From the NCBI GenBank assembly GCA_024642775.1, contig JAHEAL010000001.1, positions 92,586 through 156,585 on the forward strand: DNA of 64,000 nucleotides. The letters run 5' to 3'. The DNA is from Nitrosomonadales bacterium. Its GTDB lineage: Bacteria; Pseudomonadota; Gammaproteobacteria; Burkholderiales; Methylophilaceae. Shown here piece by piece: positions 1-64,000 of this stretch. Both the position numbers and the translations under genes were made by a program. Each line of letters begins with the position of its first letter. The stretch's first letter is position 1. The notes below the pieces were generated by a model, which was not told where the DNA came from, did not search any database, and saw nothing but the letters and a program-made list of their open reading frames with translations.

Positions 1-2
1 AA

Positions 3-725
3 GGGTTTATTCGAGTTTCTTTTGACGATCTGGAATCAATAAAGAAAATATCTGAACAAAATAAAAATGTTGTGGCAATTCTAGTTGAGCCCATTCAAGG
101 TGAAGGGGGGGTAAAATTACCCAAGAACCTGAATCATTATTTATCAAGTTTAAGAAGTATTTGTGATGAAAACGATTGGTTGCTGATGTTTGATGAAGTG
201 CAAACAGGCATAGGCAGGACAGGAAAATTGTATGCCCATCAATATGCTGATGCATTACCTGACGTACTAACTTCTGCAAAAGGACTTGGTTCAGGTGTTC
301 CAATTGGCGCAACTCTAGTAGGAAAAAAAATAACAAGCATTATTAAACCCGGTCAACACGGCTCTACCTTTGGAGGAAATCCATTAGCTTGCAAAGCAGG
401 AAACCTTACGTTGGATGTAATTGAGAATGAGAATTTAATGTTGAATGCCACTATTCAAGGAGCAAAAATTTCTCACCAATTAAGAGAAGCTTTAAAAGAC
501 TTTTCAGGTGTCAAAGATGTTAGGCAGCTGGGATTAATGATAGGTATCGAATTATATAAACCTTGTACTGAATTAATGACGATAGCTCTTAAATATAATT
601 TGCTAATAAGTGTAACCGCATCAAGTGTTATAAGAATAGTGCCCCCGCTAATAATTAATGATGAAGAAGCTCAATTTTTAGTACAAAAGTTAAAAGAGTT
701 GGTAACTGATTTTTTGGAAAGTTAA
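3..725 (+). CDS. argD: Acetylornithine/succinyldiaminopimelate aminotransferase, 5'-truncated by window edge
   Basis: Open frame continues upstream of the listed M at 72; class-III aminotransferase motifs VEPIQGEGG, FDEVQTGIGRTGK, TSAKGLGSGVPIGA, GSTFGGNPLAC; followed by argF. Confidence 0.93.
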   Translation, partial: GFIRVSFDDLESIKKISEQNKNVVAILVEPIQGEGGVKLPKNLNHYLSSLRSICDENDWLLMFDEVQTGIGRTGKLYAHQYADALPDVLTSAKGLGSGVPIGATLVGKKITSIIKPGQHGSTFGGNPLACKAGNLTLDVIENENLMLNATIQGAKISHQLREALKDFSGVKDVRQLGLMIGIELYKPCTELMTIALKYNLLISVTASSVIRIVPPLIINDEEAQFLVQKLKELVTDFLES

Positions 726-734
726 GATAGGAAT

Positions 735-1652
735 ATGAGTATTAAACATTATTTACAATTTAATGATCTTACTAAAGATGAGATTTATTATTTATTTGAT
801 CGAGCTAAATGGATAAAAGATCAATTTAAAAGTTACAAAAAATATTGGCCATTAGAAGACCGCACTCTAGTCATGATTTTTGAAAAAGCAAGCACGAGAA
901 CAAGATTATCTTTTGAATCCGGAATGCAGCAATTAGGCGGGTCAGCAATATACTTAAATACGAAAGATTCACAGCTTGGAAGAGGTGAGCCCGTTGAGGA
1001 TGCGGCACAAGTAATTTCAAGAATGAGTGATGTGGTCATGATCAGGACTTATGATCAGGAAATTATTGAGAGGTTTGCTGAAAACTCCAGAGTTCCAGTT
1101 ATTAATGGTCTAACGAACGAGTACCACCCTTGTCAAATTTTAGCTGATATTTTTACTTATATTGAACACCGCGGACCTATTGAGGGTAAAACCGTTGCGT
1201 GGATTGGCGATTCAAATAATGTCTGTAATACATGGCTTCAAGCTGCAGAATTGTTAAATTTCAACATGCATGTTTCTACTCCTAAAGGATATGAGGTAGA
1301 AATAGAGCGTGCCGGTTTGTATGATGACTCTCATTTTGAGGAATTTGAGAATCCGATGGATGCAGCAAAAGGCGCGCATCTTGTTACAACAGATGTTTGG
1401 ACTAGTATGGGTTATGAAGCTGAGCAAAAAGAAAGAATGATGGATTTTGCAGACTGGCAAGTCGATAGCGACATGATGGATGTTGCAGATAAAAGTGCAT
1501 TATTCATGCATTGTCTCCCTGCTCATAGAGGAGAAGAAGTTACAGCAGAGGTGATTGATGGTAAACATTCAGTTGTATGGGATGAGGCTGAGAATAGACT
1601 TCATGTCCAAAAAGCTTTATTAGAATATCTTTTGGTGGGAGAAGTAAAATAA
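735..1652 (+). CDS. argF: Ornithine carbamoyltransferase
   Basis: STRTRLSFE carbamoyl-phosphate motif, [21 protein letters not shown]. Confidence 0.97.
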
Positions 1653-2860
1653 TGAAATCAATTAAAAAAGTTGTTCTTGCTTACTCAGGAGGTTTAGATA
1701 CTTCTGTAATTTTAAAATGGCTTCAAGAAAACTATGGCTGTGAAGTTGTAACCTTTACAGCTGATATTGGTCAGGGTGAAGAAATTGAACCAGCTAGAGA
1801 AAAAGCAAAAAGTGCAGGCCTAAAAGAAATATATATAGAAAATTTAGAAGAAGAATTCGCTAGAGATTATATTTTCCCGATGTTCAGAGCTAATGCTATT
1901 TATGAAGGTGAATATCTTTTAGGCACATCAATTGCGAGACCTCTAATCGCTAAACGCCTAATTGAGATTGCTAAAGAAACAGGTGCGGATGCCATTGCTC
2001 ATGGAGCAACAGGAAAAGGAAATGATCAAGTTCGTTTTGAGTTAAATGCTTATGCGTTAAATCCTGATATTAAAGTTATAGCCCCATGGAGAGAGTGGGA
2101 TTTATTGAGTAGAGAAAAATTATTAAATTTTGCAGAAAAACATAATATTCCAGTTGAGATGAAGCATAAAAAAGGAGGCAGTCCTTACAGTATGGATGCT
2201 AACCTGCTGCATATCTCATACGAAGGAAGACATCTTGAAAACCCAGACAACAGTCCAGAAGACGACATGTGGAGATGGACTAAGTCCCCACAAGAGGCTC
2301 CAGATAAAGTGGAAGAGTTGGCAATATCATTCGAGAACGGTGATCCTGTTGCAATTAACGGAAAAGTAAAAAAACCGCATGAAATTTTTCATGAATTAAA
2401 TGCAATTGGCTCAAGAAATGGAATTGGAAGACTCGATCTGGTTGAAAATCGCTTTGTCGGTATGAAGTCCAGAGGTTGTTACGAAACACCGGGGGGAACA
2501 ATTTTATTGAAGGCGCATAGAGCAATAGAGTCGATTACCCTTGATAGAGAAGTGGCACATCTTAAAGATGAGTTAATGCCGAAATATGCTAAATTAATTT
2601 ATAACGGTTTTTGGTTTGCCCCAGAAAGGGAAGCGCTTCAGACATTGATCGATCATACTCAAAAATATGTGAATGGTGATGTAAGATTATCCTGCTACAA
2701 AGGGTCGATTCAAGTTTTAGGAAGATCAAGTTCAAATTCATTGTTTGATGAGACTATCTCAACGTTTGAAGATGATGCGGGCTCATATAACCAAAAAGAT
2801 GCTGAAGGTTTTATTAAATTAAATGCCTTGAGGTTGAAAATTTTAGGAAAAAATAAATAA
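1652..2860 (+). CDS. argG: Argininosuccinate synthase
   Basis: [16 protein letters not shown]-loop, [28 protein letters not shown]. Confidence 0.98.
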
Positions 2861-2872
2861 GGAACTTTAATT

Positions 2873-3367
2873 ATGCCAAGTTTTGATGTCAGCTCTTCAG
2901 CAGATAAAGTAAATCTAGCTAACGCAATAGACGTTGTTAAAAGACAAATTCAAAATCGTTATGATTTTAAAAATACAAGTGCGGACATTGAGTTTCAAGA
3001 AAAAGATATGTTCATTATTTTATTTGGTGATAATGACTTCCAAATTAATCAAATTAAAGACATATTGTTTCCTGCTTTGGAAAAAAAAGAGCCGGATTCT
3101 ACTAAACGCCTTGATGAAAAAGGGCTGGAGTCAGTCTCAGGAAATAACGTCAAACTGCAAATAAATGTTAAAAATGGAGTTGATACTGAGCTAGCAAAGA
3201 GAATCGTAAAGTTTTTAAAAGACAGTAAATTAAAAGTCCAAGGCTCAATCCAAGGAGATACGGTTAGAGTATCTGGACCAAAAAGGGATGTTCTACAAGA
3301 ATCAATTGCCTTAATTAAGAGTCAAGTTAACGATTATCCTTTAAATTTCGAAAATTTTAGGGATTAA
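2873..3367 (+). CDS. yajQ: YajQ family nucleotide-binding protein
   Basis: MPSFDVSS... NRYDFKNT, KLKVQGSIQGDTVRVSGPKRD; typical YajQ length. Confidence 0.93.
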   Translation: MPSFDVSSSADKVNLANAIDVVKRQIQNRYDFKNTSADIEFQEKDMFIILFGDNDFQINQIKDILFPALEKKEPDSTKRLDEKGLESVSGNNVKLQINVKNGVDTELAKRIVKFLKDSKLKVQGSIQGDTVRVSGPKRDVLQESIALIKSQVNDYPLNFENFRD

Positions 3368-3370
3368 TGC

Positions 3371-4774
3371 ATGGCAAAAACATTATTTGAAAAAGTTTTT
3401 GATCAACATGTAGTCTCTCAAAAAAATGATACTTTTCTTGTTTATATTGATAGGCATCTAATACATGAAGTAACTAGTCCACAAGCTTTTGAGGGTCTTA
3501 AGTTATCCAAAAGAAAACTTTGGAGAAAAGAATCTATTGTTGCCGTTCCAGACCATAATGTTCCAACCACAAAAAGAGAAGAGGGTATAGTTGATCCAGT
3601 TTCAAGAACCCAGGTAGAGACGTTAGACAAGAACTGTAAAGAACACTCTTTGCTTCAGTTTGATATGAGAGATCAAAGACAAGGGATTGTTCATGTTATT
3701 GGTCCTGAGCAAGGGCTAACACTTCCTGGTATGACAATTGTATGTGGTGATTCTCATACGAGTACACACGGTGCTTTTGGTTCGCTTGCAATGGGGATTG
3801 GGACATCTGAAGTTGAACATGTGATGGCAACGCAATGTTTAATTTTAAAAAAATTCAAAACATTAAAAGTTGATGTTTCTGGAAAATGTCATCCTTTAGT
3901 AACAGCGAAAGATATTGCTCTTTATATTATTGGACAAATCGGTACTGCCGGGGGAACAGGCTATGCAATTGAATTTACTGGCGAGGCTATTAGAAATTTG
4001 ACAATGGAAGGCCGAATGACTTTATGTAATATGGCTATTGAGGCCGGTGCTAGATCTGGTATGGTTGCGGTTGACCAAACAACAATTGATTATTTAAAAG
4101 ATAAGCCTTTTGCTCCACAAGAAAGTTTATGGGAGCTGGCAGTTGAAAAATGGAAAACATTGCATTCAGATAATGATGCAGTATTTGATAAAGAGATAAA
4201 TTTAATTGCTGAGAATATCGAGCCTCAAGTTACCTGGGGAACTTCGCCTGAGATGGTTGCTGGTATTAGCCAATCCATTCCTGATTCAGAATCAATAAGT
4301 GATAACAGAAAAGGTGATTTCATAAGAGCCCTAAAGTATATGGACTTGAATGAAAAGACAGCTATTGTTGACATTAAGCTTGATAAGATTTTTATAGGCT
4401 CATGCACTAACTCAAGAATAGAAGATCTAAGAGATGCAGCAAAAGTACTAAAAGGAAAAAAAATACATGACTCCATCAAACTTGCTATTGCTGTTCCAGG
4501 TTCTGGAATTGTAAAAAAACAGGCAGAGTTTGAAGGTTTGGATAAAATTTTTATTGATGCTGGCTTCGAATGGCGTGATCCAGGTTGTTCAATGTGTTTG
4601 GCAATGAATGCTGACAGACTTGAGGATGGGGAAAGATGCGCCTCAACATCAAATAGAAACTTTGAGGGTAGACAAGGCAAGGGGGGAAGAACGCACCTAG
4701 TAAGCCCTGCTATGGCCGCAGCTGCATCGATCTATGGTAAATTTATTGACATAAGGAATGAAATTAATGGATAA
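3371..4774 (+). CDS. leuC: 3-isopropylmalate dehydratase large subunit
   Basis: [36 protein letters not shown]. Confidence 0.98.
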
Positions 4775-5414
4775 ATTTAACACTATAATCAGCAACGCAA
4801 TTCCACTTGATAGATCAAATGTTGATACAGATGCAATAATCCCTAAGCAATTTTTAAAGTCGATTAAAAGATCAGGTTTTGGTCCGAATCTATTTGATGA
4901 ATGGCGCTATCTTGATCATGGTGAGCCCGGGATGGATAATTCAAAAAGAAAAATTAATCCTGATTTTGTTTTAAATAAAATTGAATATACAGATTCTCAA
5001 ATACTGTTAACAAGAGAGAACTTTGGCTGTGGCTCAAGCCGTGAACATGCGCCTTGGGCATTGTTGGACCATGGAATTAAGGTTATTTTGGCAGAGAGTT
5101 TTGCTGATATTTTTTATAACAATTGTTTTAAAAATGGAATTCTTCCAATTTTTCTTAAAAAAAACGAAATCAATAAATTATTTAATTCAATAACAGATAC
5201 ACCAGATTTACAATTACAAATAAATCTTTCGGAACAAAAAATATATCTTGGTGATGATTCATTTACTGATTTTGAAATCGACCCATTTAAAAAACATTGT
5301 CTTTTAAATGGGTTAGATGAAATTGGTTTAACCCTGGAACAGTCACACGAAATTAAAAATTTTGAAATAAGTTATTTCAAAAAAAACCCATGGCTAGTCA
5401 AGCAGAAAGTTTAA
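4767..5414 (+). CDS. leuD: 3-isopropylmalate dehydratase small subunit
   Basis: [29 protein letters not shown]; start moved to the internal ATG at 4767 (MDKF). Confidence 0.97.
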
Positions 5415-5421
5415 GTTTTAT

Positions 5422-6486
5422 ATGAATATTTTAGTTTTACCAGGTGATGGCATAGGTCCAGAAATTGTTGATCAAGCTGTTGAAATCATTAAGATTTTGT
5501 CTCCTGATTTTAAATTGAATTATGGTTTAATTGGTGGAGCTGCCTATGATGCCCACAGCGACCCTTTCCCAAGCGATACTCTTGATAAAGCGCTAAGTGC
5601 CGACTCAGTTCTTCTGGGAGCAGTCGGTGATTGGAAATATGACAAATTACCTAGGGATAAGAGACCTGAAAGAGGGTTGTTAAGAATCCGCACAGCATTA
5701 AATCTTTTTGCAAATTTACGTCCAGCAATTCTTTATCCTCAACTTGCTGAAGCTTCAACATTAAAGCCAGAAATCGTTTCTGGACTTGATATTTTAATTG
5801 TTCGTGAGTTAACGGGAGATATATATTTCGGACAACCTAGGGGTATTGAAAAAAATAATCATGGTGAGAGGGAAGGCATCAACACTATGAGATATTCAGA
5901 ATCTGAAATCAGAAGAATTGGGCATGTTGCTTTTAAAATGGCTCAGTTAAGAGGAAAAAAGCTTTGCTCAGTTGATAAAGCGAATGTTTTAGAAGCAACT
6001 GAACTTTGGAGGGAGGTGATGACTGACCTTTCTTCTCACTATCCTGATGTTGATTTATCTCATATGTATGTTGATAATGCAGCCATGCAGTTAATTCGTG
6101 AACCTAAACAGTTTGATGTGATGGTTACGGGAAATATTTTTGGGGATATCTTATCAGATGAGGCGTCAATGTTGACTGGTTCAATCGGAATGTTGCCTTC
6201 AGCATCTCTCGATGAAAATCAAAAAGGATTGTATGAGCCAAGTCATGGATCTGCTCCAGATATTGCGGGTAAAGATATTGCTAATCCAATTGCTACTATT
6301 CTCTCAGTAGCTATGATGTACAAGTACACATTTAATGAAATAAATAAGGCAGAAAAAATTGAAAAAGCTGTAGGTAAGGTTTTAAATGACGGTTATCGCA
6401 CGCTTGATATTATGAGCAAGGGTTGCAAACAAATTGGATGTAAACAGATGGGTGAATTAATTCTTAGGAATATTATTAATGAGTAA
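5422..6486 (+). CDS. leuB: 3-isopropylmalate dehydrogenase
   Basis: [53 protein letters not shown]. Confidence 0.98.
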
Positions 6487-7594
6487 ATTTAAAGTTGGCT
6501 TTGTCGGATGGAGAGGGATGGTTGGCTCTGTTCTTATTTCAAGAATGGTTCAAGAAAACGATTTTAAAAACATATCCTCATTTTTCTATACGACATCCCA
6601 GGTGGGAGAAAAATGCCCTTTTAGTTTTTCAGACTGCGATAAGCTCCTGGATGGATATAATTTGGATGAACTAAAGAAGATGGATATTATCCTGACTTGC
6701 CAAGGCTCTGACTATACAAAGAAAGTTTATCTGGATCTCAGAGATTCAGGTTGGAATGGTCATTGGATTGATGCTGCTTCACATCTCCGAATGGAAAATG
6801 ATGCAATCATTATTCTTGATCCAGTTAACAGGGACTTAATCGATTCTTCATTCAAGCAGGGTATAAAAACATGGGTTGGCGGAAACTGTACTGTTTCTTT
6901 AATGCTGTTGGCCATTCACGGACTAGTCAAAGAAAATTTAGTTGAGTGGGTGTCGTCTATGACCTATCAAGCTGCCAGCGGAGCTGGTGCTAACAATATG
7001 AGAGAGCTGTTAGGACAAATGGGATATCTTTACAACTCTGTATCAGATTTGTTGCATGATAAAAATAGCCCAATTTTAGATATTGATGAAAAAGTATCAG
7101 AGTCATTTGAAGGTAAAGATTTTCCAAAATCATATTTTGGAGAAGCTCTTGCAGGAAGCGTCATTCCTTGGATAGACTCTGACTTAGGAAATGGTCAAAG
7201 TAAAGAGGAGTGGAAAGGTCCAAATGAGACACTTAAAATCCTGAACACTAATTACGAACCGTTTAAAGTTGATGGGCTGTGTGTTCGAATTGGTACTATG
7301 CGTTGTCATAGTCAAGCAATTACCATCAAACTAAAAAAAGATTTATCAGAAGAAAATGTCCTACAAAAAATTTCTAATGGTAACGATTGGGTTAAATTAG
7401 TACCAAATGATAGGGAAAATTCTATTCATAATTTATCACCTACAAAAGCCTCTGGAAAGTTAGATATTTTGGTAGGTCGTGTAAGGAAGTTAAATCTAGA
7501 TAATAATATGTTCTCTTTATTTACGGTTGGCGATCAATTATTATGGGGCGCTGCTGAGCCATTGAGAAGAATCTTGAGTATAATAACGAAATGA
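6479..7594 (+). CDS. asd: Aspartate-semialdehyde dehydrogenase
   Basis: [24 protein letters not shown] active Cys, [11 protein letters not shown]; overlaps leuB by 8 nt. Confidence 0.96.
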
Positions 7595-8988
7595 AAATCC
7601 ATTTAATAAAATTAATCTTTACCGCTTTCATAGCATTTATGACAATTTCCGTAAATGCTTTTCAGTTGGGAAAAATTACTGTTAATTCTAAGCAAGAGCA
7701 GCCTCTAAATGCGGATATTGAGGTAATTATCACTAAAACTGATGATTTAACTAAAATGGTTCCTTCAATCGCATCTAAAGAAGACTTCGAATCTCAGGGT
7801 ATTGAAAGACTTCCGGTGCATTCCAATATTGATGCAAATTTTGTTAAAAATTCTGAAGGAAAAACCTACCTCAAGCTTAAAAGTAGTAATCCAGTAAAAG
7901 ACCCATTTCTAGATTTACTGATCCAGATTGATTCTGAAAGTGGAAGAAATTATCGTGAATATACGGTTCTATTAGACCCAGCTGATCCGATGGATAAGAT
8001 CATTAACGAAAACTTAGAAAAAGATAAAGAGGCGAAAGAAGCTTCCAAAGAGCCTGCAAAAAAATTAGCTGAAGGTAAATCTGTTGAAATTGAAAAAAAG
8101 CCGATCAAATTAGAGGAAAAAAATCCTAAGCAAGTTGAAGAGCAGGAAATTAAACAAGAGCCTGTAAAAGCTGAAAAAAAAGAATTAAAAGATGAAAAAG
8201 TTAATACGGTTAAATCGACTCCTGGAAAAACTCTGTATCAGATAGGTCGAGAAAATAGTCTTTCGGGGATTACTCTAGAGCAGATGGTAGTGGCTATATT
8301 TTTGAATAATAAAAAAGCATTTGCTGAAGAAAATCTAAATGGATTGAACAAAAACCAGGTCCTTACTATTCCTAACAAAGAATTTTTTGATGACTTCAGT
8401 CATCTAGAGGCTAGAAAAATTTTAAAAGAACAGAATGGTTTGTGGAAAAAATTAAGTCAATCAGCAGACAAACCAAAGGTTGAAGCAAAGCTTGCTGATA
8501 AACCAAAAGTTGAAGCAATATCTGTTGATAAAGCGAAGATTGATGCTGAAAATGAAAAAATAAAAAATTTAGAACGTAAACTTGCTGAGGCTGAAAGAAA
8601 ACTGCAAACGGTTACTGAAAAAAAATTAGATAGCGAAGAAGGTCTTAATATCGAAGATAAACAAGATATTTTAGAATTTGAAGATATTGGATTTTCTAAA
8701 GACATGGAGGAAAATGATGATGTATTTACTTCATCAATAACACCTAATGATGAAATCAAAGAGACAATAATTACAGATAATGAAAAAAAACAAGACAATC
8801 TTTTAATTGTGTTAGTTTTGCTTTTCGTTATCGTTCTTATTGCTGGTATAGCTTTTATTTTAAGCAAAAAGCGTAAGTCATCAAGCGAGTCATTATTTAG
8901 TAATAATGTCACTAATGATTCAGACAATGATGTTATCAATGAGTTTGGTAATAGTAATATTAATGATGAAAATAAAACTAATTTTTAA
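7591..8988 (+). CDS. FimV-like periplasmic/membrane protein (short form)
   Basis: N-terminal signal plus FimV N-domain (FQLGKITVNSKQEQPLNADIEV), LysM-like TLYQIGRENS...LTIPN, Lys/Glu-rich middle, TM segment LLIVLVLLFVIVLIAGIAFIL; asd-fimV-truA context. Confidence 0.85.
   Translation: MKIHLIKLIFTAFIAFMTISVNAFQLGKITVNSKQEQPLNADIEVIITKTDDLTKMVPSIASKEDFESQGIERLPVHSNIDANFVKNSEGKTYLKLKSSNPVKDPFLDLLIQIDSESGRNYREYTVLLDPADPMDKIINENLEKDKEAKEASKEPAKKLAEGKSVEIEKKPIKLEEKNPKQVEEQEIKQEPVKAEKKELKDEKVNTVKSTPGKTLYQIGRENSLSGITLEQMVVAIFLNNKKAFAEENLNGLNKNQVLTIPNKEFFDDFSHLEARKILKEQNGLWKKLSQSADKPKVEAKLADKPKVEAISVDKAKIDAENEKIKNLERKLAEAERKLQTVTEKKLDSEEGLNIEDKQDILEFEDIGFSKDMEENDDVFTSSITPNDEIKETIITDNEKKQDNLLIVLVLLFVIVLIAGIAFILSKKRKSSSESLFSNNVTNDSDNDVINEFGNSNINDENKTNF
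8467..8556 (+). repeat. Three tandem 30-nt (10-aa) repeats inside the fimV-like gene
   Basis: DKPKVEAKLA / DKPKVEAISV / DKAKIDAENE at 8467, 8497 and 8527. Confidence 0.85.
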
Positions 8989-9588
8989 TTGTTTGAATTA
9001 ATCAAATTACTTTCAGTTCTTTTTCTACTTTTTCATGTAAGTAGTTTTCAATTAACAGAAAATATCTTACTGTTTCTGATTTTATTTTCTTTGCTTAGTT
9101 ATTTTAAGTTTGAAATTTTAAAGTTTCTATACAAATTAAAATATTTAATTGTAAGTATTTTTTTGATCTATCCATTATCAATTCCAGGAGAAATAGTTTT
9201 TTCAATTGGAGTAATTCAATTTACTCAGGAAGGTATTTTGATTGGCTTATCCCAGGTAATTAAGCTATTGAATCTTTTTTTTATTGCTAGAATTTATACG
9301 TTAAAAACTAATAACAGTGATGTTATTAATTCAGTAATGTATTTTGTTTATCCTTTAAAATTCATGTCAATTAACGTTAAAAAAATTCACAAAATGATTT
9401 TTCTTTCCTTTGAATATTTTTATCTTTTAAATGAAAGGAATATAAATTTAAAAAAGCCAATATTTACCCTTAGTAGCTTACTGAATGACACAACTAAATT
9501 AAAAGTATCTGTCCCTTCTTTAAAGATTAATTTATTGGGTTACTTTTATATTTCTTTATTTGTTATTTCAATCATAATGTCTTTATGA
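8989..9588 (+). CDS. Predicted multi-span membrane protein, EcfT/CbiQ-like (TTG start)
   Basis: Several hydrophobic segments; FTQEGILIGLSQVIKLLNLFFIARIYTLKTNNSDVINSVMYFVYPLKFMSINVKKIHKMIFLSFEY resembles the CbiQ/EcfT coupling region; TTG directly follows the fimV TAA. Confidence 0.62.
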   Translation: MFELIKLLSVLFLLFHVSSFQLTENILLFLILFSLLSYFKFEILKFLYKLKYLIVSIFLIYPLSIPGEIVFSIGVIQFTQEGILIGLSQVIKLLNLFFIARIYTLKTNNSDVINSVMYFVYPLKFMSINVKKIHKMIFLSFEYFYLLNERNINLKKPIFTLSSLLNDTTKLKVSVPSLKINLLGYFYISLFVISIIMSL

Positions 9589-10361
9589 GATATGCCGCAA
9601 TTGTAGAATATTTAGGTAAAAATTATTCAGGATTTCAAATTCAACCAAATGTTAAGACAATTCAAGGTTGTTTAGAGGATTGTTTATCCAGGATAGCAAA
9701 CGAGTCAATTAAAATAGAAGCTTCTGGTAGGACTGATGCTGGAGTACACGCACTCGGCCAGGTTTTTCACTTTGATACCTTATCGGTAAGATCAATAAAT
9801 TCTTGGGTAAAAGGCACCAATTCATTTTTACCTGATGACATAAAAATACGATGGATTAATGAAGTAGAGCAAGATTTTCATGCAAGGTTTAATGCCCTTA
9901 AGAGAGAATATCAATATTTACTTTATTTAAATAAAACGAAGTCTGCTATTTGGAATGATCTCTCTGGTTGGTATTCAAGTGACTTAAACTTTTCCATTTT
10001 AGATGAAGCACTTTATTTGTTTAAGGGTAAGCATAATTTTAGTAGTTATCGATCCTCAGAGTGCCAATCAAAAAAACCCATCAAAGAAATTTATGAGGCA
10101 TCATATATTCATAAAGATTCTTTTATTCTTTTTAAATTTGTTGCAGATGGATATCTTCATCATCAAATAAGAAATATGATGAGTGTAATATTAGAAGTTG
10201 CTTCTGGAAAAAAAGAAAAGGATTATATCGACTTCTTATTTAAGGTGAAAGACAGAACCAAGGCCTCAAATACTTTTTTACCAAATGGTCTCTATCTTGC
10301 TAACATTGAATATGATAAAAAATTCAAAATACCTTTTTTAAATAATAAAATATTATTATGA
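9585..10361 (+). CDS. truA: tRNA pseudouridine(38-40) synthase
   Basis: EASGRTDAGVHALGQVFHFDT catalytic Asp motif, HHQIRNMM. Confidence 0.97.
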   Translation: MRYAAIVEYLGKNYSGFQIQPNVKTIQGCLEDCLSRIANESIKIEASGRTDAGVHALGQVFHFDTLSVRSINSWVKGTNSFLPDDIKIRWINEVEQDFHARFNALKREYQYLLYLNKTKSAIWNDLSGWYSSDLNFSILDEALYLFKGKHNFSSYRSSECQSKKPIKEIYEASYIHKDSFILFKFVADGYLHHQIRNMMSVILEVASGKKEKDYIDFLFKVKDRTKASNTFLPNGLYLANIEYDKKFKIPFLNNKILL

Positions 10362-10987
10362 ATAACATAAAAGTTAAAATTTGCGGAATAACTAATCTAC
10401 AGGACGCGATGGTTGCTATTGATTGCGGTGCAGACGCTCTCGGTTTTGTTTTTTTCGAAAAAAGTGCTCGTTATTGTAATCCAGAGAAAGCGCATGAAAT
10501 TGTTAGACAATTACCCCCATTTATTTCCGTGGTAGGACTTTTTGTAGATGGTGATAAGGATACTATTCAAAAGATACTCGATAAAAATTTTTTGAATGTT
10601 CTGCAATTTCACGGTTCAGAGTCAAGTGCCTATTGCAGCTCATTTAATTTTCCATTTATTAAAGTAATTCCAGCAAAAAAAGATTTAGATATCACAAAAT
10701 ATAGCACTGATTTTATTGACGCGAAGGCTTTTCTCATTGATACTTTTGATAGCGAAAGCTTTGGTGGTACTGGAAAAACCTTTGATTGGTCATTAATCCC
10801 TAAAAATCTAGCAAAACCATTAATTATTGCGGGCGGGTTAAATGAAAAAAATGTCGTTGAACTTATTAATTTGGCAAAACCTTATGCAGTGGATGTTAGT
10901 GGGGGAGTCGAAGATGGCCAAAAAGGTATAAAAGATAAAATTTTAATGAAAACATTTATTAAGGCAGTAAAGTATGCAGAATTATAA
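10358..10987 (+). CDS. trpF: Phosphoribosylanthranilate isomerase
   Basis: [41 protein letters not shown]. Confidence 0.97.
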
Positions 10988-12176
10988 TTTCCCTGACATT
11001 GATGGACATTTTGGACCTTATGGAGGAACATTCGTTGCTGAGACACTCATCGAGGCATTAGATGAGCTTAAGGAGATGTATGCTAAATATCGAGATGATA
11101 AAGATTTTTTAGCTGAATTTAATCACGATCTTAAGCATTTTGTTGGTCGACCCAGCCCTATTTATTTTGCAGAACGCTTAACTAATAAAATTGGTGGTGC
11201 AAAAATATATTTTAAAAGGGAAGATTTAAATCATACCGGTGCACATAAAGTCAATAACACGGTCGGACAGGCATTGCTTGCAAAAAAAATGGGAAAACCA
11301 AGAGTTATTGCAGAAACCGGGGCTGGACAGCATGGTGTAGCAACTGCAACAATTGCGGCAAGATTAGGCCTAGAATGTGTCGTTTATATGGGTGCTGAAG
11401 ATGTTAAACGTCAAAGTCCTAATGTGTATCGAATGAAGTTATTAGGTGCAACCGTTATCCCGGTCGAAAGTGGCTCCAAAACGTTAAAAGATGCATTAAA
11501 TGAAGCGCTTAGGGATTGGGTAACAAATGTAAGTAATACCTTTTATATTATTGGCACAGTTGCCGGACCTCATCCCTATCCGATGATGGTAAGAGATTTT
11601 AACTCCGTTGTGGGAAAAGAGGCTATAACACAAATGGATGAGCTTGTAGGCTCTCAACCAGATGCAGTCGTTGCTTGTGTTGGAGGCGGATCGAATGCGA
11701 TGGGTATTTTTTACCCGTATATTTCCTTCAAAGATACAAGGCTAATTGGTGTTGAGGCAGCTGGTGATGGAATCGAGACTGGAAGACATGCTGCTCCACT
11801 GACCGCAAATAGCCCTATTGGTGTTTTACACGGTAATAGAACTTATATGATGCAAAATGAAGAAGGACAAATCATTGAAACCCACTCTGTTTCTGCTGGG
11901 CTTGACTATCCTGGTGTTGGCCCAGAACACTCCTGGTTGAAAGATATCGGCCGTGCGGAGTATGTAGCAATTAAGGACGATGAAGCATTAGCAGCTTTCC
12001 ACAATTTGTGCCGAACGGAGGGAATTATTCCAGCTTTGGAGACCAGCCATGCAATAGCTTATGCTGAAAAACTTGCTAAGGAAATGGGACCAGATAAAAC
12101 CATCTTAGTAAATTTATCTGGAAGAGGGGATAAAGACATAAACACAGTAGCAGGTATAGCTGGAATCAAAATTTAG
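10974..12176 (+). CDS. trpB: Tryptophan synthase beta chain
   Basis: [18 protein letters not shown] Lys, [24 protein letters not shown]. Confidence 0.99.
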
Positions 12177-12184
12177 GAAAGTAA

Positions 12185-12976
12185 ATGAGCAGAATAGAAC
12201 AAGTATTTAAAGATCTAAAAAAACAAAACAAAAAGGCTTTGATTCCATTTATTACTGCAGGGGATCCTTCTGTTGATTTAACCTTAAAAATACTACATCA
12301 AATGGTAAAGTCAGGCGCTGATATGATTGAAATTGGAATTCCTTTTTCTGATCCTATGGCAGATGGTCCAGTCATTCAAAGAGCCAGTGAGCGTGCATTA
12401 GCAAATAATGTTGGAATTAAAAAAACTTTTGAAATTGTTAAAGACTTCAGATCAACCAATAAAACAACCCCGATTATTTTAATGGGCTATGCTAATCCAA
12501 TAGAGGCAATTGGACTCGATCAATTTTTAACGCTTTGCAAAGATTCGGATATTGACGGTGTGATTACTGTAGATTATCCGCCTGAAGAGTCAGAGAATTA
12601 CGTAAAAAAACTGAAAGAAATTAATGTTGACGCAATATTTTTATTAGCTCCTACAACTGAAAAACAAAGAATTGAGAAGATAATTAAACAAGCTAGTGGT
12701 TTTTTGTATTATGTTTCACTAAAAGGCGTAACTGGTGCTCAAAATATAGATATTGACCAAGTTAAAGGTAGAGTCCATGAAATTAAAGAACTTACAAATC
12801 TGCCAGTTGCAGTCGGCTTCGGTGTTAGAGATCCTGAGACCGCAAAAAAAGTGGCTGAATTTTCTGACGCGGTTGTGATCGGAAGCAGAATAATTCAAGA
12901 GGTTGAGTCATCAAGCGAGGATAACCTTATTCCAAATATTGCTAGCATTGTTGAGTCAATAAAGGAGGCAATTTAA
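12185..12976 (+). CDS. trpA: Tryptophan synthase alpha chain
   Basis: [40 protein letters not shown]. Confidence 0.98.
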
Positions 12977-12977
12977 T

Positions 12978-13832
12978 ATGAGTTGGTTGAAAAATGTAAT
13001 TCCTCCAAAGATTAAGAAGATTGTTGGAACTGTCAAAAAAAGAGTGCCAGACGGTATTTGGCATAAATGTAAATCTTGTCAGACCGCCCTGTATAACTCC
13101 GACCTTGAAAAAAATTTATATGTTTGCCCAAAATGTGATCATCATCATAGATTACCAGCCAAAGAGAGATTAAAGCTTTTATTTGACACTGTTGGCCAAA
13201 AAGAAATCTTACAAAATATTAAGCCTAAAGATCCGCTCAATTTTGTTGATACAGCACCTTATAAAGATAAGTTAGCTGAATCCCAAGAAAAATTTCAAAC
13301 AAATGAGGCATTGATCGTCCTAACTGGAAAGATTGAGTCTGTTCCAGTCACTGCTGCAGCCTTTGAATTTTCATTCATGGGAGGTTCTATGGGAGCCGCA
13401 GTAGGAGAAAGATTTGTTAAAGCTGTAGAATTCTCAATTGAGAATAAGACTCCCTTCATTTGTTTTTCTGCAAGCGGAGGTGCAAGAATGCAGGAAGGTT
13501 TATTCTCATTAATGCAAATGGCAAAAACTAGCGCAGCATTAACATCCTTAAGTAAAGCTAAACTTCCTTTCATCTCAATTTTAACTGATCCAACGATGGG
13601 AGGCGTTTCTGCAAGCTTTGCAATGTTGGGCGATGTAATTATTGCAGAACCTAATGCACTCATTGGTTTTGCAGGACCTAGAGTTATTGAGCAAACTGTT
13701 CGAGAAAAGTTACCTAGCGGTTTTCAAAGAGCAGAATTTCTTTTAGAGCATGGGGCAATTGATTTCATTGTTGATCGTCGTGAGATGCGAAAATCATTGG
13801 TAAATATTATTACAAAACTAAATAGGCCTTAA
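12978..13832 (+). CDS. accD: Acetyl-CoA carboxylase carboxyltransferase subunit beta
   Basis: Zn ribbon WHKCKSCQ...[31 protein letters not shown]. Confidence 0.98.
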
Positions 13833-15080
13833 TTGACCTCCAGTCTTGAAACATTACTTTCTCATCTTGAGCTTAGAACAAGTAAATTAATTGACCTAAA
13901 CTTAGAGCGAGTATTGCAGTTAAAAGATAGATTATCTATTAACCCAAGATTTAAAATTATTACCGTTGCAGGAACTAACGGAAAAGGGAGCATTTGTTTT
14001 TATTTAAACGAGTTTTTACTTAAAAAAAATAATTTAAATGTAGGGCTTTACACCTCACCACATTTTTTTAAATTTAACGAACGTATAAAAATTAATGGTA
14101 ATGACGTTACCGATCAGGAGTTAGTTGATGCGATTAATTTAATTTTAAAAAATGATAAAGATCAACATTTAACGTATTTTGAAATCACAACACTGGCTGC
14201 AATAATTATTTTTGAAAAATATAAGATTGATATAGCGATTCTCGAGGTTGGTTTAGGTGGGAGACTTGATGCTGTCAACGCATTTGATTCTAATATTTCA
14301 ATTATTTCATCTATTGGTATGGATCATACTGAGTACTTAGGAAATACTATTAATAAAATAGCCTATGAAAAGTCAGGGGTAATGAGGCCTGAAAAAATAT
14401 GTATTATTGGAGAGGAAATCAATAATTTAGCACTTATCGAAGCTGCAGATAAAGTGAAAGCAAAAGCTTTTATTTATAATAAAGATTTCTCTTATAAAAG
14501 TATCACCAAAATTTTTAATAAGAAAACCTCAAATCACCACAATATTCTCAATAAAGATGAAATTTCAAAGAAAAATTTATCTTGTGCAGTATTTGCTCTT
14601 CAAGAACTTGGATTTAATTATGAATATGAGGATTTTATTGATGTTGCAAATAAAATTTTTTTTGGCAGATTTAATGTCATTGCAGAGTACCCTGAAGTAA
14701 TTATTGATGTCGCTCATAATGAAGATAGCTTAAAAAATCTGGTTATTAAAATTAATAAACTTCCTAAAAAGAGAACGCGGTTTATTTTTTCAATTTTAAA
14801 AGATAAAAATTTTAAAGATTTGGTTAGTATATTTAATACCTTGGATAATGATTTTGATTGGTTCATTGCCCCTCTTAACACTGATAGAGCTGAGGGGGTT
14901 AATACAATAAACTCCGCGTTAACAAAGTCAGGCCATAAGGCTATTTATCAATTTAATTCTATTAATGAAGCCTACAAACAGGCTTATAAGGCCTCTGGAA
15001 AAGATGATAGAATAATTGTATTCGGCAGTTTTTATGTAATTAGTGAAGTTTTTAAAGGCCAAGATTATGTCAATAAATAA
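13833..15080 (+). CDS. folC: Dihydrofolate/folylpolyglutamate synthase (TTG start)
   Basis: VAGTNGKGS, YTSPHFFKFNERI, LEVGLGGRLDAVN. Confidence 0.95.
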   Translation: MTSSLETLLSHLELRTSKLIDLNLERVLQLKDRLSINPRFKIITVAGTNGKGSICFYLNEFLLKKNNLNVGLYTSPHFFKFNERIKINGNDVTDQELVDAINLILKNDKDQHLTYFEITTLAAIIIFEKYKIDIAILEVGLGGRLDAVNAFDSNISIISSIGMDHTEYLGNTINKIAYEKSGVMRPEKICIIGEEINNLALIEAADKVKAKAFIYNKDFSYKSITKIFNKKTSNHHNILNKDEISKKNLSCAVFALQELGFNYEYEDFIDVANKIFFGRFNVIAEYPEVIIDVAHNEDSLKNLVIKINKLPKKRTRFIFSILKDKNFKDLVSIFNTLDNDFDWFIAPLNTDRAEGVNTINSALTKSGHKAIYQFNSINEAYKQAYKASGKDDRIIVFGSFYVISEVFKGQDYVNK

Positions 15081-15531
15081 AGATGACCCATTCTCAGAAG
15101 CGATACAGTTAAAAAAAGCTAAGAGAAGACTCATTGGTGCAATTATCATTTTTGTTTTCTTACTGGTACTATCCATCTTTTTTATTGAAGACCGTTCACT
15201 TTTAAATGAAAAAGATCTTAAAATTTCCTTCATAGATGAAAATAACCACCCAATTGATGAAATTATCGATGAGGTATCCTCAGAAATATCATCATCTAGC
15301 TATTATATTCAGGTCGGAATTTTCTCTGACCTGATGAAGACAAAACAACTGTCTGAAAATATAAAAAAAAAAGGAGTGGATTGTAGTATAGATAAATTGC
15401 AGATCAAAGACAAAGAAATGTACCGTATTAAAACTATAAGCTATGAATCTTTTTCTGATGCTGAAAAAATTTTAGAAATCTTACAAAGTAATAAAGTAGG
15501 TGGCATCATAAAAAATAATAATAATTTATGA
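15067..15531 (+). CDS. SPOR-domain membrane protein (DedD-like)
   Basis: One TM helix, C-terminal SPOR repeat YYIQVGIFSDLMKTKQLSENIKKKGVDCS; folC-SPOR-cvpA context; start assigned to the ATG at 15067. Confidence 0.85.
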   Translation: MSINKDDPFSEAIQLKKAKRRLIGAIIIFVFLLVLSIFFIEDRSLLNEKDLKISFIDENNHPIDEIIDEVSSEISSSSYYIQVGIFSDLMKTKQLSENIKKKGVDCSIDKLQIKDKEMYRIKTISYESFSDAEKILEILQSNKVGGIIKNNNNL

Positions 15532-16043
15532 CCACTTTTGACTATTTTGTTTTATTTGTTTTATTAGTTTCATCTCTGTATGGTTTTTATAGGGGGTTAG
15601 TAAAAGAAGTTCTATCAATTGTGGGTTTGGTGTTATCTTTTTATCTTGCTTCACGATACTCTGATTTACTTATTGGATTGCTGCCTATTAATGAGCCAGC
15701 TGAATGGGCAAACCTTTTTGCTTTTATAGTTATTTTTATCTCTACGTTAATTTTTTTCTCAATTTTATCTAAGTTGATTACTAAAATTATTAAAGCTTCC
15801 GGATTGAGTTTCTTAAATCGAATTCTTGGAATGAGTTTTGGTATCCTAAGAGGATTATTTTTTATTTTATTGCTTGTTTATGTTGCTAATCTAATACCAT
15901 TCATAAATCTGATTAATAAAGAAAATTCAATTCTTATGCCATTTTTAGATCCAATCTTTGCAATTGTTTTGGACTATTTGCCAAAATACCAGCCAACCCA
16001 TGTAGAATATGAATATCAAGAAATTACTAGGGAGTTATTCTAA
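15528..16043 (+). CDS. cvpA: CvpA family membrane protein
   Basis: TFDYFVLFVLLVSSLYGFYRGLVKEVLSI, four hydrophobic segments, directly upstream of purF. Confidence 0.93.
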   Translation: MTTFDYFVLFVLLVSSLYGFYRGLVKEVLSIVGLVLSFYLASRYSDLLIGLLPINEPAEWANLFAFIVIFISTLIFFSILSKLITKIIKASGLSFLNRILGMSFGILRGLFFILLLVYVANLIPFINLINKENSILMPFLDPIFAIVLDYLPKYQPTHVEYEYQEITRELF

Positions 16044-17593
16044 TGTGTGGAGTCATTGGTATTGTCTCTAATAATCCTGTAAATCAGTTGCTCTATGATG
16101 GCTTACTGGTTCTTCAACATAGGGGCCAAGATGCTGCTGGAATTGTTACTACAGATGGTAACAGGTTCTATATGCACAAAAATAATGGCCTCGTAAAAGA
16201 TGTTTTCCAAACGCGACACATGCGAAATCTTATTGGAAATGCCGGTATAGCACATGTGCGTTACCCAACAGCTGGTTCATCATCAGCTGCTGAAGCTCAA
16301 CCTTTTTATGTAAATTCACCTTTTGGAATTGTGTTAGGCCATAACGGAAACCTTACTAATTCAGATAAACTCAAGGAAGATATGTTTAAACAGGATTTGA
16401 GGCATATTAATACCAACTCAGATTCTGAAGTATTGATTAATGTTTTAGCTCATGAATTGGTTGAGTCATCAAAAAAAAGTGTTTTAACGTCTGATGTTAT
16501 TTTCGATGCGGTAACATCTTTATATCATAGATGTAATGGAGCATTTGCAGTTGTTTCGATGATAGCCAACTTTGGTCTCTTGGCTTTCCGAGATCAGCAT
16601 GGTATTAGACCCCTGGTTATAGGTAAAAGGGATACTGAGGATGGACCAGAATATGTAGTTGCTTCAGAAAGTGTTGCTTTGGATGTTCTCGGATTTGAGC
16701 TCCTTAGAGACGTGGAGCCAGGAGAAGCTATTTTTATAGATCTCAATGGTAACTTTTTTTCTAAGAAATGTGTTTCAAATAAGAAGAAAAGTCCATGTAT
16801 TTTTGAGTATGTTTATTTAGCAAGACCGGATTCTGTTCTTGATGGCATTTCTGTTTATCAAACAAGGTTAAATATGGGCGACTCCTTGGCAAAAAGAATC
16901 AAAGAAAAATGGAAAGATGAAAATATCGATGTTGTTATTCCAATTCCCGATACTAGCAGACCATCTGCACTTCAAGTGGCATTAAAATTAAATATTGATT
17001 TTAAAGAAGGATTTGTTAAAAATAGGTACATTGGTAGAACGTTTATTATGCCGGGACAAGCTGTTAGAAAAAAATCGGTAAGACAAAAACTTAATCCTAT
17101 AAGTATTGAATTTAAAAATAAAAATGTTCTTCTAATAGATGATTCTATAGTTCGAGGAACAACTTCAAAAGAAATTGTTGAGATGGCTAGGGATGCTGGA
17201 GCAAAAAAAGTCTTTCTTGCATCTGCAGCCCCACCAGTTAAATTTCCAAATGTTTATGGTATCGACATGCCATCACGGAATGAATTAATTGCTTTTAATA
17301 AAACTGAGGTAGAAATATGTAAAGAAATTGGTGCTGATGGAGTAATTTATCAGAATCTTGATGATTTAAAATCAGGAATCAGCAAAGAAAATAAAGTCTT
17401 AACAAACTTTGATTCATCCTGCTTTGATGGAAAATATGTAACCAATGACATTAGTGAGGATTATTTAAATATGATTGAATCTTTAAGGGCAGACTCAAGC
17501 AGTAATCAAAAGCCAAAAAACTCAATTACTCAATTAGATTTAAATCTAATCACTAGCGAAGACAATGATGTCGATGATGTCATTGAGCTATAA
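16043..17593 (+). CDS. purF: Amidophosphoribosyltransferase
   Basis: MCGVIGIV N-terminal Cys, LQHRGQDAAGI, LIDDSIVRGTTSKEIV PRPP loop. Confidence 0.98.
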   Translation: MCGVIGIVSNNPVNQLLYDGLLVLQHRGQDAAGIVTTDGNRFYMHKNNGLVKDVFQTRHMRNLIGNAGIAHVRYPTAGSSSAAEAQPFYVNSPFGIVLGHNGNLTNSDKLKEDMFKQDLRHINTNSDSEVLINVLAHELVESSKKSVLTSDVIFDAVTSLYHRCNGAFAVVSMIANFGLLAFRDQHGIRPLVIGKRDTEDGPEYVVASESVALDVLGFELLRDVEPGEAIFIDLNGNFFSKKCVSNKKKSPCIFEYVYLARPDSVLDGISVYQTRLNMGDSLAKRIKEKWKDENIDVVIPIPDTSRPSALQVALKLNIDFKEGFVKNRYIGRTFIMPGQAVRKKSVRQKLNPISIEFKNKNVLLIDDSIVRGTTSKEIVEMARDAGAKKVFLASAAPPVKFPNVYGIDMPSRNELIAFNKTEVEICKEIGADGVIYQNLDDLKSGISKENKVLTNFDSSCFDGKYVTNDISEDYLNMIESLRADSSSNQKPKNSITQLDLNLITSEDNDVDDVIEL

Positions 17594-17627
17594 GTTGACC
17601 ATTCACAAATTTTTGTCCATAATTTGT

Positions 17628-17683
17628 TTGCGTTGATTTGCACCAGCTTGCTAGCGCATAATTTAATTTAGCTAAACTGAGGA
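17628..17683 (+). promoter_or_regulatory. SAM-II-type riboswitch
   Basis: TTGCGTTGATTTGCACCAGCTTGCTAGCGCATAATTTAATTTAGCTAAACTGAGGA matches the SAM-II layout: P1 TGCGT(17629-17633)/GCGCA(17654-17658); pseudoknot GCTA(17650-17653)/TAGC(17669-17672) and CAG(17644-17646)/CTG(17677-17679); conserved TTGATTT and GCTAAA; just upstream of metZ. Confidence 0.85.
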
Positions 17684-17699
17684 TTGCCTGTTTTTAAAC

Positions 17700-18872
17700 A
17701 TGCCTAATATGAAAAAAAATACAAAAAATTTTGAAACAGATGCCGTTCGTGCAGGCATTGAAAGATCTCAATTTGGTGAACATTCAGAAGGATTGTTCTT
17801 AACGTCAAGTTTTGTTTTTAAGAATGCTCAGGAGGCGGCTGATCGTTTTTCAGGAAAAACTGATGGTAATGTCTATAGTAGGTTCACTAATCCCACAGTA
17901 AAAAACTTTGAAGACAGGTTGGCGTCGCTTGAAGGAGCGCAGCAATGTATTGCAACATCATCAGGAATGTCAGCAATTTTAGCTACCTTTATGGCGCTAT
18001 GTAAACCCGGCGATCACGTGGTTGCTTCAAAAAGTATTTTTGGAACTTCTATTCAGCTTTTTAATAATTTTTTCTCAAAATGGGGTTTACGGGTAACTTA
18101 TGTTCAGTTATCAGACTTGGAAGCTTGGAAAAATGCTGTTGAAAAAAATACAAAACTTTTTTTTATAGAGACCCCATCAAACCCGTTAACAGAGATTGTA
18201 GATATTCAAAAACTTGCATTAATTTCGAAATCAGCAAAGATTAAATTAATTGTCGATAATTGTTTTTGTACGCCAGCAATTCAGAAGCCTTTGGAGCTTG
18301 GGGCTGATATTGTAATTCACTCAGCAACCAAATATCTTGATGGTCAGGGAAGGTGTCTTGGTGGCGCAGTTCTAGGTAAAAAGAATATTATGAAAAATGT
18401 ATATATTTTTTTAAGAAATTCTGGTGTTACATTGAGTCCATTTAATGCATGGATTTTCCTAAAAGGACTGGAGACTCTTCAAATAAGAATGGAGAGACAG
18501 TCAGAAAATGCACAAAAACTAGCTTCTTATCTTGAGAGTAGTAAAAATATTTCTCGGGTTTTTTATCCCGGTTTAAAAAGTCATGCTCAGTTCAGTATCG
18601 CAAATAAACAGCAAAAACTTGGAGGCGCAGTTCTATCATTTGAAGTCAATGGAGGTAAGAAGGCAGCATGGAAATTGATTAATCAAACTAAATTACTTTC
18701 TATAACTGCAAATTTAGGTGATACCAAAACCACAATAACTCATCCTGCAACAACTACTCATTCAAGATTAACTCAAGCTGAAAGAGATGATTCAGGAGTG
18801 AGCGATAGTCTTATTCGAATAGCTGTTGGCCTTGAAAATATTGAAGATATTAAAGCTGATCTTCACATTTAA
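17700..18872 (+). CDS. metZ: O-succinylhomoserine sulfhydrylase
   Basis: Cys/Met PLP enzyme: YSRFTNPTV, SSGMSAI, VIHSATKYLDGQGRCLGG, LGDTKTTITHPATTTHS; purF-metZ context. Confidence 0.94.
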   Translation: MPNMKKNTKNFETDAVRAGIERSQFGEHSEGLFLTSSFVFKNAQEAADRFSGKTDGNVYSRFTNPTVKNFEDRLASLEGAQQCIATSSGMSAILATFMALCKPGDHVVASKSIFGTSIQLFNNFFSKWGLRVTYVQLSDLEAWKNAVEKNTKLFFIETPSNPLTEIVDIQKLALISKSAKIKLIVDNCFCTPAIQKPLELGADIVIHSATKYLDGQGRCLGGAVLGKKNIMKNVYIFLRNSGVTLSPFNAWIFLKGLETLQIRMERQSENAQKLASYLESSKNISRVFYPGLKSHAQFSIANKQQKLGGAVLSFEVNGGKKAAWKLINQTKLLSITANLGDTKTTITHPATTTHSRLTQAERDDSGVSDSLIRIAVGLENIEDIKADLHI

Positions 18873-18965
18873 CTTATCACTACTTTAAACACTTTTACCC
18901 AGTCATTTAGCGCTAAGCCATGCTAAAATAAAGGTAATATTTATAATAAAATTTACACAAATTAT

Positions 18966-21527
18966 ATGACTAATTTTGCCAAAGAAACCCTTCCAGTAAG
19001 CCTTGAAAATGAAATGAAAAAATCCTACCTTGATTACGCAATGAGTGTAATTGTTGGTAGAGCATTACCTGATGTCAGAGATGGATTAAAACCAGTTCAT
19101 AGAAGAGTTTTGTTTGCTATGCATGAATTAAGTAATTCTTATAATCGACCATATAAAAAATCTGCCAGAATTGTCGGTGATGTCATCGGTAAATATCACC
19201 CACATGGAGATACTGCAGCTTACGATACGATCGTTAGGATGGCTCAGGATTTTAGTTTACGTTATATGTTGGTTGATGGACAAGGTAACTTTGGTTCAAT
19301 TGACGGAGATAATGCCGCTGCAATGCGATATACCGAAATTAGGATGTCTAAAATCTCTCATGAACTTTTAGCTGATATAGACAAAGATACAGTAGATTTT
19401 GGCCCAAATTATGATGGCTCCGAAAATGAACCCCTGATTATGCCCGCAAAGATTCCTAATTTATTAATCAACGGTAGCTCAGGAATTGCTGTTGGTATGG
19501 CAACCAATATTCCACCTCATAATCTATCTGAAGTAATTGATGCTTGTGTGGAAATTCTAAAAAATCCATCTATCTCTATTGATGAATTAGTAAATTTTAT
19601 TCCAGGGCCTGATTTTCCTACGGCTGCAATAATCCATGGAAATTCAGGTATCAAAGAAGGATATCGCACTGGTAGGGGTAGGGTTGTGATGAGGGCTCGT
19701 ACGCATTTTGAAGAGGCTGATAAAGGTAAAAGAGAAGTTATTATTATTGATGAACTACCTTATCAAGTTAACAAGAAGAACCTACTGGAAAAAATTGCAG
19801 AACTTGTGAACGATAAAAAGCTTGAGGGAATATCTGACCTTAGAGATGAATCAGATAAATCTGGGATGCGAGTTGTTATTGAGCTTAAAAGAGGTGAGAT
19901 TCCTGATGTTGTTTTAAACAATTTGTATAAACAAACTCAGCTTCAAGACTCATTTGGTATCAATATGGTAGCCTTAATTGATGGACAACCAAAATTATTA
20001 AATCTCAAGCAAGTTCTTGATGCTTTCTTGAATCATAGAAGGGAAGTAATCACACGAAGAACAGTTTTTGAGCTTAAAAAGGCGAGAGATAGAGGTCATG
20101 TTCTTGAAGGCCTTGCTGTTGCTTTAGAAAATGTTGATGAAATGATAAGAATTATAAAATCATCACCCTCTCCAGTTGAGGCACGGAATGAGCTCATGAA
20201 AAGAGATTGGAGTTCTAAGGTCGTCACTGCGATGCTTTCAAAAGATAATGCCGCTCTATATCAGCCTGAAGGATTGTTAGCTATTTATGGTTTAAAAGAT
20301 AGTGGATACAAACTTTCAGATTCTCAAGCGCAAGAAATTTTACAAATGAGGTTGCAAAGACTCACTGGTCTTGAGCAAGATAAAATTGTAAATGAGTATA
20401 AGGAAGTGATGGAAGTCATAACAGATCTTATTGACATCCTTAACAAGCCTGACCGAGTAACAACGATGATTCGCGAAGAGTTAATCGAAATAAAAGAATC
20501 TTATGGGGACCCCCGAAGAAGTGAGATTGTTGAAAATGCTGAAGATCTTTCCATTGAGGATTTAATCGCCCCCCAAGATATGGTGGTAACTTTATCCCAC
20601 ACAGGATATATTAAGGCTCAGGTTCTGGATGACTATAGAGCACAAAAAAGAGGAGGCCGAGGTAAACAAGCAACTGCTACTAAAGACGATGATTTTATTG
20701 ATCAAATGTTTGTGGCTAACTCTCACGACAACATTCTTTGTTTCTCTAGTAGAGGACAAGTTTATTGGCTAAAAGTCTACGAAGTGCCACAAGGAAGTAG
20801 AATTAGTCGTGGCAAGCCAATAGTGAATCTATTTCCTTTAATGCCTGGTGAAAAAATCAATGCAATATTGACAGTTAAAGAATTTGTGGATAATGAATTT
20901 ATATTTATGGCTACGGCAAAAGGTACCGTTAAGAAAACACCATTATCAGATTTTTCTAATCCAAGAAAATCAGGAATTATCTCAATAAAACTGGACAACG
21001 GAGATTACTTAATAGGTGCAGCAATAACTAAAGGTGAAAATGATGTCGTATTGGTCGCAAATAATGGAAAAGCCGTATGGTTTGGTGAGTCTGATGTGCG
21101 AAGCATGGGAAGAAATGCTCGCGGAGTAAGAGGCATGAAACTTGGTGATGGATCAGAAGTTTTATCATTACTAATAGCTGAGAGTGATACACAGTCTGTT
21201 TTGGTCGCGACTGAAAATGGATATGGCAAAAGAACTCAGTTATCTGAATTTAGGAGATCGGGCAGGGGGACGCAGGGGGTTAAAGCCATTCAAGTGAGTG
21301 ATAGAAACGGAAGCGTTGTGGGAGCAAAACTTGTAGGTGACCATGATGAGATTATGTTGATTACAACGGGTGGTGTGCTTATAAGAACCCGAGTTTCTGA
21401 AATAAGGGAATTAGGTAGAGCAACACAGGGCGTGACTTTAATTAATTTAGGTAAGGATGAGAAATTAAGGGGATTAGAGAAAGTCGCTGAAAGTGAACAT
21501 GATGAAGATGAAGTGGACGCTAATTAA
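18966..21527 (+). CDS. gyrA: DNA gyrase subunit A
   Basis: [51 protein letters not shown] catalytic Tyr, [10 protein letters not shown] GyrA box, C-terminal beta-pinwheel repeats. Confidence 0.99.
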
Positions 21528-22621
21528 TGATAAGCAAACCTTATCCCTGTCAATTTAACTTTTCAGCAGGTCCAGCCATGCTTCCAAAAGAGGTAATGGA
21601 AAAAGCTAAGGATGAATTTTTGAATTGGAATGATACCGGTATGTCTGTTTTAGAAATGTCACATCGTGGCAAAGAATACATGAGTATTTTTAAGAAAACA
21701 GAAGAAAATCTAAGAGAACTATTCAATATTCCAAACAACTATAAAATTTTATTTCTTCAGGGTGGGGCGATTACACAAAATTTTATGGTCCCAATGAATC
21801 TTATTCAAGGTGAGGATGCATCGTATATTGTTTCTGGATATTGGTCTAAAAGAACCTTTAACGACGCTCAAGTTTTTGGCAACATAAACTTAGCCGCATC
21901 ATCTGAATCTGACAATTATTTAACAGCTCCGAAATATGAAGATTGGAATTTCTCTCCTACTGACAAATATATTCATTTTTGTTTAAATGAAACAATTCAT
22001 GGAGTTGAATATTTTGAGGATCCAAATATTGAAAATGTTCCAATTGTGGTTGATATGTCTTCAACAATATTATCAAGGCAAGTTGATGTTGCAAAATATG
22101 GAGTTATTTATGCAGGGGCGCAAAAAAATATTGGTCCGTCTGGTTTAACGCTTGTAATTGTTAGAGATGATCTTATTGGATACTCACAAAAAGAGACTCC
22201 TACTACATTCAATTGGAAGATTCAGTCAGAAAACGACTCTATGATAAATACCCCTTCAACATACAGTATATATATGGCTGGTTTGGTATTTAATTGGTTA
22301 CTTGATATGGGCGGCTTGGATGTAATTGAGAAAAAAAATATTCAAAAATCAAAAATGTTATATGATTTTATCGACAATTCTGAATTTTATTATAATGAGA
22401 TTAATAAATCTAATCGCTCTCGAATGAATGTTCCATTCAGAATGATTAAGGATGAACTGACTATGAAGTTTGTTGAAGATGCAGAATTGGCGGGTTTGTA
22501 TCAAATAAAAGGTCATAGGCTAGTTGGTGGCTTAAGAGCATCCATTTATAATGCTATGCCTATTGAAGGTGTTGAAGCTTTAATAAATTTTATGATGGAT
22601 TTTGAGTTAAAAAATAAATGA
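21527..22621 (+). CDS. serC: Phosphoserine aminotransferase
   Basis: NFSAGPAMLPKEVM, LFLQGGAITQ, GAQKNIGPSGLTLVIVR. Confidence 0.98.
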   Translation: MISKPYPCQFNFSAGPAMLPKEVMEKAKDEFLNWNDTGMSVLEMSHRGKEYMSIFKKTEENLRELFNIPNNYKILFLQGGAITQNFMVPMNLIQGEDASYIVSGYWSKRTFNDAQVFGNINLAASSESDNYLTAPKYEDWNFSPTDKYIHFCLNETIHGVEYFEDPNIENVPIVVDMSSTILSRQVDVAKYGVIYAGAQKNIGPSGLTLVIVRDDLIGYSQKETPTTFNWKIQSENDSMINTPSTYSIYMAGLVFNWLLDMGGLDVIEKKNIQKSKMLYDFIDNSEFYYNEINKSNRSRMNVPFRMIKDELTMKFVEDAELAGLYQIKGHRLVGGLRASIYNAMPIEGVEALINFMMDFELKNK

Positions 22622-23676
22622 GTAAACTAATAAAATTAAGAGATGCTATTGACAGTATTGATAAAAAAATACTTGATTTAGTATCTAAAAGAGCAAAATG
22701 TGCCAAAGAAATTGGTTTCCTAAAAAAAGATGGAGTGGTTTACAAGCCTGAAAGAGAGGCTCAAATTTATCAGAAACTCATTACGCTGAATAGCGGGCCC
22801 TTGTCTAATGAAAGCATAAGGTCAATTTTCTCCTCCGTAATTTCAAATTGCCGAGCATTAGAAAAAAAATTAACTGTAAGCTTTTTAGGCCCATTAGGAA
22901 CATTTAGTGAAGAAGCAACGATAAAAAAATTTGGAGAAAATATTGACTTTCTTCCGACCACAAGTATCGATGAAGTTTTCAATAATGTAATCTCAGAAGA
23001 GAGCCAATATGGGGTTGTGCCAGTCGAAAACTCAACAGAAGGGGCCGTTAGTAGAACATTAGATCTTCTGCTTAGCTCTGATCTAAAGATATCGGGTGAA
23101 ATCATCCTACCTGTTCATCATAACCTTCTGACTAACGCTTCATCATTGAAATCAATAAAGAAAATTTATGCCCACGGTCAGTCGCTCGCACAATGTCATA
23201 ATTGGATTTTAAATAATCTACCACACGTTGAAACACACGCGACTTTAAGTAATGCTGAGGGAGCAAGAATAGCTAAAAACGAAAAGGGTGCCGCAGCTAT
23301 TGCTAGTATTAGAGCATCCAAGCTATTTAAATTAAAACCACTAAAGCTTAATATTGAAGATGAAAAAAATAATACTACCCGATTCTTAGTCTTAACTACT
23401 GACAACAATAAAAGAAGTGGAAATGATAAAACATCTATAGTTGTTGCTACTAAAAATAAGCCGGGTGCCATTGCTGATTTGGTCGGGCCATTTGCCAAAC
23501 ATAAAGTGAGTATGACTAAATTAGAATCTAGGCCTTCAAAAATTGGTATGTGGGAATATGTATTTTTCATTGATATTGAAGGTCATTGGGATGATCCAAA
23601 AGTCCAAAAATCGATTGCAGAGGTTGAATCAAAAGCAAGCTTCTTAAAGCATCTTGGATCTTATCCAAAATACTAA
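22618..23676 (+). CDS. pheA: Bifunctional chorismate mutase/prephenate dehydratase
   Basis: Chorismate mutase N-domain (LRDAIDSIDKKILDLVSKRAKCA), FLGPLGTFSEEA, VPVENSTEGAV, NNTTRFLVL, ACT KPGAIADLV...ESRPSK. Confidence 0.97.
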   Translation: MSKLIKLRDAIDSIDKKILDLVSKRAKCAKEIGFLKKDGVVYKPEREAQIYQKLITLNSGPLSNESIRSIFSSVISNCRALEKKLTVSFLGPLGTFSEEATIKKFGENIDFLPTTSIDEVFNNVISEESQYGVVPVENSTEGAVSRTLDLLLSSDLKISGEIILPVHHNLLTNASSLKSIKKIYAHGQSLAQCHNWILNNLPHVETHATLSNAEGARIAKNEKGAAAIASIRASKLFKLKPLKLNIEDEKNNTTRFLVLTTDNNKRSGNDKTSIVVATKNKPGAIADLVGPFAKHKVSMTKLESRPSKIGMWEYVFFIDIEGHWDDPKVQKSIAEVESKASFLKHLGSYPKY

Positions 23677-23678
23677 AT

Positions 23679-24785
23679 ATGTCGATTTCTTTTTTAAAAA
23701 ATCTTGAACAGATTATGCCTTATGTTGGAGGCATGCCAATTGAAGAGCTTTCAAGAAAAATAGGTATTTCAGAAAATAATATCATTAAACTTGCATCCAA
23801 TGAAAACCCCTACGGTATAAGCCCGAAAACAAAAAAAGCAATACAGGATTTTATTGATTTTAACTTATATCCAGATGGATCAGGTTACGAGTTAATCAAA
23901 ACTATTTCAAAAAAATTTAACTTAGATCCTGAACAGGTAGTGCTAGGTAATGGTTCTAATGACATTTTAGAGCTTGCTGCAAGAATAGTTGTTAGTAAAA
24001 ATTCTGAAATCATGTTTTCTGAGCATGCCTTTGCAGTATACAATCTGGTTGCCAAGAGTATTGGTGCTCAAGAAAACATAATTCCATCTAAAAACTATGC
24101 CCACGATTTATTGGCTTTTGAAAAGCATATAAGTAAAAACACAAAATTAATATTTATAGCAAATCCTAATAATCCAACAGGTACTTATATCAATAAAAAT
24201 GATTTGTATAGATTTATATCAAAAGTTCCATCAGAAGTTTTAATCGTTTTGGATGAAGCTTATGATGAGTATCTCGATGAGGAGGATAAGTCAGAAGCTT
24301 TGAAATGGGTTAAAGATTTCAATAACCTGTTGGTAAGCAGAAGTTTCTCCAAAGCCTATGGCTTAGCATCTTTAAGAATAGGTTATGGAATTTCATCAAA
24401 AGCCGTTATTGAAATGATTAATCGAGTTAGACAGCCATTTAATGCTAATTCTATTGCTCAGGTTGCAGCAAATGCAGCAATAAAAGATAGTCCATTTGTT
24501 GAAATGTCTTATGAAAAAAACAAAGAACAAAAATTATTCATGGAGAATGCTTTTAAATCCCTTAATATTGATTTTATTAAAAGTTATGGAAATTTTATAA
24601 GTTTCCAGCTAGGCTCTGCGGATGAAGCAGTAGAGTGTTATGAATATTTATTAAAAAAAGGTATCATACTACGTCCGATTTCAAATTATGGGATGCCAAA
24701 ATTTTTGAGAGTAAGTATAGGAACACCAAAAGAAAATAAAACTTTTATAGAAGTATTGTCGGAATTTTTAGGAAAAAATAAATGA
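23679..24785 (+). CDS. hisC: Histidinol-phosphate aminotransferase
   Basis: LASNENPYGISP, NPNNPTGT, VLDEAYDEYLD, RSFSKAYGLASLRIGYG. Confidence 0.95.
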   Translation: MSISFLKNLEQIMPYVGGMPIEELSRKIGISENNIIKLASNENPYGISPKTKKAIQDFIDFNLYPDGSGYELIKTISKKFNLDPEQVVLGNGSNDILELAARIVVSKNSEIMFSEHAFAVYNLVAKSIGAQENIIPSKNYAHDLLAFEKHISKNTKLIFIANPNNPTGTYINKNDLYRFISKVPSEVLIVLDEAYDEYLDEEDKSEALKWVKDFNNLLVSRSFSKAYGLASLRIGYGISSKAVIEMINRVRQPFNANSIAQVAANAAIKDSPFVEMSYEKNKEQKLFMENAFKSLNIDFIKSYGNFISFQLGSADEAVECYEYLLKKGIILRPISNYGMPKFLRVSIGTPKENKTFIEVLSEFLGKNK

Positions 24786-25798
24786 TTATAGTTATGGATA
24801 AATCTGCTACAGAATTGCAGATTGAGAATGTTATCAGCAAAATTAAAGACAAAGGCCTTGATGCTTCTGTATCTAAAGGTATAGAAAAAACTGTTATTGG
24901 TGCAATTGGTGATGAAAGAGTTCTAGACCCTGAACTTTTAGAATCCTTACCTGGAGTCCAACAGGCTTTACATATTGTTAAACCCTATAAAATAGTTGCT
25001 AGAGAGTGGCACAAGGAAGACACTATAATCAATATTGGAGGTCATCTATTAGGCGGAGAAAATATCCAAGTAATATCCGGTCCTTGTTCTGTTGAAACAC
25101 CAGACCAAATGAAAAATTCAGCAGAAGCTGTCAAGGCAGCTGGTGTAAGACTAATGCGTGGCGGTGCATTCAAGCCAAGAACAAGTCCTTATTCTTTTCA
25201 AGGTGTTGGTTTTGATGGGCTTGATATGTTTAAAGAAGCTGCCAGTAAAGAGAATTTGCCAATTGTCACTGAATTATTAGATGTCCGCCACTTGGACACT
25301 TTCCTGAAAAAAGGTGTTGATGTAATTCAAATCGGTACAAGAAATATGCAAAATTTTGAGTTACTGAAGGAAGTAGGAAAGATTCATGTTCCAGTAATTT
25401 TAAAAAGGGGTTTGTCAGCCACTATCTCAGAATGGTTAATGGCTGCAGAATATATAGCCTCTGGTGGTAATCATAATATTATTTTCTGTGAAAGAGGTAT
25501 AAGAACTTTTGAAACAGCTTACCGAAATGTAATGGATGTTACTGCAGTTCCAGTCTTAAAAAGAGAAACCCATCTACCCGTTATTATCGATCCATCTCAT
25601 GCTGGAGGTAAAGCCTGGATGGTTCCGTCTTTGGCAAGAGCGGCGATTGCTGCAGGAGCCGACGGACTTCTTGTTGAAATGCATCCAACTCCATGCGAGG
25701 CTTGGTGTGATGCTGATCAGGCGATCGATCCAACTGAGCTGAAGAATTTAATGGCTGAACTTTCTCAAATTGCATCAATCTTGAATCGTAAGATTTAA
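24782..25798 (+). CDS. aroF: 3-deoxy-7-phosphoheptulonate synthase with N-terminal ferredoxin-like domain
   Basis: IIVMDKSATELQIENVISKIKDKG N-domain, ISGPCSVE, MRGGAFKPRTSPYSFQG, DPSHAGGK. Confidence 0.94.
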   Translation: MIIVMDKSATELQIENVISKIKDKGLDASVSKGIEKTVIGAIGDERVLDPELLESLPGVQQALHIVKPYKIVAREWHKEDTIINIGGHLLGGENIQVISGPCSVETPDQMKNSAEAVKAAGVRLMRGGAFKPRTSPYSFQGVGFDGLDMFKEAASKENLPIVTELLDVRHLDTFLKKGVDVIQIGTRNMQNFELLKEVGKIHVPVILKRGLSATISEWLMAAEYIASGGNHNIIFCERGIRTFETAYRNVMDVTAVPVLKRETHLPVIIDPSHAGGKAWMVPSLARAAIAAGADGLLVEMHPTPCEAWCDADQAIDPTELKNLMAELSQIASILNRKI

Positions 25799-25801
25799 TT
25801 T

Positions 25802-25828
25802 AACTCATGAATTCCATGAGTTTTCTTT
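25802..25828 (+). terminator. Candidate intrinsic terminator after DAHP synthase
   Basis: Perfect 8-bp inverted repeat AACTCATG-AATTC-CATGAGTT followed by TTCTTT. Confidence 0.5.
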
Positions 25829-25846
25829 GCATATTTTTGCTTTAGC

Positions 25847-25852
25847 TATAAT
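25847..25852 (+). promoter_or_regulatory. Candidate -10 element for the pqq operon
   Basis: Consensus TATAAT about 45 nt upstream of the pqqB ATG; no good -35 at normal spacing. Confidence 0.35.
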
Positions 25853-25896
25853 CACAACATTCCTTCATAATCAATTCTCTTAATTAAGGGGTAGTT

Positions 25897-26811
25897 ATGC
25901 ATATAAGAGTTCTAGGATCTGGTGCTGGGGGAGGCTTTCCTCAGTGGAATTGTAATTGTGAAAACTGTAAGGGACTAAGGCAACATAATATTAAATCTTC
26001 AGCAAGAACGCAGTCATCTATTACTGTAAGTAGTAATGGTGAAGATTGGATTTTGTTTAATGCTTCTCCAGATATTCGTGCTCAAATTGAATCATTCCCA
26101 CCTTTACAACCTGCCCGTAAAATTAGAGACACTGGTATTGCGTCCATAATTATATGTGATGGACAAATCGATCATACAACTGGATTACTTATATTAAGAG
26201 AACACGATAAACCATGGGACATATATTGTACCCAATCTGTTTATGAGGACATGACAACAGGATTTCCCATATTTAATATCTTGGGTCATTTTAGAGGTGT
26301 GAATTGGCATGAAGTTAAGACGGACCTAAAATCTTTTGAGATACCTAAAGCTGACGATCTTGAATTTACAGCAGTTCCTCTCAAAAGCGAGGCTCCACCA
26401 TATTCACCTCACAGACATAACACTGTTCCAGGAGACAACGTAGGTTATAGAGTTAGAGATAAGAAGACAGGAAAAAATCTCTTTTATGCACCTGGCTTAG
26501 GTGTTATTGAAGATCATGTATATGATTTCATGAAAGATGCCGATGTGATTCTGGTCGATGGAACGGTATGGACTAACGATGAGATGTCACGATATGGTAT
26601 CAATGATAAATTAGCTAGCGAGATGGGCCATTTAGATCAATCGAGCAAAGGAGGAATAGTGGATACACTTACCTCTTTAACAAAGCCAAGGAAAATACTC
26701 ATTCATATCAACAATACGAATCCAATTTTAAGAGAAGACTCACCGGAAAGGCAAGTGTTGAATTCTCATGGTATTGAAGTGTCCTATGATGGTATGGATA
26801 TTATAATTTAG
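25897..26811 (+). CDS. pqqB: Pyrroloquinoline quinone biosynthesis protein B
   Basis: [24 protein letters not shown], metallo-beta-lactamase-like fold, followed by pqqCDE. Confidence 0.98.
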
Positions 26812-26830
26812 TTACAGAAAGGTAAACAAA

Positions 26831-27568
26831 ATGACGGCACCATGGTCAAGAAAAGAATTTGAGGAAAAATTAAGAACCAAAGGGCAGGGTTATCATATCT
26901 ACCACCCTTTTCATGTTGCAATGTATGAGGGTAAGTTATCAAAAGAGCAACTTCAAGCCTGGGTCCTAAATCGTTTTTATTATCAAATTGGTATACCAAT
27001 GAAAGATGCATCAATTTTATCTAATTGCGATGATGTTGAGGTAAGAAAGCAGTGGATTGTAAGAATCATTGACCATGATGGAACTCCTGAAGACCCTTAT
27101 GGTGGAATTGAGGCTTGGGTTGAGCTTGGTAAGGCGGTAGGATTAACTAGAGAAGACGTTACTTCTTTAAAACACGTTTCTCCAGGTGTTAAGTTTGCAG
27201 TAGATGCCTACATAAATTTTTGCAAACAAAGGCCTTGGCAAGAGTCAGTCTGCTCATCCCTAACAGAATTATTTGCCCCTCATATCCATCAACAAAGGAT
27301 TAGTTCGTGGCCTGAAATGTACCCATGGGTAGACGAAAGTGGGCTTAAGTATTTCAAAAAGAGATTAACTGAAGCAAGAAGAGATGTGGAGCAGGGTTTG
27401 CATGTGACCCTTGACTATTTCAGCCAATCAAGAGAAATGCAGGAAAAGGCTTTAGAAATATTGCAATTTAAACTTAATATTTTGTGGGTAATTGCTGACT
27501 CAATAATGCTTCAATCTACCAAAGTAACCACTGATGGCGTGGATTACTTAAAACAGCCGGTTTATTAA
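26831..27568 (+). CDS. pqqC: Pyrroloquinoline-quinone synthase
   Basis: [41 protein letters not shown]. Confidence 0.98.
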
Positions 27569-27569
27569 G

Positions 27570-27851
27570 ATGACTCAAAAAATTAATAATGCCGATGTTT
27601 ATAAGATTGCTGCTCATCATAGATTTCAGTGGGAAGAGGCTCAAAATTGCTATGTAATTTTATTTCCTGAGGGAATGGTAAAACTGAATCCAAGTGGTGG
27701 TGAAATTTTAAGTTTAGTAAATGGAGAGAATGCGGTAGCAGATATTATTAGCTCTCTTAACGAAAAGTTTAAAGATGCAGGTGACATATCTAATGACATT
27801 ATTTCAATGTTTGAATTTGCGCTTGAAAAAGCATGGATAACAAAAATTTAA
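27570..27851 (+). CDS. pqqD: PQQ biosynthesis peptide chaperone PqqD
   Basis: 93 aa; FPEGMVKLNPSGGEILSLVNGENAVADII. Confidence 0.96.
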   Translation: MTQKINNADVYKIAAHHRFQWEEAQNCYVILFPEGMVKLNPSGGEILSLVNGENAVADIISSLNEKFKDAGDISNDIISMFEFALEKAWITKI

Positions 27852-27861
27852 AAGGACAATT

Positions 27862-29046
27862 ATGGCCAACTTAAACAACGGAGTCGAATCAAATGTAACC
27901 CAAACACAACCACTATGGTTGCTTGCGGAAATTACTTATAGATGCCCCCTCCACTGTGCTTTTTGTTACAACCCCACGGATTATGCAGACTACACTAAAA
28001 ATGAGTTATCTACCGATCAATGGATAAAAGTCTTAAGAGATGCTCGAAAAATGGGCGCACTTCAATTAGGAATATCTGGTGGCGAGCCACTTTTGAGAGA
28101 TGATATTGAAGATATTGTCGTTGAAGCAAATAGTTTAGGTTATTACTCCAACCTGATTACTTCTGGAGTAGGGCTTACTGAAAAAAGAATTGATGCATTT
28201 AAGGCAGGTGGTTTAGATCATATTCAGCTATCAATGCACGATATTACCGAAGAGATATCAAATTTTGTTACCGACACATCCACATTTAAGCTTAAACAAA
28301 AAGTAGCGGCAATGATCAAGGACAGAGGTTACCCAATGGTCTTGAATGTGGTTATTCATCGTTACAATATAGGTCATATTAAAGAAATATTAGAGATGGC
28401 TGAGGCACTTGGTGCGGATTATGTTGAACTTGCAAATACCCAGTATTATGGATGGTCGTTAATTAACAGAAATCAGTTAATGCCAACTAAAGAGCAAATT
28501 GATGAAGCTGAAAAAATTACCAATGAGTTTAGAGAGTATATTGGTAATAAAATGAAAATTTTCTTTGTCGTTCCTGATTATTATGCTGAAAGACCGAAGA
28601 AATGTATGAATGGTTGGGGTGAAGTATTTATGATTGTAACCGCAAATGGTGATGTACTTCCTTGCCATTCCGCAAGAGTCTTGCCAGATATGAATTTCCC
28701 AAATGTACAAAACAATAATTTAAATGAGATTTGGTATGACTCCTCATCATTTAATAAGTACCGGGGAGATGAATGGATGAAAGAGCCATGCAGATCTTGT
28801 TCCGAAAAAGAAAATGATTTAGGCGGTTGTCGTTGTCAGGCATTTTTACTATCTGGTGATGCAGAAGCAGCTGATCCAATCTGCACTAAATCGCCACATC
28901 GTCATTTGATTGATCAAGCACTAGAAGACTCAAAAAATGAAAAGCTACAAGCACAGCCAATTATCTTTAGGACGGATAAAAACTCGAAAGAGCTTATTAA
29001 TGGTGAGCACAAGGATAGATTAAAAGATTTTAAAGCAATGCCATAA
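27862..29046 (+). CDS. pqqE: PqqA peptide cyclase, radical SAM
   Basis: CPLHCAFCYNP radical SAM CxxxCxxC, GISGGEPLLR, SPASM Cys-rich C-terminus CRSCSEKENDLGGCRCQAF. Confidence 0.98.
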   Translation: MANLNNGVESNVTQTQPLWLLAEITYRCPLHCAFCYNPTDYADYTKNELSTDQWIKVLRDARKMGALQLGISGGEPLLRDDIEDIVVEANSLGYYSNLITSGVGLTEKRIDAFKAGGLDHIQLSMHDITEEISNFVTDTSTFKLKQKVAAMIKDRGYPMVLNVVIHRYNIGHIKEILEMAEALGADYVELANTQYYGWSLINRNQLMPTKEQIDEAEKITNEFREYIGNKMKIFFVVPDYYAERPKKCMNGWGEVFMIVTANGDVLPCHSARVLPDMNFPNVQNNNLNEIWYDSSSFNKYRGDEWMKEPCRSCSEKENDLGGCRCQAFLLSGDAEAADPICTKSPHRHLIDQALEDSKNEKLQAQPIIFRTDKNSKELINGEHKDRLKDFKAMP

Positions 29047-29066
29047 CATTCCTTTATAATTCTTTA

Positions 29067-30260
29067 ATGCTTTTTATAAATCCCAGAATACTGATACTTG
29101 CATCATTAACGGCGCTTGCTCCTTTTGCAATTGATACTTATTTACCAGCCTTTCACGTCATGGAAATAGATTTGAGTACTAATTCAAATTATATCCAACA
29201 AACCTTAACTTTTTACTTAATCCCTTACACATTCATGACAATCTTCCACGGTGCTATTTCGGATTCGATTGGAAGAATAAAGACCATTAAATATGGATTA
29301 ACGCTTTTTATTATTGGATCAATTGGGTGCGCCTTATCAACATCAATAGAGATGTTATGGATTTCAAGAATACTTCAAGGTATGGGGGGTGGGGCTGGTA
29401 ATGTAGTAGCACGCGCAATGGTAAGAGACCTTTACAGTGGGGCTATGGCACAAAAAGTAATGGCAACTGTACAAATTATATTTGGGATCGCACCCGCAAT
29501 TGCACCAATGGTAGGTGGACTTTTACTTAATTTTAACTGGCAATCCATTTTTATCTTTTTGGTTATTTATTCTATTTTAATCACTTTTTTTTCAACGCGA
29601 TTTTTACCAGAAACTGTTGATGAAAAAGATAGGCTTCCTTTTAATATGCACTCCGTATTAACGCGATATAAAAATTTATTAATAGATAATAATTTTATTT
29701 TTTTAGTACTTGCGGTGTCATTTAATTTCTCAGCATTTTTTTTATATGTTCTCGCTAGTCCAATTTTTCTTGTTGACCACCTTGGACTTAACTCATCACA
29801 ATTTGGGTACTTATTTATTCCTACTGTAACGGGAATGATACTAGGTTCTTTTATATCAAAAAGAACAGCAGGAATTGTTAGCCCAGATAAATTGCTAAAA
29901 TTTGCATACACATGGATGATTTTAATTGCATCAGTAAATGTATTTTTTTGTTATTTCTTTCAAAATATTTTATGGATAAATATAGGTTTTGTGGCGTTAT
30001 ATAATGTTGGAATGGCTTCTGCTATGCCGCTTATATCTATCAAAGCATTAGACTGTTTTCCAAAAGCAAGAGGAACTGCCGCTTCAGGACAAGCATTTAG
30101 CCAGATGTTTATTTCATCAATAGTTGCAGGAGTTGTTGTTCCTTTAGTGTGGGGATCTACATTCACCTTATCCTGCGCTATGTTATTTATTTTTTTACTA
30201 GGGTATTTTTCTATTACCAAAACTCAATCTTGGAATGATAATAAATCATTCCTCAATTAG
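29067..30260 (+). CDS. MFS transporter, Bcr/CflA multidrug-efflux type
   Basis: [20 protein letters not shown]-like [34 protein letters not shown]; multiple TM helices. Confidence 0.87.
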
Positions 30261-30572
30261 TAACTCTCTTTTTCCCTCTTTACCATTAAAGCTGTCTGCA
30301 TCAGGAAGAGGGTCTTTTCTTTCAGATAGTATTGGCCATACTTTAGCTAAGCGGGCATTAATTTCAATAAAATCTTGCTGATCCTCAGGAACATCATCCT
30401 CAGCAAAAATTGCTTCAGCAGGGCACTCAGCTACACATAAAGTACAGTCAATACATTCTTCCGGATCGATAGCTAAAAAATTAGGCCCCTCCACAAAACA
30501 ATCAACAGGACAAACATCTACACAATCTGTATATTTGCACTGAATACAATTTTCTGTAACTACGTATGTCAT
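30246..30572 (-). CDS. fdxA: 7Fe-type (FdxA) ferredoxin
   Basis: [18 protein letters not shown] and [16 protein letters not shown] cluster motifs, FdxA-length C-terminal extension. Confidence 0.93.
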
Positions 30573-30583
30573 TTTTATTTCCT

Positions 30584-31867
30584 TTAAAAAATTTCGTTAA
30601 TCATTCCTGCGCCAACAGTCTGATTTGAAGAGTCGTCAATAATAACAAATGAACCGGTCTTTCGATTTTCAAAATAAACATCCGCCATAATTGGCTGAGC
30701 TAATTTAAAATTAATATTAGCAATATCATTTGTTTCTATTTGACTTCCTTCTATTGACACTAAATTATTTATATCTATTTTATCAAATATTTTGGCAATT
30801 TTTGCTTTTGTAACTTTACTGGTATGCATAATCTTATAGGCCCTCGAAGGATTTAAACTATCTTCAGAAAGCCAACATACGGTCGCATTAAATTCCTTAG
30901 TTATTTTAGGGTTGGATTTATCTACGATCATATCCCCACGTGAAATATCAATTTCATCATTTAAAAGTATGGATACAGATTGAGGGGTTTGTGCTGACTC
31001 GATAATTTCATTACCTATTCTTATTTCTTTGATAGTTGTTTTTTGATTACCTGGTAGACATAAAACTTCATCACCTTTATTTATTTTTCCAGATTCAATC
31101 CTTCCCATAAAACTTCTGAAATCATGCAAGTCATGATTTTCTGAGTCTCTAGGCCGACATACATATTGTATTGGAAATCTGAATGATTCATGGGTGTCTG
31201 TTGGGTTAGTATCACAGTTTTCAAGTACCTCTAATAATGTTTTACCTTTAAACCAGGACATATTTTCTAATCTATCAACAACCATATCTCCATTGAGTGC
31301 AGATAATGGTATAAAATTAACTTCAAATTTACTTGTTTCGTTTATCTGAATTGATTTAAAAAGATGCGTATATTGATCTTTAATGTTGTTAAACGTACCC
31401 TCATCATAGTTAACTAGATCCATTTTATTGATTGCGACAATGAACTGTTTTATTCCTAACAACTTTGATATATAAGTGTGTCTTTTTGTCTGAGTTAAGA
31501 TACCTCTTCTTGCATCAATTAATATTACAGCTACCTTTGCTGTTGAGGCAGCAGTAACCATATTCCTAGTGTATTGCTCATGGCCTGGTGAGTCAGCAAT
31601 AATATACTTTCTATCTGGAGTATTGAAATAACGATAGGCTACATCGATAGTAATTCCTTGTTCACGCTCGGCTTGAAGTCCATCAGTTAATAAGGATAGA
31701 TCAACCGCATCCAAACCTCTTTTTTTAGAAGTTTTTTCTATCTGATTAAGAGTGTCAGAAAGGATTGTTTTGGTATCATACAAAAGGCGACCAATTAACG
31801 TGCTTTTTCCATCATCGACACTCCCGCAGGTTATAAATCTTAATAATGAGTCTGATTTGTTAGTCAT
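30584..31867 (-). CDS. cysN: Sulfate adenylyltransferase subunit 1 (GTPase)
   Basis: [35 protein letters not shown] GTPase motifs; adjacent cysD. Confidence 0.96.
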
Positions 31868-32769
31868 TAAAAATACCCTTCTTTTTTTCTTTGTTCCATC
31901 GAGGCTTCTGACATTTGATCATCAAGTCGAGTAGCGCCTCTTTCTGAAATTCGTGTATCAGCTGTTTCAGCAATAATTTTTTTGACGGTATCGGCGTCAC
32001 TTTCAACCGGAGCAGTGCATGTAATATCACCAACAGTCCTAAATCTAACCATTATATTTTCTATTATCTCCTTTTCTCTTTGAGGAGTAACTGGTGTGAC
32101 TGGAACTATCGCTCCATCTCTCCTGATAATGTCTCTTTTATGAGCAAAGTAGATAGATGGTAATTCAAGATTTTCTCTTTCAATGTATTGCCACACATCC
32201 ATCTCAGTCCAGTTTGATATTGGAAATGCTCTTATATTTTCTCCTTTATGGGATAGGGCATTATATAAATCCCATAACTCTGGCCTTTGATTTTTTGGAT
32301 CCCACTGGCCGAACTCGTCACGAAAGCTCATAATTCTTTCTTTTGCTCGTGCCTTTTCCTCATCTCTTCTTGCTCCGCCTATGCAACAATCAAATCCAAA
32401 TTCATCAATTGCCTCCAAAAGTGTCACGGATTGATATTTATTTCTAGGCTCGAGTTCATAATTTAATCTAACTGTACCTCGCTCCATAGAATCTTCAACA
32501 GACCTTACTAACAGACGCTCACCCAGCTCACTTGTTTTTCTGTCTCGAAATTCTATAACTTCATCATAATTATGACCGGTATCAATATGCATTAATGGAA
32601 AAGGAAACTTTCCAGGACGAAAGGCTTTTTCCGCAATTCGAAGTAGACATAAAGAATCTTTTCCACCAGAAAACAATAAAACCGGATTACTACATTGCCC
32701 AGCAACCTCTCTCATAATATGAATGGCCTCTGCTTCAAGCCAATCTAAGTGTGATATTTCATTTTGCAT
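31867..32769 (-). CDS. cysD: Sulfate adenylyltransferase subunit 2
   Basis: HLDWLEAEAIHIMREVA, LLFSGGKDSLCLLRIA, RRDEEKARAKERI. Confidence 0.98.
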   Translation of the reverse strand: MQNEISHLDWLEAEAIHIMREVAGQCSNPVLLFSGGKDSLCLLRIAEKAFRPGKFPFPLMHIDTGHNYDEVIEFRDRKTSELGERLLVRSVEDSMERGTVRLNYELEPRNKYQSVTLLEAIDEFGFDCCIGGARRDEEKARAKERIMSFRDEFGQWDPKNQRPELWDLYNALSHKGENIRAFPISNWTEMDVWQYIERENLELPSIYFAHKRDIIRRDGAIVPVTPVTPQREKEIIENIMVRFRTVGDITCTAPVESDADTVKKIIAETADTRISERGATRLDDQMSEASMEQRKKEGYF

Positions 32770-33503
32770 TAACTTTCCTTTTTATGAAGACCGCATTCTT
32801 TATTTTCTGCATTTTCCCACCACCATCTTCCGGCTCTTACATCCTCGCCAATCGATATGGGTCTTGTGCATGGAGCACAACCAATACTTGGATAGAATTG
32901 ATCATGAAGAGTATTGTATGGAATATTGTGCATTTTTATATAAGCCCATATTTCATTTTCAGACCAGTTTATTAATGGACTTATCTTATCAATATTAAAG
33001 GCTGTATCTTTTTCGATTAGTTTGTTGTCGATACGAGTAATTGACTGCTCTGAGCGTAGCCCGGTAATCCATGCATCATGTCCATTTAAAGCTTTCTTTA
33101 ATGGTTCAATTTTACGTATTTTGCAACACTCTTTTCTCGATTCCAGTGAGTTGTAGAAATCATTTATACCCTTAGCATCCACATAGGTTTTAACTTGAGA
33201 TGAATCCGGAAAAAAGATTTCTATTTTTTTTCTAAATTTAGAATTCACAGATGCAATAAGGTCATATGTTTCTGGAGGTAGCCTTCCCGTATCTAAAGTA
33301 AAAATTTTAAACTCAAAATTATATTCATTAAGGATATAGTAAATCACCATATCTTCAGCACCCATGCTCGAGGCAAAACATATTTTTTTATAACTTAGTT
33401 TTAATTTTTCAAAGAGGTTAACCGCGTCTTTTTCCTTTAAAAGGATTGCCTTCTCCAATTCTGGAGTAATATTTATTTGTTCAATTTTCTTTAGATCAGC
33501 CAT
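32769..33503 (-). CDS. cysH: Adenylylsulfate (APS) reductase
   Basis: SSMGAEDMVI, KECCKIRKIEPLKKAL and GCAPCTRP (both Cys pairs of the 4Fe-4S APS-reductase type), ECGLH; start moved to the internal ATG (MADLKKIEQ). Confidence 0.93.
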   Translation of the reverse strand: MADLKKIEQINITPELEKAILLKEKDAVNLFEKLKLSYKKICFASSMGAEDMVIYYILNEYNFEFKIFTLDTGRLPPETYDLIASVNSKFRKKIEIFFPDSSQVKTYVDAKGINDFYNSLESRKECCKIRKIEPLKKALNGHDAWITGLRSEQSITRIDNKLIEKDTAFNIDKISPLINWSENEIWAYIKMHNIPYNTLHDQFYPSIGCAPCTRPISIGEDVRAGRWWWENAENKECGLHKKES

Positions 33504-34092
33504 TAAGATTTTTTCTCCAAGATGGTATTTCATCCAAAGTTGCTTGATAAGAATGGCTAAAGTCACTTAATCCTTTGATCGCCTCTTCTGCGGATCGACC
33601 TTCCTTAATTAAGAAGCTTGAAAAACCTGATCGGTCTAAAAAGAATAGTTGATCTTTGAGAATGTCGCCTAAAGCTCGAAGATCATTCTTAAACTTTAGT
33701 TTTCGTCTGATAAGGTTACCCAGTGAATAAATTCTTCCGTCAGCAAATTTTTCTATATAAATACCAATGACTGAAAATTTATTTAAATCTAAATTTAAAT
33801 TCGAAAGCCATTGAAAATCTTCATGAGAGTATAGCCATAATCCAACTTCAGAATATTTTTTTTCTATTTCATCTTTCCTCAATAGATATAATTTAAGTGG
33901 CAATAAAATTTTGCTTACATCAGGTAATTTTATTTTATTTAAATCATCATCCTCTGGGAAATTTTCCCCGGTTACTTTAAACATTACAACTTTACCAGCC
34001 TGTTTCTTTACTTCTTTTTGTTCGATTACTGGTAATAAAAACACCCAATCATTATTAACAATTTTTTTATTTAAAATTAATTGATTACTCAT
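33496..34092 (-). CDS. DUF934 family protein
   Basis: Located between cysI and cysH as is common in betaproteobacteria; GIYIEKFADGRIYSLGNLIRRKLKFKNDLRALGDILKDQLFFLDRSGF. Confidence 0.87.
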   Translation of the reverse strand: MSNQLILNKKIVNNDWVFLLPVIEQKEVKKQAGKVVMFKVTGENFPEDDDLNKIKLPDVSKILLPLKLYLLRKDEIEKKYSEVGLWLYSHEDFQWLSNLNLDLNKFSVIGIYIEKFADGRIYSLGNLIRRKLKFKNDLRALGDILKDQLFFLDRSGFSSFLIKEGRSAEEAIKGLSDFSHSYQATLDEIPSWRKNLNG

Positions 34093-35744
34093 GCTTCTTC
34101 CTGGTAAATAATTTGTTTAAATGGATCAATACCGATTCTTGTGAAACAATCAATAAATAATTCTGAATCATCATTTCTAAGACTTAAGTATGTATCCAGA
34201 ATTTTTTTAACAACACCTGGAACTTGTTCTTCAGAAAATGAGGGACCAATAACTTTTCCTAAAGAGGCTTCATTTCCTTGTTGGCCCCCAAGAGTAATTT
34301 GATACCATTCAGAACCATCTTTATCTACCCCAAGAATTCCAATATTTCCAACGTGATGATGCCCACAAGCATTCATACAACCTGAAATATTTAATGAGAT
34401 ACTTCCAAGATCATAAATATAATCATAGTCATCAAATAAATTTTCTATATTTTTTGCGATGGGAATACTTTTAGCATTTGCGAGACTACAAAAATCTCCG
34501 CCAGGGCAGCATATGATGTCTGTTACTAGTCCAATATTTGCTTCGGCTAAATTATTTGTGATTAGGGATTCGTAAAGTTCGTATATTTTAGTTTCTTTAA
34601 CATCCGCCAATACTAAATTCTGTTCATGAGTGGATCTAATTTCACCATATGAAAATTGATCAGCTAGGTCTGCTACCGCTCTCATTTGATTCGATAAGAT
34701 ATCTCCAGGAGCACTCTGATACTTACCTTTAAGAGATATAGTTACAGATCGATAGCCTAATTGTTTATGAGGTCTTGTATTTCGCTTCAGCCAATTCACG
34801 AATGACTTATTATCGGAATATAAATTTTCAAGTTCTTGGCTTTCCAGTATTTCATAATCCGGAGATGTAAAAAATACTTTAACTCGCTTAATTTCATTAT
34901 CATCGAGCATGTTTGGTGAAGCATTACCATTATCCCAGTCAGCTTCTACCTGCCTCTTGAAATCATTAATACCCAAAGATTTAACTAAAATTTTAATTCT
35001 CGCTTTATACATGTTATCTCTTCGCCCATATAGGTTATAAATACGGATGATTGATTCACAATAAGAAAGCAAGTGTTTGATAGGAAGAAGCTCTTTCATT
35101 AATACTCCTATCATAGGCGTCCTCCCTAAGCCACCGCCAACATAGATATTTGCATAGAGATCTTGATTTTTTTCAATTAACTCCAGGCCGATATCATGAG
35201 TTTTAATTAGGGCACGATCGCTTTTTGAACCACTAATGGAGATTTTAAATTTTCTTGGGAGTAGAGCAAACTCTGGATGAAATGTACTCCACTGTCTCAA
35301 AATTTCAGCAATATACCTTGTGTCTATAACTTCATCAGGTGAGACGCCTGCAAAGGGGTCTGTGGTTATATTTCTGATACAGTTTCCAGAAGTTTGGATC
35401 GCATGCATTTCTACATCAGCCAATTTTTTAAGTATTTTTGGGGTATCTTCAAGTTTTGGCCAATTATATTGAATATTCTGTCTGGTACTAAAGTGTCCAT
35501 AACCTCGATCAAAATCATCTGCTATGTCAGCAAGGGTTCTTAGTTGAACTGATGACAACAAACCATAGGGAATGGCTACTCTAAGCATGGGAGCATGTCT
35601 TTGAATATAAAGACCATTTTGCAATCTCAAGGGCCTGAATTCTTCATCAGTCAATTCTTTTTTAAGAAAGCGATTCAGCTGGTCTTGGTACTGAGCAACT
35701 CTTTCATTAACTATATTTTGGTCTATTTGGTTGTATTTATACAT
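34089..35744 (-). CDS. cysI: Nitrite/sulfite reductase hemoprotein (assimilatory sulfite reductase)
   Basis: GHFSTRQNIQYNWPKLED, TSGNCIRNITTDPFAG, CPGGDFCSLA, NISGCMNACGHHHVG siroheme/4Fe-4S ligands. Confidence 0.94.
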   Translation of the reverse strand: MYKYNQIDQNIVNERVAQYQDQLNRFLKKELTDEEFRPLRLQNGLYIQRHAPMLRVAIPYGLLSSVQLRTLADIADDFDRGYGHFSTRQNIQYNWPKLEDTPKILKKLADVEMHAIQTSGNCIRNITTDPFAGVSPDEVIDTRYIAEILRQWSTFHPEFALLPRKFKISISGSKSDRALIKTHDIGLELIEKNQDLYANIYVGGGLGRTPMIGVLMKELLPIKHLLSYCESIIRIYNLYGRRDNMYKARIKILVKSLGINDFKRQVEADWDNGNASPNMLDDNEIKRVKVFFTSPDYEILESQELENLYSDNKSFVNWLKRNTRPHKQLGYRSVTISLKGKYQSAPGDILSNQMRAVADLADQFSYGEIRSTHEQNLVLADVKETKIYELYESLITNNLAEANIGLVTDIICCPGGDFCSLANAKSIPIAKNIENLFDDYDYIYDLGSISLNISGCMNACGHHHVGNIGILGVDKDGSEWYQITLGGQQGNEASLGKVIGPSFSEEQVPGVVKKILDTYLSLRNDDSELFIDCFTRIGIDPFKQIIYQEEA

Positions 35745-36513
35745 GTAGATTATTACCTATTAATTTAATTCCGATGCCTAACAAGATTATTACTAATAAA
35801 ATCCGTACCCATTCGTCATTCGCTTTAGCATTTAATTTTGCTCCTAACCATACCCCTGGAATAGAGCCTAGAATTAGGTAAAGCAATAAACTAAAACTAA
35901 CTGTACCAATTGCAGCATGTCCGATGCCGCTGATTAATGTTAAAGGAACAGCGTGAGCAATATCAGTACCAATTATCTTTTTTATTGATAAAGATGGATA
36001 TATGAGCAAAAGCATAGTAACTCCAATTGCTCCAGCTCCAACTGAAGTTAAAGTAACAATAAAGCCCAATATTATACCTAAAACAATTGTGTATTTTTGT
36101 CTTTTAAAACTTGAAATATTAGGTCTTTTGAGAATTTTGGAGATGATGAGTGGTTGAAAAAAAACAGCAAAAGAAGTGATAATCAGCGCTATACCTAGGA
36201 ACAATTCAATAAAACTGGCCATTTGATTGTTATTTACAAGATTATGGCTGAGAAAATAACTAGTTAAAAAAGATGCAGGAATACTTCCTAACATTAACTG
36301 CTTTACAATTGACCAATCTATATGGTTTTGTTTATGGTGGCCTAATACGCCGAATGATTTAGTGATTGAGGCATACAAAAGATCAGTTCCAACAGCGATG
36401 GCAGCTGGAATCTTAAAAGCCATTATAAGAATAGGGGTCATGAGCGATCCGCCACCCACACCAGTGAGCCCAATTAAAATTCCAATAATAAATCCAGATA
36501 AAGTTAAAAGCAT
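35737..36513 (-). CDS. TSUP (TauE/SafE) family permease
   Basis: GFIIGILIGLTGVGGGSLMTPILI and GFIVTLTSVGAGAIGVTMLLL repeated halves; head of the cys cluster. Confidence 0.9.
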   Translation of the reverse strand: MLLTLSGFIIGILIGLTGVGGGSLMTPILIMAFKIPAAIAVGTDLLYASITKSFGVLGHHKQNHIDWSIVKQLMLGSIPASFLTSYFLSHNLVNNNQMASFIELFLGIALIITSFAVFFQPLIISKILKRPNISSFKRQKYTIVLGIILGFIVTLTSVGAGAIGVTMLLLIYPSLSIKKIIGTDIAHAVPLTLISGIGHAAIGTVSFSLLLYLILGSIPGVWLGAKLNAKANDEWVRILLVIILLGIGIKLIGNNLHV

Positions 36514-36602
36514 AAAATTTTTTAAAAAAAACAGCTTGAATAATATCAGAATTTATATATAAAATAATAATATTAATAACTAATAATATATAAAAAAGTT
36601 AT
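36514..36602. promoter_or_regulatory. Divergent TSUP-cys / cysB promoter region
   Basis: 89-nt very AT-rich spacer between divergent genes, with repeated ATAATATTAATAA/TAATATATAA dyad-like tracts. Confidence 0.5.
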
Positions 36603-37535
36603 ATGAAATTACAGCAACTGAAATGTATCTATGAAATAGTTAATTCTGAATTCAATGTTTCTAGGGCTGCTGAAAACCTTCATACCTCTCAGCCAGGTGT
36701 GAGTAAACAAGTACAGCTTCTAGAAGATGAAATAAAAATTAAGATTTTTTCCAGAAATGGAAAGCGCTTGGTGGGATTAACAGAGCCTGGTAAGCATGTT
36801 TATGAGGCTGTAAAGGAAATTCTAAAAAAGGTTAAAAATATAAAACACGTATCTGATAATTATTCTAAATCAAATAAAGCTACCTTCACTATCGCGACAA
36901 CTCACACTCAAGCACGTTATAAGTTGCCAAAAGTCGTTGAGTGGTTTATGAAAAAGTACCCAGACATTAAGCTAAATATACACCAAGGAAACCCACTTCA
37001 GGTTACTCAGCAAGTTGAATCAGGAGAGGCAGATATTGGTATTGCGACTGAGTCTATAGGCTTAAACGATAAAATTTTTTCCATTCCATGTTATAACTGG
37101 AATCGAATTTTGATCACCCCTAAAAATCATGAACTTACTTCACAAATAGAACCAATTTCTTTGCAAGAGTTGTCAAAACATCCAGTAATTACTTACGATT
37201 ATGCTTTTACAGGTAGTACGGGGGTTTCAAAAGCTTTCAAGCAGGCGCATATTTCCCCAAACATAGTTTTGACAGCTATTGATGCGGATGTAATAAAGAC
37301 TTATGTAAAACTTAATCTAGGGATTGGTTTAGTTGCAGAAATGGCATACGATATTAATAAGGACAGTGATTTAAGTGAGATAGATGTTAGTCATTTATTT
37401 CCTGTGAGCACAACCCTGCTTGGCTTTAGAAAAGATTTGTTTGTTAGAACTTTTGTATTTGATTTTATACAAAAGTTTACAGGCCTGTCACCTGAAGCAA
37501 TAAGTAAAAAATTGAAGGATAGATATGAAGTCTGA
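36603..37535 (+). CDS. cysB: CysB-like LysR-family regulator
   Basis: MKLQQLKCIYEIVNSEFNVSRAAENLHTSQPGVSKQVQLLEDEI HTH; divergent from the cys cluster. Confidence 0.93.
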   Translation: MKLQQLKCIYEIVNSEFNVSRAAENLHTSQPGVSKQVQLLEDEIKIKIFSRNGKRLVGLTEPGKHVYEAVKEILKKVKNIKHVSDNYSKSNKATFTIATTHTQARYKLPKVVEWFMKKYPDIKLNIHQGNPLQVTQQVESGEADIGIATESIGLNDKIFSIPCYNWNRILITPKNHELTSQIEPISLQELSKHPVITYDYAFTGSTGVSKAFKQAHISPNIVLTAIDADVIKTYVKLNLGIGLVAEMAYDINKDSDLSEIDVSHLFPVSTTLLGFRKDLFVRTFVFDFIQKFTGLSPEAISKKLKDRYEV

Positions 37536-39174
37536 TTTAGAGATATCTCGAGAAAAAAAATTATTAGACATCAAGGTTGTAGCTAAAAGAATTGGCCTAA
37601 GTGCTCAGGAGATAACCAGTTATGGTCCGTATATTGCAAAAATAAATAAAGTTCCAACCCGAAGAAAGCAGGGTAAATTAATTTTGGTGACGGCAATGAG
37701 CCCAACACCTGCGGGAGAAGGAAAGACCACCACCACTGTAGGATTATCTGACGCTTTAAGAAAGCTTGGAAAAAATTCTATAGCTTGCCTAAGAGAGCCT
37801 TCATTAGGCCCAGTCTTTGGTATGAAGGGCGGTGCATCTGGAGGCGGCTATTCACAAGCACTACCCATGGAAGAGATTAACCTTCATTTCACTGGTGATT
37901 TTCATGCGATCACATCCGCAAATAATTTATTGGTTGCCATGATAGATAACCATATTTTTCATGGAAATAAGCTAAATATTGATACTAATAATATTTTAAT
38001 TAGAAGATGCTTGGATATGAATGATCGATCTCTGAGGGATATTGAGCAAGATGGTATCAAGTACCAAAGACATTCAAAATTTGATATATCAGTAGCATCT
38101 GAGGTAATGGCGATATTTTGTTTAGCTAACGATTTAGATGATTTAAGTAAACGCTTGGGTAATATCTTAATCGGGTTTAGTAAAACTAATAAGCCAATAT
38201 ATGCCAAACAATTAAAAGCAAATGGTGCTATGACAGCCCTTGTAAGAGATGCTTTTAAGCCAAACCTAGTTCAAACCATTTACGGAACCCCTGTAATTAT
38301 TCATGGTGGACCTTTTGCGAATATTGCCCATGGTTGCAATAGCCTTATGGCGACAAAATCAGCTTTAAAAATGTCGGACTATGTGGTGACTGAGGCTGGA
38401 TTTGGAGCAGATCTGGGTGCTGAAAAATTCCTGGATATTAAAACGAGATCGCTGGGCAAGGTTCCTGATGCGGTTGTTATTGTTGCTACAGTAAGAGCTC
38501 TTAAATACCATGGAGGGTTGGCAAAAGAAAAATTAAATAAAGAAAATCTTGATTGCTTAAGGAAAGGATTTTTGAATTTACAACGGCATATTCAGAACTG
38601 TAAGGATCAGTTTGGTTTAAACGCAGTGGTTGCAGTGAATAAGTTTAAATACGATACTCAAGCCGAACTCATGTGTTTAAAAGATCTTGTTGAGGGAGAA
38701 TCAACAGCCATGTTTGTTTGTGAGCACTGGGAGAAAGGTAACCTTGGGGCACTTGATTTGGCAAATGGCGTAATCGCAGAGACTAAAAAGAAAAATAAAT
38801 TCAAATACCTTTACAGTTTGAATGATGAGGTTGAAGAAAAAATAAAAAAAATAGCGACGAATATTTATAAAGCCAAAAAGATTCAATTGAGTGCTTTAGC
38901 TAAAAAGAAATTAAAATCATTTAAAATGCTACCAAATGTTCGTAAAATTCCTGTATGTATTGCTAAAACCCCATATTCATTTTCATCTGACCCCAAGCAA
39001 CTAGGGGCTGCAAGCAACCATATTCTAGAAATAAGGGACATCGATCTAAAATTCGGTGCAGGGTTTATTGTGGTAATCTGTGGTCCGGTGATGACCATGC
39101 CGGGACTGCCGAATAAACCAGCAGCTGAAAAAATTAAAATTAATAACAAAGGTGAGTTGGAAGGCTTGTTTTAG
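37525..39174 (+). CDS. fhs: Formate-tetrahydrofolate ligase
   Basis: TAMSPTPAGEGKTTTTVGLSDAL, REPSLGPVFGMKGGASGGGYSQ, VTEAGFGADLGAEKF. Confidence 0.98.
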   Translation: MKSDLEISREKKLLDIKVVAKRIGLSAQEITSYGPYIAKINKVPTRRKQGKLILVTAMSPTPAGEGKTTTTVGLSDALRKLGKNSIACLREPSLGPVFGMKGGASGGGYSQALPMEEINLHFTGDFHAITSANNLLVAMIDNHIFHGNKLNIDTNNILIRRCLDMNDRSLRDIEQDGIKYQRHSKFDISVASEVMAIFCLANDLDDLSKRLGNILIGFSKTNKPIYAKQLKANGAMTALVRDAFKPNLVQTIYGTPVIIHGGPFANIAHGCNSLMATKSALKMSDYVVTEAGFGADLGAEKFLDIKTRSLGKVPDAVVIVATVRALKYHGGLAKEKLNKENLDCLRKGFLNLQRHIQNCKDQFGLNAVVAVNKFKYDTQAELMCLKDLVEGESTAMFVCEHWEKGNLGALDLANGVIAETKKKNKFKYLYSLNDEVEEKIKKIATNIYKAKKIQLSALAKKKLKSFKMLPNVRKIPVCIAKTPYSFSSDPKQLGAASNHILEIRDIDLKFGAGFIVVICGPVMTMPGLPNKPAAEKIKINNKGELEGLF

Positions 39175-39770
39175 TGCTTGAATTGGTATCAGAGCTGGAT
39201 GAGACATCGCTTTTGGTGGTCAATAAGTCCAAGTTTATTGGATTAGTTGTAAGATGCCCTGATTTAGAATCGCTAAAAGAAAAATTAAGTAAGCTGTGGG
39301 CGGAACACAAAAATACTAGTCACATTGTTTATGCACTTAGGACTTATTCTGAGATAAAGGGAATTAGTTCTTATTTTAGTGATGATGGAGAACCTTCAGG
39401 AACTGCGGGTAAACCGTTACTTGGTATCCTTGAGGGGAATGATATTATTAATACAGCGCTAATCGTTATTAGGTATTATGGAGGCATTAACCTGGGTACA
39501 GGAGGGCTGGTAAGAGCGTATAGCAAGACCGCAAAAGATATCTTTGATCAATGTAATTTCAAGAAATATATAACTCTAAAAAATTATAAAATAATATTAG
39601 ATTACAATTACTTAGATAATTTTATTAATGTTTTATCTAGATTTAATGGGGAAGTCATAGATCGAAATTTTGATGAAAATATTACAGTAAATTTTAAATT
39701 ACCCCTTAAAAACGAAGAGGAATTTAAAGCTATTTTGAAAACCAAGAATTTGGAAATAAACCATGCCTGA
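39174..39770 (+). CDS. YigZ/IMPACT family protein (GTG start)
   Basis: SKFIGLVVRC, YFSDDGEPSGTAGKPLLG, VIRYYGGINLGTGGLVRAYS. Confidence 0.94.
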   Translation: MLELVSELDETSLLVVNKSKFIGLVVRCPDLESLKEKLSKLWAEHKNTSHIVYALRTYSEIKGISSYFSDDGEPSGTAGKPLLGILEGNDIINTALIVIRYYGGINLGTGGLVRAYSKTAKDIFDQCNFKKYITLKNYKIILDYNYLDNFINVLSRFNGEVIDRNFDENITVNFKLPLKNEEEFKAILKTKNLEINHA

Positions 39771-41058
39771 TCTGTTAATTTTGTTTGTTATTTCATTGCT
39801 AATTTTGATTGTCGTTTTATTACTTAAGAAAGATAAAACCTCTGATTTGGATAAGGTATTGAGTGAGCAACATCGTAAAATATTATTGGATTTTAATGAT
39901 TCTTTAAATAAGGTTACCGATCGATTTAATAAACTGGTTAGTGAGGAATTTAAATATAACCGTGATGTTCTTGAGAGTTTAAAAATTACCCAACAAGAAA
40001 CCCTTAATCAGCTCAAATCGGATGTTCTCGAGAAGATTAATTCAAGCTTAAGGGATCAAGGCAAGGCTCAGCAGGAGTCAATTCAATCCTCTCTCAAAAA
40101 CACTACGTTTCAACTATTGGCGTCGGTTGAGTCTTTAACCAAGTCAGTAGATAGTCGTCTTGAGGAGATTACGGGCAAAGTTCATGAGAGATTAGAGGAG
40201 GGGTTTAAAAAGACAAATGCTACATTTGTTAGCGTGATGGAGCGTTTAGCAACTATCGATGAGGCACAAAAGAAAATTGATGGTTTGACTACAAACGTTG
40301 TTAGCCTTCAGGAATTACTTGGTGACAAGCGATCGCGTGGTGCCTATGGGGAACTTCAGTTGGAAGGATTGGTTAAAAATATTCTGCCTCCTGATTCATT
40401 TTCATTCCAACATTCTTTTAAAAATGGTCTCAGAGCAGATTGCGTATTATTTTTGCCCGAACCAACGGGTACTGTTGCTGTGGACTCAAAATTCCCAATG
40501 GAAAATTATCAAAAGATGTTTGATATTAAATTGAGCGAGGCAGAAAAGCTTAAAGCTGAAAAACAATTTAAGCTAGACGTTAAAAAACACATTAATGATA
40601 TTGCAAAAAAATATATCATTCCTGATGAAACTGCTGATGGTGCGGTGATGTTTGTCCCTGCAGAGGCTGTATTTGCAGAGATCCATGCTTATCATCCTGA
40701 ATTAATTCAAGAATCCTTAAATTATAAAGTATGGGTAGTTTCGCCGACGACATTGATGGCAGTTCTTAATACAGCGAGAGCAGTTTTAAAAGATGTTGAA
40801 ACTCGTAAACAGGTCCATATAATTAAGTCTGAGCTTGGTAAGCTAGGAAAAGAGTTTGATCGCTTTGACCAAAGAATGAAGAAGCTTGCGGACAATATTC
40901 GTCTTGCTCACGAAAATGCTCAAGATGTTCATGTAACTTCACAAAAGATCTCTCGACGGTTTTCTCAAATTGAAAAAGTAGAATTGGTGGATGACCCAAA
41001 TGACTTATTAGAGTTTGAAGATAGTTTAATTGAAAAAGGGGTAAAAGATGAGGATTAA
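39763..41058 (+). CDS. rmuC: DNA recombination protein RmuC homologue
   Basis: N-terminal TM, coiled coil, GAYGELQLEGLVKNILP, AVDSKFPMENYQ, VFVPAEAVFAE. Confidence 0.94.
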   Translation: MPDLLILFVISLLILIVVLLLKKDKTSDLDKVLSEQHRKILLDFNDSLNKVTDRFNKLVSEEFKYNRDVLESLKITQQETLNQLKSDVLEKINSSLRDQGKAQQESIQSSLKNTTFQLLASVESLTKSVDSRLEEITGKVHERLEEGFKKTNATFVSVMERLATIDEAQKKIDGLTTNVVSLQELLGDKRSRGAYGELQLEGLVKNILPPDSFSFQHSFKNGLRADCVLFLPEPTGTVAVDSKFPMENYQKMFDIKLSEAEKLKAEKQFKLDVKKHINDIAKKYIIPDETADGAVMFVPAEAVFAEIHAYHPELIQESLNYKVWVVSPTTLMAVLNTARAVLKDVETRKQVHIIKSELGKLGKEFDRFDQRMKKLADNIRLAHENAQDVHVTSQKISRRFSQIEKVELVDDPNDLLEFEDSLIEKGVKDED

Positions 41059-41302
41059 TGTCTTATTCTTTGCCAAGCTTCGCGAGGAAGTTGGTGAAAA
41101 TAAACTCAGTATTAATCTTGAAGAGTTTTCTTCTGCCACCATCAAGGATTTATTTGATGACTTATCAACAAACTATAAAAGATTGAGTTTATATAAAGGA
41201 GAAATCAAGGCGGCACTGAACCAGGAGATGGTGAAAGACTGGAACGTTAAAATATCAGATGGAGATGAAATTGCTTTTTTCCCTCCTATTACGGGTGGAT
41301 AA
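41048..41302 (+). CDS. moaD: Molybdopterin synthase small subunit
   Basis: 84 aa ubiquitin-like fold with C-terminal FFPPITGG; next to moaE. Confidence 0.95.
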   Translation: MRINVLFFAKLREEVGENKLSINLEEFSSATIKDLFDDLSTNYKRLSLYKGEIKAALNQEMVKDWNVKISDGDEIAFFPPITGG

Positions 41303-41761
41303 ATGACCGTTTTTGTCCAAAATAAAGACTTTAAAGCCGGTGAGACTATAAATAGGCTGTCAAAAGAAAATACTACAGGTGCTGTGGTATCTTTTGTTGG
41401 TTTTGTCCGATCTTTTTATGACGGTCAAAGTGATGCTAAAGATATGAAATTGGAGATTGAGCACTATCCAAAAATGACTTTAAAATCTTTGGAGCAAATT
41501 GAACAAGAGGCTAGATTGCGTTGGTCAATTAATAATGTAGAAATCATTCATCGCTTTGGTGAATTAAAAATGAATGATCAGATAGTCCTAGTTGCAGTAT
41601 CTTCGTCACACCGAAAAGAAGCTTTTTTAGCATGTGAATTCATTATTGATTACCTTAAGACAGAAGCGCCATTCTGGAAAAAAGAAATCACCGATTCAAA
41701 AGAAGAGAAATGGGTAGAAATTAAAGAGGCGGACATTAATAAAAAAAATAATTGGCTTTAG
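41303..41761 (+). CDS. moaE: Molybdopterin synthase catalytic subunit
   Basis: GAVVSFVGFVR, LEIEHYPKMTLKSLEQI, FWKKEIT. Confidence 0.95.
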   Translation: MTVFVQNKDFKAGETINRLSKENTTGAVVSFVGFVRSFYDGQSDAKDMKLEIEHYPKMTLKSLEQIEQEARLRWSINNVEIIHRFGELKMNDQIVLVAVSSSHRKEAFLACEFIIDYLKTEAPFWKKEITDSKEEKWVEIKEADINKKNNWL

Positions 41762-41895
41762 ATGTTTTTAAATTGCACGTACTTTTAAAATATTATTGCA
41801 AATAAGTTGCAAAACATTATCTTTTTATGGTTTTGTCTTAATTTATTGTATTCTTATATTGTTTCTTTATTTATTTGATAATTAATATAACGTTT

Positions 41896-42759
41896 ATGGC
41901 TTTACTTAAAAAAATTATTTTCCCTGTTGCCGGTCTTGGTTCGCGATTTTTACCAGCGACTAAAGCTACCCCAAAAGAAATGCTTCCAATTGTCGATAAG
42001 CCCCTGATTCAGTATGCAGTTGAGGAGGCTATTGATGCTGGTTTTACCGATTTAATTTTTATTACCGGTAAGTCAAAGAGAGCAATTACAGATCATTTTG
42101 ATTCCTCGCTAGAGAGTTTTTCTAATCTTGATGAAAAAAAAGTTAGCTTGATGAATGAGATGAATAATATTATTCCAAAAGGTGTTTCATGTATCTACAT
42201 AAGGCAAGGTGAGCCGCTGGGGCTTGGCCATGCCATTCTTCAAGCAAAGCCAGTTGTAGGCAATGAGCCTTTTGCAGTTTCGCTGGCGGACGACCTTATT
42301 GATGCAGCACCAGGAGTTTTGAAGCAACTTGTGGAGAAGTATGAAGAAACAAATGATTCTGTCATTGCTGTTCAGAAAATTGATAAGTCTGATTCAAATA
42401 AATATGGAATTATAGATTCAAACAACTTTGATTCGGATTTAGTTAAATTAACGGGAATTGTCGAAAAGCCTGACCCAGACTTTGCACCATCTAATTTAGG
42501 AGTTGTAGGTCGATATGTGTTTAACAATAACCTAATGGATTATCTTGAAAAAACAACTTTTGGGGCAGGGCATGAAATTCAGCTAACGGATGGCATAAAG
42601 CTCATGTTAAAACAAAATAATATTTACGCATATTCTTTTGAAGGACGGCGTTATGATTGTGGTTCGAAACTGGGTTATCTAATGGCTAATGTCGACTATG
42701 GTTTAAAGCATACTGAGCTTGGACCAGCTTTAAAAGAATATCTAAAAACAAAAATTTAA
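41896..42759 (+). CDS. galU: UTP-glucose-1-phosphate uridylyltransferase
   Basis: IIFPVAGLGSRFLPATKATPKEMLPIVDKPLIQYAVEEA; start moved to MALLKK. Confidence 0.97.
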   Translation: MALLKKIIFPVAGLGSRFLPATKATPKEMLPIVDKPLIQYAVEEAIDAGFTDLIFITGKSKRAITDHFDSSLESFSNLDEKKVSLMNEMNNIIPKGVSCIYIRQGEPLGLGHAILQAKPVVGNEPFAVSLADDLIDAAPGVLKQLVEKYEETNDSVIAVQKIDKSDSNKYGIIDSNNFDSDLVKLTGIVEKPDPDFAPSNLGVVGRYVFNNNLMDYLEKTTFGAGHEIQLTDGIKLMLKQNNIYAYSFEGRRYDCGSKLGYLMANVDYGLKHTELGPALKEYLKTKI

Positions 42760-43295
42760 TGAATTCCTCAAAAAGTGATAACCAGCTTTATAGTTACGAT
42801 GAAATTGTAGGAGAAATAAAAGCAATATCCCTTAAAATTAATCAAAAAATTGCAGGCTTTGAAGAGGTAGTTTTTTGTCCATTAATGACCGGAGCTTTGG
42901 TTTTTTCTGGCCACCTTTTCCCTCAAATTAGTCATCCACGAATTACTCTTTCTTACCTTCATTTTAGTCGTTATAAAAATGACCAAGGATCCCTAAATGG
43001 AGACTGGTTATTTAAGCCATCAAGGGATGAGGTGTTAAACAAACATATTTTAATTATTGATGATATTTTAGATGAAGGTGTTACACTGAATGAAGCAAAA
43101 AAGTGTTTATTGGCTCTTGGAGCAAAAACGGTAACAACTGCAGTCCTTTTTTACAAACCTAACCAAAAATCAAATTTTAGTGCTGATTTTATAGGTCTTT
43201 CATTACCAAATGAGTATGTTTATGGTTTTGGTTTAGATGCTTCAGGACTGTTTAGGAACTTACCAAACTTATATATTAAAAATGTCAAAAAATAA
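42759..43295 (+). CDS. Hypoxanthine-type phosphoribosyltransferase
   Basis: PLMTGALVFSGHLFPQI, ILIIDDILDEGVTLNEA PRPP-binding motif, YVYGFGLD. Confidence 0.87.
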   Translation: MNSSKSDNQLYSYDEIVGEIKAISLKINQKIAGFEEVVFCPLMTGALVFSGHLFPQISHPRITLSYLHFSRYKNDQGSLNGDWLFKPSRDEVLNKHILIIDDILDEGVTLNEAKKCLLALGAKTVTTAVLFYKPNQKSNFSADFIGLSLPNEYVYGFGLDASGLFRNLPNLYIKNVKK

Positions 43296-45441
43296 ATCAA
43301 AGGATCCTTTCTTTAAAAGGGAGTCAAAGAACTATAAAAACCCAATCCCCAGTCGAGAGTTTATTCTGGAAGTCATGAAAGAGCATGGAGCTCCAATAAA
43401 ATTTAATGAATTAGTACGAGTACTTAGCATTAAAAAGAGTGAAGAAGAAATTTTATCCAGACGATTAAAAGCAATGAGGCGAGATGGTCAAATTTTAAAG
43501 AATCGAAGAGATATTTTTTGTATTGCTGAAAAATTAAATTGCATTGCTGGCAGGGTACAAGGTCATGCCGATGGTTATGGTTTTCTTATTCCAGATGACC
43601 CCGACAGTAACGATGTTTTTTTAAACCAAAGAGAAATGTCGAAGGTATTTCATAACGATCGCGTGATGGTTCAAATTTCAGGTTTTGATCGAAAAGGAAA
43701 GTCTGAAGGGACAATAATTGAAATATTAGAGCGAAAGAATACGGTTTTAGTTGGAAGAGTAATTCAATCGCATGGCGTCACTATTGTTTCAGCAGAAGAC
43801 AAAAGGATTCATCAAGACATTCTTGTCCCTTACGGGAAAGATCAAAACGCTAAACCCGGTGATATTGTTGAGGTTGAGATTACCACACAACCAGCCATGA
43901 ATATTAAACCTATGGGCCAGGTAATAGAAATTATTGGGAAATTGGATGATAGTGGAATTGAGATTGAGATTGCCCTTCGAAAGCATAGCCTTCCATTCAG
44001 GTTTGATAAAAAGATAGATAAAGAATTAACAAAAATAAAAGATATTACTGAAAAAGATCTTAAAGGTAGGATAGATCTTAGAAATCAACATTTTGTAACC
44101 ATTGATGGTGAAACAGCTAAAGATTTTGATGATGCAGTATACGCTGAAAAAAAAGGGGATCAGTATCGTTTGATTGTTGCGATTGCCGACGTAAGTCATT
44201 ATGTAAAAGAAGGAACCGCCCTTGATGAGGAGGCACTGAATCGTGGTAATTCTGTTTATTTTCCCAGAAGAGTTATCCCAATGCTCCCTGAATTATTGTC
44301 AAATGGCTTATGTTCTCTAAATCCAAACGTAGATCGATTAGTCTTAGTCTGTGACATGAATCTTTCAAAAGAGGGTGAAGTGTTGAATTACTCCTTTTAT
44401 CCTTCAGTAATTAACTCAAAAAATCGATTAACTTACACTCTTGTTAGTGAATTAATTTTTAAAAATCTTGGGAAAGAGAGTCAATCTCAAGAGCTTTTGG
44501 AGCGATTGAGCGTTTTAAAAGAAGTTTATCTGCTTCTCAGTAAGCAAAGGGAAAATAGGAAAGCGATTGATTTTGATAGAATTGAATCACAGATTATATT
44601 TAATGAGTCGGGAAAAATTGACAACATAGTTCCTTTAGAAAGAAATGAGGCCCATAGGGTTATTGAAGAGTGCATGTTAGCGGCAAATGTTAGCGCCGCT
44701 GATTTTTTATTAAAAAATAAGTCTGGAATATTTAGGAACCATGAAAAGCCTAAAGAGGAAAAATTGGAAATATTAAAATCCGTAATGTCAGATTTTAAAG
44801 TTCATATGGACGGTGGCATCAATCCAGATGTAAAAGATTACGGATTACTCTTGGAGAAAATCAAGACCAGAGAGAACTATCAGATGTTACAAACCATGAT
44901 ACTCAGATCAATGCAGCAGGCCAACTACAGCTCAGAAAACAAGGGACACTTTGGATTAGCTTACGACAAGTACACCCACTTTACCTCCCCCATTAGAAGG
45001 TACCCCGATCTTGTTGTGCATAGAATGATTAAGTCCTTAGTGATAGACAAAAAATATCCAAAGAAAAACTTGGAGTCAATTGCCAATCACTGTTCTTCAA
45101 CTGAAAGAAGGGCGGATGAAGCGACAAGAGATGTCGAAACATGGCTAAAATGCTTTTTTATGAAAGATAAAATTGGTGAAAAATTTGAAGTAATAACCTC
45201 AAGTGTCACTAATTTTGGGTTGTTTGTTGAAATTCCTAGCCTTCACATTGAAGGATTATTGCATGTTACTGAACTTGGAACAGACTATTTCATTTTCAAT
45301 AAAGAAAAACAGATGCTTGAAGGTGAAAAAACAAAAAATAAATTTAGACTTGGCGACGAGTTGTTAGTTAAACTTATCCGTGTTGACCTTGAACTTGGTA
45401 AGATTGATTTTACGTTAATAAAGAAAATAAAAAATGCATAA
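43282..45441 (+). CDS. rnr: Ribonuclease R
   Basis: RNB domain TIDGETAKDFDDAVYAE, IADVSHYVKEGTALDEEALNRGNSVYFP, FTSPIRRYPDLVVHR, S1 C-terminus; start moved to MSKNKSKD. Confidence 0.97.
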   Translation: MSKNKSKDPFFKRESKNYKNPIPSREFILEVMKEHGAPIKFNELVRVLSIKKSEEEILSRRLKAMRRDGQILKNRRDIFCIAEKLNCIAGRVQGHADGYGFLIPDDPDSNDVFLNQREMSKVFHNDRVMVQISGFDRKGKSEGTIIEILERKNTVLVGRVIQSHGVTIVSAEDKRIHQDILVPYGKDQNAKPGDIVEVEITTQPAMNIKPMGQVIEIIGKLDDSGIEIEIALRKHSLPFRFDKKIDKELTKIKDITEKDLKGRIDLRNQHFVTIDGETAKDFDDAVYAEKKGDQYRLIVAIADVSHYVKEGTALDEEALNRGNSVYFPRRVIPMLPELLSNGLCSLNPNVDRLVLVCDMNLSKEGEVLNYSFYPSVINSKNRLTYTLVSELIFKNLGKESQSQELLERLSVLKEVYLLLSKQRENRKAIDFDRIESQIIFNESGKIDNIVPLERNEAHRVIEECMLAANVSAADFLLKNKSGIFRNHEKPKEEKLEILKSVMSDFKVHMDGGINPDVKDYGLLLEKIKTRENYQMLQTMILRSMQQANYSSENKGHFGLAYDKYTHFTSPIRRYPDLVVHRMIKSLVIDKKYPKKNLESIANHCSSTERRADEATRDVETWLKCFFMKDKIGEKFEVITSSVTNFGLFVEIPSLHIEGLLHVTELGTDYFIFNKEKQMLEGEKTKNKFRLGDELLVKLIRVDLELGKIDFTLIKKIKNA

Positions 45442-46168
45442 TTATTTATACGGGATACACGCGATTGAGTCTGCGCTGTCGAAAACTAATGAAATCGAAC
45501 AAATCTACCTAAACAAAGATGGAAATACTTCAAAATTTACCAAAATAATTGAATATGCTCAACAAAAAAAATTGATTGTAAATTTTGTTGATCGAAATCA
45601 CTTAAATAAGATGGTCGGAGATGTTATTCATCAAGGCGTTGTGGCAAAACAAAATAAGAACCAAAAAAAAAATCAGGACATTGAAGATTTTCTTGAGTCA
45701 AATAAAGAGCAATTGTTTTTTTTAATTTTAGATGAAGTACAAGATCCTCATAACCTTGGTGCTTGTTTTAGAATTGCAAGTGCATTTAATTTAAGTGGAA
45801 TTATTGCACCTAAAAATAATTCCGTTGGTATTACCCCTGTAGTTGAAAAAGTTGCCAGTGGCTCAGTGAATCATGTACCATTTTTTCAGGTTACAAACCT
45901 CTCTAGAACTATTGATCTACTTAAAGAAAATAATATCTTTATCTATGCTGCTGATGGCTACTCTGATTTTTCAATATATGATGAAAAGTTTTCAGGTAAT
46001 GTTGCCTTGGTAATGGGATCTGAGGGAAAAGGTATTAGAAGGCTAACCAAAGAAAAATGCGACGTAATTTTTTCCATCCCCATGCAAGGCTCAATGGAAA
46101 GCTTGAATGTTTCTGTCGCTACCGGAATTTGTATCTCTGAGATACGAAGAAAACTATCTCAATTTTAG
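45434..46168 (+). CDS. rlmB: 23S rRNA (guanosine-2'-O)-methyltransferase
   Basis: YGIHAIESAL, LILDEVQDPHNLGACFRIASAF, VMGSEGKGIRRL, IPMQGSMESLNVSVA SpoU motifs. Confidence 0.96.
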   Translation: MHNYLYGIHAIESALSKTNEIEQIYLNKDGNTSKFTKIIEYAQQKKLIVNFVDRNHLNKMVGDVIHQGVVAKQNKNQKKNQDIEDFLESNKEQLFFLILDEVQDPHNLGACFRIASAFNLSGIIAPKNNSVGITPVVEKVASGSVNHVPFFQVTNLSRTIDLLKENNIFIYAADGYSDFSIYDEKFSGNVALVMGSEGKGIRRLTKEKCDVIFSIPMQGSMESLNVSVATGICISEIRRKLSQF

Positions 46169-47611
46169 AATTTTCTGATATTGATCTCTTATCTTTTTAA
46201 GCAATGAAGGATTTTGATTTAATCGGATACCATAACTTGGAAAAATTTTTTTTAATTTACTTTTGCTTTTAGAGTTTTTTGCAATAAAGCAATTCTCAAC
46301 AATATCAAGCATTGAGGATGCTGATACGGAAGCCCCAGGAGAAGCTCCCAGAAGAGCAGCTAAGCTCTTATCTTTTTTGTAAATAATTTCAGTACCAAAT
46401 TCCAATTTTCCAGAAAAGCGACTGGAAGGTTTTATTATTTGTACTCTTTGCCCTGCATTTATTAAGCGCCAATCCTTTTCACTCGCGAAAGGATAAAACT
46501 TTTTTAGATGCTTCATTCTGCTTGAATGGGTCATTAAAACTTGTTGGATAAGATATTTTAGTAAATTCAGATTTTTGAAAAATACAGTGATTATTTCTTT
46601 CAAATTTGAAAATTTAATAGATCTTGGAAAGTCTAGTAATGAACCACTTTTTAAAAATTTAAATGTAAATCCAGCAAATGGGCCAAATAACAAACAGTCT
46701 TTTCCATTAATTTTTCTTATATCCAGGTGAGGAACTGACATAGGAGGCGACCCAGTTTCGGCTTGGCTATATACCTTACCCTGGTGATTATTGATTACAT
46801 TGCTTTTGTTACAAATTAGCCATCTTCCACTAATTGGAAACGCAGCATAACCCTTTGACTCTTTTATTTTTAGTTGTTGCAAAATTTTTATTGTATTTCC
46901 ACCGGCCCCTAGAAAAATGAAGTCAGATTCAATTTCTGGCTTGTGGGAAAAAATTTGATATTTTTTATTTTTGTTAGTAACTTTATGTACCTCAGTATTT
47001 TGTAAGACTTTAAAGTTTTTATTCTTCTTTAGTCTTTTTATCATCAACTGAGTTAGGGCTCCAAAATTAACATCTGTACCATTTTCGTAATAGGTTAATG
47101 CGACATGCTTTAATTTTTTTCTTCCTTTGATTAGGAGTGGAAATTTCTTTTCAATCATCTTGGCAGATTCTAGAAAAGTCATATTTTTAAACAAGGGTTG
47201 TATTTTTAACCTTTCGTACCTTTCTTTCAAAAATGCCACATCTGATTTATTCCATACAAAGCTAGCATGTGGAGATTTGGTTATGAATTTTTTAGGGTTT
47301 ATATTTTCACTCTTCGTAATGAAAGACCATAGTTGAAGCGATAATTCATACATTTCAGATATTTCGACAGCTTTTGACTCATCGATTGTTCCATTTTTTT
47401 TTGGAGTGTAATTAAGCTCACAGTTTCCAGCATGGCCTGTACCAGCGTTATTTAGAACGTCTGAACTTTCTTGGCCACATTTTGATAGTTTTTCATATAT
47501 TGTTATTCGCAAATCGGGATTTATTTCGTGAAGAATTGTGGCTAAGGTCGCGCTCATGATACCACCGCCAATCATCACTACATCAACTTGTTTTACACTT
47601 TTATTTTGCAT
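46154..47611 (-). CDS. mqo: Malate:quinone oxidoreductase
   Basis: DVVMIGGGIMSATLATILHEINP, NNAGTGHAGNCELNYTP, GASPGASVSASSMLDIVE. Confidence 0.97.
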   Translation of the reverse strand: MQNKSVKQVDVVMIGGGIMSATLATILHEINPDLRITIYEKLSKCGQESSDVLNNAGTGHAGNCELNYTPKKNGTIDESKAVEISEMYELSLQLWSFITKSENINPKKFITKSPHASFVWNKSDVAFLKERYERLKIQPLFKNMTFLESAKMIEKKFPLLIKGRKKLKHVALTYYENGTDVNFGALTQLMIKRLKKNKNFKVLQNTEVHKVTNKNKKYQIFSHKPEIESDFIFLGAGGNTIKILQQLKIKESKGYAAFPISGRWLICNKSNVINNHQGKVYSQAETGSPPMSVPHLDIRKINGKDCLLFGPFAGFTFKFLKSGSLLDFPRSIKFSNLKEIITVFFKNLNLLKYLIQQVLMTHSSRMKHLKKFYPFASEKDWRLINAGQRVQIIKPSSRFSGKLEFGTEIIYKKDKSLAALLGASPGASVSASSMLDIVENCFIAKNSKSKSKLKKIFPSYGIRLNQNPSLLKKIRDQYQKILKLR

Positions 47612-47650
47612 CGAGTTATTATATGAAATTATTATTTAAAGTCTTATATT

Positions 47651-48862
47651 ATGTATCAAATTATACTATCAGTAGGCCTTTTAATTTTCTTTGCTCATGC
47701 ATTGAGCTATATTTTCAAAAAAACTTTCATTCCTGATGTGTTAATTTTGATTATATTTGGAATTCTTCTTGGACCAATATTGCATTATATCAACCCAAGT
47801 GACTTTGGGAAAATTGGTAGCGTCATAACCACAATAGCATTGGTGGTTATTTTATTTGAGAGTGGTTGTTCGCTCAACTTCAAAGTTTTAATGAGTTCTT
47901 TTAAAACATCTGGTTATTTGACTTTGATCACTTTTTTTTCAACAGCAGCCATTGTTACTACCTTATCTTATGCATTCTTGGAATTAAATTATATTGCCAG
48001 TTTAATGTTGGGAGTTATATTAGGTGGAACATCATCTGCTGTTGTAGTGCCAATAACTGATGTCTTAAACATTTCAGCAAAAACTAAAACAACATTATTA
48101 TTAGAGTCGGCTGCTACTGATGTGCTTTGTATCTTAACGTTATTTTCATTGATTGAATTTTTTGAGTTGAATCAGGCTTTTAATATTCTTAAATTTATAT
48201 CAAGCATAGGCACATCTTTTGTGATGGCTATTGTGTTGGGATTTATTTCAGGTACGCTTTGGCTGATTATTATTGATAAATTAAAAAATTTCCCAAACAC
48301 CCTAACAACGACTATTGCTTGGCTTTTTATTATTTATGGTATCACTGAGAGCTTAGGTTATTCTGGACCTATTGCAGCATTAGCCTTTGGCCTAATTCTT
48401 ACCAATTATCAGTCATTCAGTCTTATTAACAACTATATCTTAGCTAAACACGATATAAAACCATTAACGAAAGTTGAGTTGGATTTTTATAAGGAATTAG
48501 TTTTCCTCTTAAAGATTTTTTTCTTCATATACCTTGGTATTCAATTTGAAATCAAGGAGTACAACCTTTTAGTTTTCTCAATTATTCTTGTCGTATTAGT
48601 TTTTGTTGCTCGAATTCCAGTAACTAAGGTGTTATTTAAAAATGATCCGTTTGAAGATAAGTCCTATATTTCGATGATGGCCCCAAAGGGTTTGGCTGCA
48701 GCAGTTTTAGCATCAATTCCATTTACTTACAATATTGAAGGATCAGATCAAATTATTGATATTGTTTCCATGGTGGTAATCTTCAGTATTATCTTATGTG
48801 CCTTGCTGGTAGTGCTTTTTAGATTTGCACTATTTAAAAAGTTATACCAAAAATTCTTTTAA
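47651..48862 (+). CDS. Cation:proton antiporter (CPA family)
   Basis: About 11-12 TM helices, LGVILGGTSSAVVVPIT and LLLESAATDVLCIL motifs. Confidence 0.88.
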   Translation: MYQIILSVGLLIFFAHALSYIFKKTFIPDVLILIIFGILLGPILHYINPSDFGKIGSVITTIALVVILFESGCSLNFKVLMSSFKTSGYLTLITFFSTAAIVTTLSYAFLELNYIASLMLGVILGGTSSAVVVPITDVLNISAKTKTTLLLESAATDVLCILTLFSLIEFFELNQAFNILKFISSIGTSFVMAIVLGFISGTLWLIIIDKLKNFPNTLTTTIAWLFIIYGITESLGYSGPIAALAFGLILTNYQSFSLINNYILAKHDIKPLTKVELDFYKELVFLLKIFFFIYLGIQFEIKEYNLLVFSIILVVLVFVARIPVTKVLFKNDPFEDKSYISMMAPKGLAAAVLASIPFTYNIEGSDQIIDIVSMVVIFSIILCALLVVLFRFALFKKLYQKFF

Positions 48863-48892
48863 AAAAAAGCCATATCAATATGATATGGCTTT
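48861..48892. terminator. Bidirectional intrinsic terminator between antiporter and tRNA-Asn
   Basis: Perfect 10-bp stem AGCCATATCA-ATA-TGATATGGCT with an A8 tract on the left (T8 on the minus strand) and a short T tract on the right. Confidence 0.85.
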
Positions 48893-48898
48893 AAAATT

Positions 48899-48974
48899 TG
48901 GCTCCCCAACCTGGGCTCGAACCAGGGACACACGGATTAACAGTCCGTTGCTCTACCAACTGAGCTATTGGGGA
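48899..48974 (-). tRNA. tRNA-Asn (anticodon GTT)
   Basis: Reverse complement TCCCCAATAGCTCAGTTGGTAGAGCAACGGACTGTTAATCCGTGTGTCCCTGGTTCGAGCCCAGGTTGGGGAGCCA; full cloverleaf with encoded CCA. Confidence 0.98.
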
Positions 48975-48985
48975 AGAGAAGTGAG

Positions 48986-49014
48986 ATGGTAAACACAAAA
49001 AGACATTTGGTCAA
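48986..49014 (-). promoter_or_regulatory. Sigma70-like promoter for tRNA-Asn
   Basis: Minus strand TTGACC (49009-49014), 17-nt spacer, TACCAT (48986-48991), about 12 nt upstream of the mature tRNA 5' end. Confidence 0.65.
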
Positions 49015-49026
49015 TATCTTCTGGCA

Positions 49027-50235
49027 TTAAATTTCAATTGCATTCTTAATTCTTTTAATTGCTTCTTTTAAATTTTCCAATGATGTGGCAAATGATAATC
49101 TAAAGTAACCACTGGCCCCAAATGCTGATCCTGGAACTACAGCTACATTAGCTTTATCAATTAAATATTCACAAAGAGCTATATCGGTTGGTTCATTGAT
49201 ATATTTATTTTTATGCAGCAGATCAATGGCATCTTGAGCGTATGGAAATGCATAAAAAGCTCCTTCGGCAGGAATGCACTGTAATCCTACAATTTCATTG
49301 ATGTGTTTCATTACATAATCATGGCGAACTCGAAACTCCCTAACCATATCGGTAACACAGTCATGACTTCCTCTTAGGGCAGCTTCAGCGGCAGCCTGAG
49401 ATATAGAACATGGATTTGAGGTTGATTGAGATTGCAGCTTCGTCATGGCCTTGATAATTTCTTTTGGCCCAGCTGCGTACCCAATTCTCCAGCCAGTCAT
49501 GGAGTAAGCTTTTGATACACCATTTAATACAACGCATCTTTCTTTCAAAGATGGATCAACCATTAAAATATTATGAAAAGGTTTCCCACTTAAATTTATG
49601 TGTTCGTATATATCATCAGTTGCAATGATGATATTGGGATATTTTTTTAAAAGATTTGCAATATCCTTTAACTCAGACTCACTATACACAGAGCCAGTTG
49701 GATTGGATGGTGAATTTAGAAAAATAAGTTTAGTTTTATTAGTAATTTTTTCTTCAAGTTTTTCGGCACTTATTTTGAATTTTTCTTCGATTGTGGATTC
49801 TATGGTTACAGCTTTAGCATCCGTTAGGAGTGTAATATCCTCGTAAGAAACCCAATAAGGGGAGGGAATAATAACTTCATCTCCACTATTAAGAATCGAG
49901 AGACATAGATTGAATATACATTGTTTCCCCCCTACACCTACAACAACTTCTTCTATAGTGTAAATTAACTGATTGTCAAATTTAAACTTCTCTACGATAG
50001 CCTGCTTAAGGCTTGGAATTCCTCCCACTGGTGTGTATTTTGTTCTTCCTGAATTGATTGCTTCAATGGCTGCTTGCTTAATAAAGTCTGGAGTATCAAA
50101 GTCAGGTTCTCCAGCTGCTAAACCAATAATATCTACACCTTGGGATCTAAGCTGTGAAGCTTTAGCGGTGACTGCAAGCGTTGGTGATTCTTTGATTCTA
50201 TTTACTGCATGTGATAAAAATTTAGAAGATGACAA
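49027..50235 (-). CDS. aspC: Aspartate aminotransferase (class I, AAT Ib type)
   Basis: AAGEPDFDTPDFIKQAA, NSPSNPTGSVYSESEL, NGVSKAYSMTGWRIGY. Confidence 0.94.
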   Translation of the reverse strand: MSSSKFLSHAVNRIKESPTLAVTAKASQLRSQGVDIIGLAAGEPDFDTPDFIKQAAIEAINSGRTKYTPVGGIPSLKQAIVEKFKFDNQLIYTIEEVVVGVGGKQCIFNLCLSILNSGDEVIIPSPYWVSYEDITLLTDAKAVTIESTIEEKFKISAEKLEEKITNKTKLIFLNSPSNPTGSVYSESELKDIANLLKKYPNIIIATDDIYEHINLSGKPFHNILMVDPSLKERCVVLNGVSKAYSMTGWRIGYAAGPKEIIKAMTKLQSQSTSNPCSISQAAAEAALRGSHDCVTDMVREFRVRHDYVMKHINEIVGLQCIPAEGAFYAFPYAQDAIDLLHKNKYINEPTDIALCEYLIDKANVAVVPGSAFGASGYFRLSFATSLENLKEAIKRIKNAIEI

Positions 50236-50299
50236 GATAGTGTTCGGTGTTGTTAATTAATCTTTTGATTCTACAAAAAAAACTAAAAGACTGAAAGCA

Positions 50300-51286
50300 T
50301 TATTTTTTAAAAAGTGTTTTAATCTCTTCAGCTTTACCTGGATTAATCTGTGAGAGCTTATCAACGTACTGATTTACAATATCAGTCTCATTGTTGCCAG
50401 ATAGCTTGATTAATTCAAAAATAGGATCACTATTATTTTCATCATACTCTAGAGATTTTTGAAATGCTTTTTTAGCTTCAGAATCATTTCCTGACATAAG
50501 ATTTGCATAACCAAATTCAAACCAAGCTTCGGTGCTATTCGGTTCATTGGTCACCCATTTTTTTGTAACGGAAAGAACTTTATTCCATTCTTCTTTTGCT
50601 TTTGGGATTGCAATTTGAAGATAAAAGGGCTTTTTATCTTCATCCTCTTCCCATAGCGCCTTACCTTCGATTGGGAATTCATCATATTCATCTTTACCGA
50701 GTAAAGTTTTAACCCACTCAACCGGTACTGCATAATAAGAGCCGTATCCAGTAGGTTTAAAAGTATTAATTCCAACTAGCTCCCCATTCATGTTAAACAA
50801 TCCGCTTCCACTTGCACCTAAGCGAAATTTTGCACTTGATAAAATTAAATTACCATCATCGTTTGGGTAGGTAGAAATAATTAAGCCGCCTATTGTTAGC
50901 GGGACTGGTGCACCGTTGGAATGTCCAATTCCAACAACTTCCTGGCCCTTGGTTAAATCAGCGGTTATTCCAAATGGGACCGGTTTTCCTGGCAAGTTAT
51001 GTGTTTCTAGTAGACACAAATCATGCCATGGATTGGATTTGACAGATACTATTGCAAAAGTAGAATCTCCCTGAGAAATCCATGGCTTTTTGGATCCTCT
51101 CAAGACGTGGCAATTGGTGATTACTTGATTCTCTCCAACGACTACACCTGATCCATAACCAAGTGAGCCATTGTCTTGGTAACCTCTCACCATTACTACC
51201 GAATTAAATGCATGCATGAGTGCAGCCTGGTCGTAGGCATAAATCAAATTAGTAAAAAATAAAATGGGAATAATTAAATATTTCAT
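50300..51286 (-). CDS. Exported trypsin-like serine protease with C-terminal TPR
   Basis: Signal peptide MKYLIIPILFFTNLIYA; triad context TNCHVL, WHDLCLLE, LGASGSGLFN; C-terminal TPR-like EPNSTEAWFEFGYANLMSGNDSEAKKAFQKSLEYDENN. Confidence 0.85.
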   Translation of the reverse strand: MKYLIIPILFFTNLIYAYDQAALMHAFNSVVMVRGYQDNGSLGYGSGVVVGENQVITNCHVLRGSKKPWISQGDSTFAIVSVKSNPWHDLCLLETHNLPGKPVPFGITADLTKGQEVVGIGHSNGAPVPLTIGGLIISTYPNDDGNLILSSAKFRLGASGSGLFNMNGELVGINTFKPTGYGSYYAVPVEWVKTLLGKDEYDEFPIEGKALWEEDEDKKPFYLQIAIPKAKEEWNKVLSVTKKWVTNEPNSTEAWFEFGYANLMSGNDSEAKKAFQKSLEYDENNSDPIFELIKLSGNNETDIVNQYVDKLSQINPGKAEEIKTLFKK

Positions 51287-51343
51287 GTTTCTAAGGACTG
51301 ATGTAAGTTAATAAAGTTCTTTTACTGTTAAAATTAATGGTTA

Positions 51344-53392
51344 ATGACAACAGATAAAACAAAAACTTACCCAAATAGCCCTTATGAGCTTTCTGTTCCC
51401 TTCGAGCCATCCGGGGATCAACCCGATGCGATAAAAAAACTAGTCGAGGGTGTTAATAATAATGAAAAATTTCAAACCCTTTTAGGAGTGACCGGTTCAG
51501 GCAAAACATACACAATTGCTAATGTAATTGCTCAAACTGGACGACCTGCAATTGTAATGGCACCGAACAAAACTCTCGCAGCTCAACTTTACTCTGAATT
51601 TAAGGAATTCTTTCCAAATAATTCTGTGGAGTATTTTGTTTCCTATTATGATTATTACCAACCTGAAGCTTATGTTCCTGCAAGAGACCTATTTATTGAA
51701 AAGGATTCAAGCATCAATGACCATATCGAACAAATGCGTCTATCAGCAACAAAAGCTCTCTTAGAAAGAAATGATTCGATAATCGTTGGTACCGTTTCAG
51801 CCATTTATGGGATCGGAGATCCTGTTGATTACCAGGGAATGGTTCTACATATCCAGACCGGCGAAAAAATATTACAAAGAAATATAATATTAAGACTTGT
51901 TGCAATGCAATACGATCGTAATGATTTTGATTTCTCAAGAGGTACTTTTAGAGTTCGCGGGGATGTGATTGATATTTTTCCAGCTGAAAACTCTGAAACG
52001 GCGATTCGTTTATCGATGTTTGATGATGAGATAGAATCGATAACACTGTTTGATCCTTTAACCGGTCAGATGTATGACAAGATAAAGAGATTTACTGTTT
52101 ACCCATCAAGCCATTATGTCACTCCACGTCAAACTACCATAAACGCGATTGAAAAAATAAAAGTAGAATTACATGAGCGAGTAAATTACTACTTGAAAGA
52201 AAAAAGACTTGTCGAGGCACAAAGGATTGAACAAAGAACAAAGTTCGATATCGAGATGTTAAACGAGATAGGTTTCTGTAAAGGAATTGAGAACTATTCA
52301 AGGCACCTTTCAGGAAGAAAGCCTGGTGAGGCTCCACCTACCTTGATTGATTATCTTCCAGATAATGCTTTAATGATTATCGATGAAAGCCATGTAACGA
52401 TCCCGCAGATCGGCGGAATGTACAAGGGTGATAGAGCTAGGAAGGAAAATCTTGTAGATTTTGGATTTAGACTTCCGTCCGCAATAGATAATAGGCCGTT
52501 AAAGTTTGAAGAATTTGAGCGCCTAATGAAGCAGTGTATCTTTGTGTCGGCAACGCCTGCAGATTACGAAGATAAAAACTCAAAGATCATCATTGAGCAA
52601 GTTGCCCGCCCAACAGGCTTGGTGGATCCGGTTGTTGAAGTTTTTCCTGCTGACTCCCAAGTGGACCATCTGCTCGGCGAGATAAAGAAGACCTTAGATC
52701 TTGGGCACCGCGTGCTTGTAACTACTTTAACAAAAAGGATGGCCGAAGATTTAACTGATTACCTTGTGGAAAATACCATAAAGGTGAAATATTTGCACTC
52801 CGATATTGATACGGTAGAGAGGGTAGAGATTATTCGTGATCTTCGGCTTAAGCAATTCGACGTCCTGGTAGGGATTAACCTACTTAGGGAGGGTTTGGAT
52901 ATTCCAGAAGCAGGATTGGTGGCTGTCCTGGATGCGGATAAAGAAGGTTTCTTAAGATCTGAAAGATCATTGATTCAAACGGCCGGTCGAGCAGCAAGAA
53001 ATTTAGATGGGCGTGTGATTTTTTATGCCAACAATCATACAAGGAGTATGAAAGCTGCGATGAGCGAGATGGCAAGAAGGAGGGAAAAGCAGCTCGAATA
53101 TAACCGAGTTAACAATATTACCCCGGTTGGTATAAAAAAACGGATCAAAGACATTATTGAAAAAGAAATGGATACTGAAGGCTTTAAGTTAAGCAGGTCT
53201 GATCAAAAGAAATACAGAAAATATGAGGATCTAACGGAGCCAAAATTAATAAAAGAAATTGGTAAGTTAGAAAAATCCATGCAAAAGTTATCCAGGAACT
53301 TGGAATTCGAAAAAGCTGCTGAAATCCGTGATGAAATTAAATTTCTCAAAGCGCGTGTTTATGGCCCAAATCATCAAGATCATATTACTTGA
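51344..53392 (+). CDS. uvrB: Excinuclease ABC subunit B
   Basis: [51 protein letters not shown]-terminal UVR motif. Confidence 0.99.
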
Positions 53393-53419
53393 GAGTTATA
53401 CAATGAAATCCATAATTGA

Positions 53420-53447
53420 TTGAAAAAAATACAAATCCACGTATAAT
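53420..53447 (+). promoter_or_regulatory. Sigma70 promoter for the rpsF operon
   Basis: TTGAAA (53420-53425), 16-nt spacer, TATAAT (53442-53447). Confidence 0.78.
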
Positions 53448-53460
53448 CTACCTTTTTTAA

Positions 53461-53504
53461 TCCTTGCTTCACTGAATATTTTCAGGAAGCTTTAACCGTA
53501 AGGA
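53461..53504 (+). promoter_or_regulatory. S6:S18-binding-type ribosomal protein leader upstream of rpsF
   Basis: Outer stem TCCTT(53461-53465)/AAGGA(53500-53504); upper stem GCTTC-A-CTGAA / TTCAG-GAAGC with TATT loop (53466-53490); 3'-side bulge TTTAACCGT carrying the diagnostic CCG; outer stem includes the SD. Confidence 0.8.
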
Positions 53505-53510
53505 GAATAT

Positions 53511-53897
53511 ATGCGTCACTATGAAGTAGTGTTTATCGTTCATCCAGATCAAAGCGAACAGGTTCCTGCAATGATTGAACGTTACCAAACTCTTTTAAAA
53601 ACCAATTCTGGAAACATCCACCGACTTGAAGACTGGGGCAGAAGGCAGCTCGCTTACCCAATCCAAAAGATTCACAAGGCACATTACGTATTAATGAATA
53701 TTGAGTGTGATCAAAAAACTCTTGAAGAATTAGAAACATCATTTAAATTCAATGATGCGGTTCTAAGACATCTTACTTTCGCAACTAAGGGTCCGGTTTC
53801 ATCACCGTCACCTATGATGAAAGAAGAAAAGTCTAAAACGATTGTTGGCGACAAAGAAGTTGCTGAAACCGTTAACGAGGAAGTTAGTGAATCTTGA
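53511..53897 (+). CDS. rpsF: 30S ribosomal protein S6
   Basis: [52 protein letters not shown]. Confidence 0.98.
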
Positions 53898-54169
53898 ATC
53901 AGTTAATTCTTGATGGTACTGTTGTTGATTTAGATGAGATAAGATTTACCCCAGCACAGATTCCCGTAAGAAATTTTAAGATTCATTTTAAAGATTTAAC
54001 AAAATTAACATTACACAAACATGTTGAATTTGAAATTAATGCACTAATGGTTGGTGATTTAACTAAAAAAGAAATTAAAGAACAAATGCTTTATAAATTT
54101 CATGGTTTTTTAGATAGACGGTCACAAAAATCCAATCAGATTATTTTTCATGTTCAGGAATATATTTAA
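53894..54169 (+). CDS. priB: Primosomal replication protein N (TTG start)
   Basis: Single OB-fold size, between rpsF and rps[28 protein letters not shown]. Confidence 0.87.
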
Positions 54170-54178
54170 GGAGCTAAA

Positions 54179-54406
54179 ATGGCTAGAGATATGTATAGAA
54201 GAAGAAGGTACTGTCGCTTTTCGGCAGAAGGCATCAAAGAAGTTGATTACAAAGATGTAGACCTTTTAAAAGATTTTATTGTTGAGAATGGAAAAATTAT
54301 TCCAGCTCGTATTACGGGTACAAAAGCAAGGTACCAAAGACAATTAACCACTGCTGTGAAGCGTGCTCGATTTTTAGCACTTCTTCCATACACAGATAAG
54401 CACTAA
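54179..54406 (+). CDS. rpsR: 30S ribosomal protein S18
   Basis: [56 protein letters not shown]. Confidence 0.99.
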
Positions 54407-54417
54407 GGAGAATATCG

Positions 54418-54870
54418 ATGCAATTAATTTTACTAGAGAAAGTTGCTAATTTAGGTAACCTTGGTGACGTAGTTAAAGTCAAAGATGGTTATGGAAGAAA
54501 CTTCTTAATACCTCAAGGTAAAGCAAAACGAGCTACTGAAGCTAATATGGCTGAATTCGAAGCCAAGAAGGCAGAATTTGAAAAACAACAAGCTGCTTTA
54601 TTGAAAGCTGCCCAAGAAAGAGCAAAAAAGCTTGATTCTTTTGTATTGGAAGTTACTCAAAAATCTGGTGTTGATGGAAAATTATTCGGCTCTGTAACCA
54701 ACTTTGATATTTCTGAAGAATTAACCAAAGCTGGTCACGAAGTTAATAAATCTGAAATCAGAATGCCTGACGGCCCGCTCAAAACTGTGGGTGAACATTT
54801 GGTCTCAGTAGCACTTCATGCTGATGTGGTATTTGACATCACGGTCAAAGTTTTAGGCGACACAGACTAA
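54418..54870 (+). CDS. rplI: 50S ribosomal protein L9
   Basis: [36 protein letters not shown]. Confidence 0.99.
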
Positions 54871-54876
54871 TAAATT

Positions 54877-54903
54877 AAGGCTGCCAGTGGCAGCCTTTTT
54901 TTT
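54877..54903 (+). terminator. Intrinsic terminator after rplI
   Basis: GGCTGCC-AGT-GGCAGCC followed by T8. Confidence 0.95.
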
Positions 54904-54921
54904 ATCCGTTATAATTCATAA

Positions 54922-56298
54922 ATGGCCGATGATTCAATTAAAAAACTAAGACTACCCCCTCATTCGATTGAAGCGGAGCAATCCTTGTTAGGTGGACTTT
55001 TGATTGATAATCAGGCATTAGATAAAGTTGCAGACGTGGTTTCAGTTAAAGATTTTTATCGTCAAGATCATCAGCTTATTTTTCAGCATATTCATAAACT
55101 AATTGAAAGAAGTCAGCCAGCAGACATTGTTACTGTGGGTGAATCGCTTGAATCAAATTCAGAGCTAAATACCATAGGTGGTCTAGAGTACCTAGGATTA
55201 CTTGCTGAAAATACACCGACCGCTGCGAATATAAGAGGTTATGCCCAGATAGTAAGAGAGCGCTCTATTATGCGTAATCTTGTCGAAGTAGGAACGGATA
55301 TTGTTGATAGTGCCTTTTCCCCTCAAGGAAAAGATGCGCAGCAGCTGCTTGATGAGTCTGAAGCTAAAATCTTTAAGATTGCTGAAGCGGGTAAAAATGA
55401 CAAGATTGGATTTACTGATATTAAGGAATTATTACCTCAGGTTGCCGAAAGAATTGATCAGCTATTCCAACGCGATAATCCGTCAGACGTAACGGGTGTA
55501 CCCACTGGCTACAAAGATTTGGACATGATGACCTCAGGACTTCAGCCAGGCGATCTAATCATTATTGCTGGTAGGCCGTCGATGGGTAAAACTTCCTTAG
55601 CACTTAATATTAGTGAATATGTTTCCATTGATACCGGTTTACCAACTGCTCTTTTTTCTATGGAGATGGCTTCGACGCAACTGGTATCTAGGCTTATTGG
55701 TTCTGTTGGCAAGTTAAATCAACATAAGATGCGTACCGGACAGTTAGACGATAATGATTGGGAAAAATTATCTTATGCCCTGGGGCAATTAAATGATGCA
55801 CCAATATTTATTGATGAAGGATCTGCATTAAATTCATATGAGGTGAGGGCAAGGGCTAGAAGACTTCATAAACAATGTGGAAAGCTTGGTCTGATTGTAA
55901 TTGACTATCTTCAATTAATGGGTTCGGCCGGTCCAACAGAAAATAGAGCGACCGAGATCTCTGAAATTTCACGATCGTTAAAATCCTTGGCTAAGGAATT
56001 AAATGTTCCTGTGATAGCTTTGTCGCAGTTAAATCGAAGTGTTGAGCAGCGACCCGATAAGCGACCAGTTATGTCGGATCTGAGAGAATCCGGAGCCATT
56101 GAACAGGATGCAGATGTCATCATGTTTATTTATCGCGATGAGGTTTACAATCCTGAAACCCCTGACAAAGGTATGGCAGAGATTATTCTTGCTAAACAAA
56201 GGAATGGCCCTGTTGGGAGAGTGAAGCTTACCTTCTTAGGAGAATTTACCAAATTTGAAAACTACGCAAACCCAGTTGGGTATGAAATTCCAGATTAA
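54922..56298 (+). CDS. dnaB: Replicative DNA helicase
   Basis: PPHSIEAEQSLLGGLLIDN, IIAGRPSMGKTSLALN, VIDYLQLM, DLRESGAIEQDADVIMFIYR. Confidence 0.98.
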   Translation: MADDSIKKLRLPPHSIEAEQSLLGGLLIDNQALDKVADVVSVKDFYRQDHQLIFQHIHKLIERSQPADIVTVGESLESNSELNTIGGLEYLGLLAENTPTAANIRGYAQIVRERSIMRNLVEVGTDIVDSAFSPQGKDAQQLLDESEAKIFKIAEAGKNDKIGFTDIKELLPQVAERIDQLFQRDNPSDVTGVPTGYKDLDMMTSGLQPGDLIIIAGRPSMGKTSLALNISEYVSIDTGLPTALFSMEMASTQLVSRLIGSVGKLNQHKMRTGQLDDNDWEKLSYALGQLNDAPIFIDEGSALNSYEVRARARRLHKQCGKLGLIVIDYLQLMGSAGPTENRATEISEISRSLKSLAKELNVPVIALSQLNRSVEQRPDKRPVMSDLRESGAIEQDADVIMFIYRDEVYNPETPDKGMAEIILAKQRNGPVGRVKLTFLGEFTKFENYANPVGYEIPD

Positions 56299-57371
56299 TG
56301 AGACCTTTAAAAGCTTTAATTAATATTGATAACGCTCGTAAGAATTTATCCTTCGTAAGGTCCTTAGCTCCAAGTTCTAAAATCATGGCAACAATGAAAG
56401 CGAATGCATATGGCCATGGTCTTAACTATATGGCATCAGCTTTTTCAGAAGCGGATGGCTTTTCAGTCCTAACTATTAATGAGGCTGTTGAATTAAGAGA
56501 ATCGGGTTATGAAAAAAAGATTCTTTTGTTGGAAGGAGTTTTTGATAAAGAGGACTTAAAAATTGCTGCTGCTTTTAATTTCGACGTCGTGCTTCATAAT
56601 GACTACCAACTGTCTCTGATCAGACAACTCTCGTCAAAAAAGAAAATTAGTGTCCATTTAAAAGTAAATACCGGAATGAATCGCCTGGGTTTTTCTTTGA
56701 ATAATTTACCAAAAGTACATTCTTTCCTGAAGGAAGATGAACGAATTTCTGAGATAGTTCTTATGAGCCACTTTGCAAATGCGGATTCAGCAAAAGGTAT
56801 TGAGAGTCAGCTCAGTGAGGTTAAGATGCTTAGGAGTAATTATCACGAGCCCTTTTCTGTTGCAAATTCAGCAGCAATCCTTAACAACCAAGATACTCAT
56901 TTAGAGTGGATAAGGCCAGGAATTATGTTATATGGGGCAAACCCTTTTGATCTTGATGACTTGCCTGGTGGGTTATTGCCTGTAATGACACTGCGATCTG
57001 AAATAATTGCAACGCAAGAGATCAAAAAAGGAGATGGGGTCGGTTACGGATCTGATTTTAGGGCGCCAAATGATATGCGTATTGGAATTGTCGCCTGTGG
57101 TTATGCTGACGGCTACCCAAGACACGCGCCGTCCGGCACCCCAATTTTTGTAGATGGCATTGAAACTCAAACAGTCGGAAGAGTTTCAATGGACATGATT
57201 GCTGTTGATATATCCAGTCTGTTAAATACAAATATTGGTTCAAGTGTGGAGCTATGGGGTGAAAATTTAGGCGTCGACCGGGTTGCAAGGTCAGCAAATA
57301 CGGTTGGTTACGAGCTATTATGTGCCATTTCTTCTCCTTCGAGAGTCCCAGTTGAGATTTACTATGGTTAA
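56298..57371 (+). CDS. alr: Alanine racemase
   Basis: MKANAYGHGL PLP Lys, HLKVNTGMNRLGF, VGRVSMDMIAVD. Confidence 0.98.
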   Translation: MRPLKALINIDNARKNLSFVRSLAPSSKIMATMKANAYGHGLNYMASAFSEADGFSVLTINEAVELRESGYEKKILLLEGVFDKEDLKIAAAFNFDVVLHNDYQLSLIRQLSSKKKISVHLKVNTGMNRLGFSLNNLPKVHSFLKEDERISEIVLMSHFANADSAKGIESQLSEVKMLRSNYHEPFSVANSAAILNNQDTHLEWIRPGIMLYGANPFDLDDLPGGLLPVMTLRSEIIATQEIKKGDGVGYGSDFRAPNDMRIGIVACGYADGYPRHAPSGTPIFVDGIETQTVGRVSMDMIAVDISSLLNTNIGSSVELWGENLGVDRVARSANTVGYELLCAISSPSRVPVEIYYG

Positions 57372-58731
57372 GTCCAAAACTCTGTACCAATGCCAACAGT
57401 GCGGCGGAAATTCAACCAAATGGCAAGGTCAATGTCCTCACTGTTATGAATGGAATTGCCTTGAAGAGCAAATTGCTTCCTCAGAAAATAAGCGGTACAA
57501 GTCATTAAATAAAAAATCAACCTTAATTAGTATTGATGACGTTGTCGTCAATGATATTCTTAGAAGACCAACTCAAATTAATGAGCTTGATAGGGTGTTA
57601 GGCGGAGGGTTAGTTCCTGGTGGTGTTACCCTGATTGGAGGCGATCCAGGGATTGGGAAGTCGACATTACTTATTCAGGCCCTGTCATCGCTGACTAAAA
57701 ATCCATCTACCGATAATAAAGTTATTTATGTAACCGGTGAGGAATCAATTGATCAGATCGCCATGAGGTCAAGGCGTTTGAATTTGGATGTATCGGATGT
57801 GTTAGTGATGTCCGAAATAAGCTTACAGAATATAATTTCCACAATTGAGAAAGAAAAACCGACTGTTGTGGTAATTGATTCAATACAGACTTTATTTTCA
57901 GATGATTTATCCTCAGCTCCTGGATCAGTATCTCAAGTGCGAGAGTGTGCAGCGCAATTAACCAGGGTGGCCAAGGCCAATGATGCAAGTATGATTTTAG
58001 TTGGACATGTTACCAAAGATGGATCAATTGCTGGACCAAGGGTGCTTGAGCATATTGTTGATACCGTACTTTATTTTGAGGGTGAGACCAATTCATCCTT
58101 TCGCCTAATACGATCAATTAAGAATAGGTATGGCGCGGTGAATGAATTGGGTATTTTCGCGATGACAGAAAAAGGTTTAAAGGAGGTCCTAAATCCATCG
58201 GCTATTTTTCTTTCTGCAACCTCATATGAAAATAATGGTTCAGTTGTGACGGTAGTTCAGGAGGGAACTCGACCGATTTTAATCGAGATTCAAGCGTTGG
58301 TTGACGAGTCGAAACAGTCCTCTCCCAAACGATTGTCAGTAGGTTTAGAAAATAATAGATTATCTATGATTTTGGCTGTGTTAAATAAACACCTTAATTT
58401 CTCATGTCACAGTCATGATGTTTTTGTAAATGCTGTTGGTGGGGTAAAAATTTCAGAACCAGGGGTAGACTTAGCTGTAATGATATCTATAGCATCATCT
58501 TTGATTGAAAAAACTGTCGAGGATAGAACAATCATTTTCGGTGAGATTGGCCTTGGTGGAGAAGTGAGGCCAGTATCAAGAGGACAGGAAAGAGTCAATG
58601 AGGCCAAAAAATTAGGTTTTACTAGGATTATATTACCTGAAAAAAATATTCCAAAAAAACCAATTGATGGGGTCACGTTAGTGTCAGTTAAGACCGTAAA
58701 AGAGGCTATGTCTGCAGCGCTAAATTACTGA
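57364..58731 (+). CDS. radA: DNA repair protein RadA
   Basis: Zn finger YQCQQCGGNSTKWQGQCPHC, Walker A GGDPGIGKST, KNRYGAVNELGIF RadA motif; start moved to the ATG at 57364, overlapping the alr stop. Confidence 0.97.
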   Translation: MVKSKTLYQCQQCGGNSTKWQGQCPHCYEWNCLEEQIASSENKRYKSLNKKSTLISIDDVVVNDILRRPTQINELDRVLGGGLVPGGVTLIGGDPGIGKSTLLIQALSSLTKNPSTDNKVIYVTGEESIDQIAMRSRRLNLDVSDVLVMSEISLQNIISTIEKEKPTVVVIDSIQTLFSDDLSSAPGSVSQVRECAAQLTRVAKANDASMILVGHVTKDGSIAGPRVLEHIVDTVLYFEGETNSSFRLIRSIKNRYGAVNELGIFAMTEKGLKEVLNPSAIFLSATSYENNGSVVTVVQEGTRPILIEIQALVDESKQSSPKRLSVGLENNRLSMILAVLNKHLNFSCHSHDVFVNAVGGVKISEPGVDLAVMISIASSLIEKTVEDRTIIFGEIGLGGEVRPVSRGQERVNEAKKLGFTRIILPEKNIPKKPIDGVTLVSVKTVKEAMSAALNY

Positions 58732-58789
58732 TAAATATAATTAAGTATTTTAAATAAACTATTGATTTAAATCATTTAATTATATTTAT
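58731..58789. repeat. Nested AT-only inverted repeat at the radA/hpnD convergent junction
   Basis: Outer arms ATAAATATAATTAA (58731-58744) and TTAATTATATTTAT (58776-58789), perfect 14 bp; inner TTTAAAT...ATTTAAA. Confidence 0.85.
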
Positions 58790-59620
58790 TTTTAATATCG
58801 AAAGTATAGTAATCCATAATTTTCGGACAGGGGTTAGTTGAGTTTTTTCGTTAAGAATATTGGTTAAATTACCCTGCTCAATTTGCAATAATAAGTCGTA
58901 ATAAATATTTCCCATTATAATTCCAGGCAGCTGAGTCCTGCGATCCTCCTCGGGTAAAAGCATTATTGCTTTTTGGTAAAATTCTTTTGCTCTTTCGATC
59001 TGGAATTTCATTAATGGAACAAGGGCGGCCTGGTTCCTTTTACCGATAATGTCTTTTTCTTGAATTTGAAAAGATGTTAGCTCATTGAGGGGAATGTAAA
59101 TCCTATTTCTTCTAGCATCCTCACCCACATCTCTAATTATATTTGTCAGTTGTAAGGCTATACCGAGATTATGGGCATAATCTAATGTTTTTTTGTTTTT
59201 GTAGCCAAATATATGAGCTGAAAGAATCCCAACAACTGAGGCGGCCCGATAGGTGTATAACTGTAATTGTTTGAAATCTTGATACCTATTAAAATCAAGA
59301 TCCATTTTCATTCCGTCAATAATTTCAATAAAATAATTTTTATTAAGATTAAATACTTCAACGTGTTCGAGAAGTGCTTTTGTTACTGGGTGTTGAGGGT
59401 TTTTATCATATAAATTTTCAATTTCATTTTCCCACCAATTCAGCTTTGTTAGCCCAACTTCGTACTCAACACATTCATCTGCAATATCATCAACCTCTCT
59501 ACAAAAGGCATAAAGTGCCACAAGGGCCTCTTTTTTATTTCTGGGTAAAAAGTTAAAAGCTAGTGAGAAGTTGGTTTTACTTTCTGTAAGCTTATTTGTG
59601 CAGTATTGATTTGGAGTCAT
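58772..59620 (-). CDS. hpnD: Presqualene diphosphate synthase-like (HpnD)
   Basis: Squalene/phytoene synthase motifs FCREVDDIADE and LTNIIRDVGEDARRNRIYIPL; paired with hpnC. Confidence 0.88.
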   Translation of the reverse strand: MTPNQYCTNKLTESKTNFSLAFNFLPRNKKEALVALYAFCREVDDIADECVEYEVGLTKLNWWENEIENLYDKNPQHPVTKALLEHVEVFNLNKNYFIEIIDGMKMDLDFNRYQDFKQLQLYTYRAASVVGILSAHIFGYKNKKTLDYAHNLGIALQLTNIIRDVGEDARRNRIYIPLNELTSFQIQEKDIIGKRNQAALVPLMKFQIERAKEFYQKAIMLLPEEDRRTQLPGIIMGNIYYDLLLQIEQGNLTNILNEKTQLTPVRKLWITILSILKINIIK

Positions 59621-59621
59621 T

Positions 59622-60458
59622 CTAAATTAAGGCCTTTATAAATACCATAATCCAATCAAAATTATTCATCTTCGTATTCTTAAATGGGTTAGGGGATTTT
59701 TCTAATTTGTTTAACAAATGGAATCCCGAATTAATCATAAATTTAACTTCAAACCTGAATCTTCCATTGAGGTGACCAGACAGCGGTTGTCCTTTAGCCA
59801 ATTTTTCTTTTATTTGAGAAACCCAGAACTGCCGAAAGTTTTTCCAGTTATCATTAAAACTTAATTTTTTTAATGCATTTAAATCAATCTGGTATTCCCT
59901 AATGAGGCTTTGCGGCAAATATACTCTGTTTATCTTTCCATCATCATTAATGTCTTGAATCATATCTATCATAGCAAAAGCTTCGCAAATATTATCGGAA
60001 AACTTATAAAGGGATTTATTTCTGTACCCGTTGACTTGCAGGTATAGTCTTCCTGCAGAATTAGCAGCATACTTGTAATAATTCATGAGCTCTTCTACAT
60101 CTTTGTAAGCATTCTTTACCACATCTTGTTTAAAGGCTTTAAGTAAATTCTCTAAATATATGATATTCAGTTTATGTTCATCGGCGACCATACTAAGTTT
60201 TTTGAAAAATTTAGTTGTAGGAGATTTTTTACATTTAATTTGATTAAGCTCATTACACATAATGCTTAGTTGAGCCATCTTTTGTTTTTTTGACAACAGA
60301 CCATCATCAGCAATGTCATCTCCTATTCGAGCAAAAGCATAAAGAATTAAGATGGCCTCGCGACTTTTCTTGGGTAAAAACCTAGCAACCGGAAAATTTT
60401 CATAATGGTTTATTATTTTTGAATTTAGTTCGCGAGCTGTATAATTTAGGGTATTCAT
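59622..60458 (-). CDS. hpnC: Squalene synthase-like HpnC
   Basis: ENFPVARFLPKKSREAILILYAFARIGDDIADDG, AFAMIDMIQDINDDGKINRVYLPQ. Confidence 0.88.
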   Translation of the reverse strand: MNTLNYTARELNSKIINHYENFPVARFLPKKSREAILILYAFARIGDDIADDGLLSKKQKMAQLSIMCNELNQIKCKKSPTTKFFKKLSMVADEHKLNIIYLENLLKAFKQDVVKNAYKDVEELMNYYKYAANSAGRLYLQVNGYRNKSLYKFSDNICEAFAMIDMIQDINDDGKINRVYLPQSLIREYQIDLNALKKLSFNDNWKNFRQFWVSQIKEKLAKGQPLSGHLNGRFRFEVKFMINSGFHLLNKLEKSPNPFKNTKMNNFDWIMVFIKALI

Positions 60459-60484
60459 AAAATCATTATAAAGGGTAAATAATC

Positions 60485-61231
60485 TTGTTAGCTATTATTG
60501 GTGGTTCTGGTTTATGTAATATTGATGGATTAAAGGTTATCAGAAGAGAGATAGTGAGAACACCCTTTGGACAACCTTCAGAGCCTATAATATTTGGAGA
60601 ACTTGCTGGTAAGGAAGTAATTTTTTTAGCAAGGCATGGGTCTAATCATACAATACCTCCGCACCTAATTAATTATCAGGCTAATATTTGGGCATTAAAT
60701 GATATTGGTGTTAAGTCTATTTTATCAATCGCTTCTGTCGGCTCGATTTCAAACGATTTGAAAGTCGGCGATTTTGTTATCCCTCATCAACTTATTGATT
60801 ATACTCATAGCCGACTGTCTACATTTTTTGACGGAAAACATTACCCTGTAAAACACATTGATTTTACTCACCCGTATGACCAGGGTATGCGTGAATTAAT
60901 TATTAAGACAATGGATGAGCTAGATTTTGATTTTGTTAATTCAGGAGTTTACGCTGCGTCACAAGGGCCAAGGTTGGAGTCGGCAGCAGAAATTGATCGT
61001 TTTGAAAAAGATGGTGCAACGATTGTTGGGATGACAGCGATGCCGGAAGCTTGCCTAGCAAAAGAATTAGACTTGAGTTATTCGGCAATTTGTCCTGTCG
61101 CAAATCATGCAGCTGGGAGAGGAGAGAGTAGTGAAGGTATATCCTCTGCGATGTTGAATCACAGCTCTAAAATTACTATAAAAAATACCATTACCATTCT
61201 TGCAAAGATTGTAAAGACTTATGGCTATTAA
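60485..61231 (+). CDS. S-methyl-5'-thioinosine/5'-methylthioadenosine phosphorylase (TTG start)
   Basis: LAIIGGSGL, RHGSNHTIPPHLINYQANIWAL, GPRLESAAEIDRF, VGMTAMPEACLAKEL. Confidence 0.88.
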   Translation: MLAIIGGSGLCNIDGLKVIRREIVRTPFGQPSEPIIFGELAGKEVIFLARHGSNHTIPPHLINYQANIWALNDIGVKSILSIASVGSISNDLKVGDFVIPHQLIDYTHSRLSTFFDGKHYPVKHIDFTHPYDQGMRELIIKTMDELDFDFVNSGVYAASQGPRLESAAEIDRFEKDGATIVGMTAMPEACLAKELDLSYSAICPVANHAAGRGESSEGISSAMLNHSSKITIKNTITILAKIVKTYGY

Positions 61232-61736
61232 AGAAATCTTAAGGATGGGTAATCCAGATTTACTCAAAATCAGCGCTCCGGTTGAAAAATTTAATGATAA
61301 GGATCTTGATGTTCTAATCCAGGATATGATTGAGACAATGAAGGCTAATGATGGAGCAGGATTGGCTGCTCCACAGATTGGTATTTTCAAGAGGGTTGTT
61401 ATATTTGGATTTGAAAGTAACGATCGCTACCCTGATGCGGAAGAAGTCCCATTTACTGTTTTAATTAATCCTATTATTAAGCCAAAAGGACAAAAAAAAG
61501 TTAACGACTGGGAGGGTTGTTTATCTGTTCCAGGTTTGAGGGGTGTGGTGCCTAGGTATGACTCAATTTATTATGAGGGTTATGATGAACAAGGTACTAA
61601 GATTGAAAGGGATGTTGACGGCTTTCATGCAAGAGTTGTGCAGCATGAATGTGATCATTTAGACGGTATCTTATACCCAATGATGATAGAAGATTTTCGT
61701 TATTTTGGCTTTCATGATGAAATTTTTAAAGAATAG
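61221..61736 (+). CDS. def: Peptide deformylase
   Basis: GAGLAAPQIG, EGCLSVPGLRG, QHECDHLDG metal-binding motif. Confidence 0.97.
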   Translation: MAIKEILRMGNPDLLKISAPVEKFNDKDLDVLIQDMIETMKANDGAGLAAPQIGIFKRVVIFGFESNDRYPDAEEVPFTVLINPIIKPKGQKKVNDWEGCLSVPGLRGVVPRYDSIYYEGYDEQGTKIERDVDGFHARVVQHECDHLDGILYPMMIEDFRYFGFHDEIFKE

Positions 61737-61774
61737 TTTCGATGTTTTAAATCCTATGATAAAATTCACCCGAC

Positions 61775-61864
61775 GGAAGAGTGGCAGAGCGGTTTAATGC
61801 ACCGGTCTTGAAAACCGACGTGGGTTCGCGCCCACCGTGAGTTCGAATCTCACCTCTTCCGCCA
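61775..61864 (+). tRNA. tRNA-Ser (anticodon TGA)
   Basis: GGAAGAGTGGCAGAGCGGTTTAATGCACCGGTCTTGAAAACCGACGTGGGTTCGCGCCCACCGTGAGTTCGAATCTCACCTCTTCCGCCA; class II long variable arm, encoded CCA. Confidence 0.98.
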
Positions 61865-61929
61865 TTATTTTATTCTCACAAATAATCAAAATTTCGAAAC
61901 TATTAGTCATTTTTTTTATCCAGTAAGTA

Positions 61930-63078
61930 ATGAATAATTTATTTGCAAAATTTATATATATTTTCTTAATTGTATCTACTTACAGTCTTTGCGAAGCTGA
62001 GCCGAGAGTCTCTAACTATAAAAAATATAACTTAACATCTACCCAATATAATTTAAATAAATTAGATCTTGTATTTTCTTACCCATGGGCAATTTCTATA
62101 ATTGATGATCAAAATATTATTGTTTCAGAAAAAGGCGGGCGTCTATTTAAAGTTGACCTTGATAGTCACAATATGATTGAAATTGTTCATGAGATCCCTC
62201 ATGTTCCTTTCAGTCCTGGAGGAAAACAAGGAGGACTTTTGGATGTTTATTATGATGTTAGTGATGAATTTATTTACCTCACTTATAGCCATTTAGATAA
62301 TGAAAGTAGCCAATCAAGTACAGCAATAGCAAGAGCAAAGATTTCGGGCAATGGACTAAATAACTTTCAAACCCTATTGGTTGGGCAACCCTTTTTATCT
62401 GAAAACCGTCACTATGGATCTCGAATAGCAATAACTGGTAATTACCTTTTTGCTGGATTTGGTGAAAGAGGAGGTGAGATGATTGCTCAAGATCCTAGCA
62501 AGCATCCTGGGAGTATCATTCGTATTTTCAAAGATGGTAAAATACCCAAAGATAACCCAAGGTTTAAAGATCACCCTGATTGGCTTCCAGAGATTTATTC
62601 AATTGGAACAAGAAACCCACAAGGCATTACAACGATGCCTGATGGTAAATCGATTTTATTTTCGAGCCATGGGCCCCGTGGAGGGGATCATATAGCACAA
62701 GCGATTCCAGGCGGTAATTACGGATGGAAGCATGTGGCTTGGGGAGGTTCTGAATATTCAGGTTTTAGTATTGGTGACAAACCATTTGATGAAAAATTTA
62801 ATCAGCCTGTATTGAGCTGGGTCCCTTCCATGGCAATCAGTAGCATCAAATTTTATAAGGGTGAAGTATTCTCTGAATGGGAAGGGGATTTGATAGTTTG
62901 CTCTTTAAATGGTGAGAGTTTAATACGCTTAGATTTTGAAAATGATAGAATTGTTGGTGAGGAAATAATTTTTAAAGACAAAATTGGACGCATTCGAGAC
63001 TTCGATATTGACTCAAAAGGAAATATATATTTGATCAGTGATTCACCAAATTCGTCGATATGGAAACTTTCAAAATAA
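61930..63078 (+). CDS. Exported PQQ-dependent sugar dehydrogenase-like protein (GSDH family)
   Basis: Signal peptide, LVFSYPWAISIIDDQNIIVSEKGGRLFKV, YSIGTRNPQGITTMPDGKSILFSSHGPRGGDHIAQAIPGGNYGW. Confidence 0.9.
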   Translation: MNNLFAKFIYIFLIVSTYSLCEAEPRVSNYKKYNLTSTQYNLNKLDLVFSYPWAISIIDDQNIIVSEKGGRLFKVDLDSHNMIEIVHEIPHVPFSPGGKQGGLLDVYYDVSDEFIYLTYSHLDNESSQSSTAIARAKISGNGLNNFQTLLVGQPFLSENRHYGSRIAITGNYLFAGFGERGGEMIAQDPSKHPGSIIRIFKDGKIPKDNPRFKDHPDWLPEIYSIGTRNPQGITTMPDGKSILFSSHGPRGGDHIAQAIPGGNYGWKHVAWGGSEYSGFSIGDKPFDEKFNQPVLSWVPSMAISSIKFYKGEVFSEWEGDLIVCSLNGESLIRLDFENDRIVGEEIIFKDKIGRIRDFDIDSKGNIYLISDSPNSSIWKLSK

Positions 63079-63093
63079 TTTAATTAGGAAAAA

Positions 63094-63912
63094 ATGATGA
63101 GACTTTTTGCAGCTTTTATACTTACTTTTTCTACGCTATTTGCATTTGCTGATACCGTTTATGATGACTTTCAAATGCCCGAGTCAGTATTGCAGGGGAA
63201 TGATGGGACAATTTATATTTCTGAAATTGGTGAACGAGATGTCGATGGCGATGGAAAGATTACAAAAATTGATCCTCAAGGCAATCGCACTACCTTAGCA
63301 CAAGGTCTTTACGACCCCAAAGGCCTTGTTTTGTTTAAAGATAAATTATTTGTAACAGATCGTGATGTGGTAATTGAGGTAAACACCATAGACGGAGCAT
63401 ATGGAGTTTATGCAGGAACGATGAGTTTTCCTAAGAGCCCGGTATTTTTAAATGACATTGATGTCGATGAAAAAGGGAACCTTTTTGTGTCGGACTCTGG
63501 TGACTTTAAATCAACGGGCTTTGTATTTAAGATTACACCAGCAGGGGAGGTAAGTTTAGTTCTTGAAGATCAAAGTGATGTGATTAAAGCCCCAAATGGC
63601 CTGTTGGTTGATGGTGATAAACTTTTCATTTTAGACTGGGGTGGAGAGTTTTTTAAAGCCAACCTAAAAACTAACAAGGTTAAAAAAATTGCCGAGGGTT
63701 TCACTGGAGGTGATGGCATTGCCAAGAATGGTAAAACATTTTATCTAAGCAGCTGGTTGGAAGGCAAGATTTATACGGTGGATAAAGGTAAAGTGACTGT
63801 AATTAAGGATGGTTATGAGGCAGCGGCTGACATTGCTTTGTCAAAAAATAAGGATAAACTTTTAGTGCCTGATATGAAGGCTGGGACACTTACCATTATG
63901 GATATAAAGTAG
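63094..63912 (+). CDS. Exported SMP-30/NHL-type beta-propeller protein
   Basis: Signal peptide MMRLFAAFILTFSTLFAFA; repeated beta-propeller blades (DPKGLVLFKDKLFVTD, LNDIDVDEKGNLFVSDSG, APNGLLVDGDKLFILDWGG). Confidence 0.8.
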   Translation: MMRLFAAFILTFSTLFAFADTVYDDFQMPESVLQGNDGTIYISEIGERDVDGDGKITKIDPQGNRTTLAQGLYDPKGLVLFKDKLFVTDRDVVIEVNTIDGAYGVYAGTMSFPKSPVFLNDIDVDEKGNLFVSDSGDFKSTGFVFKITPAGEVSLVLEDQSDVIKAPNGLLVDGDKLFILDWGGEFFKANLKTNKVKKIAEGFTGGDGIAKNGKTFYLSSWLEGKIYTVDKGKVTVIKDGYEAAADIALSKNKDKLLVPDMKAGTLTIMDIK

Positions 63913-63916
63913 GCGT

Positions 63917-64000
63917 TTATTTTTTATTGATTCCGCTTTTACTTCTGTTCTTATTGCCTTTAAAAAAACCGGGATGCTCTATCATTCTAAGATAGTCCTG
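63917..64000 (-). CDS. C-terminal fragment of a gene extending past the window
   Basis: Minus-strand open frame from the window edge: QDYLRMIEHPGFFKGNKNRSKSGINKK*, stop 5 nt from the end of the preceding gene, convergent. Confidence 0.5.
   Translation of the reverse strand, partial: QDYLRMIEHPGFFKGNKNRSKSGINKK

Follow-up and report, generated by a model that had tools for sequence, protein, structure and literature searches.

An rpsF leader in a Methylophilaceae genome that very probably belongs to the S6:S18 autoregulatory family

Introduction

In Escherichia coli, fourfold repression of an rpsF-lacZ fusion requires the joint expression of the ribosomal proteins S6 and S18 (Babina et al. 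2015, PMC4647458). The repression is lost or reduced upon mutation of the 5' strand of the outer stem of the mRNA leader (H1), of the adjoining stem H2 or of two cytosines (the M4 mutant), and these cytosines match positions C719-C720 of 16S rRNA, which are contacted by residues K60 and R63 of S18 (PMC4647458). The putative Shine-Dalgarno sequence has been placed within H1 in the E. coli model, and loss of the native transcript has been reported besides the translational repression (PMC4647458). The leader is represented in Rfam as RpsF_leader (RF02893). The site of S6:S18 on 16S rRNA, in the helix 23a region, shares with the leader the two cytosines read by S18 but is part of an rRNA and is not a regulator.

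Here, we analyze a stretch of 64,000 nucleotides (the window) from a Nitrosomonadales bacterium (contig JAHEAL010000001.1 of assembly GCA_024642775.1), in which an earlier note, made from the sequence letters, had proposed an S6:S18 leader in front of rpsF. With the E. coli leader (RF02893; PMC4647458) this locus shares the operon, the position, an H1 stem that pairs the Shine-Dalgarno sequence, H2, a 3' internal loop whose CC lies two bases ahead of H1, and the contact residues of S18. It differs from the E. coli leader in a shorter apical arm, a bulged A at the junction of H2 and H3, an H1 that is one U-A pair longer (a trait of the genus) and a score under the Rfam cut-off. All sequence features of the E. 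coli system are present in the window, and the same mechanism is therefore the best reading. The leader is real and conserved, and its mechanism is an already published one, not a new one.

Results

Structure of the leader

A two-part hairpin occupies positions 53461-53504, immediately 5' of rpsF, within the 118-base gap that separates the end of uvrB (53392) from the start of rpsF (53511); its sequence and coordinates agree with those of the earlier note (Table 1). Minimum-free-energy folding returns exactly the structure drawn there, consisting of H1, H2, the bulged A and H3, at -16.3 kcal/mol. This energy is unexceptional (z -1.61; 18 of 200 shuffled leaders are equally stable), and the raw folding energy, unconvincing by itself at such a z value, has been set aside as evidence for the leader. 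When the combination of H1, H2, CCNN and, close to the start codon, the 3' strand of H1 is scored, the value obtained for the window is equalled in 3 of 2000 dinucleotide shuffles.

Table 1. Features of the rpsF leader, its promoter region and the operon, in window coordinates
Feature	Position	Strand	Support or remark
Promoter-like TTGAAA-16-TATAAT	53420..53447	+	11/12 matches; TATAAT-like box at constant distance from leader in genus relatives
H1 5' strand UCCUU, partner of Shine-Dalgarno	53461..53465	+	core CCUU invariant in 48 non-genus leaders
H2 5' strand GCUUC	53466..53470	+	compensatory changes among relatives
Bulged A between H2 and H3	53471	+	A in 97/101 distinct leaders
H3 apical hairpin CUGAA-UAUU-UUCAG	53472..53485	+	folding and alignment of relatives
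H3 strands CUGAA and UUCAG, loop UAUU	53472-53476 with 53481-53485	+	
H2 3' strand GAAGC	53486..53490	+	compensatory changes among relatives
3' internal loop UUUAACCGU, one-sided, nine bases	53491..53499	+	CCG at 53496-53498
CC, invariant core of 3' internal loop	53496-53497	+	relatives; E. coli M4 mutant (PMC4647458)
G53498, third base of CCG	53498	+	variable, mostly A in relatives
H1 3' strand AAGGA, rpsF Shine-Dalgarno	53500..53504	+	6 nt before start codon
rpsF, ribosomal protein S6 (bS6)	53511..53897	+	PF01250 E 5e-32
priB, TTG start overlapping rpsF stop	53894..54169	+	PF22657 E 1.8e-18
rpsR, ribosomal protein S18 (bS18)	54179..54406	+	PF01084 E 2.9e-25
rplI, ribosomal protein L9	54418..54870	+	PF01281 and PF03948

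Operon and promoter

The hairpin heads the gene series rpsF-priB-rpsR-rplI, and the leader thus lies directly upstream of rpsF with rpsR in the same operon. The next genes after rplI are dnaB and alr, and uvrB precedes the leader (all three named from their translations). The stop of rpsF and the start of priB overlap in TTGA (53894-53897), an arrangement that is the same in the relatives L002-L008 and that suits translational coupling. In four members of the genus (L012, L013, L014 and L023, from genomes G009, G028, G002 and G004, respectively), priB is absent between rpsF and rpsR and the rpsF leader is retained; no match to priB was found elsewhere in these four genomes, the assemblies of which are incomplete.

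The promoter suggested just upstream of the leader is present as described, with 13 bases between its -10 box and the hairpin. A TATAAT-like box and a TTGA(A/T)(A/T) -35 box are retained in all 23 genus members, and the distance from the TATAAT-like box to the CCTT of the leader is 12-16 bases in 22 of them; the shorter value obtained for L024 is a parsing artefact. The predicted transcription start coincides with the T-rich ACCTTTTTTAA (53450-53460), and most genus members have a T-rich stretch at the same place. The Shine-Dalgarno sequence might also be taken up by the upstream CCUUU (53451-53455), in competition with H1. No terminator-like sites were found in the leader region.

Conservation and covariation

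Of 130 rpsF leaders from the family and order, 127 match a descriptor of the arrangement (H1, H2, CCNN and the H1 3' strand), versus 40 of 650 shuffled leaders. This comparison slightly favours the real leaders, for which the search covered up to 120 bases as against 93 for the shuffles, and it includes a handful of real leaders matched in the wrong register. The pair counts relied on here come from a plain MAFFT alignment (A1) of 48 leaders from outside the genus of the window, in which the rows were chosen and their 5' ends set by a pair-seeking parse that leans towards pairing, and the columns were aligned by MAFFT. In A2, a MAFFT alignment restricted to the genus, the short stems were misplaced, and no pair counts were taken from it. 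On the 48 leaders, RNAalifold yields the same 12 pairs as in the window; 99.5% of the cells are paired, two-sided (compensatory) changes are found in 7 of the 8 H2/H3 pairs, and the covariation score is 0.390, whereas shuffles score 0.135 and sliding of the pairing partners leaves no more than 0.076.

Covariation, which the earlier note had named as a check, is present in H2 and H3, and H1 is almost invariant: among the 48 non-genus leaders it does not vary and accordingly displays no compensatory change. H1 is conserved but lacks covariation support because its sequence hardly varies; within the genus, it undergoes G-U exchanges that preserve the pairing. The claim that the outer stem takes up the Shine-Dalgarno sequence is borne out by a pairing that is present in the window and whose core is kept in nearly all parsed relatives, although as an idea it is not new, being part of the published E. 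coli model (PMC4647458). The outermost U-A pair (53461/53504) is mainly a feature of the window's genus, where 18 of the 20 distinct leaders have it, versus 24 of 101 overall.

Several relatives depart from this layout. In L028, L031 and L034, H2 and the CC core are apparently separated by an extra hairpin, which makes the loop branched, and these leaders are possibly a structural variant of the S6:S18 leader. Three members of the order (L043, L049 and L050) keep CCA and the Shine-Dalgarno sequence with no clear H1 or H2, and their leader may have been lost or rebuilt. The apical loop contains CGCA in 47 of the 101 distinct leaders and in none from the genus of the window.

The constant core of the internal loop

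The signature attributed to the internal loop was CCG, of which CC turned out to be the constant core, found in every leader inspected, and the G did not hold: among 101 distinct leaders, 96 have A after CC and 5 have G, which puts the window in the minority, its closest relatives mostly having CCA (CCAT in L002, CCAA in L004). Loss of the CCG in close relatives, which had been named as evidence against the leader, is hence observed for the G but not for CC, the part that, according to the E. coli mutants, matters for repression (PMC4647458).

The 16S rRNA of the genus relatives carries the two cytosines that match C719-C720, except in G007, where the site (G007:C1:894381-894403) reads UC rather than CC and the mRNA leader has CCG. 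The 16S rRNA of the window organism itself is absent from its assembly. The possibility that the 16S site dictates whether the mRNA motif is CCG or CCA was rejected, since many Burkholderiales have CCG in the rRNA yet CCA in the mRNA; at its third base the mRNA does not mirror the rRNA.

Family membership

The Rfam model RF02893, proposed earlier as a check, aligns with the leader end to end (positions 1-85) but assigns it only 14.1 bits, against a gathering cut-off of 37. This cut-off is passed by none of the 61 relatives searched and, among 14 control genomes, only by E. coli (110.1 bits), and even at E <= 1 the model fails to recognize another 19 rpsF leaders from the order. RF02893 appears to be too narrow and was dropped as a membership test across relatives; a score below its cut-off consequently counts only weakly against membership.

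Scored with R1, a covariance model built from the 48 leaders outside the genus, the window reaches 53.1 bits (E 2.2e-15), and this is the single real match in the whole genome, the next best scoring 15.4 bits. At 23.6 bits (E 1.7e-6 over 4.5 kb), R1 also recovers the E. coli leader of the lacZ experiments, including CCG and H1. Across the class, 101 of 143 genomes contain a match to R1, and rpsF is immediately downstream at all of the 30 best loci of this class-wide search. On the protein side, alignment equates K61, R62 and R64 of the window S18 with K60, R61 and R63 of the E. coli protein; these residues, together with Y23 and K24 of S18 and the RQLAYP loop of S6, are counted among those needed for repression and are identical in the two organisms.

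The gene context, the structure, the genus-independent covariance model and the conserved S18 contact residues thus point to the identity originally suggested, and the leader of the window is very probably an S6:S18 autoregulatory rpsF leader, a new example of a published kind. A narrower reading, which we entertain only tentatively, is that it belongs to a compact Methylophilales/Burkholderiales subtype missed by Rfam, with protein contacts that would differ in detail from those of E. coli; such a subtype would be characterized by the bulged A, the short arm, the CCA core and, in some members, the extra loop hairpin.

Discussion

For the window organism, we infer S6:S18 binding, repression and coupling of the following form. 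Whenever S6:S18 is in surplus over its uptake by 16S rRNA, the heterodimer would bind the internal loop beside H2, with S18 contacting the two cytosines that mimic C719-C720; binding would stabilize H1 and keep the rpsF Shine-Dalgarno sequence paired, initiation would be blocked, and priB, rpsR and rplI would follow via translational coupling and mRNA decay. In the isolated RNA at 37 C, the predicted occupancy of H1 is 0.41-0.50 if transcription starts at 53449-53451 and 0.73-0.87 if it starts at 53453 or later. As H1 is predicted to form to this extent in the isolated RNA, S6:S18 binding would stabilize this stem, not create it.

The last step might also proceed differently, with S6:S18 bound at its site and repression caused mainly by steric hindrance, ribosome entrapment or mRNA decay instead of a Shine-Dalgarno sequence hidden in H1; the family assignment is untouched by this alternative, which concerns that step only. 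The partial occupancy of H1 in many relatives (predicted median 0.195), the lack of covariation in this stem and the transcript loss that accompanies translational repression in E. coli (PMC4647458) all speak for it. Nevertheless, the CCUU of the 5' strand is invariant in the 48 non-genus leaders with no other evident reason, and the E. coli mutant M2, in which the H1 5' strand alone is changed, nearly abolishes repression, an effect read by its authors as lost protein binding (PMC4647458). On balance, we regard this alternative as rather unlikely. Far less probable is a general hairpin that tunes the basal translation of rpsF and does not bind S6:S18. Plain hairpins near a start codon can have such an effect, and the folding energy of the leader is by itself unexceptional, but the unpaired CC of the 3' linker is constant in relatives while the stems covary, and the element is found only at rpsF. 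The probability that the leader is a transcription attenuator or folds by chance is negligible: the equal stability of some shuffled leaders would favour such a reading, but the conservation, the covariation and the R1 score contradict it, and no terminator-like site was found in the region.

The constant core of the S6:S18 leader is CC rather than CCG, and the Rfam model misses essentially all of the Burkholderiales members tested, which a broader model would annotate. Judging from sequence comparison, the published S6:S18 feedback switch would extend to a small-genome relative of the Methylophilales.
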